Of a stretch of 64,000 nt of DNA, positions 1 to 64,000 are shown piece after piece. Position numbers and translations under genes: made by a program. This stretch comes from Peribacillus asahii. GTDB taxonomy: Bacteria; Bacillota; Bacilli; Bacillales; DSM-1321. The stretch covers positions 2,962,001-3,026,000 of the forward strand of contig NZ_CP026095.1 in NCBI RefSeq assembly GCF_004006295.1. The letters are read 5' to 3'. Every line of letters starts with the position of its first letter. The stretch's first letter is position 1. Below the pieces are notes generated by a model. It saw only the letters and a program-made list of their open reading frames with translations, was not told where the DNA came from and made no database searches.

Positions 1-143
<143 letters not shown>

Positions 144-189
144 TCACTATCTCCCCTGCATCTGTCCATAAGTAACTCTCACCAAAATG

Positions 190-636
190 TTATGATTTTT
201 GCTCAGCAGGTGGTTCATCTTTTTCCTCTGCTGTGTTTAAGCCTGGATTTTGTGCAGGCTGAGACGCTGATTTCGGTTTAGCTCCCTCATTGGGACTTTT
301 TTTACTTACCTTAGGTGTTTTTGTTGAGCTCTTCGTTTGTATTTCTTCTTTCTTTTGAGTCTTTAATAATATTTGTCCGATTCCTTCATCAGGATGCGGA
401 ATTACGTGAGCAGATATTAACACACCAACTCGAGCCGCTGCTTCCTTACCTGCTTCTATCGCTGCCTGAACGGCGCTTACATCTCCCTCAACGAGTACGG
501 TTACAAGAGCACCATCTACCTTTTCCTGTTTCACTAAGCGTACATCCGCCGATTTTACCATTGCATCCGCAGCCTCAATAGAGCCGATCAGCCCTCTCGT
601 TTCAATCATTCCTAATGCCTTAGCCAAACTTGCCAC
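190..636 (-). CDS. BMC-domain shell protein with a long charged C-terminal tail (EutM/EutK-like)
   Basis: Residues ~5-92 form a single BMC domain (ALGMIETRGLIGSIEAADAM is the typical start) that makes hexameric microcompartment shell tiles. It is followed by ~55 low-complexity residues rich in Lys, Glu, Ser, Pro and Gln. EutK of enterobacteria also has a C-terminal extension, but that one is a helix-turn-helix; here no fold is evident. The first possible start is GTG at 636, overlapping the end of eutN by 17 bp. A TTG three codons later (627) is better spaced from the AAAGGGG ribosome site and gives the usual MAKALGMIE start. It is the last recognised shell gene of the operon. Confidence 0.85.
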   Translation of the reverse strand: MASLAKALGMIETRGLIGSIEAADAMVKSADVRLVKQEKVDGALVTVLVEGDVSAVQAAIEAGKEAAARVGVLISAHVIPHPDEGIGQILLKTQKKEEIQTKSSTKTPKVSKKSPNEGAKPKSASQPAQNPGLNTAEEKDEPPAEQKS

Positions 637-904
637 CCCTTTCTACATCGACAGAATCAATAATCCCTATAATGATTGCGTCAATTGGTAATCTTGTTTC
701 CGACGTCATATTTGCAGACGCACTTCCTTTTGTGACCATTACTGCATCACCAATTCCTGCCCCGATACGGTCAACAGCAATAAATGGTGCATCCACAGCT
801 GATCCATCTGGAAGCTCAGGCTGAACAATTAAAAATTTCAGGGCCCGCAAATCGTCTTCTTTTCTTGTTGCCCAAACGTTACCAATTACCGTTCCCATTT
901 GCAT
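620..904 (-). CDS. eutN: Ethanolamine microcompartment vertex protein EutN
   Basis: This is a 94-residue EutN/CcmL-family protein whose start MGTVIGNVWATRK is diagnostic. Family members form pentamers that cap the vertices of the icosahedral microcompartment shell. I placed the start at the ATG giving MQMGTVIG because the AAAAGGGG ribosome site is nine bases upstream; two earlier in-frame ATGs sit too close to it or upstream of it. The 5' end overlaps the end of the preceding Eut-associated gene, implying translational coupling within the eut operon. Confidence 0.93.
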   Translation of the reverse strand: MQMGTVIGNVWATRKEDDLRALKFLIVQPELPDGSAVDAPFIAVDRIGAGIGDAVMVTKGSASANMTSETRLPIDAIIIGIIDSVDVERGGKFG

Positions 905-1583
905 GAACATCCACCCCTTTTGAATCAATCACACAGATGCTTTTCCCCAATTCCCGTGCTGTATCACGTGCTAAAGGGGTCACAATTGTTTTTTGACAAA
1001 TCATAATTTTTTCTTCCTTGCACTTTTTCACATCTGTTTGTGTTAAAAGCTTTTTAGTAGATGAAACCGGTTCATTAGTGTGGGACTGTTCCTCGTTTAA
1101 TGGCGATTGAATAAAAGATAAGAAAGATTCTACTTTTACCCCAAACTTTTTCAACGTCTCTTTATACTGAAGCAAGTGGGAAATATATTCCCTGTTAATC
1201 ATCACTCGATTATCTCCAAGAATGATTCTTCCCAAAGAAGTGGAGGGAATCAAAGAAATTGGGACTCCAGCTAAAATATATCGAGCTAATAGTTTGCTTT
1301 CATGGGTATCCGTAATACCAACTGCCCCTTTCACAAGCAAATCTTGTGTGGCATCTAAAAAAATAACTGCTTTAGCAGTTTCGGGAAAATCACTTTCATT
1401 CGCATCGTTATAAATTACATTCCATTTCGTTTCGAGTTTTATCAATTGAGAAGGGTCTAAATCTTGCACACCCTTCACAATTAATAAATCCGGTTTGGGT
1501 TTTGCACTTTCCCAAATCGTTGCCATGTCAAGCTTTTTTAACACCTCAACAACGATTTGGTCAATTAGTGTCCGATCCATCAT
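879..1583 (-). CDS. Ethanolamine-utilization-associated protein of unknown function (TIGR02536-like)
   Basis: This 234-residue protein begins with an amphipathic helix (LIDQIVVEVLKKLD) that looks like a microcompartment encapsulation peptide. Residues ~30-150 form an alpha/beta region with no catalytic motif I recognise. The C-terminus carries KKLLTQTDVKKC and TPLARDTARELGKSI, a motif shared by several BMC-associated proteins including EutT and EutQ relatives. I assign it to the uncharacterised Eut-locus family by recall of these motifs and by position; no biochemical role is claimed. Its ATG overlaps the pduL stop (ATGA), so translation is probably coupled. Confidence 0.65.
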   Translation of the reverse strand: MMDRTLIDQIVVEVLKKLDMATIWESAKPKPDLLIVKGVQDLDPSQLIKLETKWNVIYNDANESDFPETAKAVIFLDATQDLLVKGAVGITDTHESKLLARYILAGVPISLIPSTSLGRIILGDNRVMINREYISHLLQYKETLKKFGVKVESFLSFIQSPLNEEQSHTNEPVSSTKKLLTQTDVKKCKEEKIMICQKTIVTPLARDTARELGKSICVIDSKGVDVHANGNGNW

Positions 1584-2233
1584 AACGATTCTTCATATTT
1601 ATATAGGTGCCCTATTGCACCTCCTGAAATATGCCCCGCATTAGCTTCATCTGTATCAATATGCATTTCAAGTTTATATCTTGGAGATACACGAATTAAC
1701 ACTTTTTCAAATGTGACAGGCCGCTCATTGTCTATTGTAATCCGAACATATTCACCATTTTCTATGCCATATGATGTTGCATCGTCCGGTGACATATGAA
1801 TATGGGCTTGGGCAATGATTAAGCCTTCTTTTTTATATAAGCTGCCCTTTGGCCCTACTAGTGTAATAGGAGCGGAACCTTTAAGATCACCCGATTCACG
1901 TAATGGCGGTTTCACACCAAGCTTAACAGAATCTGTATTGCTAACTTCCACCTGGGTTATATTACGCGCAGGACCAAGAATCCTCACTTTTTCAATGCTT
2001 CCTCTTGGACCTGCGATTGTAATGGTTTCGTTAGCAGCAAATTGACCTGGTTGCGATAAATCTGCCTTTTTTGTCAACTCATAGCCCTCACCAAAAAGAG
2101 CTTCTAAGTCGCTTTTACTTAAGTGACAATGTCGGGCAGATACAGCCATAGGGACTGAATTATTTTTAGAGGTGCTTTTCCCCAATTTCTGCAAAACCTC
2201 TTCTACAATCAATTGAATGGCTTGTTGATTCAT
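1580..2233 (-). CDS. pduL: Microcompartment phosphotransacylase PduL (EutD role)
   Basis: This 217-residue PduL-family phosphate acyltransferase converts acetyl-CoA made by EutE into acetyl phosphate and recycles CoA inside the compartment. The N-terminal helix (residues 1-19, IQLIVEEVLQKLG) is a classic encapsulation peptide. The two PduL halves follow, with the zinc-binding signatures SARHCHLS (~residue 31) and QAHIHMS (~140) plus a C-terminal His-rich segment (HIDTDEANAGH). An AGGAG ribosome site precedes the ATG. Firmicute eut loci commonly use PduL in place of the enterobacterial EutD-type Pta, consistent with the neighbours. Confidence 0.92.
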   Translation of the reverse strand: MNQQAIQLIVEEVLQKLGKSTSKNNSVPMAVSARHCHLSKSDLEALFGEGYELTKKADLSQPGQFAANETITIAGPRGSIEKVRILGPARNITQVEVSNTDSVKLGVKPPLRESGDLKGSAPITLVGPKGSLYKKEGLIIAQAHIHMSPDDATSYGIENGEYVRITIDNERPVTFEKVLIRVSPRYKLEMHIDTDEANAGHISGGAIGHLYKYEESL

Positions 2234-2258
2234 GTCTTATACTCCTAACGTACCTGAC

Positions 2259-2552
2259 TTAAAGTTCAATATCCAATTTTGGCAAAATGCTTTCCAATTC
2301 GTTATGAGGGCGTGGAATGACATGGACGGAAAGAACTTCTCCGACACGCTGGGCTGCTGCTGCACCAGAATCAGTTGCCGCTTTTACAGCACCTACATCA
2401 CCGCGTACTAGAACGGTTACGATGCCGCCGCCCACATGAACTTTACCAACTAAATGTACGTTCGCAGCCTTTACCATTGCGTCTGCAGCCTCAACTGATG
2501 CTACTAATCCTTTTGTTTCAATCATTCCTAATGCTGTTAATTCTCTTGTCAT
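2259..2552 (-). CDS. eutM: Major microcompartment hexameric shell protein EutM
   Basis: This 97-residue single BMC-domain protein starts [15 protein letters not shown] and continues with the conserved [11 protein letters not shown] and [11 protein letters not shown] segments. Its length is typical for EutM/PduA-type hexamers that tile the shell facets and provide the central pore. The ATG has an AGGAGG ribosome site. It lies between eutE and pduL in the same transcript. Confidence 0.94.
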
Positions 2553-2568
2553 TGTCTATTCCTCCTAA

Positions 2569-4101
2569 TTAGTTCGTTTGATATTTTTTTACTACTTGGT
2601 TTACCATTTCTGCAATCACCTGTGAATCCATTGGGACTTGAGGCTTCAATTGATCCATAATTTGCTCAACGATTTCGGTTACATTCGGCTTTGATTTTGG
2701 ATCCTTTAAAACCGATGAACTTTGTTGAGATGGTTTAGGAATAGAAGCTTCTTTAATACCGTAAGCCATTCTCTTAATATTTATTAAGTGGCGGGCAGTT
2801 ACATTGTCGGAAGTAATGTTACCTCCGAATGAACCGCAGCCGAGCGTGAAGGAAGGCATCAGACCTGTTGTTGCTCCCACAGCTCCAATTGAAGAAAGAG
2901 TATTCACCATAAGCCTTGAGACAGGCATTTCAAGAGCAAACTCTTTCGCGACGCTATCGTCATTCGTGTGAAGAGATAGGCTATGCCCTCTTCCCCCGAG
3001 ATTTAACAATCTTAAGCATAATTCTTTTGCTTCCTCATAATTATCAGCCGTGTACAGCGGGAATATCGGTGAAAGCTTTTCAATGGAAAATGGAATGTCT
3101 TTTCCTATTAAAGTCTCTTCTGCAATCAGAACTCTCGTATCAGAAGGAACCGAAATCCCAGCCATTTCAGCAATCTTGATGGCACTTTGACCTACAATGT
3201 CTGGATTTAATTTTCCTGGTACAGGAGAGATGACTTTTTCCATAACCACTTTTTCTTCCTCATTCAAGAAGTAGGAACCTTGGTTTTTCAGCTCTCTTAC
3301 GGCCATTTGCTTAACATTTCGATCTACAACGATTGCTTGCTCTGTGGCACAAATGGTTCCGTTATCGAACGTTTTACTGTCTACAATCATTTTTATGGCC
3401 TGTGGAACGTTCGCAGTTTTTTCGATGTAGACAGGAACATTGCCCGGGCCTACACCATAAGCAGGCTTACCTGAGCTGTAAGCTGCTCGAACTAAGGCTC
3501 CTCCGCCCGTTGCTAATATTAAATTTACGTCCCTATGCTTCATTAATTCGTTTGTTGCCGCCATGGAAGGCTTTGAGATCCAACCGATCAGTCCTTCTGG
3601 TGCACCTGCTTCTATAGCAGCGTGCAAACAGATTTTAAGCGCCTCCACCGTACATTTCACCGCACGGGGATGCGGACTCACAACCATCGCATTTCTTGTT
3701 TTTAGTGCAATTAATGTTTTGAAAATGGCAGTTGAGGTCGGGTTCGTTGTTGGAATAATACCTGCAATCACTCCGAAAGGATAAGCAACTTCCATGACTT
3801 TATTTACTTGGTCTTCGTTGATAATCCCAACCGTTTTTTCGTCTTTAATCGATTCATAAACTGCCCGGGAACCTGTTTCGTTTTTGATTTTTTTGTGTTC
3901 CACGATACCCATTCTCGTTTCTTCCACAGCCATTTGGGCTAACTCTTGTGATTTTGCAAATGCGGCATCTGCAACCCGCTTCACAATTTCATCTACTTGG
4001 GCTTGAGAAAAAGCTAGATATTTTTGTTGTGCTTCTTTCGCTTTTTGTACCGCATCCCGCATCTCTTGTATCGATTGAAGATCATAATCAAAATTCACCA
4101 A
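2569..4101 (-). CDS. eutE: Acetaldehyde dehydrogenase (CoA-acylating) EutE
   Basis: It oxidises acetaldehyde released by ethanolamine ammonia-lyase to acetyl-CoA with NAD+. The aldehyde dehydrogenase fold is clear: IPTTNPTSTAIFKTLIALK, the glycine-rich ATGGGALVRAAYSSGKP and the catalytic cysteine in NGTICATEQ. I chose TTG at 4101 because AAGGAG lies seven bases upstream; an upstream TTG at 4158 overlaps eutL and lacks such a site. The protein is longer than E. coli EutE (467 residues) because of a ~60-residue C-terminal extension. That extension holds two short amphipathic helices (VTEIVEQIMDQLKPQ and VIAEMVNQVVKKY) that resemble encapsulation peptides, normally found at the N-terminus. Confidence 0.93.
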   Translation of the reverse strand: MVNFDYDLQSIQEMRDAVQKAKEAQQKYLAFSQAQVDEIVKRVADAAFAKSQELAQMAVEETRMGIVEHKKIKNETGSRAVYESIKDEKTVGIINEDQVNKVMEVAYPFGVIAGIIPTTNPTSTAIFKTLIALKTRNAMVVSPHPRAVKCTVEALKICLHAAIEAGAPEGLIGWISKPSMAATNELMKHRDVNLILATGGGALVRAAYSSGKPAYGVGPGNVPVYIEKTANVPQAIKMIVDSKTFDNGTICATEQAIVVDRNVKQMAVRELKNQGSYFLNEEEKVVMEKVISPVPGKLNPDIVGQSAIKIAEMAGISVPSDTRVLIAEETLIGKDIPFSIEKLSPIFPLYTADNYEEAKELCLRLLNLGGRGHSLSLHTNDDSVAKEFALEMPVSRLMVNTLSSIGAVGATTGLMPSFTLGCGSFGGNITSDNVTARHLINIKRMAYGIKEASIPKPSQQSSSVLKDPKSKPNVTEIVEQIMDQLKPQVPMDSQVIAEMVNQVVKKYQTN

Positions 4102-4132
4102 TGACACGCTCCTTTCTAAATTGTTCAAAAGA

Positions 4133-4780
4133 TCAATATTGAATTGGATTTCTGGCAATGTTTAAAATGGCTTCCCGAAAAGCATCTGCTGCTGCTTGAC
4201 AAGCTGATTGAGATCCAGTGAGTAATCCCCCACCAAAGTTTGTTTCAGATGGTGGTCCAAAAAACTTTACTAGTTCTACATCAGCCGCCTTTAAAGCAAC
4301 GTCAAGTCCATACACAGCTTCCAGAGGGGGAGCAATTAAATAGGCAAGTGGCTCACCTTGGTCAATTCCTGCTTCCTTTGAGAGATAGGTCCCGGATCTT
4401 GCAACAACATGTGCATAAAAAGCATGGCTTTTATCCCCATTTACCGCTTCAAAGTACGCAGCAGATTCGACTACTTGAAAAACTGCGTCCATCCCGCTTT
4501 TGACTTCATCAGGATTGGAACCGGCCAAAACGCCAATCATTTCACCTGAAAACGGACCTGAAGCATGTGCGGCCCCTGCATAAAACGATCGTCCATATAC
4601 GACCTCTACGTCCGCTTTTTTTGTTGCCTCATCTAATGCGGTGTATCCGATATCATCAATCGTCGATGTAAAGATGGCTAAGCTTCTATAACGGGGCTCT
4701 AGCTTAAATTGTTCGGCTAGTGCAGGATCGACGTTTGGGATCAGACGAACAGCTAAAATCTCAGCATGAATACGTTCCAA
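4133..4780 (-). CDS. eutL: Ethanolamine microcompartment trimeric shell protein EutL
   Basis: This ~215-residue tandem-BMC-domain protein has the family start IHAEILAVRLIPNVDPALAE. EutL forms pseudohexameric trimers with a gated pore proposed to pass cofactors. I preferred the TTG at 4780, seven bases after AAGGAG, over a GTG two codons earlier (4786) that is only two bases from it. The stop overlaps the 5' end of the longest possible eutE reading frame. Directly downstream of eutC in the operon. Confidence 0.92.
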   Translation of the reverse strand: MERIHAEILAVRLIPNVDPALAEQFKLEPRYRSLAIFTSTIDDIGYTALDEATKKADVEVVYGRSFYAGAAHASGPFSGEMIGVLAGSNPDEVKSGMDAVFQVVESAAYFEAVNGDKSHAFYAHVVARSGTYLSKEAGIDQGEPLAYLIAPPLEAVYGLDVALKAADVELVKFFGPPSETNFGGGLLTGSQSACQAAADAFREAILNIARNPIQY

Positions 4781-4798
4781 AGTCACTCTCCTTCCCCC

Positions 4799-5848
4799 CT
4801 ATCGTTCCTTTTTAACAAGCGATACTCCGCTGGCCTCATATTTCAATACCTTTTGAATCACAGTGCCAAGGTATGCACCTGCCTCAACAGGTGGAATACC
4901 GCCTTTGTGGATATTTGAGACGACCATTCGCTCAGCTTCAATCGTTCCTCTCCTTGGCTCATAGCATAAATAAGCACTCAAGGATTCAGCACTTATTAGT
5001 CCTGGACGCTCTCCAATTAATAAAATAACGACCTTCGGCTGAAGAAGTTCGCCGACATCATCCATGACAGCTACTCTGCCCTTTTCGATGTAAAAAGGCG
5101 TTCCCATATTGAGCCCCGCACTTCTCAAAGATTGTTGAAGTGATAAATACACATCCTCTAAATTTGCATCTATAGCCTTTGAGCTCAATCCATCGGAGAC
5201 GATCACTTGAACAGTTGGTGCTTTCTCACATCTTTGTTCAATCATTTTTTTCGCTTCATCTGATAGTTTTCGACCGTAATCCGGACGACGGATATATACC
5301 TCTTTATCCGTCACTTTTGTATTGACTTTAAAAAGATCCAATCGATTTAAAAGCTCATCGTTTACATCTCCGTATACAGCATCCACCGCTGCCGCATGGT
5401 CAAAGCGGAACTTTAACCAAGTATCTGTTCTTGGACGCAAACCGGCTCTTCCGATACCGATTCTTGCAGGAGTTTTGCTCATAAGGATTTCGAGCTCTTC
5501 TTTGTTGACCGGATTTCTAACTCCGGTTATTTTTTCTCCAGACTTGACAGGTTTCTTTTCTTTCTGCTGCATTGTTGCCTGGCTTATAACCGGATTAGAC
5601 TGTTTCATGTCGTTATGCTTTCGGAACTTGACAAGCGCCTGCTCGGAGTCAACCACACTACTTTCCAACATTTCTATCGGAAGAGAAGAATCTACATGGC
5701 AGTTACTAGAGCTGGATGTATGGTTCCAAAACTTAACTCCTCTATTCGCTGACTTAGCTGCCTCTGTGGTACTCACTAGCGAACTTGGCTGTGATTGTAA
5801 TTTTTCAACAACCAATCTTGTTATTTCCTCTATTAGCTCAGGATTCAT
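4799..5848 (-). CDS. eutC: Ethanolamine ammonia-lyase small subunit EutC with extended N-terminus
   Basis: EutC with EutB forms adenosylcobalamin-dependent ethanolamine ammonia-lyase, which splits ethanolamine to acetaldehyde and ammonia. The conserved core begins around residue 128 (IGIGRAGLRPRTDTWLKFRF, DHAAAVDAVYGDV) and ends with PPVEAGAYLG. The N-terminal ~120 residues are unusual: an amphipathic helix (NPELIEEITRLVVEKLQ) resembling an encapsulation peptide, then a Ser/Lys-rich low-complexity linker. The protein is therefore ~350 residues against 295 in E. coli. The ATG at 5848 sits eight bases after GGAGG; the in-frame GTG at 5857 is too close to it. Confidence 0.94.
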   Translation of the reverse strand: MNPELIEEITRLVVEKLQSQPSSLVSTTEAAKSANRGVKFWNHTSSSSNCHVDSSLPIEMLESSVVDSEQALVKFRKHNDMKQSNPVISQATMQQKEKKPVKSGEKITGVRNPVNKEELEILMSKTPARIGIGRAGLRPRTDTWLKFRFDHAAAVDAVYGDVNDELLNRLDLFKVNTKVTDKEVYIRRPDYGRKLSDEAKKMIEQRCEKAPTVQVIVSDGLSSKAIDANLEDVYLSLQQSLRSAGLNMGTPFYIEKGRVAVMDDVGELLQPKVVILLIGERPGLISAESLSAYLCYEPRRGTIEAERMVVSNIHKGGIPPVEAGAYLGTVIQKVLKYEASGVSLVKKER

Positions 5849-5860
5849 CTTATCCACCTC

Positions 5861-7225
5861 CTATCGTGTAAAAATGGTCGGATCTCCTGCTCGTGTACTC
5901 AACTTGCCTTGTTCAAAAATCCCCATTTTCTCAAGCCATTCTTCAAATAGCGGGGCAGGCCGTTTATTCAGCGTTTGCCTTAACGTAGCGACGTCGTGAT
6001 AGCTCATGGATTGGTAATTTAACATACAGTCATCGCCCATCGGTGTCGCTATGATAAAATTCACGCCTGCAGCTGTTAGTAAAACACCTAAATCTTCAAT
6101 GTCGTTTTGATCAGCTTTAATGTGGTTTGTATAACAAATATCCACACCCATTGGAATTCCGTGCATTTTAGCCATAAAGTGATCTTCTAAACCTGCACGA
6201 ATGACTTGTTTGTTGTTATACAAATACTCTGGACCGATAAACCCAACAACCGTATTCACAATATATGGATCGTAATAACGGGCAAATCCGTAATTACGCG
6301 ACTCTAACGTCACTTGGTCAATGCCAAAATGGGCTTCTGCTGATAGTTCAGACCCTTGGCCTGTCTCAAAGTACAAACGCTGAGGCCCTGTCCCCGTTCC
6401 GAGAGTTTTTGCTAATTCTCCAGCTTCTTCTAAAAGAGAGGCTGAAATACCGAAAGAACGGTTCGCTGCTTCTGTCCCTGCGATGCTTTGGAAAATCATA
6501 TCAGCAGGCGCCCCTTGTTCAATCGCCTTCATTTGTGTTGTAACATGGGCTAACACGCAGTTTTGAGTCGGGATCCCCCAATCTTGAATAAAATCCTGTG
6601 TTGCATGCAGCAGTCGTTTTACACTCTCGACCGAATCATCGACCGGGTTAATCCCGATAACCGCATCTCCAATTCCGTAAGAAAGACCCTCTTTCAATGA
6701 AGCAATCATGCCTTCTACATTATCGGTAGGATGGTTTGGCTGAAGTCTGGATGCCAAAACACCCTTCTGACCTATCGTAATATTGCACTTTGTTAAAATT
6801 TCTAGTTTGTTTGCTGCATGGACCAAATCAAGATTAGACATAAGCTTAGCAACCGCGGCAATCATCTCACTGTTTAAACCTAGGCTGATTCTTTTTAAGT
6901 TTTCTCCAGTTGTTCCGTCACTTAAGATATACTCTCGAAGCTCTGCAACCGACCAGTTTTTAATGGATTGATAGATTGGCTCATTTATTTGACTTTCAAT
7001 AATACGGGAGACCTCATCTTCCTCGGATGGGAGCATTGGATTTTCACGAATATCAGAAAGAGTCAGCAGGCTTAACACTTCTTTTGCAGCAATTCGCTCT
7101 TGCACAGTCTCTGCCGCAATTCCAGCTAAGCGATCACCAGACTTTTCTTCATTCGCTTTAGCAAACAAATCTTTTAATGTTGAAAACTGATACACAGTTC
7201 CTAAGTAATTTGTACTTAACTTCAA
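5861..7225 (-). CDS. eutB: Ethanolamine ammonia-lyase large subunit EutB
   Basis: This 454-residue (beta/alpha)8-barrel catalytic subunit of adenosylcobalamin-dependent ethanolamine ammonia-lyase has the expected length. Typical segments include KCNITIGQKGVLASRLQPNH, GDAVIGINPVDDS and ETGQGSELSAEAHFG. It starts with TTG after a strong AAAGGAGG site. It lies 17 bp after eutA and 12 bp before eutC, matching the fixed eutA-eutB-eutC order. Substrate and cofactor binding need EutC, the next gene. Confidence 0.97.
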   Translation of the reverse strand: MKLSTNYLGTVYQFSTLKDLFAKANEEKSGDRLAGIAAETVQERIAAKEVLSLLTLSDIRENPMLPSEEDEVSRIIESQINEPIYQSIKNWSVAELREYILSDGTTGENLKRISLGLNSEMIAAVAKLMSNLDLVHAANKLEILTKCNITIGQKGVLASRLQPNHPTDNVEGMIASLKEGLSYGIGDAVIGINPVDDSVESVKRLLHATQDFIQDWGIPTQNCVLAHVTTQMKAIEQGAPADMIFQSIAGTEAANRSFGISASLLEEAGELAKTLGTGTGPQRLYFETGQGSELSAEAHFGIDQVTLESRNYGFARYYDPYIVNTVVGFIGPEYLYNNKQVIRAGLEDHFMAKMHGIPMGVDICYTNHIKADQNDIEDLGVLLTAAGVNFIIATPMGDDCMLNYQSMSYHDVATLRQTLNKRPAPLFEEWLEKMGIFEQGKLSTRAGDPTIFTR

Positions 7226-7242
7226 CTGTGAGTCCTCCTTTC

Positions 7243-8688
7243 TTATTTGTGGAATGTTAAAGTTTTGATAACGACAGGTACAACGCTTGTTTCCAGCAAT
7301 GTCCCAATATCTAAATAGTCACCATGTTCCACTTTAATTTGGTCAATGCAAATGACATTTTGTGTCGGATCCTGAGCATAAAGTGTTTGCCCAAGTACTT
7401 TGGCGTGATCGCTTTCTAATACAATCACTAGAGGCTTGTCATGCCTCGTCTTTTGTGTCATTGCTTGTAATAAAGAAGCTGCCAGCTGCTGGATATCCCG
7501 GAAACCTAAATGGGGAAACTCCGTTAAATACAGGGCAAAATTTTGACCTTCATGTTGCGGATCATACATTTCAATCGCTTCTGTTACGGCATTCGCTAAC
7601 TTATCGATTCCAGTCTGAAATTCGTATTCAAAATGAACTTGATAAACAGGTAAATTTCGAACCGGCAATTCTTTGCTATCAACTTGTATCGTTGCTCCGC
7701 TAATTTCGGTCGTTTGTGTGCCTGCCCCTAAAACCGTTGCCCGAACTGTTTCTTCCGGCTCAATCCATCGCCACATCGCTAGATTCGTATTTTTTTTAAT
7801 AGAAGCTGCTAACATCATTCCAATATCATCGTATTGGACTGCTTCGGGAGAACGGTTCTCGTATTGATAGATACATTCACTAATCCCTCCTGAAAACATA
7901 ATGGCGTCAATATCTTCTGTCCAATCTGGTTCATGTCCTAAAAGAAGAGCATGATCCTCTTTTAAAAGTGCCCGTTTTAACATGCGTGACACTACTTCAG
8001 CCATGTAATCCGTGATTGCTTTCATATCTTTCTCTGCGGGTCGATCTCCTTCAGTGGTGGCTGCTCCCCATTGCTGAAGCACTTTTTTGACAGATGGCGA
8101 GATACTATGAATTCTATCTCCTGCAAACTCTACTAATCTGCCGCCTATATGCAAGGTACAAGTTCCACAGAGTCTGCCTGATTTGTAGACTGCAACGTTA
8201 GCAGTGCCGCCCCCAATGTCTATATTTGCAATAGTCTTTCCGGTTTTTTTCGAGTATTGATAAGCACCAGATCCCTTTGCAGCGATAATACTTTCCAAGT
8301 CAGGACCTGCTGTTGCAACAAGAAATTCACCAGCGTGGCTGGATAGATGATGGATCATCTCTTCGGCATTCTTTTTCGTAGCCGTTTCACCTGTAATGAT
8401 GACAGCGCCTGTTTTAATATCTTGGAGCTGAATCCCCGCTTTTTCATATTCCTTTTTAACTAATGTTTCCACTGCTGCGATATCAATAGTCGTTGGGGAC
8501 AGGAGAGGTGTTCGATAAATGGGACTGCGATGGATGACCTCTTTATCGACAATCTCAATACGCGGCATATGCGTTCCCCCAGCCAGATTCATGAGTGAGA
8601 ACTTACTTATGACAAGTTTCGTTGTACTCGTCCCAATATCAATCCCCGCACTGAATATATCTTCTTTTTGTGGATCATAACGATTCAT
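7243..8688 (-). CDS. eutA: Ethanolamine ammonia-lyase reactivating factor EutA
   Basis: This 481-residue ATPase of the actin/Hsp70-like superfamily exchanges damaged cobalamin on EutBC for fresh adenosylcobalamin. Visible signatures are the phosphate-binding FSAGIDIGTSTTKLV at residues ~12-25, the second phosphate loop NIDIGGGTANVAVY (~175) and the adenosine-binding MFSGGISECIY (~270). It is the first gene after the second antitermination element, so its expression and that of all downstream shell and enzyme genes should depend on EutV. Confidence 0.95.
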   Translation of the reverse strand: MNRYDPQKEDIFSAGIDIGTSTTKLVISKFSLMNLAGGTHMPRIEIVDKEVIHRSPIYRTPLLSPTTIDIAAVETLVKKEYEKAGIQLQDIKTGAVIITGETATKKNAEEMIHHLSSHAGEFLVATAGPDLESIIAAKGSGAYQYSKKTGKTIANIDIGGGTANVAVYKSGRLCGTCTLHIGGRLVEFAGDRIHSISPSVKKVLQQWGAATTEGDRPAEKDMKAITDYMAEVVSRMLKRALLKEDHALLLGHEPDWTEDIDAIMFSGGISECIYQYENRSPEAVQYDDIGMMLAASIKKNTNLAMWRWIEPEETVRATVLGAGTQTTEISGATIQVDSKELPVRNLPVYQVHFEYEFQTGIDKLANAVTEAIEMYDPQHEGQNFALYLTEFPHLGFRDIQQLAASLLQAMTQKTRHDKPLVIVLESDHAKVLGQTLYAQDPTQNVICIDQIKVEHGDYLDIGTLLETSVVPVVIKTLTFHK

Positions 8689-8705
8689 GCCCCCATCTCC
8701 CCAAT

Positions 8706-8759
8706 AAAAAAAGACGCCTCATACGAACGATCCGACTTGAAATCGTTGTATAAGGCGCC
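8706..8759 (-). terminator. Intrinsic terminator in the eutA leader
   Basis: On the minus strand a GC-rich stem pairs GGCGCCTTATAC with GTATGAGGCGTC (G-U wobbles allowed). It is extended by AACGAT/ATCGTT and followed by seven T residues, lying 18 bp before the eutA start. Its 5' arm overlaps the hairpin at 8753-8766, so the two structures exclude one another. Read as the OFF state of the leader between eutP and eutA. Confidence 0.85.
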
Positions 8760-8766
8760 TTTGCCT
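8753..8766 (-). promoter_or_regulatory. Putative EutV (ANTAR) binding hairpin before eutA
   Basis: Read on the minus strand, AGGC-AAAGGC-GCCT folds into a 4-bp stem with a six-base loop having A at position 1 and G at position 4, the pattern described for ANTAR-domain RNA targets. It consumes the 5' arm of the terminator at 8706-8759, so protein-stabilised folding would let transcription continue into eutA. Known EutV targets contain two such hairpins; I could not find a convincing first hairpin upstream here. Confidence 0.65.
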
Positions 8767-8822
8767 GTAAATTTTATTGTATAAACATAATATAAAATAT
8801 ATTCTGCCTTTTGTAAAGGGTT

Positions 8823-9323
8823 TCATTTAAAAATAATATGATTGGATGGATGGTTCGCTATATACTCTTCCATCTCTTGTAATGATTTACATTTTACCAG
8901 ATTACGAATCTCCTGCAGCCCCTCACCTTTAACAGAAGAGGTAATGACAATGGGTCCTTTCGGAATAACCTGCTTCAACCCGGCAATCGCATGTGTTACG
9001 TCAGCACGCTCCGAATCGCTCTTTGTGACAACCCCAATGGGCAGCTTATTTATCCCCATGCTAAAGCCTGGAGGAAAAATGTTTTTTTTCTTAGTCGCAT
9101 CTTGTAAATACATGACATGGGTTACTTCAAGGGCAGTCGCCATAATATTTTTATAGAATAAAGGATTTTCTGTGTATTCTCCAGGTGTATCGACAATCCA
9201 ATCATAATAGATTAAAGCTTGTGTTTTGACTGCCTTCACTTGTCGTTCAAGAAGTGCGTTCGTTAAGGTCGATTTACCCGCACCAATGGAGCCGATAAGC
9301 ATCGCCCGATTTCCTGTATACAT
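8823..9323 (-). CDS. eutP: Ethanolamine utilization P-loop protein EutP
   Basis: This 166-residue small GTPase-like protein has a P-loop GSIGAGKS at residues 11-18, DTPGEY near residue 48 and a TKSD base-recognition motif near residue 117. EutP/PduV proteins are associated with BMC loci; acetate kinase activity or roles in compartment positioning have been proposed, so the precise function remains uncertain. It lies 37 bp after eutS and is followed by the eutA antitermination leader. Confidence 0.92.
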   Translation of the reverse strand: MYTGNRAMLIGSIGAGKSTLTNALLERQVKAVKTQALIYYDWIVDTPGEYTENPLFYKNIMATALEVTHVMYLQDATKKKNIFPPGFSMGINKLPIGVVTKSDSERADVTHAIAGLKQVIPKGPIVITSSVKGEGLQEIRNLVKCKSLQEMEEYIANHPSNHIIFK

Positions 9324-9360
9324 TGTTTTCTTCCCCCTCTTTGCATCTCCGGAATAAAAA

Positions 9361-9702
9361 TCAAGATTTTGTTATTTTTGAAGGGGTGTAGCCCAGTGTT
9401 TCAGCAAGAAACCGGTTGATTTCACTCATTGCCATATCTACCTCTGAAACACTGCCGACAATCACTAGACTTCCTGTAAAGCGGTCCAAAAATCCAAGTT
9501 GAACATTCGCTGCTTTTGTAGCTAAATCACCAGCAATAATAACTGTCTCACTTGGAGTTAACGTCAAAATTCCTAAGGCGCCTACCTCTTGAATTCCTAA
9601 CTTTTCAAACATATCTCGATCCGGGTTAGCGATTAAATGACTTAACGTCACTTGTTTTCCTGGTACGAATTCTTGTATAAAACGCTTTTTTTCCTCACTC
9701 AT
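9361..9702 (-). CDS. eutS: Microcompartment shell protein EutS
   Basis: This 113-residue circularly permuted BMC-domain protein starts SEEKKRFIQEFVPGKQVTL and contains GALGILTLTPSETVIIAGD, both typical of EutS/PduU. The family forms bent hexamers thought to help shape shell edges. It sits between eutH and eutP in the segment controlled by the first antitermination element. Confidence 0.94.
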   Translation of the reverse strand: MSEEKKRFIQEFVPGKQVTLSHLIANPDRDMFEKLGIQEVGALGILTLTPSETVIIAGDLATKAANVQLGFLDRFTGSLVIVGSVSEVDMAMSEINRFLAETLGYTPSKITKS

Positions 9703-9735
9703 ATCGATCGTCCTCTCATTGGTGCAAGAATAAAA

Positions 9736-11016
9736 TTACAAAATTGCTTGAACTTCTTTCTCTTCTTCCTCATTTTCTCCTGAATGATTCAGATACTCAT
9801 CTTTTCCAATAATTCCTGCTTCACGATCCTTTTTCTCCAATTCCAGAGCCTTCGGTACACATAGCCAGTACGCTAATCCAATCCCAATAACACCGGCTGA
9901 AAGCTTGCCAATGATAATTGGCAGTATTAATGTTGGTTGAAAATTGGCGGTAAAAGATAGGTGATCACCTAATAAGAATGCTGCACAGACAGCGAAAGAA
10001 ATGTTAATCACTTTATCTTTTGGCGGCATGGTACGAACAAGCTTAAACATCGCTAAGATATTGGCAATCGTAGCCAGGATCCCTGCACTGCCTTCCTTAC
10101 TTAATCCAAATCTTTTGCCCACCGCTTCAAGCTGATTCCCAGCATATTTTTGAAGTAAATATACCATTGGGAACGCACCTGCAAGCATAATACCAATATA
10201 ACCTGCAGTCTCTAAAGCACGGAATTGATCTTCCTTGTCTGCCAAAATCGGGTGAAAGCCCCAACTGCCAAAAACGGTTGAGAATAAACCAGTAAAAATC
10301 TCGACAATCGAGAAAACAAGAACAAGCTTGATTCCGGCATCCATAATGCGCCCAAACCACATAAACCCTTTAACCATCAAATCAGGCAGGAAGTATAATC
10401 CTACTGCAATTAAAAGAACAAAGATTAGGAGTGGCGATAAATTCAAAAAGATTTTTAAGTAGCTCAAAGTGAATTCATATGTTGAATCCGCTGTAGTTGA
10501 AATGGCATCACGAACTTTTGAATTTGTCAACGTGATTAACGCACTTGAAATAAAAGCTCCTATTGGAATCGTCAATACCCCGGACATGATACCAAGAGCC
10601 ATATATTTATGATCTCGTTTATCAAGCATCGCAAGTCCCACTGGAATGGAGAACACAATCGTTGCTCCAGCCATAAATCCAACGATCATGGCCATAATCC
10701 ATCCTTCTTGCGATTCCTTTAAAACCTCTGCTAATTGATATCCTCCCATGTCCGTAGCTAAAATCGCTGTCGCTGCAATCGCTGGATCGGCTCCGATTGT
10801 CGAAAAAAACGGACCGCAAACTTGGTTAATAAACCATGAAAGATAAGGAATGGAAGCCATAATACCTGCTGCCGGGATGAAAATATGTCCAATCGCATGC
10901 AATCCTTCCATAAATTGTTTCCCTAAGCCCTCATCACTGTTTTTAATGGCTGCAAAAGCCCCCAAAACCGCACAAGTCATGATAATATAAATAACGATTT
11001 TACCGATAATGATCAT
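9736..11016 (-). CDS. eutH: Ethanolamine permease EutH
   Basis: This 426-residue integral membrane protein has about ten hydrophobic segments and ends in an acidic, poly-Glu cytoplasmic tail. EutH family members carry ethanolamine across the cytoplasmic membrane. Recognisable segments are FMEGLHAIGHIFIPAAGIMA and ILATDMGGYQLAE. An AGAGGGGG ribosome site precedes the ATG. In this locus eutH is the first gene behind the regulatory pair and is separated from eutV by a terminator with an overlapping candidate EutV site. Confidence 0.95.
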   Translation of the reverse strand: MIIIGKIVIYIIMTCAVLGAFAAIKNSDEGLGKQFMEGLHAIGHIFIPAAGIMASIPYLSWFINQVCGPFFSTIGADPAIAATAILATDMGGYQLAEVLKESQEGWIMAMIVGFMAGATIVFSIPVGLAMLDKRDHKYMALGIMSGVLTIPIGAFISSALITLTNSKVRDAISTTADSTYEFTLSYLKIFLNLSPLLIFVLLIAVGLYFLPDLMVKGFMWFGRIMDAGIKLVLVFSIVEIFTGLFSTVFGSWGFHPILADKEDQFRALETAGYIGIMLAGAFPMVYLLQKYAGNQLEAVGKRFGLSKEGSAGILATIANILAMFKLVRTMPPKDKVINISFAVCAAFLLGDHLSFTANFQPTLILPIIIGKLSAGVIGIGLAYWLCVPKALELEKKDREAGIIGKDEYLNHSGENEEEEKEVQAIL

Positions 11017-11181
11017 GCCATCCCCCTCTTTGACCTTAATTTTGTTTTGAAGATAGATAACTTTTATTTAAACGGAAGATTTGCGATTGTTTTTGACTAC
11101 CTGAATGATGTGAAAGGAATTACTCAAAATTCTTACTAACCCTGCTTGTCTGTTCTTTAAGAGGATTTAACCTTTTCACTA

Positions 11182-11235
11182 AAAAAGACAAAAAGGTGCC
11201 ATGTGGTTTGAGTTGACCAAACCACTTAGCACCTT
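11182..11235 (-). terminator. Intrinsic terminator in the eutH leader
   Basis: On the minus strand AAGGTGC pairs with GCACCTT around an inner GTGGTTTG/CAAACCAC stem, followed by TTTTTGTCTTTTTT. It lies 25 nt after the eutV stop and ~165 nt before eutH. The 5' arm (AAGGTGC) is shared with the hairpin at 11225-11242, giving mutually exclusive terminator and antiterminator folds. Confidence 0.83.
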
Positions 11236-11242
11236 TGCTCAG
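11225..11242 (-). promoter_or_regulatory. Putative EutV (ANTAR) binding hairpin before eutH
   Basis: On the minus strand CTGAGC-AAAGGT-GCTAAG makes a stem with one internal mismatch and a hexaloop AAAGGT, with A at position 1 and G at position 4. The loop matches that of the eutA-leader hairpin except for the last base, and it likewise occludes the terminator's 5' arm. A possible degenerate first hairpin (CGTGT-AACATT-ACAAG) lies just upstream over the eutV stop, but its loop lacks the G. Confidence 0.62.
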
Positions 11243-11259
11243 GTTATTCACTTGTAATG

Positions 11260-11835
11260 TTACACGTTATATTTCGATATGACATGTTTTGCCACTTTTT
11301 CTAATGTTACCTGTTTATTCATGCTAATTGTTCTCATTTTTTTGTATGCAGTATCTTCGGATAAATTAAATTGCTTTATGAGAATTCCTTTTGCTTTTTC
11401 AACAATCTTCCGGTTTTTTAGCTTTTCGTTCATTTCTTGGACTTTTTCTTTGTAGGCATTCGCGTTTTCTGCTTGCTTTAAGGCAATTTCAATAGCAGGA
11501 ATTAAACTAGCCTCTGAAATCGGCTTAACTAGGTAGCCTAATATATTAGCTTGTTTCGCTTTATCTATATACTCCCGCTGGCTGTATGCCGTTAAAAGCA
11601 GGATGGGAATATTAAATTTGTTCGAGATGATTTCACTTGCTTTAAGGCCATTCAGTTTTGGCATTTTTATATCCATGATGATGAGGTCAGGCTTTAACGA
11701 ATAAGCTAATTCAATGGCCATTTCCCCGTCTCCTGCTTCAGCTATCACTTCGTACCCAGCGTCTTTTAACATCATGGCTATATCTAATCGCACAATGGAT
11801 TCATCTTCAACAACCATGATCCGTTTATTCACCAT
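11260..11835 (-). CDS. eutV: ANTAR-domain response regulator EutV
   Basis: This 191-residue regulator has an N-terminal receiver domain (phosphoacceptor Asp ~55 in LIIMDIKMP, Lys in GYLVKPIS) and, after a coiled-coil linker, a C-terminal ANTAR RNA-binding domain (VEKAKGILIKQFNLSEDTAY). Phosphorylated EutV binds paired hairpins in eut leaders and prevents termination. The ATG overlaps the end of eutW by 11 bp and has an AAAGGGGGAG site. Two candidate target hairpins lie downstream at 11225 and 8753. Confidence 0.94.
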   Translation of the reverse strand: MVNKRIMVVEDESIVRLDIAMMLKDAGYEVIAEAGDGEMAIELAYSLKPDLIIMDIKMPKLNGLKASEIISNKFNIPILLLTAYSQREYIDKAKQANILGYLVKPISEASLIPAIEIALKQAENANAYKEKVQEMNEKLKNRKIVEKAKGILIKQFNLSEDTAYKKMRTISMNKQVTLEKVAKHVISKYNV

Positions 11836-13249
11836 ACTCCCCCTTTTTTAACGGGAATTTCGCTGAGGCAATTGTACCTTTTTCATCACGTTTAATAGTA
11901 AATTGACCAGATAGATCGTGTTCAATCATCATTTTTACGATTTCTAAACCTAATGATGGCTTAGCTTCTTCTGGATAGCCTACTCCATTGTCCCTGACCT
12001 GCACCTCTAGAACATGACCATTGTACTGAAAGGATACTTCAATTTTTCCTTCTACCAATCCTTTGAAGGCATGCTTTACACAATTTTGAATAAGTTCATT
12101 GATGACTAATGCTACGGAAACCGCTTTATTAGATTCAATAAAGAACTGAGTTCCTGAATACTCGATTGCAATATCTGTATTCTCATGGTCCTCACAATAC
12201 ACAAGCATATTACCGATTTTTTCAATCAAACTAAAAATTTCCACATCATCCACACTAGAATTGGAAAGGATAATCTCATAAACTGACGCAATACTTAAGA
12301 TTCGATTAAGGCTTTCCAGGAAATGAACCTTGCTTTCCTCTGGAACTCCCCTTCTCATTTGCAGTCGCAATAAACTTGCAACTGTTTGCAAATTATTTTT
12401 TACTCGGTGATGAATTTCTCGAATCATCACCGATTTGACAACGAGTTCTCTTTCCTTTTCTCGAAGTTCTGTAATATCCCGAAAAATGACCATCGTTTCA
12501 TTTGTTTGACCTAAACTAATCTTTTTTACTTGAAAGACTTTATGTAGAATCTCCACTTCCCTTATCAGCAATTCGTCTGGATGAAGGAATATATCTTCAA
12601 GACACGGAAAATATTCATTAATCGGAGTACTGGCTTTACACTCTAAAGCACATGCTTCTGAAACTAAGTTAATGGCAGATGGATTAAAATATAGAATGTT
12701 TAATTGAGAATCAACAAAAAACAAAGCTTCCTCAATAACTTCAGGAATAATAGAGCTGTTTCCCGTCATACCTACTAAAAGCTCACTTAGTGTTTCTTTT
12801 GTTTCTGATAACGCTTTCATTTTTTCTTGACTCTGAATTGCTTCACTGATATCTTTTTCCTTAATCAATGCAGCGATGACACGATTGTTCAATCCTCTAA
12901 TCGGGACAACGCTTTGCTCTACTGTCTTTCCTTCTTGAGTTAAGGCTCGATTCAAAAACATTTCTTTCCCAGTCCGCAATGCAAAGAATACGGCAGGCTC
13001 GAATACTTCATACACAAACTTGCCTGTGACCGGCTTATTGTAAACCGATTTTGCCGTCGCTGGTACAGCTTCTGCTACCACAATGGCATGCTTTCCTTCT
13101 TTAGTCAGGCAATCCACAAAGACATTTGCTCGATTCAAATCGGCTATTAAAGAAAGGTTTCGTGCAACTTCCTCAATCTTTTGAATGTCTTCTTCAACTA
13201 GGTTTGTATGAAGCACACATAATAAGTCTATGGATTTTGTATTTATCAT
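11825..13249 (-). CDS. eutW: Ethanolamine sensor histidine kinase EutW
   Basis: This 474-residue soluble kinase has an N-terminal sensor region of the PocR/GAF-like type (residues ~5-130), a PAS-like segment (~160-260), then a HisKA_2 dimerisation helix with the phosphoacceptor in IREIHHRVKNNLQ and a HATPase_c domain (VINELIQNCVKHAF, DNGVGYPEE). In characterised systems EutW phosphorylates EutV in response to ethanolamine. GGGAGC lies eight bases before the ATG, and a consensus promoter ~50 bp upstream suggests constitutive expression of the pair. Confidence 0.93.
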   Translation of the reverse strand: MINTKSIDLLCVLHTNLVEEDIQKIEEVARNLSLIADLNRANVFVDCLTKEGKHAIVVAEAVPATAKSVYNKPVTGKFVYEVFEPAVFFALRTGKEMFLNRALTQEGKTVEQSVVPIRGLNNRVIAALIKEKDISEAIQSQEKMKALSETKETLSELLVGMTGNSSIIPEVIEEALFFVDSQLNILYFNPSAINLVSEACALECKASTPINEYFPCLEDIFLHPDELLIREVEILHKVFQVKKISLGQTNETMVIFRDITELREKERELVVKSVMIREIHHRVKNNLQTVASLLRLQMRRGVPEESKVHFLESLNRILSIASVYEIILSNSSVDDVEIFSLIEKIGNMLVYCEDHENTDIAIEYSGTQFFIESNKAVSVALVINELIQNCVKHAFKGLVEGKIEVSFQYNGHVLEVQVRDNGVGYPEEAKPSLGLEIVKMMIEHDLSGQFTIKRDEKGTIASAKFPLKKGEYGE

Positions 13250-13296
13250 TAACTTAAGCTCCCAACAATATTCTGAAAGAATAGAATATATCCAAT

Positions 13297-13325
13297 ATTA
13301 TATTTAGCGATGTGAACTTTGTCAA
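13297..13325 (-). promoter_or_regulatory. Consensus sigma-A promoter for eutWV
   Basis: On the minus strand there is a perfect TTGACA (13320-13325), a 17-bp spacer and a perfect TATAAT (13297-13302), 47 bp upstream of the eutW start codon. Full consensus fits basal expression of the two-component regulators, with downstream genes gated by antitermination. Confidence 0.85.
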
Positions 13326-13639
13326 TGTTTCAATTATTTCTTGAGAAATTTTAAATTAAACCATTCACACAGAAAATACATCTTCACTTTGAAATCTTTA
13401 AATTGATCCATTTCTTGAATCACTTCGAGAGATTGTGTTCCATATATGCTGATTGACTATCTGTTCAAAATCATCCACTTTCTTTTCTTACTCATAGATA
13501 AAAAGGACTAAAAAATTTTTAGTCTTAGTTGATAAACGATTAGCTAAGTCATGTACGTTATAATTTGTTTAAATGAAATCCATAGAATTCGTCTTTACAG
13601 TTTTAATATTTTTCTGCATGGATATCTCCCGGACAATGA

Positions 13640-13945
13640 TCATATAAATTTAACTGTCTTAGTACGTACTCTTGACTTTCCTTCTACGCATGTGAACGAA
13701 CGAGTAGACAAACTAAAATGAACTTTTGAAATGGAGTACCTGTACTGAAACAAATACTCCAACGTAATGGCTTCACCTGTACTATGAGCGATCACATAAG
13801 ATGGCAATGTAATGGAAGCTACTTTTCGTTCGTAAATTTCTTTAAATATTTCTACATATTTACTAAAGTCCGTAATCGTAGCTCGCTTCCCCATTGACAA
13901 ACCATCCCCTGGTAAATCAAAGGCAATAACGCTCCAATCAGACAT
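13640..13945 (-). pseudogene. Alpha/beta-hydrolase remnant
   Basis: The frame contains an internal piece of an alpha/beta hydrolase: VIAFDLPGDGLS (strand and oxyanion region) and YVIAHSTGEAITLEYL, a degenerate nucleophile elbow normally G-H-S-x-G-G. No catalytic Asp/His end is present; after KVHFSL the sequence loses similarity. Its 5' side runs directly into the permease remnant at 13927-14066. Interpreted as a deletion-fused relic. The 390 bp between this and eutW hold only the eutW promoter. Confidence 0.6.
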
Positions 13946-14066
13946 GTGACTAAAATAGATAAATACCGATTTTTCGGTATGATTTTTGCTAGCATTTCCT
14001 CTGTCACAAACATCTGAATAATTCCAGAAATAATTACTGCCAATAAAATAAATGGGAATGCTTCAA
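13927..14066 (-). pseudogene. YraQ/YcgR-type permease remnant
   Basis: On the minus strand a ~46-codon piece reads AFPFILLAVIISGIIQMFVT and then EEMLAKIIPKNRYLSILVTC, the first conserved membrane block of UPF0718 (YraQ-like) permeases. It breaks off at the point where the conserved Cys-rich loop would follow and continues as hydrolase sequence in another frame. No start codon context and no remainder of the gene are present. The region up to the IS element at 14214 shows nothing else recognisable. Confidence 0.6.
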
Positions 14067-14326
14067 TTTAGTAATCTTAACTAATCGGACTTTGAAGTTT
14101 GGAAAATAAAATTCACTAAATTTATTTAATCCTGAATTATTCACCGCAATCTAAAATTTTTAAGGATTTCATTAGATTAGTAATGCTAAGGTAAATTTGT
14201 ACCAAGAAAATAGCCTAGTTAGAGAAGGTTTGAAACGAGTCTTAGGAGAATACTGATTTTTGGACAGACTCCCCCTTGGTGCGGTTTCGATTTTTTTAAA
14301 AAGGCTATTTAGTTGAATTTTAGCTG

Positions 14327-15628
14327 CTACACCCGGGTCAGCACGTCCCAAAAGAAGCGTTCATAGACAAAGCTCGAGGACATTTTGAAATACAGTGAGA
14401 GTCCGGATCTCACCAATTTATTCGCTACTTTAATCAAACGTGTGCGAATCGTCTGAATTTGAATGCTTTTATAGGCAGCTGGAAAACTTAGTGTACGTAG
14501 CCAGTTTGTGAAGTTATAGGCAAGCAGACTTAACATCATCCGAGCTTCATTGACGAGGAAATTATGGCTTTTCATCTGATCCAAGCCAAAGCCATCTTTC
14601 GCTTCTTTGATGAAATTTTCCATTGTGCCTCGCTGTTGATAGGACGTGACAATCGCTTGAGGCGAAAAGCTTTCACCGAGACTCGTCACAAAAAAAGCAT
14701 GTGAAAAGAATAGTTCACCTGCTGGGCGGGTCGATTGAATAACAATACGACGAGGCTTTGACCAAGACGATGCTTGATAAATAGATTCTTCCACATAGCT
14801 TTTTGTCACGGACACATCACGAATTTCATGTGTTGGATGCAGTTCTTCCGCAAGTGCTTTTAACTTGGCGTTCGCTTTTAAACGAATGATATAGTACACC
14901 GATTCCTTTTCGCACAATTCATATAGCTCAGGCACCGCAAAGCCACTATCACCACGGACAAGATAAGACTTTTCAGGAAAAACTTCGTTATAGTGTTCGA
15001 TGAGTGGGCACATAAAATCCACTACACCATTGGAAGTATAAACGCTCCCCGGACGCAATTGAGCTTTCAAGAAATCGCCTGTTAGCCCATCAAATACGAC
15101 AAGTGGATGAAAGCTCATTGTGCGATAATGCGTGTTGTAGGACGAATTTTCTTGATTTCCGTATGTATCGGCATGTGTTGAATCTAAATCAAAAATCAGT
15201 GTCTTGGATTGTCGGGCATGATGAACCCGATCAAGTAACTTCTGATTTGCCGCTTGAAGTTGGTCCAGTGCTTGCGTGTCAAAGCGCTTAAAAAATCGAG
15301 ATAACGACGGTTGAGAAGCGAGTGCAGGTGTACCAAGAATTTGTGTAAAAACCGGATCATGTGTCAAACGGTCCGCTGCATCGTTCTCGTGATAGCCGGC
15401 GATGAGCTGATAGATTTTTTGACGAAGAAGTTGTTCGTTTTCATGAATACAATACGTGCGTGTATCCTTCAAACAAAGATGCTTGGCAATAGTTTGAGAA
15501 AAGCCGATTTTTTCATCAAACTCACGGAAGATCAATTCACCTGTGTCAGAAGAAAGTGCACCTCCATCATTGGATAATTTAATAGAACGATTGAAATGTA
15601 AAGGTTTTTGCGTTAAAGTTGTCATCAT
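14327..15628 (-). CDS. IS1380-family transposase
   Basis: This 433-residue DDE transposase has an IS1380-type N-terminus (NDGGALSSDTGELIFREFDE), catalytic Asp regions in LIFDLDSTHADTYG and YLVRGDSGFAVPELY, and the late Glu region in QQRGTMENFIKEAKDGFGLD. The full family length is present with no frameshift, so it may be active. It starts at paired ATGs (15628/15625) after AAAGGA; this ribosome site is inside an inverted repeat (15629-15641 with 15673-15686). Confidence 0.93.
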   Translation of the reverse strand: MMTTLTQKPLHFNRSIKLSNDGGALSSDTGELIFREFDEKIGFSQTIAKHLCLKDTRTYCIHENEQLLRQKIYQLIAGYHENDAADRLTHDPVFTQILGTPALASQPSLSRFFKRFDTQALDQLQAANQKLLDRVHHARQSKTLIFDLDSTHADTYGNQENSSYNTHYRTMSFHPLVVFDGLTGDFLKAQLRPGSVYTSNGVVDFMCPLIEHYNEVFPEKSYLVRGDSGFAVPELYELCEKESVYYIIRLKANAKLKALAEELHPTHEIRDVSVTKSYVEESIYQASSWSKPRRIVIQSTRPAGELFFSHAFFVTSLGESFSPQAIVTSYQQRGTMENFIKEAKDGFGLDQMKSHNFLVNEARMMLSLLAYNFTNWLRTLSFPAAYKSIQIQTIRTRLIKVANKLVRSGLSLYFKMSSSFVYERFFWDVLTRV

Positions 15629-15686
15629 AAGAATCCTTTCTTTGGTGTTTGTTTGGTCGCAATAACCTTAACAGAAAAGGATTCTT
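15629..15686 (-). promoter_or_regulatory. Inverted repeat masking the transposase ribosome site
   Basis: AAGAATCCTTTCT (15629-15641) is complementary to AGAAAAGGATTCTT (15673-15686) with one bulged base. In the transposase mRNA the arm nearest the start contains the AAAGGA ribosome site, so read-through transcripts would fold and block translation, a known way for insertion sequences to limit activation from outside promoters. Confidence 0.6.
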
Positions 15687-15804
15687 TTTTCATCTTTTAA
15701 GTGAAAAAGAGAATCCCATTGAAAAGCCGACAAGTCAGCTTTTCAGTGGGATTTTGTGTTGGTTGGTGAATAATCTAGGATAGAGTTTACAATAGGAGGT
15801 TACT

Positions 15805-16371
15805 ATGAATAACAACCATGAAAAACTACGAATGATGATGATTATTGCTTTATTTGCTGCATTAATTGGCATCTTTTCTCAAATCGTTATTCCCCTACCA
15901 CTTGTACCAATCACAGGTCAAACACTCGCCATTGGGCTTGCTGCAACCATTTTAGGTGCACGTTATGGTACATATTCTGTAGTATTATATTTATTTATCG
16001 GTGCAACAGGTGTACCTATATATGCTCAAATGACTGGAGGACTAGGCAAACTTTTCGGGCCAACCGGTGGATTCTTATTTTCCTTTGTCATTTCTGCTTT
16101 CATTATCGGATTCATTCTTGAAAAAACACGCTTTAGTATTTCGACGGCCTTTGTTGCAAACATCGTTGGAATGATTATTAACCTAACAATCGGTACTATT
16201 TGGTTAAAGTTTTTTGCTTATTTAACGTGGGAAGCAGCTTTTCTAGGAGGGTTTGCTCCTTTTATTATCGGAGGTATCATTAAGGCCTTTTTAGCTGCAT
16301 GGATTGGCATTTTAATTCGATCGAGACTGGAAACTGCCAAAATGCTTCCGAAAAAAGCGACTATTTCTTAG
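15805..16371 (+). CDS. bioY: Biotin transporter substrate-binding component BioY
   Basis: This 188-residue S-component of an ECF transporter has six hydrophobic segments and the family motifs VPITGQTLAIGLAATILGAR, GATGVPIYA and GGLGKLFGPTGGFL. BioY binds biotin and works with a shared energising module (EcfA/A'/T), which is not in this window. AGGAGG precedes the ATG. The IS1380 insertion separates the gene from its original upstream region, so expression may be altered. A terminator follows at 16383-16424. Confidence 0.95.
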   Translation: MNNNHEKLRMMMIIALFAALIGIFSQIVIPLPLVPITGQTLAIGLAATILGARYGTYSVVLYLFIGATGVPIYAQMTGGLGKLFGPTGGFLFSFVISAFIIGFILEKTRFSISTAFVANIVGMIINLTIGTIWLKFFAYLTWEAAFLGGFAPFIIGGIIKAFLAAWIGILIRSRLETAKMLPKKATIS

Positions 16372-16382
16372 GAAATATTTAG

Positions 16383-16424
16383 TAAAAAAAGCTACCACTA
16401 AATAATTTAGTGGTAGCTTTTTTT
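16383..16424 (+). terminator. bioY terminator
   Basis: AAAAAAGCTACCACTAAA pairs with TTTAGTGGTAGCTTTTTT around a four-base loop, ending in a T run. The A-rich 5' side means it could also act on transcripts arriving from the right. Confidence 0.9.
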
Positions 16425-16570
16425 ACTAACGATAGTTCACTATCGATTACGGCCCTATCCCCATAAGTCCGAGTAGAATATCTTTATATAACCCCTTTGT
16501 TATATAAAGACTATTTTACTATATTAACACTTGTTTGACAACGTATGTATGCCGCGCCATTCTTTCTTCA

Positions 16571-17032
16571 TTATTGGTGTTGCTCATATTGTTTTTTCGT
16601 GCCGTCCTCAAATGTTACTTCAAGGTCAAATTCTTGATAATCATCTTTTAACTGAAACACTTTCAATACTTCTTGGATAACTTCCGCTTGCGGTGTATCT
16701 TGATTAAATGTTAATTGCTCAAACAGTGGCGTTAGCTCTTTCATCGCTTCATCTCCATGAAGATTTTTGTCATTTATAGAATCTTCAATAGACGCCTCTG
16801 TTTTTCCCTCTAAAGTATCATATTCAACTTCATAATCTTGATTCGTACCTTTGTAATCTACATCTAATTCAAACTCTTTAAACGAAAAGGCTGATGTCTC
16901 ATTATTTGTTTGTGTATTATTCTCTGTTGTGTCATTATTCTCAGCTGGTGGATTATTTACTTCATCCTGATCTCCACAACCAGCTAACATGATAACGGCT
17001 AAGAATGGTACAAGTTTCAGTTTACTTTTCAT
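16571..17032 (-). CDS. YusW-like lipoprotein
   Basis: This 153-residue protein has a lipoprotein signal peptide (lipobox LAGC near residue 19), a short Asn/Thr/Glu-rich linker and a C-terminal YusW-type domain (FELDVDYKGTNQDYEVEYD, then FDLEVTFEDGTKKQYEQ). Predicted to be anchored on the outer face of the membrane. The function of YusW proteins is unknown to me. AAGGAGG precedes the ATG. The short gap to bioY (16425-16570) shows no gene. Confidence 0.75.
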   Translation of the reverse strand: MKSKLKLVPFLAVIMLAGCGDQDEVNNPPAENNDTTENNTQTNNETSAFSFKEFELDVDYKGTNQDYEVEYDTLEGKTEASIEDSINDKNLHGDEAMKELTPLFEQLTFNQDTPQAEVIQEVLKVFQLKDDYQEFDLEVTFEDGTKKQYEQHQ

Positions 17033-17119
17033 ATTGTTACCCCTCCTTAAGTTGTATATATTAGCTATTTCCTAATTGTTCACTTCTCAAACAGAGATCC
17101 GATTAAAAATGTAGACAAA

Positions 17120-17150
17120 ATAAAAAACAGATTTATCACAAACCTGTTTC
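17120..17150 (-). terminator. trhA terminator
   Basis: On the minus strand AAACAGGTTTG and AAATCTGTTT form a short stem directly after the trhA stop, followed by TTTTTTATTTTG. Confidence 0.7.
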
Positions 17151-17795
17151 TTACTGAGGAATTACATAAAATAATACAGCAAAAAAATGAGCGACAGAGC
17201 CCGCTAATACAAAAATATGCCATACCGCATGATGAAAAGGAAAAGCTCGCCATACATAAAATATTGCCCCAAATGAGTACAATAAGCCTCCTGCAACAAG
17301 AAGTTGAATACCTGCTGATGGTAAGGTAGCTGTTAAAGGCTCCCAAGCAATGACAATAAGCCATCCCATAGCAATATACAAAATCGTTGAGATAAAAAGA
17401 AACTTTTTCACAAAAAAGGCTTTAAACACTACACCAACAACAGCTACTCCCCACACGATACCTAGCAATGTCCAGCCAAGTGCCCCTTTAATAACAAGCA
17501 ACATAATCGGCGTATACGTTCCTGCAATAAAGATATAGATAGCAGAGTGGTCAAAGATTTCAAACAAATCTTTTACTTTCCCCTCAGGAAAACTATGGAC
17601 AAGCGTAGAGGAAGCATATAACAGGAGCATTGACACCCCATAAATGGTGGCAGAGGTAACATGCCAAGCCGTCCCTTGCTGTGCAGCGTAAATAATTAAA
17701 AATACTAAAGCTGCGATGCTAAGCAACACACCAATTCCATGTGTGATAGCATTCACAAGCTCTTCTTTTCGGGTAAACACATGAGTATTTGCCAT
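17151..17795 (-). CDS. trhA: Hemolysin III / TrhA-family membrane protein
   Basis: This 214-residue seven-helix membrane protein of the PAQR/hemolysin III family has the conserved AITHGIG near residue 17, SSTLVHSF near 62, FDHSAIYIFIAGTYTPI near 82 and a C-terminal FHHAVWHIFVLAGSVAHF. The conserved Ser, Asp and His residues are metal ligands in PAQR proteins. B. subtilis TrhA (YplQ) is linked to membrane energetics. AGGAGG lies upstream of the ATG. Confidence 0.92.
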   Translation of the reverse strand: MANTHVFTRKEELVNAITHGIGVLLSIAALVFLIIYAAQQGTAWHVTSATIYGVSMLLLYASSTLVHSFPEGKVKDLFEIFDHSAIYIFIAGTYTPIMLLVIKGALGWTLLGIVWGVAVVGVVFKAFFVKKFLFISTILYIAMGWLIVIAWEPLTATLPSAGIQLLVAGGLLYSFGAIFYVWRAFPFHHAVWHIFVLAGSVAHFFAVLFYVIPQ

Positions 17796-17908
17796 AATAC
17801 AAACCCTCCTTCTTTTCCCTATTATACCCTATGCATCCAAAAACTCTACATAAAAAAGACCGTAAACACAACGTCTTAAACTGTGCAAACGGTTCTTCTC
17901 TTCTCCAT

Positions 17909-18424
17909 TTAAATTGCAAAATGATGATCCCCAATCACTTTTACAACATCCAGTGTATTCATCCATTCAACATCTGAAATACTTGGGTTCCAAAAGTAAA
18001 GAGCATCCGTTAATTCATCATGATTCTCCAAAGCGTCATCCACGGCTTGAACAGCTTCCTTACTTGGCTTTTGGTTGATATGGCCATTCGCCACTGGTTG
18101 AAACTGATTCTTTTGATAAATTACGTCATGAACCGTATCTGGAAAATCCTCATGCTCTACACGATTTAACACAACCGTGGCAACGGCAACTTTTCCTTGA
18201 TATGGTTCACCCTTTGCTTCTGCGTGAACAAGTCTTGCTAATAATTCTTTCTCTTCTTTCTTTATTGGTTCGGAGAACTGATTGCTCTCATTTTTATTGG
18301 ATTGTATATGAGGTTTTTTTTCTATAGCGGATATTGTATTCGACGGCATTTCGCGTGGAGTGAAAAGACTTAAAACAACAATAATAGCTGTCACAATAAA
18401 TGACATTATATACGTGTATTTCAT
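17909..18424 (-). CDS. SleB/CwlJ-domain cell wall hydrolase
   Basis: This 171-residue protein has an N-terminal membrane anchor (residues 4-22), a ~35-residue linker and a Hydrolase_2 (SleB/CwlJ) domain starting at LLARLVHAEAKGEPYQGKVA, including VATVVLNRVEHEDFP and ending YFWNPSISDVEWM. The Glu in HAEAKGEPY is the catalytic residue in SleB-type lytic enzymes. It lacks a peptidoglycan-binding domain, like YkvT. Likely a peptidoglycan hydrolase involved in spore cortex or vegetative wall turnover; which one cannot be told from sequence alone. Confidence 0.82.
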   Translation of the reverse strand: MKYTYIMSFIVTAIIVVLSLFTPREMPSNTISAIEKKPHIQSNKNESNQFSEPIKKEEKELLARLVHAEAKGEPYQGKVAVATVVLNRVEHEDFPDTVHDVIYQKNQFQPVANGHINQKPSKEAVQAVDDALENHDELTDALYFWNPSISDVEWMNTLDVVKVIGDHHFAI

Positions 18425-18571
18425 TGTATCCCTCCTCGTTTAGCTCCTTAATTAGAATAACAAACTTAAAGAGAGAATTCAGGGCTAAAATATTACCAAG
18501 GAAAACAAGGAATTATTATACAAAAAGCTATTTGCAACCGTGTTTTTCTTCAAATTTTTATAGAAGATAAA

Positions 18572-20425
18572 ATCGAGTAGAGGGAAATTAATTTAACTAT
18601 TTTCGCCCCTCTCACACCACCGTACGTACGGTTCCGTATACGGCGGTTCAATTTATATTACAGTGTGTACTTTTAGATAATGTTCTAAAGCAGAGGGAAG
18701 CCCCCTCTGCTTTAGTCTTTTGTTTGAGATTGCTCTTTGAACAACTTTTGATAGTCCGATGTACCGATAACCTTTTCGACAGAAAGTTAATCCTTTCGCC
18801 TCTTCCTCTGGAATCCCTAATTGGACAAGCGATTTGATTTGTTTCTTCGCTACCTTCCATTGCTTCCAGATGATCACTCTAATTCTGGAGCGAAGCTTCT
18901 TATCTATCTCAGTCATCGCTTTTTTCATATTCGAGATTCTAAAGTAATTAACCCACCCAAGTATGACTTGTTTTAGTTTTAGAATTCGGTAGTCCAGCGG
19001 AACACTCCAATTTCGCTTTGTTAATTTTCGAAGCTTCCTTTGAAGTTTTTGTATGGATGTGAGATGGGGTTTTACTTGATATTTCTCATTCTTAAAATCG
19101 TAATAAAATCCAAATCCTAAGAATTTCAAATCTTTTGGACGGGAGATTTTACTCTTTTCTACATTGACTATCAACCCTAATTTCTTTTCTATAAATCCCA
19201 CGATTGATTCCATCACTCTATTGGCCGCTTTCTCACTTTTCACAAAGATGAGAGCGTCATCTGCGTATCTTACGAATCGAAGTCCTCTATTCTCAAGTTC
19301 CTTATCGAGTTCATTTAACATAATATTGCTCAATAACGGACTGAGGTTTCCTCCTTGCGGAGTTCCAATTGGTGTTTCTTCATATTTTCCATTCACCATA
19401 ACTCCACCGACTAAGTATTTCCTTATTAGAGAAATGACATCTCCATCATCAATTGTATTAGATATGATTCGCATGAGCTTATCGTGGTGGACTGTATCGA
19501 AGAATCTTTCCAGGTCAATGTCCACAACCCAGTCATGTCCATCGTTCAGAAATTCCAAACTTTTTATAATAGCCATCTCACAACTTCTTTTCGGTCTAAA
19601 GCCGTAACTGAATTCACTGAATTGCTTTTCAAATATCGGACTGAGTACTTGATGAATGGCTTGTTGAACGACCCTATCCACTACTGTTGGTATTCCCAAT
19701 TTGCGCATCTTTCCATTTTCTTTTGGGATCTCCACTCGTAAGGCAGCTTGTGGTTGGTATTTTCTTGTTCTGATGCGCTGGCGCAGTTCATCCTTGTTCT
19801 CTTTCAGATATTGCTTTAGTTCATCAACTGTTACTCCATCGACACCACTTGCACCCTTATTTTTATAAACACGCAAGTAAGCTTCATTCATGTTTTGATT
19901 ACTTAGAATCTGTTCTAAAAGTTCCACACTCGTTTCTCCTTCCTTCTCACGTAGTAAGTGATAGCCCCATTTTGGTTATTCTTTGAGATACGCTCATACT
20001 TTCACCATTAACACATTCGGAGTACGTCACTTACGCATTCGTGGCGTTGAAACACTATAAATTGTTCAGCCCTTCATGAATGGTTTCATTACTATGGCTT
20101 CTGCTGACTTCTTGCGGCTAACCTTTTTCGACTGTACTCCTGTACATCCGCAAGACCTCCCAGGGTAAGACAACTATCTTTCCTCTTTTACTCGCCTGAT
20201 TTACTCTACAAAGTTACGCACACCTTTTGGACTTTGACTTGCTTTGGAGTCTCATCCCTTTATAGAGCCTTAGTATCAGATTTCTGTTCGTCGAGCCAAG
20301 ATTTTATTCCACGCTTCCTCCAGCCCTTACCTCACGATAAGTACCTTGCGCTTCCTTAGTGGTTGGTCGATGTGTACCCCCACAGTGGACTTTCACCACC
20401 TAGATAGTTGCCATGCCTGGCACAC
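18572..20425 (-). mobile_element. Group II intron, class C (bacterial IIC)
   Basis: The intron RNA starts on the minus strand at GTGTGCCAGGCATGG (20425) with the usual CTATCTAGGTGGTGAAAGTCC soon after. It ends at CTACTCGAT (18572). Domain V is visible at about 18607-18648 with paired ACCGCCGTA/TACGGTGGT, a CGC triad and a GAAC tip; domain VI follows. It encodes a maturase without an endonuclease domain. The 5' exon ends in the stem and T tract of the fruA terminator and the 3' exon resumes with TTTATC, exactly the insertion preference of IIC introns. Confidence 0.88.
18653..19927 (-). CDS. ltrA: Group II intron reverse transcriptase/maturase
   Basis: This 424-residue intron-encoded protein begins with RT0 (AYLRVYKNKGASGVDGVTVD) and proceeds through GIPTVVDRVVQQAI, FRPKRSCEMAI, the catalytic YADD in LRFVRYADDALIF (~residue 222) and maturase domain X (WVNYFRISNMKKAM). 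There is no HNH endonuclease region, consistent with class C introns that reverse-transcribe into structured DNA after terminators. The frame is intact, so the intron may be mobile. Confidence 0.95.
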   Translation of the reverse strand: MELLEQILSNQNMNEAYLRVYKNKGASGVDGVTVDELKQYLKENKDELRQRIRTRKYQPQAALRVEIPKENGKMRKLGIPTVVDRVVQQAIHQVLSPIFEKQFSEFSYGFRPKRSCEMAIIKSLEFLNDGHDWVVDIDLERFFDTVHHDKLMRIISNTIDDGDVISLIRKYLVGGVMVNGKYEETPIGTPQGGNLSPLLSNIMLNELDKELENRGLRFVRYADDALIFVKSEKAANRVMESIVGFIEKKLGLIVNVEKSKISRPKDLKFLGFGFYYDFKNEKYQVKPHLTSIQKLQRKLRKLTKRNWSVPLDYRILKLKQVILGWVNYFRISNMKKAMTEIDKKLRSRIRVIIWKQWKVAKKQIKSLVQLGIPEEEAKGLTFCRKGYRYIGLSKVVQRAISNKRLKQRGLPSALEHYLKVHTVI

Positions 20426-20431
20426 AAAGAA

Positions 20432-20457
20432 AAGGAGCTATCATAAAGTAGCTCCTT
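20432..20457 (-). terminator. fruA terminator, T tract split by the intron
   Basis: AAGGAGCTA and TAGCTCCTT form a 9-bp stem eight bases after the fruA stop. On the minus strand the stem is followed by TTCTTT and then the intron start; the rest of the T-rich tail (TTTATC) lies beyond the intron at 18571 and below. Confidence 0.85.
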
Positions 20458-20464
20458 GCATCAT

Positions 20465-22285
20465 CTATAATTGTTTTTTCCATATACCTAATAGCAATGC
20501 TGTAATGAACGAACCAATCAATATACTGATTAAATACAGTAATGGATGATTCACAAGAGGAATAACAAATACTCCGCCATGCGGAGCAGGCAATGTAATT
20601 TCAAATAGCATGGTTAGTGCACCTGCTATAGCCGCTCCAATGGTACAGCTCCCAATAACACGTATTGGATCTGCTGCTCCGTAAGGAATCGCTCCTTCTG
20701 TTATAAAAGAAGCACCTAAAAGATAATTGGTCATACCCGATTTTCTTTCTGTTTCCGTGAATTTATTTTTAAAGAGAGTTGTCGCCATAGCAATTCCAAG
20801 TGGAGGGACCATCCCTCCCGCCATAATCGCCGCCTGTGGTCCAAAGCTGTGCGCTTCGATTGCGGCCAGCCCAAAGGTAAATGCCGCCTTATTGAGCGGA
20901 CCCCCTAAATCAATCGCCATCATCGCTCCAAGAATCATACCGAGCATGATTGCATTGGTCCCAGAAAGCCCTTTCAACCAAACAGTTAACGCCTCATTGA
21001 TTGCTGTTACTGGCTCGTTTACAATAAAAATCATAAATAGACCAGTAATTAAGACCCCAAATACCGGATAGAGCAAAGTAGGTTTAATTCCTTGTAGTGA
21101 AAAAGGTAAAAAAACAAAGCATTTCTTCAACAAGAGAACAATGTAGCCTGCTAGAAAACCAGCTACAAGTCCACCGAGAAAACCCGCTCCTTCATTAGCT
21201 GCAAGTAAGCCTCCAACCATTCCAGGAGCAAATCCGGGTCGATCGGCAATACTGCTAGCAATGAACCCCGCAAGTACGGGAACAAGTAAGAAAAAGGCTC
21301 CTGTACTTCCACCAATATCATTTAAAGCCTTTGCAAATGGGTGATAATTTGGATCATCAGGATTCACGCCAAACATAAACGACAAAGCAAGTAACACTCC
21401 ACCGCCAACAACAAATGGCAGCATATTACTAACACCATTCATTAAATGCTTATAAATAAAGAATCCTTTCGTCGCAAATTTAATCTCTTCATGACCTTGA
21501 TAAATCGGAACTTCTTCTAATACCGCACGATTCAGCAGTTCTTCTGGATGTCGGATTCCTTCTGCAACAGGCACAACAATTACTCTTTTTCCACGAAAAC
21601 GATTCATATCTATGTGTTTATCAGCAGCGATAATAATCGTCGCTGCATCTGCTATTTCTGCAGCTGTTAAGGCATTTTTAACACCTGTTGAGCCGTTCGT
21701 TTCAACTTTAAAATCAATGCCCAGCTCTTCTGCTTTCTTCTTTAAAGCATCAGCAGCCATATATGTATGAGCAATGCCTGTTGGACAAGAGGTTACAGCG
21801 AGAATCTTCTTCGCTGATGCCTTCTTTGCTTCGTATTCTTTTGCCCGAAACAAAGTTAAGACCTCTTCCTTCGTTTTTGCATTCATTAATTGTGTCCGAA
21901 ATTGTTCATCTAATAAAAAAGTCGTTAAGGTAGAAAGTGTGTCGAGATAATCCATCTCTCCCTGTTCATTAACCGCAATTAGAAAAAACAAATGAACAGG
22001 CTTTCCATCAAGCGACTGAAAATCAACACCTCGTTCGGATTTACCAAAGCAAATCGCCGGCTGTTTCACAGCTTCTGATTTAGCATGTGGAAAAGCCATT
22101 CCATCCCCAATTCCTGTAGTCACTTGTTCTTCACGCTCTAAAAGTGCTGCAATAAACTGTTCAACATCTATTACTCGATCTACAGCTCCTAATTGGTTCG
22201 CTAACTCATCTATAACAGCTCGTTTCGATGTAGCCTGTAGATCCATAATAATTGTATCTGCTTTAATTAAATCTGTTATATTCAT
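20465..22285 (-). CDS. fruA: PTS fructose-type permease, EIIABC
   Basis: This 606-residue sugar phosphotransferase protein has three fused domains. EIIA spans residues ~1-145 (phospho-His in MAFPHAKSE), EIIB ~160-260 (phospho-Cys in AVTSCPTGIAHTYMAADALK), and EIIC ~285-606 has about eight to ten membrane segments. Sequence and fusion order fit the fructose family; mannose or other specificity cannot be excluded. The usual partners fruR and fruK are absent next to it; downstream is the group II intron and upstream (22286-22503) a short gap with a degenerate palindromic-repeat relic. No operator was identified. Confidence 0.9.
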   Translation of the reverse strand: MNITDLIKADTIIMDLQATSKRAVIDELANQLGAVDRVIDVEQFIAALLEREEQVTTGIGDGMAFPHAKSEAVKQPAICFGKSERGVDFQSLDGKPVHLFFLIAVNEQGEMDYLDTLSTLTTFLLDEQFRTQLMNAKTKEEVLTLFRAKEYEAKKASAKKILAVTSCPTGIAHTYMAADALKKKAEELGIDFKVETNGSTGVKNALTAAEIADAATIIIAADKHIDMNRFRGKRVIVVPVAEGIRHPEELLNRAVLEEVPIYQGHEEIKFATKGFFIYKHLMNGVSNMLPFVVGGGVLLALSFMFGVNPDDPNYHPFAKALNDIGGSTGAFFLLVPVLAGFIASSIADRPGFAPGMVGGLLAANEGAGFLGGLVAGFLAGYIVLLLKKCFVFLPFSLQGIKPTLLYPVFGVLITGLFMIFIVNEPVTAINEALTVWLKGLSGTNAIMLGMILGAMMAIDLGGPLNKAAFTFGLAAIEAHSFGPQAAIMAGGMVPPLGIAMATTLFKNKFTETERKSGMTNYLLGASFITEGAIPYGAADPIRVIGSCTIGAAIAGALTMLFEITLPAPHGGVFVIPLVNHPLLYLISILIGSFITALLLGIWKKQL

Positions 22286-22385
22286 TCCGTTTTACTACAT
22301 CCTTCCTCGCATCCTCCCTTTTTATCATATCAGAATACGCATAACCAATCTAATATCATAGCAATTAAATTTTTACAGTTTTGTG

Positions 22386-22409
22386 TATAAAGTGAAACTT
22401 CCATCAGTG
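22386..22409. repeat. Half copy of a Bacillus palindromic intergenic repeat
   Basis: TATAAAGTGAAACTTCCATCAGTG here matches 22 of 24 bases with the sequence at 42177-42200. A third partial copy with the opposite half is at 58052-58077. The complete element appears to be GTGAAACTT-N-ATCAGTGGGG, a loop, then CCCCACTGAT. Here the GC stem has decayed. Confidence 0.6.
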
Positions 22410-22458
22410 AAAATCTTACTGCCCTATTAAGTGTGGAGTAAAAAAATTTATTAAGACG

Positions 22459-22490
22459 AAAAACCCTCTGTCAAATGACAGAGGGTTTTT
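22459..22490 (-). terminator. odhAB terminator
   Basis: On the minus strand AAAAACCCTCTGTCA pairs with TGACAGAGGGTTTTT, 14 bases after the odhB stop. Confidence 0.93.
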
Positions 22491-22503
22491 CCAAATCATT
22501 TAA

Positions 22504-23769
22504 TCACCCTTGAAGAAGAAGTTGTTCTGGATCTTCAAGCATATTTTTAACGGCTACAAGGAAGCCAACAGCTTCTTTACCGTCAACAATACGGTGATCA
22601 TAAGATAATGCAAGATACATCATTGGTCTGTTTTCGATTTTATCTCCAACAGCGATTGGGCGTGTTTTGATTGTATGCATACCAAGGATACCAACTTGAG
22701 GTGCATTCAAGATTGGTGTTGATAATAGAGAACCAAATGTTCCGCCATTTGTGATTGTAAATGTACCGCCAGATAGATCAGAAAGACCTAATTTGTTGTT
22801 GCGTGCTTTAACAGCTAAGTCAGAGATATCTTTTTCGATTTCAGCAAAGCTTTTACGGTCTGCATCGCGAACAACTGGTACAACAAGACCTTCCTCTGTA
22901 GATACGGCTACACCGATATCGTAGAAGTTCTTTTTCAAGATGTGGTCGCCTTGAATTTCAGCATTCAATAATGGGTACTGTTTCAATGCACCGATTACTG
23001 CTTTTGTGAAGAATGACATGAAACCAAGTTTAACATCATGATTTTTTACAAACGCATCTTTATGGCGGTTACGTAATTCCATAACTGCACTTAAGTCTAC
23101 TTCATTGAAAGTAGTTAACATCGCTGCTTCAGCTTGTACTTGTACTAAACGTTTCGCAATTGTTTGACGACGACGAGTCATTTTAATAACTTCTACACGA
23201 TCGTCATTTACCTCTGGTGCTGCAGCTTTTTTAGCTGGTGCTGGTGCTGCCGCAGGCGCTGCTTGAACTGGTGCATTATTAGCTGATTCTACGTCTTGAA
23301 CACGTACGCGTCCTAGTGGATCAACAGCTTGTACAGCGTTTAAATCAATTCCTTTTTCACGAGCTAATTTTCTAGCTGCTGGAGAAGCGATTACACCTTG
23401 TCCTGGTACTGCGTCTTCTTTTGGTGCACCTTGAGCTTGTGCTGGTGCTGCTTCTTGAGCTGGCGCTGCTGGCGCTTCAGCAACTGGTGCTGGTGCTGCT
23501 TCTTGAGCTGGCGCTGCTGGTGCTGCCGCTGCACCACTTTCATCAACTGTTGCAACTGCTTGACCAACTAGAACTGTATCGCCTTCTTCAGCTAACTGCT
23601 CTGTAAGTGTACCAGCGTAATCTGAAATAATTTCAACGTTTACTTTATCCGTTTCAAGTTCAAGGATATAATCTCCTTTTTCTACACGATCACCAGGTTG
23701 TTTTAACCATTGTGCAATCGAACCTTCCGTAATGGATTCTGCTAATTCAGGTACTTTTACTTCAGCCAT
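22504..23769 (-). CDS. odhB: Dihydrolipoamide succinyltransferase (E2 of 2-oxoglutarate dehydrogenase)
   Basis: This 421-residue protein has an N-terminal lipoyl domain with the lipoylated Lys in [12 protein letters not shown] (~residue 42), an Ala/Pro/Gln-rich flexible linker with repeats (~80-125), a peripheral-subunit binding domain ([18 protein letters not shown]) and a C-terminal acyltransferase domain with the catalytic [11 protein letters not shown] near the end. It transfers succinyl groups to CoA in the citric acid cycle. It follows odhA by one base and is terminated at 22459-22490. Confidence 0.97.
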
Positions 23770-23770
23770 C

Positions 23771-26623
23771 TTATTTTTCCCCCTCTAGATTGCGCGTAAG
23801 TGCTTGAGCGATAATACGATTTTGTTCTTGTTTATGAACAAGTGCATCTCCCTCGGATGGACTAGATCTGCGTTTTCTTCCGATATAAGATACAGTAAGA
23901 CCATTCGGTGCTGCTGCGTTAAGTCTAGGCTCAACAAACGTCCATGCGCCCATATTTTTAGGCTCTTCTTGAACCCATACGATTTCTTTAAGTTTAGAAT
24001 ATTTTTTCAGTGCTTCTTGAATGCCTTCGAATGGGAATGGATAAATTTCCTCTAGGCTAATAATTTGTAACCAGTCTGTATCTTCTTGAGTAGCCGCTTT
24101 ATCACGTAGCTCAACAGCTAATTTACCAGAAGCAAATACGATACGCTCTACTGATTTTGGATTTTGACCTAATGTTTTTGTTTCAACGAATGTTTGGAAT
24201 TCGTCATAGCTAAATTCCGCTGGTGCAGAAGCCATCACTTGATTACGTAACATACTCTTAGGAGCCATAATAACAAGTGGACGTACTTCTTCTTTTTCCA
24301 AAGTCTTAGCTTGTCTTCTAAGAATATGGAAATATTGCGCTGCAGAGCTTAAGTTTGCTACTGTCCAGTTATTTTCAGCAGCTAATTGTAAGAAACGCTC
24401 TAGACGAGCACTTGAATGCTCTGGACCTTGTCCTTCATACCCGTGTGGTAATAGCATAACAAGACCTGATTTTTGACCCCATTTCGCACGACCTGCTGCG
24501 ATGAATTGATCAAAAATAACTTGAGCAGTATTCGCGAAATCACCGAATTGGCCTTCCCATAATACTAGTGTTTCCGGTGCAAATACATTGTAACCATATT
24601 CAAAAGCAAGAACTGCTGTTTCCGTAAGCGGACTGTTATGAACCGCAAATGATGCATTAACAGACTCGATTGTATGAAGTGGTGAATATGTTTGACCAGT
24701 AACGCTATCATGAAGAACAATATTACGTTGTGCGAACGTACCACGCTCTGAATCTTGTCCAGTTAGACGAATTGGCGTACCGTCTTTTAAGATAGATGCA
24801 AAAGCTAATGTTTCGGCATGTGCCCAGTCGATTTTTCCATTTTCACCAAATGAGTCTAGACGACGTTGTAGAATTTTTCCTAATTTTTTATTAGGTGTAA
24901 ATCCTTCTGGCCATGCAACAAGCTGCTCATTAATTTCTACAAGCTCTTCTGTTGAAACAGCAGTTGAAATTTTAGGCAGACCATTAGCAATTGTTGCTGG
25001 TGGATCTAATTCAAATTTTTCTTCTGGTTTGTTTCCAGATACTTTGTTGTATGCTTCTAAAAGCTTAGCATCTACTTGTTCTGCTAATGCTTTTGCTTCT
25101 TGTTCTGTGATTTCTCCCGCTTCAATCAGTTGTTTTGCATAAAGTTCTTTTTGTGTTGGATGTTTATGAACTAATGCATATGTTTGCGGTTGAGTTACTA
25201 ACGGCTCATCCATTTCGTTATGACCGAAACGACGGTAACCAATTAGGTCGATTAAGAAATCTTTTTTGTATTTTTCACGATATAGGACAGCAAGATGCAC
25301 AGCAGCTAAGCAAGCTTCTGGATCGTCTGCATTTACATGTACAACCGGTACTTCAAATCCTTTAGCCATGTCGCTTGCATATCTTGTAGAGCGTGAATCT
25401 TCACTTTCCGTTGTAAAACCGATTCGGTTGTTGGCGATAATATGAATCGTCCCACCAACTTGATATCCTTTTAGTCCGCTTAAGTTTAATGTTTCCGGTA
25501 CAATACCTTCCCCTGGGAAGGCTGCATCCCCATGAATTAACACAGCAAGAGACTTCGAAACATCTTGTTGTGGGTACCCTTTTTGCGTACGGTCTTCTTG
25601 AGCTGCACGAGAGTATCCTTCTACAACTGGTCCAACAACTTCCAAGTGACTTGGGTTGTTTGCAAGTGTAAGTCTTACTTTTTTCGTACTTTCTTTTGTA
25701 ACTTGACGATCTAAACCTAAATGGTATTTCACGTCCCCTGTCCAACCAAATGTTACACCGATTGATCCTTCTGAAGGAACTAAATCTTTATTAGGTGAAT
25801 GTTGGAACTCAGAGAAAATCATTTCATAAGGTTTATCTAGTACATGAGCAAGTACATTTAAACGACCACGGTGAGCCATCGCAATATTTACATTCGATGT
25901 ACCATGTTGTACTGTTTCAGAAATCATTTCATCTAACATTGGAACTAATGGGTCTACCCCTTCGATAGAGAAACGTTTTTGACCAACAAATGTACGGTGA
26001 AGGAATTTCTCAAAGCCTTCTACTTCACTCAAACGTTTAAGCAATGCTGCTTTTTTCTCTTTTGTCAAAGTTGGGAACATTTGACGTGATTCAACCATTT
26101 CGTTCAACCATTCATGTTCTTCTACATCACTGACATGATGGAATTCAAAAGCGATTGTTTGCGTATACAATTGTTTCAAATATTCAACGGCTTCATATCC
26201 ATCTTTCACGCTTGCAGGCGCTTGTGGACAGATTAAATCAGCCGGAATTTTTCTTAAGTCGGCTTCTGTTAAACCAAATTTTTTAAATTCAATTTGCTCT
26301 GTATTCAGAGGCATATCTTTTAGCGGGTAAATATTCGCTGCAAGGTGTCCATATGTACGAATATTCTCCGCTAATTTGACAGCTGACATAATTTTCTTCA
26401 TTGGAAGAACTTCTCCAGCTGATTGTACTGTTGAATTTGCAAGTGCAGCTCCTACTGTAGCGTCAAGTGAAGGAGGACCTGCGATTTCGAAAAAGTTTTT
26501 CAGTTCAGGATCAACTTCTTCCGGGTTTGTTTGGAATAAGTCATATTGTCCTATTACATACCCAAGGTTTGGACCTGAAAAAGCTTTCCATGAGTCGTAT
26601 GCCTTAGCATCCTTGATGGTCAT
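23771..26623 (-). CDS. odhA: 2-Oxoglutarate dehydrogenase E1 component
   Basis: This ~950-residue thiamine-diphosphate enzyme decarboxylates 2-oxoglutarate and passes succinyl to OdhB. Typical segments include [19 protein letters not shown], the ThDP region [19 protein letters not shown] and [18 protein letters not shown] near the end. I chose ATG at 26623 ([12 protein letters not shown]) because GGGGG lies eight bases upstream. An in-frame ATG 57 bases earlier also has a GGGG and would add 19 residues. The upstream region (26624-26972) is AT-rich and contains a possible CcpA site at 26757-26770 but no gene. Confidence 0.96.
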
Positions 26624-26756
26624 CTCGTAAACCCCCAAATTTCTCTCATAATTTTTTACTATCGTTTTATCCATCCCCAAATTTCTATTTCGTATGACAG
26701 TATAAATAAGTTAAGATTTAAAAGTAATTGTCATAAAACTGTAAAAATTATTAAGG

Positions 26757-26770
26757 ATAAAACGTTTTCA
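26757..26770 (-). promoter_or_regulatory. Possible CcpA (cre) site upstream of odhA
   Basis: The minus strand reads TGAAAACGTTTTAT, matching the cre consensus TGWAANCGNTNWCA at most positions but not the last two. odhAB is under carbon catabolite control in B. subtilis, which makes the site plausible. It lies ~135 bp upstream of the chosen start; I could not define the promoter. Confidence 0.35.
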
Positions 26771-26972
26771 GATGTTATATTAACATGTTTTTGTGGAAAT
26801 ATCCAAAGGTTAAAACGAACAAAAATAACTCTCAAAACCTATAAATCTGCTTAATTCGTCATATTTCGCCTTTAACAAACTTTTTTTCTTATTTACGTTA
26901 TTTTTTCACTTAAAAAGATTTTTCTTTTTTTATATTTAACTCTTAAAATAGCTGTTTTTTCTAGTCATTTTA

Positions 26973-27740
26973 CTAGAATTCGAAAGCCGATAAACTAACA
27001 TTCCCAAATTGAAAACTTCGATGTAACAACGTAGGAGTTCTTTGTTCATCTCCGGTTCCCATTGCAATGATTAGCGGAATCAATTCACTAATGTTCGGCA
27101 CTGCATCAAAAGCAAAAGGAGCCTCTTCTTGAAACTGAAACAGCGCTTTTAAATTCCAATTCATAACGTGCTCCTCTATCCATTCAACAAATCGAATAGC
27201 CCAGCCTTCAACAACATTCATCTCATACTGAATATGATCCAAATTATATACAATTCCACCACTTGCAATAATTAATACATTTTCCTCTTTTAATGCAGCA
27301 AGAGACTTACCAATTTCGTATTGTTTTGCTAAAGATAAGGTTGGATTAATCGATAGCGAAACAACCGGTATATCAGCCTCTGGATACATAATATGTAGCG
27401 GCACCCAACTTCCATAATCTAGCGGTCTATTCTCATCAAATTCTCCAAATATATCTACACGAGATAATAGAGTAAGAACTTGATCAGAGAGCTCGATATT
27501 ACCAGCTGCCGGATAGGTGATTTGTGTCACCTTATCCGGATGGCCAATAAAATCACAACTAATATCATGTTTTTTGACAGCAGAAACAGCCTGATCGCAT
27601 CTATTCCAATGACTAGAAATGATAACAATCGCATCTGGCCTTTCATGTTGAGCGACATATTCTTTTAAAAATTCCGTATATCGATTGTCCTCGATTGTTA
27701 GCCATGGTGTCCCATGGGATAAAAATAGTGAAGGTCTCAT
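26973..27740 (-). CDS. LigB-type extradiol ring-opening dioxygenase
   Basis: This 255-residue class III extradiol dioxygenase family protein resembles YgiD / 4,5-DOPA dioxygenase. Metal-ligand His residues are visible in LFLSHGTPW (~residue 9), ISSHWNRC (~43), DYGSWVPLHIMYP (~115) and near SGGIVYNLDHIQ (~170). The substrate is unknown. It is monocistronic by appearance: AT-rich gaps on both sides and a polysaccharide deacetylase gene upstream on the same strand. Confidence 0.85.
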   Translation of the reverse strand: MRPSLFLSHGTPWLTIEDNRYTEFLKEYVAQHERPDAIVIISSHWNRCDQAVSAVKKHDISCDFIGHPDKVTQITYPAAGNIELSDQVLTLLSRVDIFGEFDENRPLDYGSWVPLHIMYPEADIPVVSLSINPTLSLAKQYEIGKSLAALKEENVLIIASGGIVYNLDHIQYEMNVVEGWAIRFVEWIEEHVMNWNLKALFQFQEEAPFAFDAVPNISELIPLIIAMGTGDEQRTPTLLHRSFQFGNVSLSAFEF

Positions 27741-27803
27741 ACTAACAAACTGTTCCTTTCTAAAAGGTCATTCAATTATTGCTGTTAATTAAAGCGTTTC
27801 CAT

Positions 27804-28568
27804 TTAATTAAACTGTATTTGAGGCGTCGTTTCATCAATTATATCAAATATATACCCCTCTTCCTTTAATCCTTCAATAATTGTTGGAAGAGCTTTTACA
27901 GTATTTTTCATACTATTGATGTCATGTAGTAAAATAATAGCCTGCTTATGATGCTTCGCATTACTCAGTACATTTTGGGTAATGGTTTGCTGACTCGTTA
28001 ACGGACTTATTCCATCTTTTGAATCCACATTCCAATCTACATACACATACCCAGTATCTGTTAACTCCTGCAATATCCCTTTTATAATAGGTCTCGTAGC
28101 TGCTCGATACATAAGTTGATTACCGGATCCCCCTGGAAGGCGGACAAAATGGGTTTTAACTCCATAATTGGCGCTTAGTAATAATTCTAATCTTTTTAAG
28201 TCTTGAAAGAAATCTTTTTTTGAACGATAAATGACATTATAATCATGAGAATAAGAATGCAGCGCAATCGAATGACCTCTTGCAACGATTTCTCGATAAC
28301 ATTTCTCCGCATAGGCTTCTTTATTTCCCATCACAAAAAAAGTAGCTTTTATTTGATATCGATCTAAAATATCCAGTATCTTCATTGTATTTGTCGAAGG
28401 TCCATCATCGAACGTCAAATAAGCCTTCTTCAATGACTGATTGGACTTTATGAGTGGATCTAACTCCTCCGGAATTGTCTGCCCTGATCCAGACTCTATA
28501 GTAAAAACCATACATACAACTAGGCAACTAATTAAAATTAACAACATACGAATAGATGTTTTTATCAT
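27804..28568 (-). CDS. Secreted polysaccharide deacetylase (NodB domain)
   Basis: This 254-residue protein has an N-terminal signal or anchor (residues 5-24) and a NodB homology domain with motifs in order: AYLTFDDGPS (metal and base Asp, ~50), HSYSHD (metal His, ~105), RLPGGSGNQL (~145) and IILLHDI near 215. Such enzymes deacetylate peptidoglycan or chitin-like polymers outside the cell. It is closest in layout to Bacillus PdaA/YheN-type enzymes, but the substrate is not decided. AAAGGA precedes the ATG. Confidence 0.88.
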   Translation of the reverse strand: MIKTSIRMLLILISCLVVCMVFTIESGSGQTIPEELDPLIKSNQSLKKAYLTFDDGPSTNTMKILDILDRYQIKATFFVMGNKEAYAEKCYREIVARGHSIALHSYSHDYNVIYRSKKDFFQDLKRLELLLSANYGVKTHFVRLPGGSGNQLMYRAATRPIIKGILQELTDTGYVYVDWNVDSKDGISPLTSQQTITQNVLSNAKHHKQAIILLHDINSMKNTVKALPTIIEGLKEEGYIFDIIDETTPQIQFN

Positions 28569-28765
28569 AAGAAACAGTCCTTTCTTTTGAACAAGGCTCC
28601 CTTATAAGGATGTTATTAATTTTCGAATCATTTCACCTGGCAGCTTTGCTGAAAGGTAAAATAAAACAAAAATCATGTTATTAACAACATTGTTTAACAG
28701 AGCCTTAAACTAAACGACGCAACCTTCTTACATAAAATACACCATTCATTATTTTTCATACATAA

Positions 28766-28794
28766 TAAGACAGCGGTTTTTTATGCCGCTGCCT
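28766..28794 (-). terminator. metH terminator candidate
   Basis: On the minus strand CAGCGG and CCGCTG pair around CATAAAAAA just after the metH stop, followed by the weak T-rich tail TCTTATTATG. Confidence 0.55.
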
Positions 28795-28802
28795 AATAGA
28801 AT

Positions 28803-31800
28803 TTATTTCTCTACATTGAAATAGCGTGCTTCTGGATGGGCAAAAACAATAGCTGATACAGAAGCCTCTGGCTCCATCATACAACCTTCCGTTAACTGAA
28901 CACCAATATCTTCTGGTTTTAATAATCGGAATAATTTTTCTTGATCTTCTAAATTAGGACATGCAGGATAACCAAACGAGAAACGCTGTCCAATATACTT
29001 AGCAGCAAACCTCTCTCTCATTGTCATATCGATTGAATCACTAATGCCCCATGCATCCCTCATCACCTGATGCACTCTTTCAGCAAAGCCTTCTGCTGTT
29101 TCAAGAGCAAGTGCTTGAATCGCATGACTTTTTAAGAAATCGCCTTCTGCCTTCCATTTCTCCGCCCATTTTCTAATACCACGACCTGCTGTTGCGACAA
29201 AGAAACCAACATAATCCATTTCTCCTGAAGATACAGGCTTCAAAAAGTCAGCTAAACATAAATTAGGGCTGCTTGCTTGTCTTGGAAAGTCGAACTCTTC
29301 CAATACCTCTTCATGATTATCTGGATTATAAACTAATACTTTATCTCCATCACTTTGAGCAGGAAAGAATTGAAAAACACTATTTAATCCATAGTCTTCA
29401 TCGTTTTTAATAAATCCAATTAACTCGTCAACTAAATCATTCAGCGCAATCGCCTTTTCATTTCCTTGTTTAATCATTTCGGCTACTTTACCTTTTAACC
29501 CGAGATGATGTCCAATTAACATTTGACGGTTAATATATGGTTGAACGACATCGTACGCATAATCTTTGAGAACATGTCGTTTAAGATCTTGCGGCACTTT
29601 AACCGGTGCAGCAGAAATCGCTGGAGCAACAGCTTTTTTCCGTTCCGGTTTTTCCATCGTCGCTACAATCGCTGCATTAGCAATCGCTTTATTTCGTCTC
29701 TCATTGTTTTCTTCTAAAAATACTTCTTTTTGCGCTGGGTCATGCAACACATTGGCAACAGCTAGTCCATCCATTGCATCTTTTGAATATAGAACTGGTC
29801 CATCATACTCTGGAGAGATTTTAAAATCAGTAAACTTACGTGATAAGGCTGCTCCACCTACTAAAATTGGTGTATCAATACCCGCTTGTTTTAAATCTTG
29901 CGCCGTTAATACCATTTGTTGGGCCGATTTTACTAACAAGCCCGATAAACCAATAATCGTTGGCTCATGCTTACGGACTTCTTCAATAATTTGCTGGGAG
30001 GTTACTTTAATTCCTAAATCGATCACTTCAAATCCGTTATTCGATAGGATAATGTCTACTAAGTTTTTCCCAATGTCATGTACGTCCCCTTTAACAGTGG
30101 CTATTAACATTTTCCCTTTTTTCGCGCTGTCTTCTGAATTCTCCATTAATGGCTCAAGATGAGAAACTGCTGCCTTCATCGCTTCAGCACTTTGAAGCAC
30201 TTCAGCCACAATTAACTGATTATCGTTAAATAGACGACCTACCTCAGCCATTCCTTTCATTAGTTGACCATTAATAATATCCAATGGCGCATCGCCACGA
30301 GCAAGCGCCTTGTCTAAATCCTCAATTAGTCCTTCTTTTGTTCCTTCAATAATATAATTCGCCAAACGCTCATCTAATGGAAGCTTGGCCATATTGTCCT
30401 TTTTCACAACTTTTTTATCTCGATAAAACTCAGTAAAGGTCGCTAATGTTTCTTGCGAAGTCTCAAATAGAAGCGCTTCTGCTAACTTCACTTCCTCTTC
30501 TGGAATCAAAGCAAAACGCTCTAATTTTTCTGTATTGACAATCGCATAATCAAGACCTGCTTTTGTACAATGGTACATAAATACTGCATTTAAAATTTCA
30601 CGGCCACGCGGTGGTAAACCAAACGAAACATTCGATACTCCTAAAATCGTTAAGCAATCTGGAAACGTTTCTTTAATCGCTTGAATACCTTTTACCGTTT
30701 CTAGCGCTGATCCAATATACTGTTCATCCCCTGTCCCAACTGGAAAAACAAGTGGATCAAAAATTAAATCACGTGGATTTAATCCATATTTATTCACGAG
30801 CAAATCTACAGACCGCTTAGCGATTTCCAGCTTACGTTCTGCATCAACAGCCATACCTTCTTCATCAATTGTTCCGACAACGACAGCCGCTCCATATTTA
30901 TGAATAAGAGGAACAATTTTCTCAAATCGCTCTTCTCCATCTTCTAAGTTAATCGAATTGATAATGGCTTTACCTTGAGAGTGCTTTAACGCTTGCTCTA
31001 AAACAAGTTCATCTGTTGTATCAATTACGAGCGGTACTTTTACTTTTTTAACCACTTCTTCAACAAATGCTTTCATATTACCTAATTCATCATCATCCGG
31101 GTCTGCTAAACAAACATCAATAACGTGAGCTCCAGTTTTCACTTGAGCACGGGCGATTTCAGCCGCTTGTTCAAACTTCTTATCGCGTATTAATTCTTTA
31201 AATTTGCGTGAGCCAATGACATTCGTACGTTCTCCGACAAATAACGGACGCATTGAATCATCGTAAATCAACGGTTCAATCCCAGAAACAGCATGATTAT
31301 GCGGCTGCTCTGGAAGTTGTCTCGGCTGAACTTCTTGAAGCACTTTCGATAACTCTTCGATATGCGCTGGTGTCGTCCCACAACAACCACCGATAATATT
31401 GACCCAGCCTTTTTCTGCGAATTGCTTCATTTTCTCAGCAAGAGAAGTTGGAGATTCATGATAATGTCCTTCTTCATCCGGAAGCCCTGCATTCGGATAA
31501 CAGCTAACCGCACTATTTGATAAATCCGCTAATGTCCGAATATGATCGATCATAAATTCCGGACCTGTCGCACAATTTAAACCGACCGAAATTGGTTTCA
31601 TATGCTCGCAAGAAAGATAGAACGCTTCAATGGATTGACCAGCTAATGTCGTTCCCATTGGCTCAATCGTTCCCGAAATCATAATCGGGAGTTCCTTACC
31701 ACTCTTCTCAAAGGCTCCTTTAATGCCTAAAAAAGCAGCTTTTACATTTAGCATATCTTGACATGTTTCAACGAGAAGTAAATCGACGCCTCCATCAATT

Positions 31801-32252
31801 AATCCAAGGGCTTGCTCTTCATAACACTCTCTTAATGTATCAAAAGTCGTTCCACCTGTAACTGATAGTGTTTTCGTTGTTGGCCCCATTGAACCTGCCA
31901 CATATCTTGGCCAAGCTTCTGTTGAATATACTTCACACGCTTTTACAGCGATTTCTGCTGATTCTTTATTTAACTGGTAAGCAAGTGTACCTAGATTGTA
32001 TTCATCTAAAACAATACTCGTACCCCCGAATGTATTCGTTTCAACAATATCGGCACCTGCAGCAAAATACGCTTCATGGATTTTTTGAATCACATCAGGA
32101 CGAGTCAGCGTTAAATATTCATTACAGCCTTCATATTGTTCTCCACCAAAATCTTCAGCTGTTAAATTTTCGGCTTGTAGCATCGTACCCATTGCGCCAT
32201 CCAGTAATAGAATTTTTGATTGTAGTTGTTCGTTAATTGACTTTTTACTCAT
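28803..32252 (-). CDS. metH: Cobalamin-dependent methionine synthase MetH
   Basis: This 1149-residue four-module enzyme methylates homocysteine. The homocysteine module ([11 protein letters not shown] at the start, zinc site GGCCGTTP) is followed by the pterin-binding module ([13 protein letters not shown]), the B12 cap and binding module ([15 protein letters not shown], with the cobalt-ligand His) and the C-terminal SAM reactivation module ([11 protein letters not shown]). The ATG at 32252 overlaps the yitJ stop by 8 bp and has GAGGTGG in front; an upstream in-frame start at 32285 is inside yitJ. It depends on the S-box upstream of yitJ. Confidence 0.97.
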
Positions 32253-34092
32253 ATGCTGCCACCTCAGATGTTTTTGTTTGATCAAGCGTTCTAATATAGC
32301 GCGTTAACTCCGCCGTCATTTCATAACGAAGGAATGGAGTAATTAAATAAATACCTTTAAATTTATCCATTGCCGCATCCACAAGTTCTCGTGCGATTGC
32401 CACACCTTCTTTTTGCGCCTGAATTGGGTCATTACCTGCTGCTGCCATTGCCCGGCGAACATGATCTGGCAACTTAATTCCTGGTACTTCATTATGAATA
32501 AATTCGGCATTACGGGTACTAGTTAACGGCATGATGCCGACAAAAATAGGTGTCTCTAAATGCTTCGTTGCTTCGTATACTTCTTCAATCTGTGAAGTGG
32601 AATAAATCGGCTGTGTTAAAAATGAATGAGCGCCGCATTCAATTTTCTTTTCCATTCGTTGAACCGCTCTATCTAAATATTTCACATTTGGATTAAAAGC
32701 CGCAGCAATTTTAAAATTCGTCTTTTGGCCAAGACTTTGTCCAGAATACGAAAGTCCTTCATTGAACTGCTTAACCAAACTAATTAAATCAAAAGAAGAT
32801 AAATCATACACAGATGTTGCACCCGGGAAATCGCCAATTTTTGAAGGATCTCCTGTAATAACTAATACTTCATTTAATCCTAAGGTTTGTAGGCCCATTA
32901 AATGCGACTGTAATCCAATTAAGTTTCGATCACGACATGTAATATGCACAAGCGGATTTAAATCAAGCTGTGATTTAATTAACATACCCAACGCTGCATT
33001 AGAAATCCTAGGGGAAGCGAGCGAATTATCCGCTAACGTAATCGTATCAACTCCAGCTTCTTTCAAAGCTCTAGACCCTTTCATAAACTCTTCGATTCCC
33101 AGTTTCTTAGGTGGATCTAGCTCTACTAAAATCGTTCTTTCTGTTTTCGCTTTTTCATATAAAGCAGGGGTGCGATCTTGTTCCCGAACTTCAATTGTTT
33201 CCACTTTCGTTACTTGCATTTTTTTCTCAACGATTGGAGCTAAATCACAAACAGCTGCTTTCATTGCTGTAATATGCTGCGGTGTCGTACCGCAACATCC
33301 TCCAATAATGGATGCTCCTTGGTCACGTAATTGAAGCGCACTTGAGCCAAAGTATTCCGGCGCCGCATCATACACTAATCGGCCGTCCACATAATCTGGT
33401 AAACTTGCATTAGGATACGCTGCAAGCACAGCATTGCTTGGAAGTTGAACAGATTCTAAAGCGCGAATCATATGGTGCGGACCTAAGCGACAATTAAGCC
33501 CAACTACATCTGAACCTAATTGTTCTAAGCGCTTAAATGCTTCATTTAACTGAACACCGTTTTGTAAATTCCCAAGTTCATGCAACGTTACATTTGTAAT
33601 AATCGGAATATTCGTTTCTTGTCTTGCAATTTGCAACACTGTTTCCAATTCTTCTAAATCATAATATGTTTCGAATAATAATCCATCAGGACTTTCAAGT
33701 AGTAAACTATATAGCTGTTCACGGAAACTACGTTTAATTTCTTCTAAACTTAAATCAGATTTTCTAATACTTCTAGAAGCACCAATCGTTCCAAACACAA
33801 ACGCATTCCCTTGCGCAACCTTTTTAGCAATCGCAATTCCTTGACGATTGATTTGACTCACTTGATCTTCTAATCCATAGCGCTTTAATTTATGAAAATT
33901 CGCCCCATACGTATTCGATTGTAAAATATCAGCACCCGCATCCAAATAAGTACGATGAATCGCTTCAATTTGATCAGGCTCTGTACAGTTTAATTCTTCA
34001 TAACAATGGTCGATGCCACGGGAATACAACAGTGTCCCCATTGCTCCTTCCCCAATTAAAATTCTTTGCTTTAGCTCTTTACGAAACTCCAT
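32245..34092 (-). CDS. yitJ: Bifunctional homocysteine S-methyltransferase / methylenetetrahydrofolate reductase YitJ
   Basis: This 615-residue fusion has an N-terminal homocysteine methyltransferase domain ([14 protein letters not shown], zinc Cys in NCRLG and GGCCGTTP) and, from ~residue 310, a MetF-type flavin reductase domain ([26 protein letters not shown] segment). It supplies 5-methyl-THF to MetH and may use its own methyltransferase half. The start at 34092 has AAAGGG seven bases upstream. First gene of the S-box-controlled operon. Confidence 0.95.
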
Positions 34093-34149
34093 ATGTGCAC
34101 CCTTTCCCAAAAACAATTCAGTTTCTGCTTTATTTCAATGGTGTAAGAA

Positions 34150-34188
34150 AAAGAAAAAACCTTCTATCTAATAAAAGAAGAAGGTTTT
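34150..34188 (-). terminator. S-box expression-platform terminator for yitJ-metH
   Basis: On the minus strand AAAACCTTCT and AGAAGGTTTT pair and are followed by TTTTCTTTTTC. It lies between the SAM aptamer and yitJ and ends ~60 bp before the start codon. Confidence 0.9.
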
Positions 34189-34199
34189 CATAAGAAACA

Positions 34200-34306
34200 T
34201 TCTCCTCATCTATCAAGCGCCCGCTTGCTGGATTTAGCACCTTAGCTTACACAGCTGGTTGCTGAGGATTCATCGGGCCAGTCCCTCCACCTCTCTCGAT
34301 AAGATT
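34200..34306 (-). promoter_or_regulatory. SAM-I (S-box) riboswitch upstream of yitJ-metH
   Basis: Minus-strand sequence starting CTTATCGAGAGAGGTGGAGG contains all S-box hallmarks: the kink-turn GGACTGGCCCGATGAA, CCTCAGCAACC, GGTGCTAAATCC and the closing strand near GATAGATGAG. SAM binding should favour the terminator at 34150-34188 and switch the methionine synthase operon off. No effector other than SAM is expected for this class. Confidence 0.97.
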
Positions 34307-34308
34307 GA

Positions 34309-34336
34309 TTTATATAAACTTTTCTAAACATTTCAA
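34309..34336 (-). promoter_or_regulatory. Promoter of the yitJ-metH S-box transcript
   Basis: On the minus strand TTGAAA (34331-34336), 16-bp spacer, TATAAA (34309-34314), placed right before the riboswitch. No gene is present between this and the SpeE-like gene (34321-34705); that stretch holds an imperfect inverted repeat at 34525-34612. Confidence 0.6.
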
Positions 34337-34524
34337 ATTAAATTACAATATAATTATTCTTAATTTACATGAAACAATGATGAAATTCAATACCTTCTAG
34401 TTAATTTTTGAATTTTTCAAACAAAATAACTAAGAATTAGAGACAAATCACGAACAATATTCGTCTTTTACCTTTTTTTGTATTTTTTTTAATTATTTAT
34501 TTAATCTAGGAATTGTGTATGAAA

Positions 34525-34612
34525 TAGCGAGGCAGCCTAGACAAAATATCTAGCGAAAAACATTGCGTTTTAATAGGCTTCTTTAGCTTGTCTACTTTTT
34601 TAGCACTCGCTA
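34525..34612. repeat. Imperfect long inverted repeat
   Basis: TAGCGAG (34525) and TAGACAA (34538) are matched by TTGTCTA (34588) and CTCGCTA (34606) in inverted order, giving a two-block palindrome of 88 bp with a 43-bp centre. It lies in a 385-bp gene-free gap. No transposase or T-run terminator is associated. Confidence 0.45.
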
Positions 34613-34705
34613 GTTTTGAAAAAAGATCATTTCGTATCTAGTCATTTACATTGTTAGCTTGAGGGGGACACGCTGGGGGCCAAATAGAAAATGATAAAGT
34701 TCAAC

Positions 34706-35617
34706 TCAATCAGCTTCATTTACAATATCAAGCAACACCGTATTGCTGTCTGTTTGGACTTTGCCTTTATTCTTAAAGTTCACAAAATGAAACGGCATAT
34801 AAAACATATCTGTTAGCCGTTCAAGTGACAGGTACTGTGTTGGAACTAACATACGTAAATCATTTGCTTTAACAGGGGACGTTGTAGCCAGACAAAACGC
34901 CCAATCCTCTCCGTCTCTCGCGACGAAATTGTGATATGGCAGTACATAGAAACCAGCTTTTTTGAGGGTTTTCTGTATACTCCAAAAGTACTCAGGCATC
35001 CAGGGAAAAGCGGAACAAGCCACAGAGATTGCACCCCCTGGTTCTAAACGGTCTTTCAAGAAGCTGTAAAACTCCCTGCTGAAGAGACGGGAAAGCTCAG
35101 GACATTTGTCAGTTGGCTCAGGAAGGTCGATAATAATAACATCCCACTTTTCCCCGGCTTTCTCGACAAACTTTCTGCCATCTTCAATTACGACCTGAAC
35201 TTTAGGATGATTCAATGAACCTTGATTAAATTGTACCAAAGCCTCCAAATTTTTACCGAAATCTATCATCACTTCGTCGATGTCGAGGGTAGTAATTTTC
35301 TCCACTTCAGAATAACGAAGGGCCTCGCGGGTCGTTACTCCACCACCCCCACCGATGATTAGAACATTCTTCCGCTTGCGTGCAGCAGCCATTGGAATGT
35401 GTACCATCACTTCTGCATAAATACTCTCACCATCTGTTGTGCCAAACATGACGTCACCATTGCTATAAATCAACATTTCACCAATATAATCGACGAGGGC
35501 AATCCGCTGGGTGGGGGTTTTAAATGTTCGTAAAATTCGATAGTCACCTTCAGGTTCTTCATCCTTGCAGATATAATCCCTAATAGAATCGCCATGCAAT
35601 TCAAACGGTTGATCCAT
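34706..35617 (-). CDS. Spermidine synthase-like aminopropyltransferase
   Basis: This 303-residue protein has a class I methyltransferase-like fold with the SpeE glycine loop VLIIGGGGGVTTREAL (~residue 88), LDIDEVMIDFGKN and VIEDGRKFVEKAGEKWDVII followed by DLPEP, in place of the usual spermidine-synthase DSSDP. It is longer than B. subtilis SpeE (276) and lacks speD/speA neighbours. It may be a divergent aminopropyltransferase. I used ATG at 35617, eight bases after AAGGAG, instead of ATGs at 35626/35623 that abut it. The gap 35627-35842 holds no gene. Confidence 0.7.
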   Translation of the reverse strand: MDQPFELHGDSIRDYICKDEEPEGDYRILRTFKTPTQRIALVDYIGEMLIYSNGDVMFGTTDGESIYAEVMVHIPMAAARKRKNVLIIGGGGGVTTREALRYSEVEKITTLDIDEVMIDFGKNLEALVQFNQGSLNHPKVQVVIEDGRKFVEKAGEKWDVIIIDLPEPTDKCPELSRLFSREFYSFLKDRLEPGGAISVACSAFPWMPEYFWSIQKTLKKAGFYVLPYHNFVARDGEDWAFCLATTSPVKANDLRMLVPTQYLSLERLTDMFYMPFHFVNFKNKGKVQTDSNTVLLDIVNEAD

Positions 35618-35842
35618 ACACATCACTCCTTGTCTTTATTATAAATATTATTCTGTGAATAAGATAGAAGTTCCTAAAACCCTCAACTGCCTTATCCTTT
35701 AGAGAAAATAAGGCTACTTAAACAAAGCAAAATTAATGAGATTCTTATAAATAAATTTCAATTATATTATGTGACTTTATCTAGCAACTGTATTGTTCTT
35801 GATATTAAAGTCAAAAAGCGCTTTACCCACTATCTATCCACA

Positions 35843-35880
35843 AAAAAAGGGCGTTCCGATGTTATTCGGAAACGCCCTTT
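35843..35880 (-). terminator. dapF terminator
   Basis: On the minus strand AAAGGGCGTTTCCGA and TCGGAACGCCCTTTTTT pair around a short loop directly after the dapF stop. Confidence 0.9.
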
Positions 35881-35885
35881 CTTAT

Positions 35886-36869
35886 TTATAACACTTCTTT
35901 TAAATAGCTTTGTACGTCTGCTTTAAGCTTCGCATATAGCGTAATTTCTTGATCAAAACTTTCTTTTGTCAGCACATTAAATTGCTCTGGACAATTTAAA
36001 TCCACTTCAATTGTTGCTTTGTATTCATTTGTAGCATTCCCAATCAAGTCAATGGAATATTGATTATCACGTTTATGAACAACACATTTCACTTTACCAC
36101 CATTATTGAATACGGAAATATCACTTTCAAGCTGATTTAAACCATTTAAGCATGTTACTAAGCTTGAAGCTGACATCGCTGTTCCACATGCGTTTGTAAA
36201 GCCAACACCGCGTTCGAATGTACGGACATAAATATGTCCCTCTTCTAACTGTTTTACGAAGCTTACATTTACTCCATCTGGGAAAAGCTCATTCGGTCCA
36301 TTTACTTTTGTTGCTAATACTTCCTGAACATCAGAATGAATCATTTCGCTATCTACAATCGTAACTAAATGTGGATTTGGTACAGCTAACGCCGAAAAAA
36401 GAAGCGTATCATGTAATTCTGGCAATCGTTCGTTTTGTAATTCGCTTTGTTCAATCACAAGCGGCAAATCCTTAACATCAAAGCTTACCGGTGAGATTTC
36501 CACTTTAAACGTTGGGATCCCTTCATATACATCATCTACCTTTTCAACCTCTAAATCCACTTTCATCGTTTCAATAACTAAGTTCTCTTTACCGAGCGTA
36601 TCAATTGCATAGCGAGCTACACAGCGCAGCCCATTCCCACACATAGATGCTTCCGATCCATCTGCATTAAACACGCGCATTCTTGCATCAGCACGCTCGC
36701 TTTTTAATACGAATAAAATACCATCTGCCCCTAATTCACTATCACGATTACATAATGCTAGTGCTAATTGGCGGCGTTCTTCTTCTGTAAAAGAAAGATC
36801 CGTCGTTAATTCATCAATAATGAAAAAATCATTACCTGAGCCATGGCTTTTTAATAAATCAATAATCAT
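35886..36869 (-). CDS. dapF: Diaminopimelate epimerase DapF (long form)
   Basis: It converts LL- to meso-diaminopimelate for lysine and peptidoglycan synthesis. Both catalytic cysteines are present, in SMCGNGLRCVARYA (~residue 77) and TNACGTAMSASSLV (~229). At 327 residues it is ~40 longer than B. subtilis DapF, the excess being at the C-terminus. Because histidine racemase CntK of metallophore clusters is a DapF relative, I considered that role; the full epimerase signatures and lack of cnt genes next to it favour DapF. Confidence 0.9.
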   Translation of the reverse strand: MIIDLLKSHGSGNDFFIIDELTTDLSFTEEERRQLALALCNRDSELGADGILFVLKSERADARMRVFNADGSEASMCGNGLRCVARYAIDTLGKENLVIETMKVDLEVEKVDDVYEGIPTFKVEISPVSFDVKDLPLVIEQSELQNERLPELHDTLLFSALAVPNPHLVTIVDSEMIHSDVQEVLATKVNGPNELFPDGVNVSFVKQLEEGHIYVRTFERGVGFTNACGTAMSASSLVTCLNGLNQLESDISVFNNGGKVKCVVHKRDNQYSIDLIGNATNEYKATIEVDLNCPEQFNVLTKESFDQEITLYAKLKADVQSYLKEVL

Positions 36870-36973
36870 CTTGTCTCATCCATCCTATCCTGTTGAATAC
36901 TTAAAAACACTACATTTAATCCTATCATAGCATTTTCAGTTGAATTGTGTCAGTAGGAATCTTCTTTACAAAT

Positions 36974-37028
36974 GGCTTTGTTAATAACGCAAATAAGCCA
37001 ACAATCAACAGTATTGTATAACAAAGCC
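36974..37028. repeat. Small inverted-repeat element (MITE-like)
   Basis: The 55-bp segment is bounded by GGCTTTGTTA (36974-36983) and its exact complement TAACAAAGCC (37019-37028). The right half (ATCAACAGTAT...TATAACAAAGCCT) recurs at 38737-38762, and a weaker version is near 28680-28707. The 317-bp gap between dapF and the carbonic anhydrase holds only this and a terminator. Confidence 0.5.
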
Positions 37029-37067
37029 TTGTAACTAACTATGGTGCGATATGGCAGCTTTCTCAAA

Positions 37068-37102
37068 AACTAAAAAGCGTGCGAAACCAAAGCTTCGCAC
37101 GC
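37068..37102 (-). terminator. Carbonic anhydrase terminator
   Basis: GCGTGCGAA and TTCGCACGC form a 9-bp stem; on the minus strand it is followed by TTTTTAGTTTTTGAG. Confidence 0.85.
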
Positions 37103-37186
37103 AATAAGCCACAAATGGCCCCTATTATTTAACTAATAAGCCTTACAATAATTATAGAAGGAAACAAAGCATGTCCCTCAAGCACC

Positions 37187-37765
37187 TTACTTAACGTTTT
37201 CTAATTCTTTATATCCGTCAACAACCACTTCTAATTCCCCAGTATCTGGAGCGATAATTAACCCATGAACAGGAATGTTTTGTGGAATTAGTGGATGGTT
37301 TTTAATACAATTCACACTATGTTTTACACTTTCATACACATCGTCAAATCCGCGAAGCCAATTTTTAATATCAATTCCTGAATTTTCAATTGTTGAAATC
37401 GTACCTTCTGGAACACCACGATTAACCATTTTCTTAATCATTTCATCTGTATTAACGGCTGCCATTCCACAATCATGATGCGGAATCACATAAATTTCAT
37501 CTGCTTTTAATTCATAAACAGCCACAAGAATACTACGCATTACACTTCCAAATGGATGGGAAACGATAGCTCCTGCTGTTTTTAAAATTTTTACGTCACC
37601 ATTACGAACGTTCATAGATTTTGGAAGCAGCTCGACAAGACGAGTATCCATACAACTAATAACCACCATTTTTTTATCAGGGTATTTAGTAGTTTGATAC
37701 TTTGTGTACTCCCCCTCATTAACAAACTTTTCATTATAGTCAAGAATTTCATTTAACAAACTCAT
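37187..37765 (-). CDS. yvdA: Beta-class carbonic anhydrase (YvdA-like)
   Basis: This 192-residue enzyme interconverts CO2 and bicarbonate. Zinc-ligand motifs are visible: CMDTR (C-x-D-x-R, ~residue 38) and HHDCG (H-x-x-C, ~95). The length and the internal HPFGSVMRSILVAVYELKAD match the short Firmicute type. AGGAG precedes the ATG. Likely monocistronic, with a terminator just downstream. Confidence 0.92.
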   Translation of the reverse strand: MSLLNEILDYNEKFVNEGEYTKYQTTKYPDKKMVVISCMDTRLVELLPKSMNVRNGDVKILKTAGAIVSHPFGSVMRSILVAVYELKADEIYVIPHHDCGMAAVNTDEMIKKMVNRGVPEGTISTIENSGIDIKNWLRGFDDVYESVKHSVNCIKNHPLIPQNIPVHGLIIAPDTGELEVVVDGYKELENVK

Positions 37766-37858
37766 TTATTGTCATCTCCTGATTAGCTATGTAATTTCAT
37801 CTATACATTATATCAAATATTCATAAAATTGACTACACTTCTGTTTTAAATCAGATAT

Positions 37859-38659
37859 TCAATGATCACGGTGATGTAATACAGCGGCTAAAAAGCCTAA
37901 AACAATGACTCTCTCCTGTTCAGTAATTATCGAAGAAAAGGTAATAATCGGTGTATTTAATTCAAATCGTTTAGCCCACTCTACCGGCATCCAGCCTTCT
38001 TGAAAGGAGGCGACATTTTTCTTATCTATTGTTTTAAGCTGTAAAGAGTAAAGATTTGCCTTTGATTCTACTGCAATCCATTCACTCTGATTTCCTTTAT
38101 AGATTATCCCTTTAATTTTAATTAGTGAATCCTTCCAATTTTCTCGATAACCCCCAATTATTTCATCATCGGCATTATAAATCGTCATCGAATTCGTTAA
38201 CCCTGCTCGAGTATGATATTTTGCCCTAACTTGTCCATCGCTATCCAATAAGATAAATCGCTTGGGCAATAGCAGTGAAACGACGTTCGGAATCAACCAC
38301 ATAAACCAGCGCATATTTTGATCGCGAACTTCTCCAAGAAGCAAACCTTTCGAATCAAATAACAGCATACGCAATGTTGGTGCAGGCATAAAAACGACTA
38401 ATACATGGTCTATGCTTAATAACTGACCACTTGTTTGCATCGGCTTATCCCCTAATTTTTCTACCCTTTTGTCATAGGTTCGAAAATAAAAGAAGTGAAG
38501 CACACTAAAAATGATGATCGGAATAACAAAGATTAATAAATCCCCTTTAAATAATTGTAAAAGATGACAAACAAAAAAAATAATCGCTAACAATAGGGAA
38601 ATCCAAGCAACGCAAAAGCATGCTTTAGCTGTTTTCTGATAATACTCTCGAATATTCAT
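37859..38659 (-). CDS. Membrane protein with Tubby C2-like (LURP-type) domain
   Basis: This 266-residue protein has two N-terminal transmembrane helices (residues ~14-34 and ~40-58). The following soluble region repeats short beta strands such as LRMLLFDSKGLLLGEVRD, FILLDSDGQVRAKYHTR and MTIYNADDEIIGGYRENW, the pattern of Tubby_C_2/LURP-one-related domains that may bind lipids. No enzyme motif is visible. AAGGAG lies before the ATG. Function unknown. Confidence 0.6.
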   Translation of the reverse strand: MNIREYYQKTAKACFCVAWISLLLAIIFFVCHLLQLFKGDLLIFVIPIIIFSVLHFFYFRTYDKRVEKLGDKPMQTSGQLLSIDHVLVVFMPAPTLRMLLFDSKGLLLGEVRDQNMRWFMWLIPNVVSLLLPKRFILLDSDGQVRAKYHTRAGLTNSMTIYNADDEIIGGYRENWKDSLIKIKGIIYKGNQSEWIAVESKANLYSLQLKTIDKKNVASFQEGWMPVEWAKRFELNTPIITFSSIITEQERVIVLGFLAAVLHHRDH

Positions 38660-38736
38660 AATTAGCTCCTTGACTAAAGATTCATACTCTCTATATTGTT
38701 ATTTCGCTATCCATTCCTTAATTCCCTTTAACAAAA

Positions 38737-38762
38737 ATCAACAGTATCCTATAACAAAGCCT
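38737..38762. repeat. Second copy of the ATCAACAGTAT/AACAAAGCC repeat half
   Basis: ATCAACAGTATCCTATAACAAAGCCT here differs at only a few positions from 37004-37029. The partner left arm seen at 36974 is missing, so this copy is partial. Confidence 0.5.
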
Positions 38763-38765
38763 AAC

Positions 38766-38799
38766 AAAAAAAGAATCTAGACAAACATCAGCTAGATTC
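38766..38799 (-). terminator. Terminator of the DUF4870 gene
   Basis: GAATCTAG and CTAGATTC pair around an 11-base loop, followed on the minus strand by TTTTTTTG. Confidence 0.85.
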
Positions 38800-38811
38800 C
38801 TTTTTCATGAC

Positions 38812-39129
38812 TTATAAAATTCGAAAAATAAGTGGAATTCGATACTCGACTCCTTCATAGGCTCGTATCGCCGCAATGATTGTAAACACAAACGCCGCAA
38901 CCCCTAAAATAGGCAGAATCAATACGCCAATTCCAACAAAAACAAGAAGTGCTCCAATTATTCCATAAATCGTGTAGGAGATAAGAAAATTAAAATACTC
39001 TCGGCCATGATAATCAATATACGGTGAATCTTTTTTTACTAACCAAATAATGAGCGGTCCAAGAAGCGGAAAAAATAAACTAATAACATAAATAAGAACA
39101 GCAAATACTTTTTCATCTTGCGTAACCAT
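38812..39129 (-). CDS. DUF4870 small membrane protein
   Basis: This 105-residue protein has three predicted transmembrane segments and the family features FPLLGPLIIWLVKKDSPYID and HGREYFNFLISYTIYG. DUF4870 proteins are Tic20-like in topology and have no established function. AGGAGG precedes the ATG. It is divergent from uppP, with ~210 bp between the two starts. Confidence 0.8.
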   Translation of the reverse strand: MVTQDEKVFAVLIYVISLFFPLLGPLIIWLVKKDSPYIDYHGREYFNFLISYTIYGIIGALLVFVGIGVLILPILGVAAFVFTIIAAIRAYEGVEYRIPLIFRIL

Positions 39130-39338
39130 TTGTCATTCCTCCTCTCTCATTCCATACTATATCTATTTATACGCATAAACATAGAAACGGTTTCATTTTT
39201 CATCATTTTATACAGAGTTTTTTAACATATGCACTAGAAATTCCGAATATATCGCTTAATGCTGCACATCTTTGGACATAGACTTGCATACAGATAATTA
39301 GTGTTTGTCCTTACTACTTTTACCTGAGGTGAATTCAA

Positions 39339-40121
39339 TTGTTAAATGAATTTCAAGCATTCATTCTCGGCATCATTCAAGGGTTGACTGAATTTTTACC
39401 GATTTCCAGCACAGGACATTTATATTTAGGGCGGCACCTATTTCATTTAGATGAAGCAGGCATTTTCTTAGATACGATGCTTCATATTGGTACATTGCTT
39501 GCTCTACTTGTTGTCTATAAGCAAGAAATCATTTCCATCATCAAAAAGCCATTTTCAAAAATGACTGTGTTACTCATTGCTGGAACGATTCCTGCAGTAT
39601 TTGCTGGTGTCTTACTTGGAGATTGGTTTGATTCACTTTCGAAGTCAGGTGTGACCATCGGCTGGGAGTTTCTTGCTACTGGTCTCATTCTATGGTTCGC
39701 AGATGCAAGAAAGGGTGGCACGAAAACATTAGAGCAAATTTCCGTAAAAGATGCGTTCATAATCGGTACGTTTCAGGCAGCTGCCATCATGCCTGCCCTC
39801 TCTCGATCAGGCTTAACAATTGCAGCTGGATTGTTGTGTAAACTCGACCGCTCCACCGCTGCTTATTTCTCCTTTTTACTGTCGATTCCAGCAATCGCTG
39901 GCGGCATTGTGTTTCAAATGAAGCCTATTTTCACTGGAGAAGTGGAGCGGCTTTCGTTTATGGCTCTTTTTATCGGTACGTTAACTTCAGCAGTCTTTGG
40001 GTATATAGCTGTTGTTTGGATGATTGATTTCTTAAAAAAACAATCGTTAAAGTGGTTTGCCGTATATGTTTGGATTCTTGGAATCCTCATTTTATCCCTC
40101 CAATTTACCGGAAAATTTTGA
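39339..40121 (+). CDS. uppP: Undecaprenyl-diphosphatase UppP (BacA)
   Basis: This 260-residue polytopic membrane phosphatase recycles the C55 lipid carrier for wall synthesis and contributes to bacitracin tolerance. Signature motifs are GIIQGLTEFLPISSTGHL (~residue 11) and ALSRSGLTIAAGLL (~150). It starts with TTG, preceded by GAGGTGA. The stretch after it (40122-40412) contains the structured leader of the next gene. Confidence 0.95.
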   Translation: MLNEFQAFILGIIQGLTEFLPISSTGHLYLGRHLFHLDEAGIFLDTMLHIGTLLALLVVYKQEIISIIKKPFSKMTVLLIAGTIPAVFAGVLLGDWFDSLSKSGVTIGWEFLATGLILWFADARKGGTKTLEQISVKDAFIIGTFQAAAIMPALSRSGLTIAAGLLCKLDRSTAAYFSFLLSIPAIAGGIVFQMKPIFTGEVERLSFMALFIGTLTSAVFGYIAVVWMIDFLKKQSLKWFAVYVWILGILILSLQFTGKF

Positions 40122-40235
40122 ATAAAAACGCATGATTAAAACAATCGTTTGCATAAAATAAAAATAACAAAATTTAGTCGAAAAAATAGGCAAAATTACT
40201 ATATCCAAATGCATTTTTTTTTAGTATTATAGCAA

Positions 40236-40406
40236 GGTAGAGCATATTATATTTCTGACAATAAAAATAGGGAAGGCAAATGGTGCGCCACCGGTTTCCC
40301 GGTTCTAGTGGGTTCGATTCCCACCCCGAAATTTTTTGATGAACGACTTAAAAAATTTCGAGGGTGGGCGGCAGCTACGCTATAGAACTGCCCTCAAAGC
40401 GGAGGG
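40236..40406 (+). ncRNA. Structured tRNA-like leader of a GNAT gene (candidate cis-regulatory RNA)
   Basis: The elements seen are a D-loop-like GGTAGAGCA; a hairpin ACCGG-TTTC-CCGGT (40290-40303); a canonical T-arm GTGGG-TTCGATT-CCCAC (40308-40324); then a long stem in which CCCACCC+CGAAATTTTTT (40320-40337) pairs with AAAAAATTTCG+GGGTGGG (40350-40368). The T-arm and the long stem share CCCAC and exclude each other. Next GGCAG (40370) can pair with CTGCC (40388), while overlapping CCCTC (40391) can instead pair with GAGGG (40402-40406), the ribosome site of the downstream gene. No tRNA acceptor stem closes. Confidence 0.55.
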
Positions 40407-40412
40407 ATGGAA

Positions 40413-40967
40413 ATGTTAAAGAAAAGAGAGTTTGTTGATTGTTCGTCTCTTTATGATTTAATGTCGCATCCAGATGTCTTCCCTTTCGTACGCCAAAAAG
40501 TAGATTCTTATGAAGAGTACGTTTTTGTTACAAAGCAAACGATTGAAGCTGAAGAAGCTGGTGAACTAATTTCAAGAACAATTTTAGATGAATGGGATAA
40601 TCCGATCGGCTGCATCTCCCTATATGATGTGGAAAATAGTGCAGGATTTCTCGGTACATGGTTAGGTAAACCATTCCATGGAAAAGGCTATAATACCCTT
40701 GCAAAAGAGGCTTTCTTTAAAGAAATCTTTTTTGAACTTGGTATAGAGACCGTATTTATGCGCATTCGCAAAAAAAATATTCGCTCTTTAAAGGCAGCTG
40801 AGAAACTCCCTTATGCGATAAAAGTAAACGAAACAAGAAAAGCATTATATGAACAAATTAACCAAAATGAAGATTTATTCGATCTTTTCGAAATTCCAAA
40901 AGATTTATACACGCTGCATATCCTTCGACAAAATGATGACAATGATCAACATCTTATGGAGGCATAG
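40413..40967 (+). CDS. GNAT-family N-acetyltransferase
   Basis: This ~184-residue GNAT-fold protein has WDNPIGCISLYDV (beta strand 4 region, ~57) and the acetyl-CoA-binding stretch WLGKPFHGKGYNTLAKEAFF (~80), followed by RIRKKNIRSLKAAEKLPY. The substrate (small molecule or protein) is unknown. ATG at 40413 sits six bases after GGAGGG; an in-frame ATG at 40407 directly abuts that site. Its ribosome site can be sequestered by the leader at 40236-40406. A terminator follows. Confidence 0.8.
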   Translation: MLKKREFVDCSSLYDLMSHPDVFPFVRQKVDSYEEYVFVTKQTIEAEEAGELISRTILDEWDNPIGCISLYDVENSAGFLGTWLGKPFHGKGYNTLAKEAFFKEIFFELGIETVFMRIRKKNIRSLKAAEKLPYAIKVNETRKALYEQINQNEDLFDLFEIPKDLYTLHILRQNDDNDQHLMEA

Positions 40968-40973
40968 TGCACT

Positions 40974-41008
40974 TAAATCCCTTTACCATTTGTGTAAAGG
41001 GATTTATT
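40974..41008 (+). terminator. GNAT gene terminator
   Basis: AAATCCCTTTAC and GTAAAGGGATTT form a 12-bp stem with a seven-base loop followed by ATTTATT. Confidence 0.85.
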
Positions 41009-41127
41009 TATTGACTGAAAAGTTAATCTTTTCTGATTATTACTCTATTCATCATAATGATATTTTCGTATAATAAACACATCACTTGAACATTTTTCCA
41101 AAAAAATCGAAAGGATTTGTTTCAATT

Positions 41128-41523
41128 ATGATGAAAAAAGGATTTCTTTTTATCATTCAACTGATAGTGCTTATTACCATTTGTAAAATTGGTTACTTAT
41201 GCACAGATTTCTTCCATTTACCCATTCCTGGAAACGTTATTGGGATACTCTTATTATTTATCCTGCTTCAAACAAATGTCATAAAGCTGGAATGGGTGGA
41301 TTTCACAGCTAGCTTCTTTGTCAAGCATCTCGCTTTTTTCTTTATCCCGATTGCCGTTAGCTTAATGACATTAGGTGCTTTATTCTTCCGCTATGGATGG
41401 GCTTTAGCACTTGTTCTGGGCATCAGTCTAATCGTTGGTTTTATCGTCTCTGCATTAACCGTACAAAAGCTTGCACAGAAAGGAGAAGTCAAACAGCATG
41501 GAAACGTTCATCACCATCTATAG
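41128..41523 (+). CDS. cidA: CidA/LrgA-family holin-like protein
   Basis: This ~131-residue protein has four membrane helices, the family motif LPIPGNVIGILLLFILL (~residue 32) and HLAFFFIPIAVSLM (~75). CidA/LrgA proteins act with CidB/LrgB partners in programmed lysis or pyruvate uptake. I used ATG at 41128; AAAGGA lies 12 bases upstream, and a TTG at 41086 would add 14 unusual residues. The 3' end overlaps cidB. Confidence 0.87.
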   Translation: MMKKGFLFIIQLIVLITICKIGYLCTDFFHLPIPGNVIGILLLFILLQTNVIKLEWVDFTASFFVKHLAFFFIPIAVSLMTLGALFFRYGWALALVLGISLIVGFIVSALTVQKLAQKGEVKQHGNVHHHL

Positions 41524-42181
41524 CATCAGCATCACCATTATTGCGTACATATTAGCAAAGAAAATATATATGAAATATCCATCACCTCTGACAACACCTG
41601 TTTTTTTATGTACGGTTGCTATCATATCAACCTTACTTATCAGCAACTTACATTTCGAAGACTATGTAGTAGCGAAAGACATCATCACATATTTTCTCGG
41701 ACCCGCAACAGTCGCTTTAGCTGTACCACTTTATAAAAATCGTGCGATTGTCGCAAAATATGCCATTCCAGCGATTAGTGGCATTATTCTTGGCTTGGCC
41801 GTCACTTTATGTATCGCCATCACCATTGCTAAACTTTTCTCTTTCGGTTTAAACCTGATTCAAGCACTCGCTGTAAAATCAGTTACGGTCCCAATTGCCG
41901 TTGAGATTATGTCGTTATATGAAGGGGACGCAAATTTAGCGGCCGCCTTTGTACTTATAACAGGCATTCTTGGTACAATGATTGCTCCTTGGATTATGGA
42001 TAAGTGCCATATCACAATGCCTTTTGCTCGCGGGATTGCATACGGAACAATTGCCCACGGTCTTGGTACTGCTCACGCTGCCCAAGAAAGTGAATTCACC
42101 GGAGCAGTAGCTGGAGTCGCGATGGCAATTGCTGGTATTATAATCGCTCTCTGTTTCCCTGTGTTTTATTCTTTTTTATAA
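41498..42181 (+). CDS. cidB: CidB/LrgB-family membrane protein
   Basis: This 227-residue polytopic membrane protein has the family segments FLGPATVALAVPLYKN (~64), KSVTVPIAVEIM (~125) and GIAYGTIAHGLGTAHAAQ (~185). It is paired with and overlapping the CidA-like gene, as in B. subtilis ywbH-ywbG. The start METFITIY at 41498 is preceded by AAAGGAG. The stop codon lies inside a palindromic-repeat relic (42177-42200). No LytR-type regulator is adjacent. Confidence 0.88.
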   Translation: METFITIYSISITIIAYILAKKIYMKYPSPLTTPVFLCTVAIISTLLISNLHFEDYVVAKDIITYFLGPATVALAVPLYKNRAIVAKYAIPAISGIILGLAVTLCIAITIAKLFSFGLNLIQALAVKSVTVPIAVEIMSLYEGDANLAAAFVLITGILGTMIAPWIMDKCHITMPFARGIAYGTIAHGLGTAHAAQESEFTGAVAGVAMAIAGIIIALCFPVFYSFL

Positions 42182-42200
42182 AGTGAAACTTGTATCAGTG
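42177..42200. repeat. Half copy of a Bacillus palindromic intergenic repeat
   Basis: TATAAAGTGAAACTTGTATCAGTG is nearly identical to 22386-22409 and continues GGGGGC. It overlaps the cidB stop codon. Confidence 0.6.
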
Positions 42201-42227
42201 GGGGCTTTAAGCGTAGGATACACATCA

Positions 42228-42276
42228 CCTATACAAACAGGTTCGAACCTCAGTGAGCCGAACCTGTTTGTATAGG
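42228..42276. repeat. Perfect 18-bp inverted repeat
   Basis: CCTATACAAACAGGTTCG (42228-42245) is exactly complementary to CGAACCTGTTTGTATAGG (42259-42276), with a 13-base loop. There is no T tract, so a classical terminator is doubtful. The core CGAACCTCAGTG..CCGAACCTGTT recurs at 49913-49937. The remaining gap to 42607 shows no gene. Confidence 0.75.
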
Positions 42277-42607
42277 AAATTACGTCATACCAGCATTTAA
42301 AAGGCTATTTTGTCTGTTATAAATTTCTTTGAATACGTTTTTGACTACGATTGATAAAAAATACGTTATCGGAGGCAAGGGGATACAGACCTTAAAATTT
42401 TTTAGTTCTAATCATATCATTATTCATGTTATTGTAAGTGCTGAATATTACCAATAAAAGTAATTCCAACATTGAGCAGAGTTCCCTTATTTTCGAAATT
42501 AAATTACAATTGATAACTTTAATAATCCTCTTTATTATCTTTTAAACTTAAGTAGATAAGATTAGAGCCCCGTGTCCGGGGGGCGAAATAACAGTCAAAG
42601 TATTGAT

Positions 42608-42697
42608 TTAATAAGGTTTTACAAGTTCAATATGACAACCACGGGGTGTTGATACGACTACATTCAAATTTTTTACGGTTAAAAGAGGAGAAGCCAT
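42608..42697 (-). pseudogene. nikD: N-terminal fragment of a NikD/OppD-type ATPase gene
   Basis: Nine bases after the nikC stop, AAGGGAAG precedes an ATG opening MASPLLTVKNLNVVVSTPRG, the standard first 20 residues of NikD/DppD/OppD ABC ATPases (next expected: a Walker A region). The sequence then departs (CHIELVKPY) and stops after 29 codons. The missing gene normally follows nikC. A C-terminal piece of such an ATPase lies at 48274-48450 on the opposite strand. Confidence 0.8.
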
Positions 42698-42705
42698 CTT
42701 CCCTT

Positions 42706-43536
42706 CTATTCCTTTTTTAGGTCTAGAGCATCCCTTAAGGCCTCCCCAAACAAGTTAAAAGCAATCACAACGATGAAGATCATCATCCCCGGGTACAGCA
42801 TCAATGAAGGATTATTTCTAAAAAATGGCTTACTATCATTAATCATCATTCCCCATTCTGCCTCCGGCGGCTGTATGCCCAGGCCTAGAAAGGATAGGCC
42901 AGAAATAGATAAAATAACTCCCCCTATGTCCATAAAGACTAATACAATAACTTGAGAGATAATGGTAGGTAAAATATGTTTAATGACAATAATGAGCCTT
43001 GGTGTCCCGCATATTTTAGCTGCTAAGACAAAGTTTTGCTTCTTTACACTAAGAACCATCCCTCGAATAACACGAGCATAAAAAACCCATTGAACGAGCA
43101 CCATGGCCAAAATCAAATTACTAAGACTCGTTCCTAGGACTCCAATTAAAGCTAAGGATAGAAGAAAGCTTGGGAATGCCATGAGAGTATCACATAGTCT
43201 CATGAAGAAATAATCAACCTTACCGCCTCTAAAACCCGCATAAATACCAAGCGGGATACTTATCATCATCGTTAATCCCATGACAAGGAATGCTGTTCCC
43301 AATGAGATTTGTGTTCCATAGATTAATCGAGACAATATACATCTCCCTAAATGATCAGTACCTAATGGAAACTGGGAGGAAGGTCCTTGCAGTTTCTGCG
43401 TAATATCAATCAAGTTCGGATCATTAGGAGCAAAAAAAGGAGCAAAAAGAGCCAATACCATCATGAATAAAATAATCATGCTGCTAATCATCATGAGCTT
43501 ATGTAATAACAGCTTTCGTTTCACGTCTTGTAACAC
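42706..43536 (-). CDS. nikC: Nickel/cobalt/opine-metal ABC transporter permease (NikC/CntC-like)
   Basis: This 276-residue binding-protein-dependent permease of the dipeptide/nickel family has an N-terminal helix, the OppC_N region (LFAPFFAPNDPNLIDITQKL, FPLGTDHLGRCILSRLIYG) and the EAA loop with SGLSFLGLGIQPPEAEWG. I used GTG at 43536, eight bases after AAGGGGAG; an earlier in-frame start overlaps nikB. It follows nikB by 2 bp. Specificity is inferred from the riboswitch and the CntE-like neighbour. Confidence 0.88.
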   Translation of the reverse strand: MLQDVKRKLLLHKLMMISSMIILFMMVLALFAPFFAPNDPNLIDITQKLQGPSSQFPLGTDHLGRCILSRLIYGTQISLGTAFLVMGLTMMISIPLGIYAGFRGGKVDYFFMRLCDTLMAFPSFLLSLALIGVLGTSLSNLILAMVLVQWVFYARVIRGMVLSVKKQNFVLAAKICGTPRLIIVIKHILPTIISQVIVLVFMDIGGVILSISGLSFLGLGIQPPEAEWGMMINDSKPFFRNNPSLMLYPGMMIFIVVIAFNLFGEALRDALDLKKE

Positions 43537-43538
43537 TC

Positions 43539-44477
43539 TTATTTCTCCCCTTCCCATCGTATACGGGGATCCAGGAAAGAATACATAATATCCACAAGAA
43601 GATTACAGACCACAAAAATCACGCTCATAAATAATACACACCCCTGAATCATTGGATAATCTTGATTTAGAATAGATGTGACAAATAATTGTCCCATGCC
43701 AGGCCAAGCAAAAATTGTTTCAACAATTACCGCTCCGCCTAGCATGTTCCCTAAACTCATCCCAAGTCCAGTTATCACAGGCAATAAGGACTTTTTTAAA
43801 ACATGCCTGCTAACGATTAACCTTTGACGCAAGCCTCTTGCTCTAGCATACATAACAAATGGCTCATTCAAGTTTTCCAGCATACTAGCCCGAAGCAATC
43901 GCATATACGTACCTATATAACCAAAAGCAAGCGTTAAGGAGGGAAGCACTAGATGAGCCAAAGTTCCCCTCCCCAATACAGGAAATAAATCTAATTTCAC
44001 AGATAATAAATAGATCAAAAGAAATCCAAACCAAAAGGAAGGCATAGAGACACTTACAAAGGCAACTATTCTACTAAACTGATCAACAAATTTCCCCTTG
44101 TAAATAGCCGAAATTATTCCTATAGGTAGACTAATAACAACAATAAAGATAAGCGAAGCACCTGTTAATTGAATCGTTGGAAATAAATGCAACAATATCT
44201 CGTCCCATACAGCATTTTTGGATACATAGGACATTCCTAAATCCAATTGCAACACTTTCCCCAACCATTCTAAATACTGGATATATAATGGCTCATTTAA
44301 TCCAAGCTCAACTCGAAGGGCTGTTACGGCCTCATCCGTAGGTGGAATATTAGACATCCTTAAGTAGGCTACTGCTGGATCTCCAGGAATTAAATAAATC
44401 AGGATAAAAGTGATGAATGAGATTCCTAATACTATTGGAATTAAACTTGTGAGACGCTTAACAATAAACCAACCCAT
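43539..44477 (-). CDS. nikB: Nickel/cobalt/opine-metal ABC transporter permease (NikB/CntB-like)
   Basis: This 312-residue permease has the N-terminal helix and the typical IPGDPAVAYLRMSNIPP, ELGLNEPLYIQYLEWLGKVL and C-terminal FAWPGMGQLFVTSILNQDYPM stretches of NikB/DppB proteins, with about six membrane segments. AAGGAG precedes the ATG. It is the second gene of the cobalamin-riboswitch-controlled operon nikABC. Confidence 0.9.
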   Translation of the reverse strand: MGWFIVKRLTSLIPIVLGISFITFILIYLIPGDPAVAYLRMSNIPPTDEAVTALRVELGLNEPLYIQYLEWLGKVLQLDLGMSYVSKNAVWDEILLHLFPTIQLTGASLIFIVVISLPIGIISAIYKGKFVDQFSRIVAFVSVSMPSFWFGFLLIYLLSVKLDLFPVLGRGTLAHLVLPSLTLAFGYIGTYMRLLRASMLENLNEPFVMYARARGLRQRLIVSRHVLKKSLLPVITGLGMSLGNMLGGAVIVETIFAWPGMGQLFVTSILNQDYPMIQGCVLFMSVIFVVCNLLVDIMYSFLDPRIRWEGEK

Positions 44478-44513
44478 GTAGTACTCCTTAAGTTGTTTTT
44501 AATTATACTCAAT

Positions 44514-46145
44514 TTATTTAACATCAATTGAAGTTAAAGGCACCTCAACTTCTTGAGGTAAAAAATCTACCCCGCTAATATTTTTATGATACACGGCTAC
44601 ATTAGACTGATAAGATATTGGTAAGTAAACAGCTTGTTCATGCAAGGTCGTTAAAATATCTGTATATAACATTTTTCTCTCTTTTTCGTCTGTAGTTAAT
44701 AATACTTTCTTAATTTTTTGATCTAGTTCCTTCTTTTTAGGTAACCCTAGTAAAGCAGTGTAATCTGGACTTCCATTTTCCGAATCTGTCGTAATAGCAG
44801 CTAAATAAGAATGCGGGTCAAACGGTACAGCCCATGTTGATGTAAATAATAAATCATACTTACCTTCAAATGCGGTTGTCCAAAAAGTATTTGTTTCCTG
44901 ACTAATCAATTTAATATCTATCCCTAGTTTTCTAAAATCACCTTGAACAAATTCTGCGATTGACTTTTGAATGTTGTCTGTACTATTAAATAGAAGTTCC
45001 AGTTGCAACTCTTTTCCGTCTTTTTCTCTAAATGGTTTCCCTTCTACCTTTTTCCATCCAGCCTCATCCAATAACTGTTCTGCTTTTGCGGCATCATATT
45101 CATAAGGATCTACATTAATCTTTGTGTAATCCAAAACAGGTGGAAATAAAGTATCAGCCTTTTCTTCCATACCATAAAAAATATTATCGATAACAGCCTG
45201 TTTATTAAAAGCATGGTTGAGAGCTAACCGAACTTTACGATCTTTAGTAGCTTCGTTATTTGTGTTAAAAAGCAGCGTTCTTGTAGCTGTAGGTTCTGAC
45301 AATTTGGTTTCATATTTTCCAGAATTCTTCAAGAATTGGAATGAATCTTGGCTGATGACGCCGTTACCAAAAATAAAATCAAGTTCCTTTTTCTCAAAAG
45401 CTAATACTCTAGACTCGCCGTCCGTAATAACTTTAACAACTACCTTATCTACTTTAGGTTTAGTATCCCAATACTGTTCGTTTCTTTCGAATACAGCAAA
45501 CTCATTTTTCTTATATTCGGTCAATACCCATGGACCAGTACCAATCGGCGACTTGAGTCCGTCCTTAAATGTATTTTGACTGTCAGGAAAAGCAGCTTCG
45601 CCCACAAATCTCAAAGGTCTGACATAAGTTAGTTCTTGAAGAGTCGGATAATACGAGTTATTTAAAGTAAGTTTAAATGTATATTCATCGACTACTTCTG
45701 TACTTTTAATTTGATTAATTAATTCCACCCATTCATGTTGTTTACGATTATCTAAAACCGTATCAAAGTTTTTCTTAACGATTTCAGCATTAAATGGCGA
45801 ACCATCAGAAAATTGAACATCTTTTCTCAAATGGAATACATATTCTTTTCCATCTTTCGATATATCCCAGCTCTCTGCTAACCAAGGCTGAATTTCTCCA
45901 CCTTCACCGTAATAAACAAGAGGTTCGTATACCATAGCCTGGGAAAAAAATTCATTTGGAAAATAAGTATGTGGATTTAAGTCACCAATATCTCCCGGCC
46001 AAGAAAAAGTAACAACTTTTGTTTTTTCTTTATCTGACGCATTTTCTTGATCTTTTGTTGTGTTGCTGCAACCAGCAACAAAGATTGTGAACATTACTAG
46101 TAGTCCAACAAATGAACGAAATAAATTAGATCTTTTTAAAAGCAT
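44514..46145 (-). CDS. nikA: Metal/metallophore-binding lipoprotein (NikA/CntA-like)
   Basis: This 543-residue extracytoplasmic solute-binding protein (SBP_bac_5) has a lipoprotein signal peptide with lipobox VAGC (~residue 26). Core segments GDIGDLNPHTYFPNEFFSQA and MVYEPLVYYGEGGEIQPWLA match the nickel/opine-binding subgroup (NikA, S. aureus CntA). A cobalamin riboswitch and terminator lie immediately upstream, pointing to cobalt or a cobalt chelate as ligand. Nickel, zinc or peptides remain possible. Confidence 0.88.
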   Translation of the reverse strand: MLLKRSNLFRSFVGLLVMFTIFVAGCSNTTKDQENASDKEKTKVVTFSWPGDIGDLNPHTYFPNEFFSQAMVYEPLVYYGEGGEIQPWLAESWDISKDGKEYVFHLRKDVQFSDGSPFNAEIVKKNFDTVLDNRKQHEWVELINQIKSTEVVDEYTFKLTLNNSYYPTLQELTYVRPLRFVGEAAFPDSQNTFKDGLKSPIGTGPWVLTEYKKNEFAVFERNEQYWDTKPKVDKVVVKVITDGESRVLAFEKKELDFIFGNGVISQDSFQFLKNSGKYETKLSEPTATRTLLFNTNNEATKDRKVRLALNHAFNKQAVIDNIFYGMEEKADTLFPPVLDYTKINVDPYEYDAAKAEQLLDEAGWKKVEGKPFREKDGKELQLELLFNSTDNIQKSIAEFVQGDFRKLGIDIKLISQETNTFWTTAFEGKYDLLFTSTWAVPFDPHSYLAAITTDSENGSPDYTALLGLPKKKELDQKIKKVLLTTDEKERKMLYTDILTTLHEQAVYLPISYQSNVAVYHKNISGVDFLPQEVEVPLTSIDVK

Positions 46146-46197
46146 ATTTTCTCACCTTCAATTACAAATTTTAATTATTCGATAAAATATAAACTAC

Positions 46198-46240
46198 AAA
46201 AAAAGCATTCCTAACCAGAATTTATCAGGTCAGAAATGCC
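46198..46240 (-). terminator. Terminator of the nikABC cobalamin riboswitch
   Basis: On the minus strand GCATTTCTGACC pairs with GGTTAGGAATGC around an 11-base loop, then TTTTTTT. It ends ~50 bp before the nikA start and should form when the aptamer is ligand-bound. Confidence 0.88.
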
Positions 46241-46312
46241 TATAGCTTCAGAACAAGTTCGTCTTCATAGCACTCTAATACCTCCCTATCTCCCGTAGGT
46301 TTAACAGCATTT

Positions 46313-46485
46313 CTAGAACGGGCAGGTCTTCTGACTTAGGTTCATCATCTCTATGCGCCTTCCCGGATATTATCCAGTGGCTCTTATACATAGGACTCCC
46401 CTTTACAGCGGCGGGACCGTGCCGGATTTTGCACCGGCTTCCCATTTAAGTATTCGCAATTAAACGAATACACCCATTCCAATAC
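46313..46485 (-). promoter_or_regulatory. Cobalamin riboswitch upstream of nikABC
   Basis: Minus-strand sequence has the B12-aptamer core: GGGAAGCCGGTGCAAAATCC, GGCACGGTCCCGCCGCTGTA, GCCACTGG (B12 box), GGGAAGGCGCATAGAGATGA and the closing AAGTCAGAAGACCTGCCC. Cobalamin should trigger the terminator at 46198-46240 and repress uptake when B12 is plentiful. Confidence 0.96.
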
Positions 46486-46947
46486 CATATGAAATTTTTC
46501 TTTATCTTCATAATGAAATATAAAGCTTATCTAGCTTGAACATGATTAAGTGAAAATCATTTGTAAACTATTATATTTTATTAGTTTCAACCTTAAGTAA
46601 TTTTTGATAAATTCAGCCACTAACCCTATCTATAAACGAAATACAGTAAATAAGAAAGAAATTACACATGTTCTCTCAAAATGGAAATATTCACTTCATG
46701 GAAATGAAATCAAAAAAAGTTTACCTATCACAAATTATATTCGTTATTGCAAATTTATGCTATATCAAATTATGATCCTGATGTTTTTTGGAATGAAACA
46801 TAATACATAAGAACTGTTAGTAGCATTACAGTGATAATAGATAAAAAAAGGCAACTTCACCTAAAGGCGAAATTTGCCCAAAATCAAAAAGAATCCATCC
46901 ATCACCTTGTTCGAATTAGCTTCTTTAAAGGAGACTGGAATGCGAAC

Positions 46948-47113
46948 TTAGTTAATCACATTCAAAACTTCTTGCTTGTAACGCTCCCTCAAGATCTTAG
47001 CGATATCGACCATTCTCTTAAGAGCAGCAAATGTTTCATCTATTTTTCTTGTTTTAAGACCGCAATCAGGATTACCCACAGAATAACTAGTAAGAAACTT
47101 TTGATTACACTAG
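46948..47113 (-). pseudogene. metE: C-terminal remnant of cobalamin-independent methionine synthase (MetE)
   Basis: On the minus strand a frame reads VGNPDCGLKTRKIDETFAAL, then KRMVDIAKILRERY, ending ~50 codons later at 46948. The NPDCGLKTR zinc-Cys motif and the following helix are diagnostic of the MetE C-terminus. Upstream the frame meets a TAG (about 47114) and no further metE sequence is visible. It sits between two cobalamin riboswitches; metE is a common B12-riboswitch target. The rest of 46486-47257 contains no gene I can support. Confidence 0.78.
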
Positions 47114-47257
47114 ATATTTTAGTCAGTTTTTTCAGAAGTAATGTCTAGATCGCCAAGCTATAGCGCGGTAAGTGGAAATATTGGTGTTAAAGGAACAACT
47201 AGAAAACCTTGACACATATGTGAAGTGTGATATAGCACTCCATAATCGAATATTATG

Positions 47258-47425
47258 TAATGCTGGTGCCAGATTGTTTAATCTGGCTTAAAAGGGAAAC
47301 CGGTGAAAGTCCGGTACTGTCCCGCAACTGTAAATGAGAGCTACCTACAAATAACCACTGTCGAATGACGGGAAGGTGTAGTTTAGTGATAATCATAAGT
47401 CAGGAGACCTGCCAGTGATTTACAA
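47258..47425 (+). promoter_or_regulatory. Cobalamin riboswitch upstream of the CntE-like exporter
   Basis: The plus strand carries GGGAAACCGGTGAAAGTCC, GGTACTGTCCCGCAACTGTA, AACCACTGTCG (B12 box), GGGAAGGTGTAGTTTAGTGA and AAGTCAGGAGACCTGCC, the complete cobalamin aptamer core. It is divergent from the nikABC riboswitch and in sequence clearly a different copy. It feeds into the terminator at 47511-47543. Confidence 0.96.
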
Positions 47426-47510
47426 CATCGAAAAAACCTACGGAGGATAGGGAGATGTTAGAACACTTGCATGACTTGTACAAATATGTACTTTTACATA
47501 GAATCGTTTT

Positions 47511-47543
47511 CACAGCTACTACCTTGTGTAGGAGCTGTTTTTT
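47511..47543 (+). terminator. Terminator of the exporter-side cobalamin riboswitch
   Basis: ACAGCTACTAC and GTAGGAGCTGT pair (one bulge) and are followed by TTTTTT. It lies ~110 bp before the exporter start. Confidence 0.8.
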
Positions 47544-47650
47544 ATTGCATGGGGATGTGAAGAAATAGAGAGGAGAATCGATAATAGTGAAGCAAAAATT
47601 CAATAAGAGGAACTATACAAGTATCAGGGGAAATAGGTGAGGAGCAGCCG

Positions 47651-48325
47651 TTGAACGTAAAACCTATAAGCTTCAAAATGATCCAGCTCTATTTGCTATC
47701 GATGCTATTCTTTACAGCTAATTCCGTATTGACTGTAATTTTCCCTCTACAGGCAGAGCATTATGGCTTTAAAACCTCTGAGATTGGAATCATGATGGGG
47801 CTCTACATGTTTGTTTGTATGTTCTTACGCCCATTTGCTGGACAAATGATTGCTAAATATGGTGTTAAAAAAGTGATGTGGACGTTACTCATTGTTCATG
47901 CACTAGCACTAGTATTGTATGTCTGGTTAGAAGTGGATAGCTTGTATGCTGTTCGATCACTCCAAGGTGTGGTCACAGCCTTCTTCTCTATGTCGATGCA
48001 AATCGGGATTACAGATATTTTACGAGATAAGGATCGTGGACAAGGGATGGCCATGTATTCACTTTCTACGGTGCTACCAGGATTGTACGGACCTGCACTA
48101 GCCCTGTATTTATGGTCGGATATGCAAGCCATTTATGTATTGGTCATCATTCTTGCGCTGCTACCACTACTTCTACAATTTAGAACACCATTTGAAGAAA
48201 CGAAAATAGAGTTCAAGCCCTTTTCTCTTAAACTCGTAAAAGAAAGTTTTTTTAGCGCTCCAAATAAACTGTTATCTCAGAAATGGCTGATTACGTCGCG
48301 GTTATGCAGAATGGTCATCTTGTAG
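47651..48325 (+). pseudogene. Truncated CntE-like MFS exporter
   Basis: The first ~205 residues are an MFS half-protein closely resembling the opine-metallophore exporter CntE by recall: LYLLSMLFFTANSVLTVIFP, GIMMGLYMFVCMFLRPFAGQ, SLQGVVTAFFSMSMQIGITD and AMYSLSTVLPGLYGPALALY. About six membrane segments are present, half the expected twelve. Near 48270 the sequence switches to the tail of a NikD-type ATPase in another frame, and this frame ends after KWLITSRLCRMVIL. It starts with TTG after GAGGAG, behind a cobalamin riboswitch. Probably non-functional. Confidence 0.8.
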
Positions 48326-48450
48326 AGCAAGCAAATGTATTTGATTTATTCGATTCACCACAGCATGCATATACAAAGCAATTGCTTGATGCACGCCCTA
48401 CTTTACACATAAACCCATCTACAAGGGAGGTTTCATATGAGTCTTCTTGA
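48274..48450 (+). pseudogene. nikD: C-terminal fragment of a NikD/OppD-type ATPase gene
   Basis: From about 48274 a different frame reads ISEMADYVAVMQNGHLVEQ, then NVFDLFDSPQHAYTKQLLDA, the post-H-loop region and tail of NikD/OppD ATPases, ending in TGA at 48448-48450. It has no start and no Walker motifs. It overlaps the next ATPase start by 14 bp, the usual nikD-nikE arrangement. The N-terminal piece of such a gene is at 42608-42697 on the minus strand; ~190 middle residues are absent from the window. Confidence 0.82.
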
Positions 48451-49252
48451 CGTAAAACAAATTTCTCACACTTATAAGACGAATTCAATGTTTAAGCCCC
48501 ATCATAAACGTACTGTATTAAACGATATTTCATTCTCAATTGACGAAGGCAGTTGCTTTGCAATGCTTGGTTCAAGCGGCGCTGGGAAAAGTACGATTGG
48601 GAAAATTATGCTTGGTATAGAAAAAACAACACAAGGATCTGTACAATTTATGGGACATGACCTTTATACAATTGATAAAAAATTAAAGCACCAGTTACGC
48701 CGTGATTTGCAGGTTGTGTTTCAAGATTCGTATTCATCAGTGAATCCGCGCATGACAGCCGAACAGATTATTGCCGAGCCACTCAGAAATTATGAGAAGC
48801 TTTCTGCTACGGAACAAAAACGCTCAATTATAGAACTACTTGAACACGTTGGTCTAAACAAAAGGGATTTAATAAAATACCCACATGAATTCAGCGGCGG
48901 TCAGCTCCAGCGAATTAACATTGCACGTGCGCTGTCTCTAAAGCCGAAGTTAATCGTATTAGATGAGCCAGTGAGCAGCCTGGATATGGTCAATCAAACG
49001 CTCATTTTAGAGCTTTTAAATAACCTAAAAAAGGAACTCGGTTTGACCTATTTCTTTATTACACATGATATTAAAGCCGCGCATATGCTAGCGGATCAGC
49101 TCGGTATTTTAGAAAAAGGACAACTTGTGGAAGTCTTTAATAATCCTAGTGAGTTTTTTACTTCTGTTCACCCCGTTGTTCATCAATTACGCAGTGCCAT
49201 ATTAGCCGAGCATCCAAGTAGTCGCACAATCCGTAGCAACAAACGTCCATAA
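48437..49252 (+). CDS. nikE: ABC transporter ATP-binding protein (NikE/CntF-like)
   Basis: This 271-residue ATPase has Walker A GSSGAGKSTIGK (~residue 45), Q-loop VVFQDSYSSVNPRM (~95), signature FSGGQLQRINIARAL (~154), Walker B LIVLDEP and the H-loop ITHD. Its family (OppF/NikE) pairs with a NikD-type subunit, but only fragments of such a gene remain here. The gene itself is intact, with AAGGGAGG upstream. Its natural partners NikBC are on the opposite strand ~5 kb away. Confidence 0.9.
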   Translation: MSLLDVKQISHTYKTNSMFKPHHKRTVLNDISFSIDEGSCFAMLGSSGAGKSTIGKIMLGIEKTTQGSVQFMGHDLYTIDKKLKHQLRRDLQVVFQDSYSSVNPRMTAEQIIAEPLRNYEKLSATEQKRSIIELLEHVGLNKRDLIKYPHEFSGGQLQRINIARALSLKPKLIVLDEPVSSLDMVNQTLILELLNNLKKELGLTYFFITHDIKAAHMLADQLGILEKGQLVEVFNNPSEFFTSVHPVVHQLRSAILAEHPSSRTIRSNKRP

Positions 49253-49290
49253 GAAAGGTATGCCTTCTACATTGTTGAAAACAACTTTAT

Positions 49291-49333
49291 CAACGAAAGA
49301 TCTATGAAAAATCATCGGTCTTTCGTTGTTTTT
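49291..49333 (+). terminator. nikE terminator
   Basis: CAACGAAAGA and TCTTTCGTTG pair around an 18-base loop, followed by TTTTTATATAG. Confidence 0.85.
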
Positions 49334-49589
49334 ATATAGAATAGATTTTATTTCATGTGGCTTTCGATGTTTAGATTAATTTTAAAGTATAGAGAAATCG
49401 GGGTTCATCTTGGTTGAGAGGCTGAGTATAAAGCTAGCCCTTACAGGTAAAGAAAATGGCTTTGAATTTGCTGATTTACCCTTAAATTTATTGAAGCAAA
49501 TTATGAAAGTACGTCATTCGATTAACAGTGGCAAATTTAATTACCACATATACACAAATAGATTGAAGTATACTATTGCCTAAAGTATA

Positions 49590-49805
49590 TTGAAGCATAT
49601 CATTGCCAATTCGGCAAGATTATGGTTCGAGTCACACATGCATAATCACTCCTTAATATTGTTGGAAGCTGGTGCAGCCATTAAAGAAGTACAGGATCGA
49701 TTAGGGCAGACTGATGTACAAACCACAATGAATATCTATGCACACGTTACAAAAAAAGCAAAAGCAAAGGCTATGCAAAAATTTGAAAAGTACCTCAATA
49801 TTTGA
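49590..49805 (+). pseudogene. Tyrosine recombinase (phage integrase) C-terminal remnant
   Basis: The frame ends with SLILLEAGAAIKEVQDRLGQ and TDVQTTMNIYAHVTKKAK, the terminal box of phage-type integrases including the catalytic Tyr in NIYAHVT. The Arg of the HxLR box is not recognisable and no upstream integrase domain exists; 49334-49589 shows only short decayed frames and a 27-bp near-repeat. It marks a former integration event next to the rearranged metal locus. Confidence 0.7.
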
Positions 49806-49856
49806 CTACAGTTGAATACGATTCGATGAAATTAATTGAAATAGCCAAAAAGAAAA

Positions 49857-49880
49857 AACCCTTGATTTTCAAGGGTTTTG
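49857..49880. terminator. Hairpin with T tail after the integrase remnant
   Basis: AACCCTTGA and TCAAGGGTT pair around TTT, followed on the plus strand by TTGACA. A-rich on the left, so it may serve the minus strand too, for the DUF2639 gene. Confidence 0.55.
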
Positions 49881-49912
49881 ACACTATTTGATATCCAATG
49901 ATATCTATATAT

Positions 49913-49937
49913 CGAACCTCAGTGGCCCGAACCTGTT
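49913..49937. repeat. Second copy of the CGAACCTCAGTG repeat
   Basis: CGAACCTCAGTGGCCCGAAC followed by CTGTT matches 42244-42268 at 23 of 25 positions, but the outer palindrome arms seen there are not conserved. Confidence 0.6.
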
Positions 49938-49943
49938 ACTTGG

Positions 49944-50084
49944 TTATTTTTGCAATTCTTTATATAAATTCCGCAACACATACGTCTTATACAGCTCTAG
50001 CTTTCGACGCTCTACCGGATGATGCTTAATCCCCATCTTCTTTAATTCCGCAATAAACCAACCTTTTGAATATTGATAAGCCAT
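49944..50084 (-). CDS. DUF2639 small protein (YflJ-like)
   Basis: This 46-residue basic protein starts MAYQYSKGWFIAELKKMGI and continues HPVERRKLELYKTYVLRNLY, the layout of the YflJ/DUF2639 family of Bacillus, whose role is unknown. A strong GGAGG ribosome site lies seven bases before the ATG at 50084. A longer frame from 50138 lacks such a site. Confidence 0.78.
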   Translation of the reverse strand: MAYQYSKGWFIAELKKMGIKHHPVERRKLELYKTYVLRNLYKELQK

Positions 50085-50140
50085 TTCTATTCCTCCTCTA
50101 GCATTTAGAACAACATATGCTAGAGAAACTAGATACATGC

Positions 50141-51214
50141 TTATTTTTTCATTAAATCTAGTAATAATTGATACATTTCGGGTCCTGTTTTAAATGGGCG
50201 CTTCTGCTCCATCTTCGCGCGATACGTCGAAGACTCCTTCAATAAATGATCAAGCGTTGACTCAAATTGTTCAAAACTCAAGTTTTCCTCTTGAATCACT
50301 TGACAAAATCCTTGTTTTTCAAAGCTCGCCGCATTTAAAATTTGATCGCCGCGAGAAGCATTTGCACTTAGTGGAATCAGCAGCATCGGTTTTTGTAAGC
50401 CAAGAAACTCAAAAATTGAATTAGATCCTGCACGTGAAACAACAACATCTGCCGCTGCTAATAAGTCGAATAGCTCCTCGTGCACATATTCAAACGGAGC
50501 ATATCCTGGCTGCTTCAATGACTCCTCAACATTTCCTTTACCGCAAATGTGAATGATTTGGTAATGGCGAAGCAACTCCTCAAGATGCTTTGTAATCAAA
50601 TGATTAATGCGGACAGCACCTAAGCTCCCGCCCATAATGAGCAAGACTGGCTTATTACTAGTAAAACCACAAAAGCGCTTTCCTTTTTCTCCATTTCCCG
50701 CAAAAATACCATCGCGCAATACAGCGCCGATATATAACGCTTTTTCTTTCGGCAAATGGGCATTAGACTCTTCAAACGTTGTAAAAATTCTTGAAGCAAA
50801 TGGCATCGCGATTTTATTCGCTAAACCTGGTGTGTAATCGGATTCATGAATAAAAATCGGAATTTTAAGCATTTTAGCTGCAAGCACAACTGGAACAGAC
50901 ACAAATCCCCCTTTAGAGAAAATAAAATCTGGTCGTGTTTTCTTTAAAATTCGACGTGCATCAAAGATTCCTTTAATTACACGAAATGGGTCTTTTAAAT
51001 TTTCAACCGATAAATATCTGCGCAGTTTTCCAACAGATACCGTTTCATAACGAATATTAGGGAATTCTTTTTCAATAATCGTTTTTTCAATCCCTTTTTC
51101 AGAGCCAATATACGTAATATCCCAATCATTTTTAATAAATTCAGGAATAATTGCTGTATTTACAGATACATGTCCAGCCGAACCTCCGCCGGTAAACACG
51201 ATTTTTTTTGTCAA
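50141..51214 (-). CDS. murG: UDP-N-acetylglucosamine transferase MurG-like
   Basis: This ~357-residue GT-B glycosyltransferase makes lipid II from lipid I at the membrane. The N-terminal glycine loop FTGGGSAGHVSVNTAI and donor-binding segments LIMGGSLGAVRINHLI, VVSRAGSNSIFEFLGLQKPM and LIPLSANASRGDQ are present. I chose TTG at 51214 because GGAAGGTG lies six bases upstream; a longer frame from 51277 has no support. It stands alone, away from a division/wall cluster, so it may be a second MurG or a glycolipid enzyme of the same family. Confidence 0.88.
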   Translation of the reverse strand: MTKKIVFTGGGSAGHVSVNTAIIPEFIKNDWDITYIGSEKGIEKTIIEKEFPNIRYETVSVGKLRRYLSVENLKDPFRVIKGIFDARRILKKTRPDFIFSKGGFVSVPVVLAAKMLKIPIFIHESDYTPGLANKIAMPFASRIFTTFEESNAHLPKEKALYIGAVLRDGIFAGNGEKGKRFCGFTSNKPVLLIMGGSLGAVRINHLITKHLEELLRHYQIIHICGKGNVEESLKQPGYAPFEYVHEELFDLLAAADVVVSRAGSNSIFEFLGLQKPMLLIPLSANASRGDQILNAASFEKQGFCQVIQEENLSFEQFESTLDHLLKESSTYRAKMEQKRPFKTGPEMYQLLLDLMKK

Positions 51215-51367
51215 TGTTTTCACCTTCCAACCAAAAGAACTTACCTTCCATAATACCACACCTGAACCATTCACCAACTAAAAAGAAAAATCAAATTCTT
51301 TTCATTTCCATGACAGACGTATGATATAATTTTTCCATTGTGGAAAATTTGAACTAGAGGTACATCA

Positions 51368-52726
51368 ATGAATCAAACATTTAATAAAACAGCAAAAGTT
51401 CGCCAATTATTTCACCTATTAATTCCAATTCTCATTACTCAGCTTGGATTATATGCAATGACTTTTTTTGACATTATGATGTCTGGACAATATCATACCG
51501 TAGATGTTGCAGGTGTCTCTATTGGAAGTTCTTTATGGACACCGGTTTATATGGGTTTAGGGGGCGTGCTCATTGCGTTGACCCCTGTTGTTTCACAATT
51601 GGTCGGCTCTAAACGGACAAACTCTGTTCCCTTTTCTGTTATACAAGCCCTTTATTTATCCGTTGCTATTGCATTATCGGTTTTAACTGTCGGTACATTT
51701 ACGGTTAATCCCATTTTAAATATGATGGATCTAGAGGCAAATGTTCATCAAATTGCTCATGACTATCTTGTGGCACTTTCATTTGGAATCATTCCCTTGT
51801 TTATTTATGATACATTGCGTGCTTTCATTGATGCACTTGGAAAAACAAGAGTATCGATGCTTATTACACTCGGAGCCTTACCAATTAATATTTTATTAAA
51901 TTATATGCTTATTTACGGGAAATTGGGACTTCCGGAATTAGGAGGTGTTGGTTCTGGATACGCAACTGCGGTTACGTATTGGATCATAGCTATTGTGGCC
52001 ATTATCGTCGTCATACGCATTCATCCATTTGCCGTCTATAACGTATTTCAAAAGTTTTACCGCATTTCATGGAAAGAATGGAGCTCATTCTTAAAGATTG
52101 GAATTCCGATTGGTCTCGCTGTGTTTTTTGAAACAAGCATTTTTTCTGCTGTAACCTTACTGATGAGTGAATATGATACCGTGACCATTGCCTCTCATCA
52201 AATCGCTATGAATTTTGCTTCACTGTTATATATGATACCATTAAGTATTTCAATGGCTTTAACGATTGTTATTGGCTTTGAAGTAGGCGCAAAACGCTTG
52301 AAAGATGCTCGTGAATATAGTCTTATTGGAATTACGATGGCTTTATCCATGGCTTTACTTTGTGCAACCGTGCTGTTCTTTTTCCGAGAATCAGTTGCCT
52401 CTATTTATACACAAGATCAAACCGTTATAACGCTTACGACTCACTTCTTACTATATGCAATGTTCTTCCAAATATCAGATGCTCTTCAAGCTCCAATTCA
52501 AGGGATTTTACGAGGATACAAAGATGTCACCATTACCTTCTTCATGTCTCTTCTCTCTTATTGGATACTTGGATTACCCATTGGTTACACACTCGCTAAC
52601 TTTTTCGATATGGGACCTGATGGTTACTGGATTGGATTAATTGCGGGATTAGCGATTGGGGCAATTGGCCTCGCTACAAGACTAAGGTTCATTCAACGAA
52701 CGAATGTCCTTCAAAAAGCTTCCTAA
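51368..52726 (+). CDS. MATE-family multidrug efflux transporter (NorM-like)
   Basis: This 452-residue protein has twelve predicted membrane segments and the MATE features PILITQLGLYAMTFFDIMMS, near-repeated in the second half as IPIGLAVFFETSIFSAVTLL, plus PINILLNYMLIYGKLG. It likely exports cationic drugs or metabolites using an ion gradient; substrates are unknown. Divergent from murG, terminated at 52732-52785. Confidence 0.92.
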   Translation: MNQTFNKTAKVRQLFHLLIPILITQLGLYAMTFFDIMMSGQYHTVDVAGVSIGSSLWTPVYMGLGGVLIALTPVVSQLVGSKRTNSVPFSVIQALYLSVAIALSVLTVGTFTVNPILNMMDLEANVHQIAHDYLVALSFGIIPLFIYDTLRAFIDALGKTRVSMLITLGALPINILLNYMLIYGKLGLPELGGVGSGYATAVTYWIIAIVAIIVVIRIHPFAVYNVFQKFYRISWKEWSSFLKIGIPIGLAVFFETSIFSAVTLLMSEYDTVTIASHQIAMNFASLLYMIPLSISMALTIVIGFEVGAKRLKDAREYSLIGITMALSMALLCATVLFFFRESVASIYTQDQTVITLTTHFLLYAMFFQISDALQAPIQGILRGYKDVTITFFMSLLSYWILGLPIGYTLANFFDMGPDGYWIGLIAGLAIGAIGLATRLRFIQRTNVLQKAS

Positions 52727-52731
52727 AAATA

Positions 52732-52785
52732 ACCTCTTCTTCAAGCAATAGATCAGAATCATTGCTTGAAGAAGAGGTATTTTTT
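52732..52785 (+). terminator. MATE gene terminator
   Basis: ACCTCTTCTTCAAGCAAT is exactly complementary to ATTGCTTGAAGAAGAGGT (18 bp), followed by ATTTTTT. Confidence 0.93.
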
Positions 52786-52883
52786 AACATAGTCAAATCT
52801 ATAAACGATGAACATTCCGCCCATCTTGTGCATAACATATTTTGCATAAGTAACTATTTTATTGACGAAAAGAGGAATTCAAT

Positions 52884-53348
52884 ATGTTTCCCTTCAGCAG
52901 CCTTTTCTCATCTTCCAAAAATCAAAACAGCTTCTTAAAAAACTTGCAGCAAAACGATGTTCAATCCTTTATCGAGAAAGTTTTCACAGAAGTGATGCCC
53001 AACAATATGCAAGACGTGATGAATCAAGGAGCTGTTAAAGCAAAAGAGAGCGGGACCCGCACAGCAGAAAATCCACTACAAGCAAATGTACTAGAAACCC
53101 ATTCATTTATCTATATTCGAATTCCGATTCAAGATGAAAGCTGGCTTAAACAAATGAAAATTTACCATACTTCCAACCAATCGATAATCCATGATATCCC
53201 AAACGAAGGAGATAAGCATAACATCCCCTTACCGGCTCTTGTCCGAAAAAAAGGAACATTCGTTCAATATAAAGACAATATATTAGAAATCCGATTTCAA
53301 AAGCATTCCGATTTGAACTACTCGGAAATAGATATTTCAGAACTATAA
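52884..53348 (+). CDS. Hsp20/GerT-like protein, probably spore-associated
   Basis: This 154-residue soluble protein has an N-terminal Phe/Ser-rich start, a helical region (SFIEKVFTEVMPNNMQDVM) and a C-terminal all-beta region (ANVLETHSFIYIRIPI, TFVQYKDNILEIRFQKH) like alpha-crystallin type spore proteins such as GerT. The similarity is by pattern only. AGAGGA precedes the ATG. A hairpin (53352-53378) follows and separates it from the convergent CAP-domain gene. Confidence 0.5.
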   Translation: MFPFSSLFSSSKNQNSFLKNLQQNDVQSFIEKVFTEVMPNNMQDVMNQGAVKAKESGTRTAENPLQANVLETHSFIYIRIPIQDESWLKQMKIYHTSNQSIIHDIPNEGDKHNIPLPALVRKKGTFVQYKDNILEIRFQKHSDLNYSEIDISEL

Positions 53349-53351
53349 CAA

Positions 53352-53378
53352 CCCCCAAACTATCAAGCTGTTTGGGGG
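53352..53378. terminator. Bidirectional terminator between convergent genes
   Basis: CCCCCAAAC and GTTTGGGGG form a 9-bp stem between two convergent stops. T content after the stem is modest on both strands. Confidence 0.65.
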
Positions 53379-53403
53379 TCTCGATTCTTATAATCTAGCA
53401 ATC

Positions 53404-54159
53404 TTATTTTCCAATAAACATTTGTGTCCAGTAGTTACCTGAAGCTACATAGCCTACTCCAATATGAGTAAAGCTTGAATTCATAATATTTTCACGGTGT
53501 CCTTGGCTATCCATCCAAGCTTGTACAACTTGCTCAGGTGTTGTTTGACCTTGAGCAATGTTTTCACCAGCTGATTTATAGTTAATACCAAATGATTTCA
53601 TCATATCAAATGGTGAACCGTACGTTGGGCTATTATGATCAAAGTAGTTTTTATCTTTCATATCTTGAGATTTAGCACGAGCAACTTTGCTTAACTCTGT
53701 ATCTAATGTAAGTGGAGCTAACCCTTGTTTTGCACGTTCAGCGTTTGTTAATTCTACTACTTTCTTTTCAAAAGCACTTACTGAAGTATTTGTTTCAGCT
53801 GCTGTTGATTTGTTTGTGTCAGCAGTAGCATTATTGTTTGTTGTTGGCTGTTGTGTTGTTGGTTTTTGTACTTGTTGTTGTGTTGGTGCTTGTTGTTTTG
53901 CTTGTGTTGGCTGTTGCGCTTGTTGTGTTGGTGTTGATTGTTTTACTGGTGCTTGAATTACGTTTCCTTGTACTTTAATACCATACTTAGCAAAGTATTG
54001 TTGAATGAACTTTTGTGCATCTTCCTGTGATGTTACTTTATATGTGAACTGTTTAGTAGGTTGACAATTTACTTGTGCTGCTTCTGCTTGATTGAATCCA
54101 GCTCCTGAGAACATGACTGCGGCTGCGGCTACTGTTGATAGAATTAATTTCTTTTTCAT
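53404..54159 (-). CDS. Secreted CAP-domain protein (YkwD-like)
   Basis: This 251-residue protein has a Sec signal peptide (cleavage after AEA near residue 27), a short conserved N-terminal region, a Thr/Gln/Pro-rich low-complexity linker (~70-125) and a C-terminal CAP/SCP domain (VVELTNAERAKQGLAPL, FDHNSPTYGSPFDMM, SAGENIAQG, HRENIMNSSFTHIGVGY). Bacterial CAP proteins are exported and of uncertain function. The 409-bp upstream gap contains a 9+9 palindrome (54454-54480) and the terminator of the upstream lipoprotein gene. Confidence 0.9.
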   Translation of the reverse strand: MKKKLILSTVAAAAVMFSGAGFNQAEAAQVNCQPTKQFTYKVTSQEDAQKFIQQYFAKYGIKVQGNVIQAPVKQSTPTQQAQQPTQAKQQAPTQQQVQKPTTQQPTTNNNATADTNKSTAAETNTSVSAFEKKVVELTNAERAKQGLAPLTLDTELSKVARAKSQDMKDKNYFDHNSPTYGSPFDMMKSFGINYKSAGENIAQGQTTPEQVVQAWMDSQGHRENIMNSSFTHIGVGYVASGNYWTQMFIGK

Positions 54160-54453
54160 TTGTATTTCCTCCTAGTCAATCTGTTGTTTGGCTTTCTGGA
54201 ATCATCATATCATGGCTTTTTTGTAACAATACGACCAGCCATTTCCAAAAGATTAACAGATCAAAAGGAAAGAGCATTAAATGATTTCTCTCCTGCTCTT
54301 AAACGATGCAACCCCTTAGTAATACTACCATTTAAATGTTTTTTTCATTTTTATTCTCTCGTTCTCTATTTCTCTGTCAATGGTAGTTTTTCTTGTCTTA
54401 TTCCATAACCTTCTAAAAAATCAATATTGACACTTTTCTATTCCCCAGCTTTT

Positions 54454-54480
54454 TGTAACATTCTTTACTATAATGTTACA
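54454..54480. promoter_or_regulatory. Palindrome TGTAACATT-N9-AATGTTACA
   Basis: TGTAACATT (54454-54462) and AATGTTACA (54472-54480) are exact inverted repeats spaced by nine bases, followed by more TTAC/GTAA motifs up to ~54525. It looks like a dimeric regulator operator; the regulator is unknown. It lies ~300 bp upstream of the CAP-domain gene. Confidence 0.4.
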
Positions 54481-54568
54481 AAGTTACGAGAAAAATTACT
54501 ATTTTACAATTACCGTAACAAAAAAGATCTAGTATTATACCAGACCCTTTACTTTATTCTTCTCTTAT

Positions 54569-54955
54569 TTAATTCTTTGCTCCAATTACAAATTCTCGTT
54601 TTGGCATTGTATGCAAGTTTCGTGCGGTTACATGGGCATATACATAATATGTTCCTTCTTCTTTAAATGTTTTTTCAAGCTTATACACGCCATCTTGACT
54701 ATGCTTGACAGGAATCGTTTCACTTTCCTCCTCGTCTTCACGCCAAATTTCAAAGCTTACCTCGTCGGCATCTGTAACGATTTCATCTCCATATGTTACT
54801 TTTGCTTGAAAGATAACCGTTTCATTCACTTTTGCTAGTTCAGGAGTTATCTCTAATTCTACATGTAACATCTTTGGAAGCTGCTCCTCTTCTTCCTTGC
54901 CGCATCCAACTAAGACAATAAGAACAGTTAAAAATAAAACGATTATTTTTCTCAT
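54569..54955 (-). CDS. YtkA-like domain lipoprotein
   Basis: This 128-residue protein has a lipobox (LVGC ~18), an acidic stretch and an Ig-like YtkA/FixH-type domain (LEITPELAKVNETVIFQAKV, GVYKLEKTFKEEGTYYVYAH, ending in a HTMPKREFVIG segment). Exposed outside the membrane. Last gene of a co-directional set with a histidine kinase, response regulator and propeller lipoprotein, 22 bp after the kinase gene. Confidence 0.8.
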   Translation of the reverse strand: MRKIIVLFLTVLIVLVGCGKEEEEQLPKMLHVELEITPELAKVNETVIFQAKVTYGDEIVTDADEVSFEIWREDEEESETIPVKHSQDGVYKLEKTFKEEGTYYVYAHVTARNLHTMPKREFVIGAKN

Positions 54956-54977
54956 TCGTCATGCCCCCTGCTTTAGT

Positions 54978-56396
54978 CTACAACCACTCACTTTGAATCA
55001 TTGGAAATATTACATACACTTTCGTACCAACAGCCTCTTCACTTTCTATCTTTAGTTCACCTTTTTGTAATTCTACTAGTTTCTTAACGATAGCTAATCC
55101 TAGCCCCGAACCACCGTCTGAACGACTTCTTGCCTTATTCACACGATAAAAACGATTCGTAATATAAGGAAGATCTTGTTGTGGAATACCTCTGCCTGTA
55201 TCAGCAATGCTTAACTCACATGTTTCTTTATTCTGCTTTAATATAATAGAAATAACTCCACCTGCATTCGTGTAGTGCATCGCATTATCCAATACATTCT
55301 GAAGAATTTGTTCAAGTTTTCGCTCTTCCCCCATAATAATAGGATCTGGATCTAACTCGATTTGCAACTGTAGCTGCTTGTCCTGAATCACTTGTTCATA
55401 CTTTCCCACAAAATCCTCTATAAACTGAGCAAAAGCAATCGGGGATTCCTGTAACATAACTTGCTTACGATCCATTTTTGTTAACTCCATTAAATCACCA
55501 ACGAGATGCTGCATCCTCAATGTTTCCCTCGAAATCAGTTGAAGATATTTTCTTTCTTCCTCTTTATCCTTAATAACACCATCAAGAATGGCTTGTGTAT
55601 AGCCCTTTATATAACTTAATGGGGTTCGTAGTTCATGTGAGACATTTTCAAGAAACTCTCTTTTTCTTTCTTCTTCTAAATGAATCGATTGGGCCATTTT
55701 ATTAAAAGCATGGCCAAGCTGACCTACTTCATCATCACTTGTAACTTGAACTTGTATCGAATAATCACCGTTAGATACTTGATGTGCTGCTACTTCCATA
55801 TCACGAATCGGATGAATCAGCTTCTTTAACCATTTTGTTGTCAGCAGCATAACCATGAGCATAAATAAAATCGCAGCCACAATCCATTTAACTGCAAACT
55901 CATGAATTAAATCGGTAATCGAGTTAACAGGAATATAGGTATAAATAATTCCTTCTAATCGGTCTCCATCGGTTAGCGGAATAATGGCCGCTACTATATT
56001 TTTTTCAAATCGTTCTTCATAGCCTTCTTTTTCAATGGGCTTTCCTTCAAGAAGCATTTGTCGCTCTTCTTCAGAAATCAACGTATTATAATCAATATCA
56101 AACGGCAAACACGCACTTAATTCCCGGGGATTATTCACAACGAACGTTTCACTTTCATTTTTGCTATTAAACCATTCAATATTTCGCTTATACTCTTCCG
56201 TAATCTTACCTCCTGCATAATCAGCAGCGAGTAAAGAAGCTTCATAAATAAGATCACTCTTTACCTTCTCAACATATAAATTTTTATAATAATATTGTGA
56301 TAGAGAATACGCAAAGACAACAGATAGAATAACGGCACTCATAATGGTGAACCAGAGCTTAAATGATAAAGATTTGATTTTACGCAAAATGCTCAT
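54978..56396 (-). CDS. Membrane sensor histidine kinase
   Basis: This ~472-residue kinase has two membrane helices (~15-35 and ~170-190) around a ~130-residue extracellular sensor, a HAMP domain (~195-245), a phosphoacceptor in FLENVSHELRTPLSYIKGY and the HATPase motifs NVLDNAMHYT, DTGRGIPQQD and GSGLGLAIVKKL. The start is uncertain: ATG 56396 lies directly on the GGGAG site, a TTG at 56387 is better spaced, and an in-frame start at 56414 also exists. It overlaps the response regulator gene, so the two are translationally coupled. Signal unknown. Confidence 0.9.
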   Translation of the reverse strand: MSILRKIKSLSFKLWFTIMSAVILSVVFAYSLSQYYYKNLYVEKVKSDLIYEASLLAADYAGGKITEEYKRNIEWFNSKNESETFVVNNPRELSACLPFDIDYNTLISEEERQMLLEGKPIEKEGYEERFEKNIVAAIIPLTDGDRLEGIIYTYIPVNSITDLIHEFAVKWIVAAILFMLMVMLLTTKWLKKLIHPIRDMEVAAHQVSNGDYSIQVQVTSDDEVGQLGHAFNKMAQSIHLEEERKREFLENVSHELRTPLSYIKGYTQAILDGVIKDKEEERKYLQLISRETLRMQHLVGDLMELTKMDRKQVMLQESPIAFAQFIEDFVGKYEQVIQDKQLQLQIELDPDPIIMGEERKLEQILQNVLDNAMHYTNAGGVISIILKQNKETCELSIADTGRGIPQQDLPYITNRFYRVNKARSRSDGGSGLGLAIVKKLVELQKGELKIESEEAVGTKVYVIFPMIQSEWL

Positions 56397-57072
56397 CTCC
56401 CATTTTATAACCAATTCCCCATACCGTTTGAATATAGTCCGCTTCCTTTAACTTCATTCTTAATGTTTTAATATGAGTGTCCACTGTTCGTAAAGAACTA
56501 CCATAGCTCCCCTCCCATACATGTTCTAGTAATTGCTCCCGACTGAGTGCTTGATTTTTATGCCGCATCAAAAAAAGCAACAAGTCAAATTCCTTTAAGG
56601 TTACATTAATCAGTTGGCCATTAATTGTCACCGTTCTTGCTTTCTGATTCACTTCAATTTTCCCCAGCCTCACCACATCTTGCTCCGTGTATAATGTTGC
56701 TTTCTTACCTGTTCTTCTTAACACTGCTTCTACTCTAGCCATTAATTCACCTGGATTAAATGGCTTAACAACATAATCATCTCCTCCAAGCTTGAGTCCT
56801 TTCACTTTATCCCACTCTTCTCCTTTAGCACTAACAAAAATAATCGGTACATCAGATTTTCGCCGCAGCTGTTCACAAACTAAAAAGCCATCTCTTTGCG
56901 GCATCATTATATCTAATAAGATTAAGTCTACTGTTGCGTGTTCCAAACAGCGAATAGCCTCTTCTCCATCTTGTGCTTGAAGGCAGTGATATCCAGAATT
57001 GAGTAAATACATTTCTATCAAGGTTCGCATATCTTTTTCATCATCAACGACCAAAATGGTATAATCACTCAT
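56380..57072 (-). CDS. OmpR-family response regulator
   Basis: This ~230-residue protein has a receiver domain (DDEKD near the start, phosphoacceptor Asp in DLILLDIMMP, Lys in VVKPFNPGEL) and a C-terminal winged helix (LTLKEFDLLLFLMRHKN-like, TVDTHIKTLRMKLKEAD, IQTVWGIGYKM). I placed the start at MSDYTIL (57072), nine bases after GGGAG. It is cognate to the overlapping kinase. Inverted CTTCACACT/AGTGTGAAG boxes at 58123-58211 upstream of the first gene of the set could be its site, as inference only. Confidence 0.92.
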   Translation of the reverse strand: MSDYTILVVDDEKDMRTLIEMYLLNSGYHCLQAQDGEEAIRCLEHATVDLILLDIMMPQRDGFLVCEQLRRKSDVPIIFVSAKGEEWDKVKGLKLGGDDYVVKPFNPGELMARVEAVLRRTGKKATLYTEQDVVRLGKIEVNQKARTVTINGQLINVTLKEFDLLLFLMRHKNQALSREQLLEHVWEGSYGSSLRTVDTHIKTLRMKLKEADYIQTVWGIGYKMGDEHFA

Positions 57073-57078
57073 GCACAT

Positions 57079-58032
57079 CTACTCCCTGCTAATCATTTGA
57101 AACGGACCTTTGCCTACCTTAATTGTTTGTTTTACCTTCATAGACTTTGAATCCATCACATAGAGCTCATCGCTATCATATCCTGCAATCAATATATCAT
57201 CATGAACAGTCGTCATCTCAAATGGATTGACCCCAACTGTCGTACTCTTCACAACCTTGTACGCTTCATCTACTTTGTAAAGAGCGTTTGAACCATGACT
57301 TAAAATGAAAATACCAGCCGCATTCTCCATAATATTAATGGGCATTATCGGCGTATTTAACGTTCGTTTTAATTCTCCTGTTTCCGTTGAATAAACATGG
57401 ACATTTTCCTCCATTTCCGCTCCCATCCCATGACCGCCAAGCCAAATCTCTTGCTGCTCTTCTCTTAATAAGGCACCTGTGGAAGACGCTTGAATAACAA
57501 AGTCCCTTTCTACTTTTCTTGTACGTAAATTAATAACTGACAATTTTGTTTCGCCAAAATTCATTACATATAATTGCTGATGATCTTGAAGGAGCATCAT
57601 CGGGCTTTTACCTACTTTAATTTGATCTTCTATTCGTCCCTCTTCATTATAGAAAGAAACATTGTTTAAAGATTGATTCACCGCAGCAATACTCTTTCCA
57701 TCCTGAAGCAATTTCATATTAACAATACCTTTTTTCGCTTCCCAGCTATCGATTTGTTTTCCTTTCTCTAATGAAAACACTTCAATCGAATCCATATCTT
57801 TTCCATAAAGCAGCAACGTATCTCCATCTTGGAGCAGCAGTCCGCCCATAAAAGGGATACTGAGATCCCAATCGGCCAAATGTTTATACTGTTCATCTAA
57901 AAAAGTAAGACTCGTATCTTTAATATTTACCGTTGCAATAAAAGATTGATCGTGCTCAATCTTCGGATAAGTCACACTGTTACACCCAGTAAGCAGTAAA
58001 GCAGCAAATAAAAGAAAAAGTACTTGCTTCAT
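57079..58032 (-). CDS. Beta-propeller (YncE-like) lipoprotein
   Basis: This 317-residue protein has a lipobox (LLTGC ~17) and a repeated ~40-residue blade pattern (SIEVFSLEKGKQIDSWEAKK, KLSVINLRTRKVERDFVIQ, ELYVMDSKSMKVKQTIKVGK) typical of seven-bladed YVTN/YncE propellers. It is outside the membrane and may bind a ligand or another protein. It stops six bases before the response regulator start and so heads the apparent operon. Its function with the two-component system is not known. Confidence 0.78.
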   Translation of the reverse strand: MKQVLFLLFAALLLTGCNSVTYPKIEHDQSFIATVNIKDTSLTFLDEQYKHLADWDLSIPFMGGLLLQDGDTLLLYGKDMDSIEVFSLEKGKQIDSWEAKKGIVNMKLLQDGKSIAAVNQSLNNVSFYNEEGRIEDQIKVGKSPMMLLQDHQQLYVMNFGETKLSVINLRTRKVERDFVIQASSTGALLREEQQEIWLGGHGMGAEMEENVHVYSTETGELKRTLNTPIMPINIMENAAGIFILSHGSNALYKVDEAYKVVKSTTVGVNPFEMTTVHDDILIAGYDSDELYVMDSKSMKVKQTIKVGKGPFQMISRE

Positions 58033-58051
58033 TTTATCAGCTCCTTTATAA

Positions 58052-58077
58052 CAGTGGGGTTTTCTGCATCCCCACTG
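58052..58077. repeat. Stem of a Bacillus palindromic intergenic repeat
   Basis: CAGTGGGG and CCCCACTG pair around TTTTCTGCAT; the sequence continues ATGATTATTAAACT. This is the stem plus opposite end of the element whose first half occurs at 22386 and 42177. It could also end transcripts. Confidence 0.55.
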
Positions 58078-58122
58078 ATGATTATTAAACTAATACGAGC
58101 ACTTGTCCCTTTCATCTATCTT

Positions 58123-58211
58123 CTTCACACTCTTGTTAACTTGCTATTAGATTTGGAACAAAACGATGATTACGCTACATTGTACCGATAAGTTGTGAAA
58201 AAAGTGTGAAG
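58123..58211. promoter_or_regulatory. Distant inverted boxes upstream of the lipoprotein/two-component set
   Basis: CTTCACACT (58123-58131) is exactly inverted as AGTGTGAAG (58203-58211), with GTTAAC and GTTAATAAC next to the arms. They flank the region where a promoter for the minus-strand set should lie. A role as response-regulator sites is a guess. Confidence 0.3.
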
Positions 58212-58334
58212 TTAATAACTCATCCTGTCTGCATTCATTCTCTTTCAATTATATCATCTCTTTTCTCTATCGATACGCGCGGTATATTCAACATAATGAG
58301 AGGAAATACTACAATCAAAAAGGAGTGCATGTGC

Positions 58335-58580
58335 ATGTCTCAAGTTTATTGTTGCCCAAATTGCCGTACTAATAAATCACGATTTAACCTTATTCAGCAA
58401 ATAGCTACACCGATTAAAAAAGATCCACGTTCTGGTGAAATCGTTGCCCAATACTCAAATGACACGATCGAACCTTTTCATCTTGCTTATAATGGTCCTG
58501 ACGTACGCGTTCAATGCGCTGCTTGCGGTTTAATTGAAGATGAAAAAACATTTGCTGCATTTGGTGAGCGCAGCCAGTAA
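58335..58580 (+). CDS. Small zinc-ribbon protein
   Basis: This 81-residue protein has two paired-cysteine knuckles, CCPNC (residues ~6-10) and CAACG (~62-66), framing a central region, consistent with a zinc ribbon. I do not recognise a function. ATG at 58335 lies nine bases after AAGGAG; an in-frame ATG at 58329 is too close to it. Confidence 0.65.
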   Translation: MSQVYCCPNCRTNKSRFNLIQQIATPIKKDPRSGEIVAQYSNDTIEPFHLAYNGPDVRVQCAACGLIEDEKTFAAFGERSQ

Positions 58581-58638
58581 CTTCAAACGAGGCTACCCAA
58601 AGGGCAGCCTCAAAAAGTCATACCAAATTTATTATTGT

Positions 58639-59565
58639 TTAATTCTTCGCCTTTCTTTCTAACTCCTTCAACTCAGAAATAAGCTGCTCTTTCTGCACAT
58701 TTTCACCGATAATCACGATATTAAGCGGCATCTTCATCATTTCATTCATTAACATGGGCATGCCATACGAATATTGAAATAAGTATGGATACTGCGAATG
58801 AGTAAAAGCTACGTATCCTTTCATACGATAAACGGTATCAGGAAGGCTTCTCATCCACTCTTCAAAGTCCGTTTGCTTAATAGCTCCTTCAAACGAATAA
58901 ACGATAGCGCTTAAATGTAAATGGTGATTCACATCAAGTTCTTGATGTGGATGGCTTTGTTTTCTTTTTAACTGCTGAAGCGAAGCAATGGACACTTCCG
59001 CTTGCTCCGTTAATAAGCATACTGCATCCCCATTGAGAGCTTGAATCGAATACAGAAGCTGAGCTGCCTCCATTTCAGTCACTAAATCTTTTTTATTCAG
59101 CAAAATAAAATCCGCATGATGAATTTGCTCTACTAACAGTTGACGCAGTTGTGGGGACAACTGCTCGCGATCTCGCCATCTTAATAAATCTACTACTGTA
59201 ATGATGCCTTTATAAGTGAGTTTCTCAGCAAAAAGCGGAGACATAATCGCATCTAATACTTCAACCGGATGAGCTGCACCTGTTGTTTCAATATAAACTG
59301 CTTCCAGCTCATTTTCTGTTAATAATTCATGAAGCTGCACTTCCAATTTATCTTGAATCGTACAGCAAATACAGCCGCCAAATAGCTCTTTTAATGGAAC
59401 ATCATCGTCAATGAGTCCACTATCCACCGACACACTGCCAAGCTCATTCAACAATACAGCTACTTTTCGACCTGCTTCATTTTCTTGCTTTAAAATATTT
59501 CGTAATAATGTCGTTTTCCCGCTTCCAAGAAAACCACCTAATATGTATACTTCTGTCTCTTTCAT
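58639..59565 (-). CDS. CobW/COG0523-family metal GTPase
   Basis: This 308-residue GTPase metallochaperone-type protein has Walker A GGFLGSGKTTLL (~residue 10), the metal-binding GGCICC motif (~62), ETTGAAHP (switch II) and NKKD base-recognition (~158), followed by a CobW C-terminal domain. COG0523 proteins deliver zinc, cobalt or other metals. Here no Zur box or cobalamin riboswitch is seen next to it. AAGGAG precedes the ATG at 59565. Divergent from the GntR gene. Confidence 0.88.
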   Translation of the reverse strand: MKETEVYILGGFLGSGKTTLLRNILKQENEAGRKVAVLLNELGSVSVDSGLIDDDVPLKELFGGCICCTIQDKLEVQLHELLTENELEAVYIETTGAAHPVEVLDAIMSPLFAEKLTYKGIITVVDLLRWRDREQLSPQLRQLLVEQIHHADFILLNKKDLVTEMEAAQLLYSIQALNGDAVCLLTEQAEVSIASLQQLKRKQSHPHQELDVNHHLHLSAIVYSFEGAIKQTDFEEWMRSLPDTVYRMKGYVAFTHSQYPYLFQYSYGMPMLMNEMMKMPLNIVIIGENVQKEQLISELKELERKAKN

Positions 59566-59679
59566 TGTACTCTGCTCCTTATCTTTCACAAAAATAAACT
59601 TTATCGTACAAAGTGTATCATATTTCCACCAAAGTGCTAGCAGCATAGTCTATTGTATTCTTATGATAAATATTGTAAA

Positions 59680-59707
59680 TAAAACCAAAATGCGATATAT
59701 TGGTTTT
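59680..59707. promoter_or_regulatory. Palindromic operator at the gntR start
   Basis: AAAACCAA and TTGGTTTT are exact inverted 8-bp arms with a 12-base centre, ending one base before the chosen GntR start. Such GG/CC-centred AT-rich palindromes suit FadR-type GntR dimers and would give autoregulation. Confidence 0.5.
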
Positions 59708-60367
59708 ATGAAAAATGATACTTTTAAACCAATTAAACGACTGTCCTTTCGTGATGAAGTATATTTTGCGTTAAAAAAAGCGATTACCTTGCTTGAACTG
59801 CAACCTGAGCAGCGTCTTAATGACAAAGAATTAGCAGAGGAATTTGGAATTAGCCGGACTCCCGTTCGCGAAGCCCTTAAACGGCTAGAAGACGAAGGGC
59901 TGGTAGAATCTATTCCTGGGTCTTCAACTCGGGTCGCTTCATTAAACATAGAGGAGGCAAAACATGGCGTAACGGTAATAGCAGCGCTACACGCTTTAGC
60001 TGCGCGTTTAGCGGTTCCATTATTGAAAGAATCAGATATTGATGAATTAGAGTATACGAATAAAACATTGCTACAATTCGCACAGAAAAAAGATATTATT
60101 AAAGCAATCGAAGCAGATGAATTATTTCATAATGTATTTTTAGATGTTGCTGGCAACCCAGAAATCATTCGAGCACTTGAACCGATTGTTCCCAAAATTC
60201 AACGTTTAGAAATCGCACAATTTAATTCTGAAAAAAGTATTCAATCATTCGAACAGCATCAAAAAATTATTGAAGCTTGTCGCCAAAAAGATAGCGAGAC
60301 GGCTGCTAGTCTTGTGGAGGAAAACTGGTTAAGTCTTCGAACATTACTACATCCACAGGAAGATTGA
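59708..60367 (+). CDS. GntR-family transcriptional regulator (FadR/FCD type)
   Basis: This ~219-residue regulator has an N-terminal winged helix (EVYFALKKAITLLELQPEQR, LAEEFGISRTPVREALKRLE) and a C-terminal FCD ligand-binding domain with candidate metal or ligand residues (DELFHNVFLDVAGNP, FEQHQKIIEA). No clear ribosome site precedes the start; an ATG at 59689 in the same frame is an alternative and lies inside the palindrome. The end overlaps the exporter start zone, so it probably controls that gene. Confidence 0.85.
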   Translation: MKNDTFKPIKRLSFRDEVYFALKKAITLLELQPEQRLNDKELAEEFGISRTPVREALKRLEDEGLVESIPGSSTRVASLNIEEAKHGVTVIAALHALAARLAVPLLKESDIDELEYTNKTLLQFAQKKDIIKAIEADELFHNVFLDVAGNPEIIRALEPIVPKIQRLEIAQFNSEKSIQSFEQHQKIIEACRQKDSETAASLVEENWLSLRTLLHPQED

Positions 60368-60375
60368 GGTGTCCG

Positions 60376-61350
60376 ATGCGTCCAATTATATTAGGTATTT
60401 GTGCAGCATTCTTTTTTTCCGTAACGTTTATTTTAAATCGAGCAATGGAATTATCGGGGGGAAGTTGGATTTGGAGCGCTTCACTACGATACTTTTTCAT
60501 GGTTCCCTTTTTATTAGCAATTGTCATCGCTAGAAAAAACATACGCCCCCTCTTTCAAAATATGAAAGAACATTGGGGGCAGTGGATTTTATGGTCCTCT
60601 ATTGGGTTTGGGTTATTTTATGCACCGATTTGCTTTGCTGCAGCATTCGCACCAGGATGGCTAACTGCAAGCACATGGCAAATTACGATTATTTCTGGTT
60701 CCTTGCTCGCACCACTTTTCTTTTTAACAGTTACAACACCGAATGGTTCCAAAAAAGCAAGAGGAAAAATACCGGTTCGTGGATTATTGATGTCGCTTAT
60801 TATTTTACTCGGTATTGCTCTCATGCAAATCGAACACGCTAGCTCTATTTCGTTAAAACACGTATTACTAGGAATTATCCCCATCATTATTGCCTCCTTT
60901 GCTTATCCGCTAGGAAATCGAAAAATGATGGATCTTTGTGTCGGACGTTTAGATGCCTATCAACGAGTATTAGGCATGACATTAGCAAGTCTGCCTTTTT
61001 GGTTTATCCTTTCTCTTTATGGCCTGTTTACAGTAGGTGTACCAAGTATTGAACAAACGACTCAATCTTTGCTCGTTGCCATCTCTTCCGGCGTATTAGC
61101 GACCGTACTATTCTTTCAAGCGACTGATTTAGTCAGGGGGAATATGCAAAAACTAGCTGCTGTTGAAGCGACTCAATCGCTTGAAGTTTTGTTCACAGTT
61201 GTTGGAGAAGTCCTATTGCTATCGACAGCCTTCCCTTCCCTTTTATCATGGACTGGTATGTTCATCATTGTTATGGGCATGATTCTCCATAGCTATGTAT
61301 CACATTATAAAACAACGAAACTTACAAACAATCAATTCGCGAAATCATAA
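60376..61350 (+). CDS. DMT-superfamily exporter (EmrE-like multidrug resistance)
   Basis: This ~324-residue protein has ten predicted membrane segments. Segments such as GICAAFFFSVTFILNRAMEL and WIWSASLRYFFMVPFLLAIV fit the PF13536 multidrug-resistance-efflux group. ATG at 60376 follows GAGGTG. Eight bases separate it from the GntR stop. The substrate is unknown; the regulator's ligand is the likely clue. Confidence 0.82.
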   Translation: MRPIILGICAAFFFSVTFILNRAMELSGGSWIWSASLRYFFMVPFLLAIVIARKNIRPLFQNMKEHWGQWILWSSIGFGLFYAPICFAAAFAPGWLTASTWQITIISGSLLAPLFFLTVTTPNGSKKARGKIPVRGLLMSLIILLGIALMQIEHASSISLKHVLLGIIPIIIASFAYPLGNRKMMDLCVGRLDAYQRVLGMTLASLPFWFILSLYGLFTVGVPSIEQTTQSLLVAISSGVLATVLFFQATDLVRGNMQKLAAVEATQSLEVLFTVVGEVLLLSTAFPSLLSWTGMFIIVMGMILHSYVSHYKTTKLTNNQFAKS

Positions 61351-61387
61351 GGCAAATCGATGAAATGCTCTATAGATTAAAGCAGAA

Positions 61388-61420
61388 AGGGGCACCCATT
61401 TTTGGGGTGCCCCTCTTCTA
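61388..61420 (+). terminator. Terminator between the DMT exporter and mtnE
   Basis: AGGGGCACCC and GGGGTGCCCCT form a GC-rich stem with loop ATTTTT, followed by CTTCTATT. It may act on both strands between convergent genes. Confidence 0.8.
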
Positions 61421-61463
61421 TTAAGCTTGTTGTTCACCATAAGAAAAATTAGGTATATAGCTT

Positions 61464-62648
61464 TTATTGTTTAATGGTAAATAACTTTAGCGCTTTAATT
61501 CGTTTCACAGCTTCTTGAAGTCTTTCTTCAGAAGTAAGTAACCCAACTCTGACATAGCCTTCACCAAATTGACCAAAGCCATTTCCTGGTGCAACGGCAA
61601 CGTGAGCTTCATTTAATAAATAATCTGCAAAGCTCTCCGAAGTGAACCCTTCTGGAACTTTAAGCCAAGCAAAAAACGAAGCTTTCGGTGCCGTTACGTT
61701 CCAACCGATTGAACGTAGCCCATCGATAAACACACGACGGCGCCCTTCATATGTTGCCACCAATTCACGGACGCAATCTTGTGACTCAAGTAATGCTGTT
61801 GCAGCCGCTTCTTGAACAGCAGGGAATAAACTTACATATAGATGATCTTGAAGCAGTTCCAGTGCTTGAATCACACTTTTATTCCCAACAGCAAAACCTA
61901 CTCGCCAGCCTGCCATATTATATGTTTTAGACAGAGTATATACTTCAATCCCAATATCTTTTGCCCCTTCTGTTTGTAAAAAACTGCGCGGCTTTTCTCC
62001 ATCGAAACCAATCGCTCCATAAGCAAAATCGTGCACAACACACATCGAATGTTCTTTCGCAATTGCAACCGTCTGCTCAAAAAATTCAGCCGTAGCACTT
62101 GCACCTGTTGGATTATTCGGATAATTAAGGAACATCATTTTCGCTTGTTGAACAATTTCACGGTCTAAGCTTGCGTAATCAGGTAAAAAGTAATTTTCTT
62201 CAAGCAGTGGCATAAATGCTGTTTTTACTTTCGCTAATGCAACACCTGATAAATAGTCTGGATAGCCTGGGTCTGGAACGAGTACCGTGTCACCTGGGTT
62301 TAATAAGCATTGTGGAAGCTCTACTAACCCTGCTTTTCCGCCGAACAAAATCGCAACTTCTGTATTAGGGTCTAACACTACTCCATGCTCTCTTTCATAA
62401 TAAGCACAAGCCGCTTCCTTCAAATATTGATGACCGCGAAACGGAGAATATTTATGATTCAACGGTTTCTCTGCAGCTATTTGTAAACTTTTCACTATAT
62501 GTTCTGGCGTTGGCTGATCTGGATTGCCCTGTCCTAAATTAATGACATCATGTCCCTGAGCTTGAATGCTATTAACTTTTGCAACAAGCGAGGCAAAAAA
62601 TTGTTTCGGTAATGTTTTTAATAATTCGGATTGTTCAAATTGAAACAT
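61464..62648 (-). CDS. mtnE: Methionine-salvage aminotransferase MtnE
   Basis: This ~394-residue PLP aminotransferase (class I fold) converts 2-keto-4-methylthiobutyrate to methionine. It shows INLGQGNPDQPTPEHIV, FGGKAGLVEL, FLNYPNNPTGASA, the PLP Lys in YTLSKTYNMAGWRVGFA and VRVGLLTSEERL. I chose ATG at 62648 (MFQFEQ), preceded by AGAAGGTG. The assignment to mtnE (ykrV) rests on the neighbouring mtnU and mtnK; another keto-acid specificity is possible. Confidence 0.85.
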   Translation of the reverse strand: MFQFEQSELLKTLPKQFFASLVAKVNSIQAQGHDVINLGQGNPDQPTPEHIVKSLQIAAEKPLNHKYSPFRGHQYLKEAACAYYEREHGVVLDPNTEVAILFGGKAGLVELPQCLLNPGDTVLVPDPGYPDYLSGVALAKVKTAFMPLLEENYFLPDYASLDREIVQQAKMMFLNYPNNPTGASATAEFFEQTVAIAKEHSMCVVHDFAYGAIGFDGEKPRSFLQTEGAKDIGIEVYTLSKTYNMAGWRVGFAVGNKSVIQALELLQDHLYVSLFPAVQEAAATALLESQDCVRELVATYEGRRRVFIDGLRSIGWNVTAPKASFFAWLKVPEGFTSESFADYLLNEAHVAVAPGNGFGQFGEGYVRVGLLTSEERLQEAVKRIKALKLFTIKQ

Positions 62649-62748
62649 TCGTGCACCTTCTCTGAAATTTCTTGAAATTATAATCAAAAATGATATATGT
62701 TTATGATAATGTTGTAAAGAACTTTTTCAAACTGTGGAGGTATAAATT

Positions 62749-63531
62749 ATGAACTGGAACATTGCCTGTATTCAAATGGATATTGCTTTTGGAAAACCGG
62801 AAACAAACTATACAGCAGCAGAACAACTCATTGAGCAGGCTGTTCAATCGAAGCCGGATGTCCTCATTTTACCAGAGCTATGGACTACCGGGTATGATTT
62901 AACACGCTTAGAAGAAATCGCCGACGTGGAAGCAAAAGAAACGATTTCATTTTTACAAAAAATCGCCAAGAAATATCACGTACATCTCGTTGGAGGATCC
63001 ATCGCAAAAAAAACAAACGACGGCATTTATAACACAATGCTTATGATTAATAATAAAGGAGAATTCGTCAAAGATTACGATAAACTTCACTTATTTCAAT
63101 TGATGGATGAACATCATTTCCTGCAACCTGGTGAAAGGGATGGTTTATTTACATTTGATGACAAACTATGTGCGAGCTTCATTTGCTACGATATCCGCTT
63201 CCCTGAATGGCTTCGTGCACATACTACAAAAGGAGCAGAAGTATTGTTTGTGTCAGCAGAATGGCCGAAACCTCGATTAGATCACTGGCGCGCGCTGTTA
63301 ATTAGCCGTGCAATTGAAAATCAAGCGTATGTTGTAGCCGTTAATCGAACAGGTTCAGATCCGAATAACATATTTGCCGGACATTCATTAATCATTGATC
63401 CATGGGGTGAGATTATTAATGAAGCAGGTGAAGGGGTCGAAATCTTAACAGGAACTATTGATTTTACTAAAGTACGCGAAGTGCGTAATAAAATTCCTGT
63501 GTTTGCCGACCGACGTCCGGAATTTTATTAA
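62749..63531 (+). CDS. mtnU: Omega-amidase / carbon-nitrogen hydrolase MtnU
   Basis: This 260-residue nitrilase-superfamily protein has the catalytic Glu in LPELWTTGYDL (~residue 42), Lys in KDYDKLHLF (~110) and Cys in SFICYDIRFPE (~146). In methionine salvage it hydrolyses the keto-acid amide left by glutamine transamination. Position next to mtnE and mtnK matches B. subtilis ykrU. GGAGG precedes the ATG. Confidence 0.9.
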   Translation: MNWNIACIQMDIAFGKPETNYTAAEQLIEQAVQSKPDVLILPELWTTGYDLTRLEEIADVEAKETISFLQKIAKKYHVHLVGGSIAKKTNDGIYNTMLMINNKGEFVKDYDKLHLFQLMDEHHFLQPGERDGLFTFDDKLCASFICYDIRFPEWLRAHTTKGAEVLFVSAEWPKPRLDHWRALLISRAIENQAYVVAVNRTGSDPNNIFAGHSLIIDPWGEIINEAGEGVEILTGTIDFTKVREVRNKIPVFADRRPEFY

Positions 63532-63560
63532 TTTTTTATATTGACAATGTTTTAAGAATA

Positions 63561-63590
63561 TTGTTATTATTTTTCCAAGCTAACTATAAT
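63561..63590 (+). promoter_or_regulatory. Promoter of the mtnK S-box transcript
   Basis: TTGTTA (63561-63566), 18-bp spacer, TATAAT (63585-63590), ~25 bp before the aptamer. An upstream TTGACA at 63541 lacks a well-placed -10. Confidence 0.55.
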
Positions 63591-63615
63591 TTATTAAAAA
63601 TGAAAAATATACGTT

Positions 63616-63743
63616 CTCTTATCAAGAGCAGGCTGAGGGATATGGCCCTATGACGCCCAGCAACCGACCGCAATATGTGGAGAAATAATCCGCAAGGCAC
63701 GGTGCTAATTCCATCAGAAAGAATTCTTTCTGAAAGATAAGAG
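63616..63743 (+). promoter_or_regulatory. SAM-I (S-box) riboswitch upstream of mtnK
   Basis: P1 strands CTCTTATC (63616-63623) and GATAAGAG (63736-63743) enclose the core AGGCTGAGGGATATGGCCC, TGACGCCCAGCAACCG and AAGGCACGGTGCTAATTCC. Downstream GAGGTTTGAA can pair with TTTCAAAGCCTC as antiterminator, competing with the terminator at 63763-63795. Confidence 0.97.
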
Positions 63744-63762
63744 GTTTGAATCATCATTTCAA

Positions 63763-63795
63763 AGCCTCTTTCTTAAATCGAAAGAGGCTTTTTTA
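63763..63795 (+). terminator. S-box terminator for mtnK
   Basis: AGCCTCTTTC and GAAAGAGGCT pair around TTAAATCG, then TTTTT. It lies 33 bp before the mtnK start. Confidence 0.93.
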
Positions 63796-63827
63796 CTTGC
63801 CTAAACGATAATCTGGAGGGATTATAT

Positions 63828-64000
63828 TGACACAAACACAAGGCTCGTTCGAATTATTAACGAATGAAACAGCGATTGCACTCATACAAAAGCTAGAATT
63901 ATTAGATAAGGACGCGACATTAACTTGCCACAAAATTGGAGCTGGCACGTTCAATTATGTTTTTCATGTCGCAGATAACGCAACTAATAAAGGGGTTATT
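63828..64000 (+). CDS. mtnK: S-methyl-5-thioribose kinase MtnK, N-terminal part (runs off the window)
   Basis: The first 57 codons are inside the window, including TNETAIALIQKLELL and LTCHKIGAGTFNYVFHVAD, matching the MtnK start region by recall (the B. subtilis counterpart has GDGNLNYVFHI, with the nucleotide-binding loop). MtnK phosphorylates methylthioribose, an early step of methionine salvage. It starts with TTG, seven bases after GGAGG, behind an S-box riboswitch. Confidence 0.9.

Follow-up and report, generated by a model that had tools for sequence, protein, structure and literature searches.

The window, meaning the whole 64,000-nucleotide stretch of Peribacillus asahii DNA that was analysed, carries at this locus two divergent arms: nikABC on the minus strand, and a truncated exporter followed by nikE on the plus strand (Table 1). 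Both lie on a 7.6-kb integrative island that has by now decayed in part. Comparison of the window with the corresponding locus of the sister genome G009 shows that the island is missing from the latter, in which flanks 94–96% identical to those of the window run continuously and the equivalent of position 42268 is directly joined to that of 49912. The empty site and the direct repeats at both edges mark the locus as an integrative element, and of a complete integrase only a 73-residue C-terminal remnant is present on the island. The GC content of the island is no outlier relative to its flanks, and promoter-like sites occur at chance level (33 found, 28.1 expected, sd 5.1).

Table 1. Features of the island and its edges (positions within the window).
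Feature	Positions	Strand	Evidence and remarks
Left edge repeat	42243..42268	.	att-like, 26 nt, within a perfect palindrome with 18-bp arms
Genomic island	42269..49911	.	empty site in G009 (BLASTN)
nikD remnant of the nikABC operon	42638..42697	-	~21 codons of the 5' end kept, degenerate beyond; start codon assigned by eye
nikC permease, 283 aa, intact	42706..43557	-	TIGR02790 356.3 bits (cut-off 358.45, just missed); NF045474 311 bits (cut-off 300, passed)
nikB permease, 312 aa, intact	43539..44477	-	TIGR02789 418 bits (cut-off 447, missed); NF045470 409 bits (cut-off 350, passed)
nikA substrate-binding lipoprotein, 543 aa, intact	44514..46145	-	TIGR02294 684 bits
Terminator-like hairpin and T-run, platform of minus riboswitch	~46205..46241	-	-21.2 kcal/mol, folded alone
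Cobalamin riboswitch aptamer for nikABC	46304..46492	-	RF00174, 123.7 bits, E ~1e-30
Cobalamin riboswitch aptamer 5' of exporter fragment	47249..47430	+	RF00174, 123.7 bits, E ~1e-30
Terminator-like hairpin and T-run, platform of plus riboswitch	~47512..47538	+	-11.8 kcal/mol, folded alone
Truncated MFS exporter ORF, 224 aa	47651..48325	+	resembles exporters up to about residue 200; the rest is nikD sequence in a shifted frame
3' remnant of a second, different nikD	48271..48450	+	~50 codons of the 3' end, in a different frame from the exporter
nikE ATPase, 271 aa, intact, nik2 lineage	48437..49252	+	TIGR02769 352 bits (cut-off 333)
Tyrosine integrase C-terminal remnant	49584..49805	+	PF00589 27.6 bits (cut-off 27.1)
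Right edge repeat	49912..49937	.	24/26 (92%) identical to left repeat

The riboswitches and the import arm

The first-pass annotation placed a complete cobalamin riboswitch and a terminator at the head of each arm. The riboswitches stand, both aptamers being full-length matches to the Rfam model. The terminators stand in part: a hairpin with a T-run lies between the riboswitch and the first gene of each arm, but neither was listed by a generic terminator scan (seven sites found, 4.3 expected), so these calls rest on inspection and folding. The two aptamers are 57% identical to each other, whereas the minus-strand aptamer is 89–92% identical to orthologous aptamers; the idea that one is a recent duplicate of the other was rejected on this comparison. 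Six further cobalamin riboswitches are found in the genome of the window, one of them preceding bluB.

The nikABC genes had been assigned to the correct families, NikA, NikB and NikC being intact and matched by profile models. NikA passes the NikA-family model TIGR02294 (cut-off 393 bits) and fails the CntA model NF047575 with 486 bits (cut-off 800), to which a control CntA from genome G028 matches with 996 bits. The proposed B12 control of a Nik-type importer was borne out by comparison: a cobalamin riboswitch precedes orthologous nikA (at least 81% identity) in the window and in all four other genomes scanned (G022, G411, G010 and G038). None was found at five scanned loci of other NikA lineages (L133–L137; NikA 48–53% identical) or before the nik2 operon of the window's own genome. 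The metal taken up under this control is probably cobalt.

Intact nikD and nikE complete the operon in two of the five genomes with a riboswitch-headed nikA (G022 and G010) and were not found 3' of nikC in the remaining three (G038, G411 and the window's genome), so loss of the ATPase genes recurs. The nikD remnant that follows nikC in the window is 67–71% identical over 17–18 residues to the NikD proteins of G010 and G022 (E values 1.9e-5 and 2.7e-4). Among the site residues that PMC2667541 lists for E. coli NikA, Arg137 is retained in the window's NikA. Arg97, Tyr402 and His416 are replaced by Q, F and (next to an alignment gap) E, when the alignment is read by eye and chain numbering is taken as mature numbering. 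These three changes suggest that the complex bound may differ from that of E. coli NikA.

The export arm and its relation to CntE

The exporter ORF had been described as CntE-like. It does match the CntE model NF047574, but with 195.7 bits it falls under the cut-off of 235 and covers positions 4–217 of 388, as an N-terminal fragment would, and its best local alignments to full-length relatives stop at residues 194–203. Beyond this point lies the tail of the second nikD, which is 72% identical over 47 residues to the NikD encoded by the nik2 operon of the same genome and 52% over 42 residues to NikD of the riboswitch-nik lineage. The downstream NikE is likewise 60–67% identical to NikE of annotated nik2 loci (55–67% over all listed matches excluding itself) and 50–51% identical to NikE of the riboswitch operon. 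With NikE and the nikD tail both of nik2 lineage, a single-lineage nik operon split across the two strands was rejected. The island thus holds two nikD remnants, no intact nikD and a nikE of another lineage than its nikABC.

An intact near copy of the exporter was not found among 124 aligned proteins, drawn from the best 120 of 320 matches in one search and from a second search, candidate numbers being limited in both. The best 25 of these alignments show 60–65% identity over 184–205 residues, and one match reaches 69% over a shorter stretch. Exporter matches on plasmids comprise two records only, 41% and 45% identical, neither of them close. The 90% cluster of the truncated protein contains six member sequences, so this form may not be unique and might conceivably be maintained.

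Two trees, both with long outgroup branches, place the exporter outside the CntE clade. In the first, whose groups were fixed from pairwise identities before it was built, it belongs to a sister clade of CntE (support 99/96), and a grouping of the window exporter with the CntE clade is rejected (p-AU 0.024). In the second, a clade of CntE and Paenibacillus proteins (92/100) leaves it out, and it sits on a zero branch near the root, in no starred set, a placement that is itself unsupported. The window exporter is neither a member of the CntE clade nor intact. Eight full-length proteins of the sister clade score 354–371 bits against NF047574, above its cut-off; this equivalog model over-calls, and sister-clade members are among the proteins that carry the name 'staphylopine family metallophore export MFS transporter CntE'.

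Relatives of the exporter often lie alongside nik-type importers without opine-synthesis genes. In six of 11 relative loci the sister-clade exporter is just 3' of a nik/opp-type ABCDE operon, and in three of these it stands in tandem with a true CntE. None of the 11 has a cobalamin riboswitch at Rfam's threshold, the B12 switch before the exporter being observed in the window only. This distribution is consistent with capture of the plus-strand riboswitch from elsewhere, for example from a cobalt-transport operon, by a rearrangement, the exporter never having been natively B12-controlled. The plus-strand aptamer, besides its distance from the minus-strand one, is closest to the cbiMNQO aptamer of its own genome (64%, the nearest of 11 others compared), which also favours capture. 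No seam was located, however, and the plus-strand leader has the look of an ordinary expression platform: altered versions of its CCTACG..GGATAGGG motif also follow the minus-strand riboswitches and two further cobalamin riboswitches in this genome. On balance, capture is a possibility to be taken seriously, if somewhat doubtful, and it is compatible with the explanation preferred below.

The genomic distribution of opine-synthesis genes bears on the first-pass proposal of a cobalt-dedicated opine-metallophore system, in which the exporter would release the metallophore and a CntABCDF-like importer would retrieve it, both under B12 control. This proposal was to fail if the exporter grouped outside the CntE clade or if intact relatives never carried opine-synthesis genes. 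The opine dehydrogenase family PF10100 has no match in the window's genome, although 11 of 25 genomes in the same search matched. It is missing from nine of 12 examined genomes with a sister-clade exporter (that of the window and eight of the 11 others), these 12 being a sample of many more holders. CntL is unmatched in eight of the 11 others, and in the window's genome it yields only a 20-bit partial match of 55 residues, so that neither CntL nor CntM (opine dehydrogenase) was found there. Where exporter and opine dehydrogenase co-occur, they are about 66 kb apart (G028), 0.57 Mb apart (G085) or on different contigs (G426). At the four CntL-like/opine dehydrogenase loci inspected (G085, G426, G411 and G009), the adjoining exporter is of EamA type.

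Membership of the exporter in the wider CntE family and the relatives found beside nik/opp-type operons or in tandem with true CntE are what speak for a metallophore system. Against it stand the NikA score below the CntA cut-off, the sister-clade placement and the opine genes that are absent or distant in the examined genomes, so that both grounds for failure largely apply. A functional Cnt-like metallophore system at this locus is not supported, and even a decayed one is highly improbable.

The sister-clade exporter might release another chelator, perhaps a primary metabolite or siderophore-like compound, which a NikA-type importer would retake with its metal, under B12 control in this lineage. 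Pointing this way are nik-MFS operons in genomes of Domibacillus, Paenibacillus alkaliterrae and Alkalihalobacterium that have neither opine dehydrogenase nor CntL, and a lipoprotein before the exporter in G028 and G085 that is distantly FecB/FepB/SstD-like (at most 126 and 124 bits, below cut-off throughout). A look-alike lipoprotein is seen in G013, from the ORF list only. No biosynthetic gene was identified, however, and the B12 switch is seen in the window alone, where the exporter is broken; this reading is unlikely. A bolder form of it, slightly less likely still, holds that the CntE-sister family, widespread in Bacillales, secretes some chelator, perhaps a primary metabolite, and that the island once encoded a B12-controlled, cobalt-dedicated shuttle loop that then decayed.

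A probable decayed uptake island and its known counterparts

Most probably, the locus is a decayed island on which a B12-repressed nikABC uptake module survives, with NikD presumably borrowed from elsewhere and the exporter reduced to a dead stub. Under adenosylcobalamin shortage, nikABC would be transcribed past the minus-strand riboswitch, and NikA, NikB and NikC would import cobalt (or nickel), probably in the form of a small chelate, to supply corrin synthesis in the cell itself. Production of NikE would be permitted in the same way by the plus-strand riboswitch. NikD, which the island lacks, would have to be supplied by the nik2 operon, which is complete and lies at 1.12 Mb in the genome. 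The stub itself probably arose through a deletion that fused the 5' half of the exporter gene to the tail of a nikD gene.

The uptake part is of an already known kind. NikABCDE systems behind B12 riboswitches are predicted cobalt importers in Clostridium tetani and Desulfitobacterium hafniense (PMC2667541), and they share with the island Nik-family ABC importer genes behind a cobalamin riboswitch. The island differs in having lost the nikD and nikE of its operon, in being integrative and in carrying a second, opposite-facing riboswitch; what it adds is a case in which cobalt-type uptake genes have settled on a mobile island with B12 switches and are undergoing decay on it. The staphylopine and bacillopaline systems (CntKLM-ABCDF-E) resemble it in the wider CntE family of the exporter and in an Opp/Nik-type importer; the window's genome differs from them in that neither opine dehydrogenase nor CntL was found in it, in a NikA that is not CntA, in a truncated sister-clade exporter and in the cobalamin riboswitches in front. 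The open-access papers searched gave no match for 'cobaltophore' or for cobalamin riboswitch together with metallophore. The CbiMNQO cobalt transporter with its cobalamin riboswitch is alike in providing a B12-controlled cobalt supply, but is an unrelated transporter of ECF type. In the window's genome, cbiMNQO lies beside a divergent cob/cbi operon, the genes being named by eye from their ORFs.

The island and its two riboswitches

The riboswitch, nik and exporter region is an island. Its flanks are 94–96% identical to contig C58 of a sister genome (G009), in which the equivalents of 42268 and 49912 are directly joined, and a 26-nt repeat (24/26 identical) lies at exactly these two junction points. 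A 73-residue integrase C-terminus is located just within the right edge. The GC content of the island is not distinct from its surroundings, and no NikA relative was found in G009 at a limit of 1e-100; the island NikA is 99% identical to that of Peribacillus sp. Hz7 and 97% identical to that of P. asahii. Together with the G028 exporter described below, this points to a probable Peribacillus host, although a single mobile gene says little about host identity. In genome G208, a phage-type integrase stands on either side of the nikABCDE-exporter-CntE operon, in the vicinity of a groEL-like gene (named by eye), and there too the module may be mobile.

The first-pass annotation correctly named the gene families and the two complete cobalamin riboswitches, which diverge, pointing away from one another. 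Its assignment of a terminator to each holds insofar as both leaders end in a hairpin and T-run ahead of the first gene; neither hairpin was reported by a generic terminator scan of the window. Six more cobalamin riboswitches occur elsewhere in the genome, so that a B12-controlled cobalt supply is expected.

Features of the window and of the loci compared
Feature	Position	Strand	Score
Cobalamin riboswitch, complete	46304–46492	−	123.7 bits
Cobalamin riboswitch, complete	47249–47430	+	123.7 bits
nikD tail	from 48271	+	
SAM riboswitch	34203–34305	−	
SAM riboswitch	63616–63743	+	
Group II intron RNA matches	18572–20341	−	
Locus with a cobalamin riboswitch ahead of a ribonucleotide reductase operon (named by eye), own genome	L011:2578–5177		
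Locus with a cobalamin riboswitch ahead of bluB, own genome	L012:4934–5835		bluB: TIGR02476 222 bits (cut-off 150)
Third Nik/Opp-type operon, own genome (C1:4.29 Mb)	L013:9086–11036		riboswitch 86 bits
Sister-clade exporter	L057:9820–11067		
nikABCDE-exporter-CntE operon, G208	L089:3559–18129		
Opine operon, G009 (contig C65)	L219:9664–16222		

Import arm and nikD remnants

The minus-strand genes nikA, nikB and nikC are all intact. The binding protein, which had been read as NikA/CntA-type, passes the NikA model TIGR02294 with a score of 684 (cut-off 393) and fails the CntA model with 486 (cut-off 800; a true CntA of the same-genus genome G028 reaches 996). A cobalamin riboswitch (RF00174, 119–128 bits) accompanies the orthologous nikA in all five genomes scanned, namely G022 (87%), G411 (81%), G010 (88%), G038 (87%) and the window genome; many more holders of this NikA exist, Brevibacillus laterosporus (77–78% identity) being among the matches listed. 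No cobalamin riboswitch was found at five loci of other NikA lineages (L133–L137, 48–53% identical). The predictions described in PMC2667541 include B12-riboswitch NikABCDE systems in C. tetani and D. hafniense; the import arm is of this same kind and adds little new.

Of the five genomes with the orthologous nikA, nikDE follow nikABC in two (G022 and G010), giving a complete nikABCDE. In the island, the remnant 3′ of nikC retains the first ∼21 codons of nikD (67–71% to the NikD of G010 and G022 over 17–18 residues; E values 1.9e-5 and 2.7e-4), and on the opposite strand, from 48271, a frame other than that of the exporter ORF carries the final ∼50 codons of a nikD and leads into an intact nikE. 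Judged by identity, the plus-strand tail (72% to the NikD of the genome's own separate nik2 operon, 52% to riboswitch-operon NikD) is of a different lineage from the remnant behind nikC, and the island NikE (60–67% to NikE of annotated nik2 loci, 50–51% to riboswitch-operon NikE) agrees. Since both nikD genes are broken, the island encodes no complete NikD. What the locus most likely still does is take up cobalt/nickel under B12 repression, through NikABC and NikE and with a NikD that would be borrowed from nik2.

The truncated exporter and its relatives

The ORF after the plus-strand riboswitch comprises only 224 residues, and its best-scoring alignments to full-length relatives stop at residues 194–203; the exporter is dead. 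The simplest cause of the exporter/nikD join would be a deletion from within the exporter to within a nikD. In G028 the binding protein gene is followed by the exporter, a fragment of an insertion sequence (identified by eye) and nik2-type nikABCDE, an order that would be compatible with an exporter-nikABCDE operon in the past; an operon of this kind was not found behind any riboswitch.

The description of this ORF as CntE-like stands for its match to positions 4–217 of the 388 in the CntE model, but the score (195.7 bits) is below the cut-off and the protein groups with a sister clade. A 37-protein MFS tree places it with 11 sister-clade proteins (99/96), apart from 15 CntE proteins, and its constraint with CntE was rejected (p-AU 0.024). 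A second tree (49 proteins) unites the CntE and Paenibacillus clades (92/100) with the window exporter outside, but there the latter is a zero-length branch near the root and belongs to no starred set. The G028 exporter is nearly identical to that of P. simplex. Eight sister-clade exporters, including that of L057, score 354–371 bits against NCBIfam NF047574, compared with about 700 for true CntE; the equivalog cut-off of 235 bits also admits the sister clade, and database names may therefore overstate function.

Six of the 11 sister-clade loci directly follow an ABCDE operon of the nik/opp type (that of L107 has a binding protein only 26–28% like NikA), three of the six with true CntE in tandem, making a link to metal uptake likely.

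Opine genes

The cobalt-dedicated opine-metallophore system proposed for this locus is absent: no opine dehydrogenase was found in the genome, the binding protein fails the CntA cut-off and the exporter is truncated. No cobalamin riboswitch was found at any of the 11 sister-clade loci. Among the 12 genomes examined that carry the sister-clade exporter, opine dehydrogenase (PF10100) was present in three (G028, G085 and G426) and absent from nine, the window's own among them; the search works, matching 11 of all the 25 genomes it covered. CntL follows the same pattern. In the three genomes the opine genes are distant from the exporter (about 66 kb, 0.57 Mb and on another contig). The exporter occurs in many genomes beyond these 12, Lysinibacillus among them.

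An EamA-type exporter adjoins the CntL-like/opine dehydrogenase loci in all four cases (G085, G426, G411 and G009). Unlike the window's genome, G009 has an opine dehydrogenase; its consecutive genes encode a CntL-like NAS (38 bits to PF03059), the opine dehydrogenase (508 bits), the EamA exporter, a binding protein of the Opp5A type (727 bits) and several permeases. The third Nik/Opp-type operon of the window's genome, behind a cobalamin riboswitch, has an Opp5A/NikA-type binding protein (467.7 bits, cut-off 600) that is 35% identical to that of the G009 opine operon, and is a better site than the window for seeking B12-controlled opine uptake.
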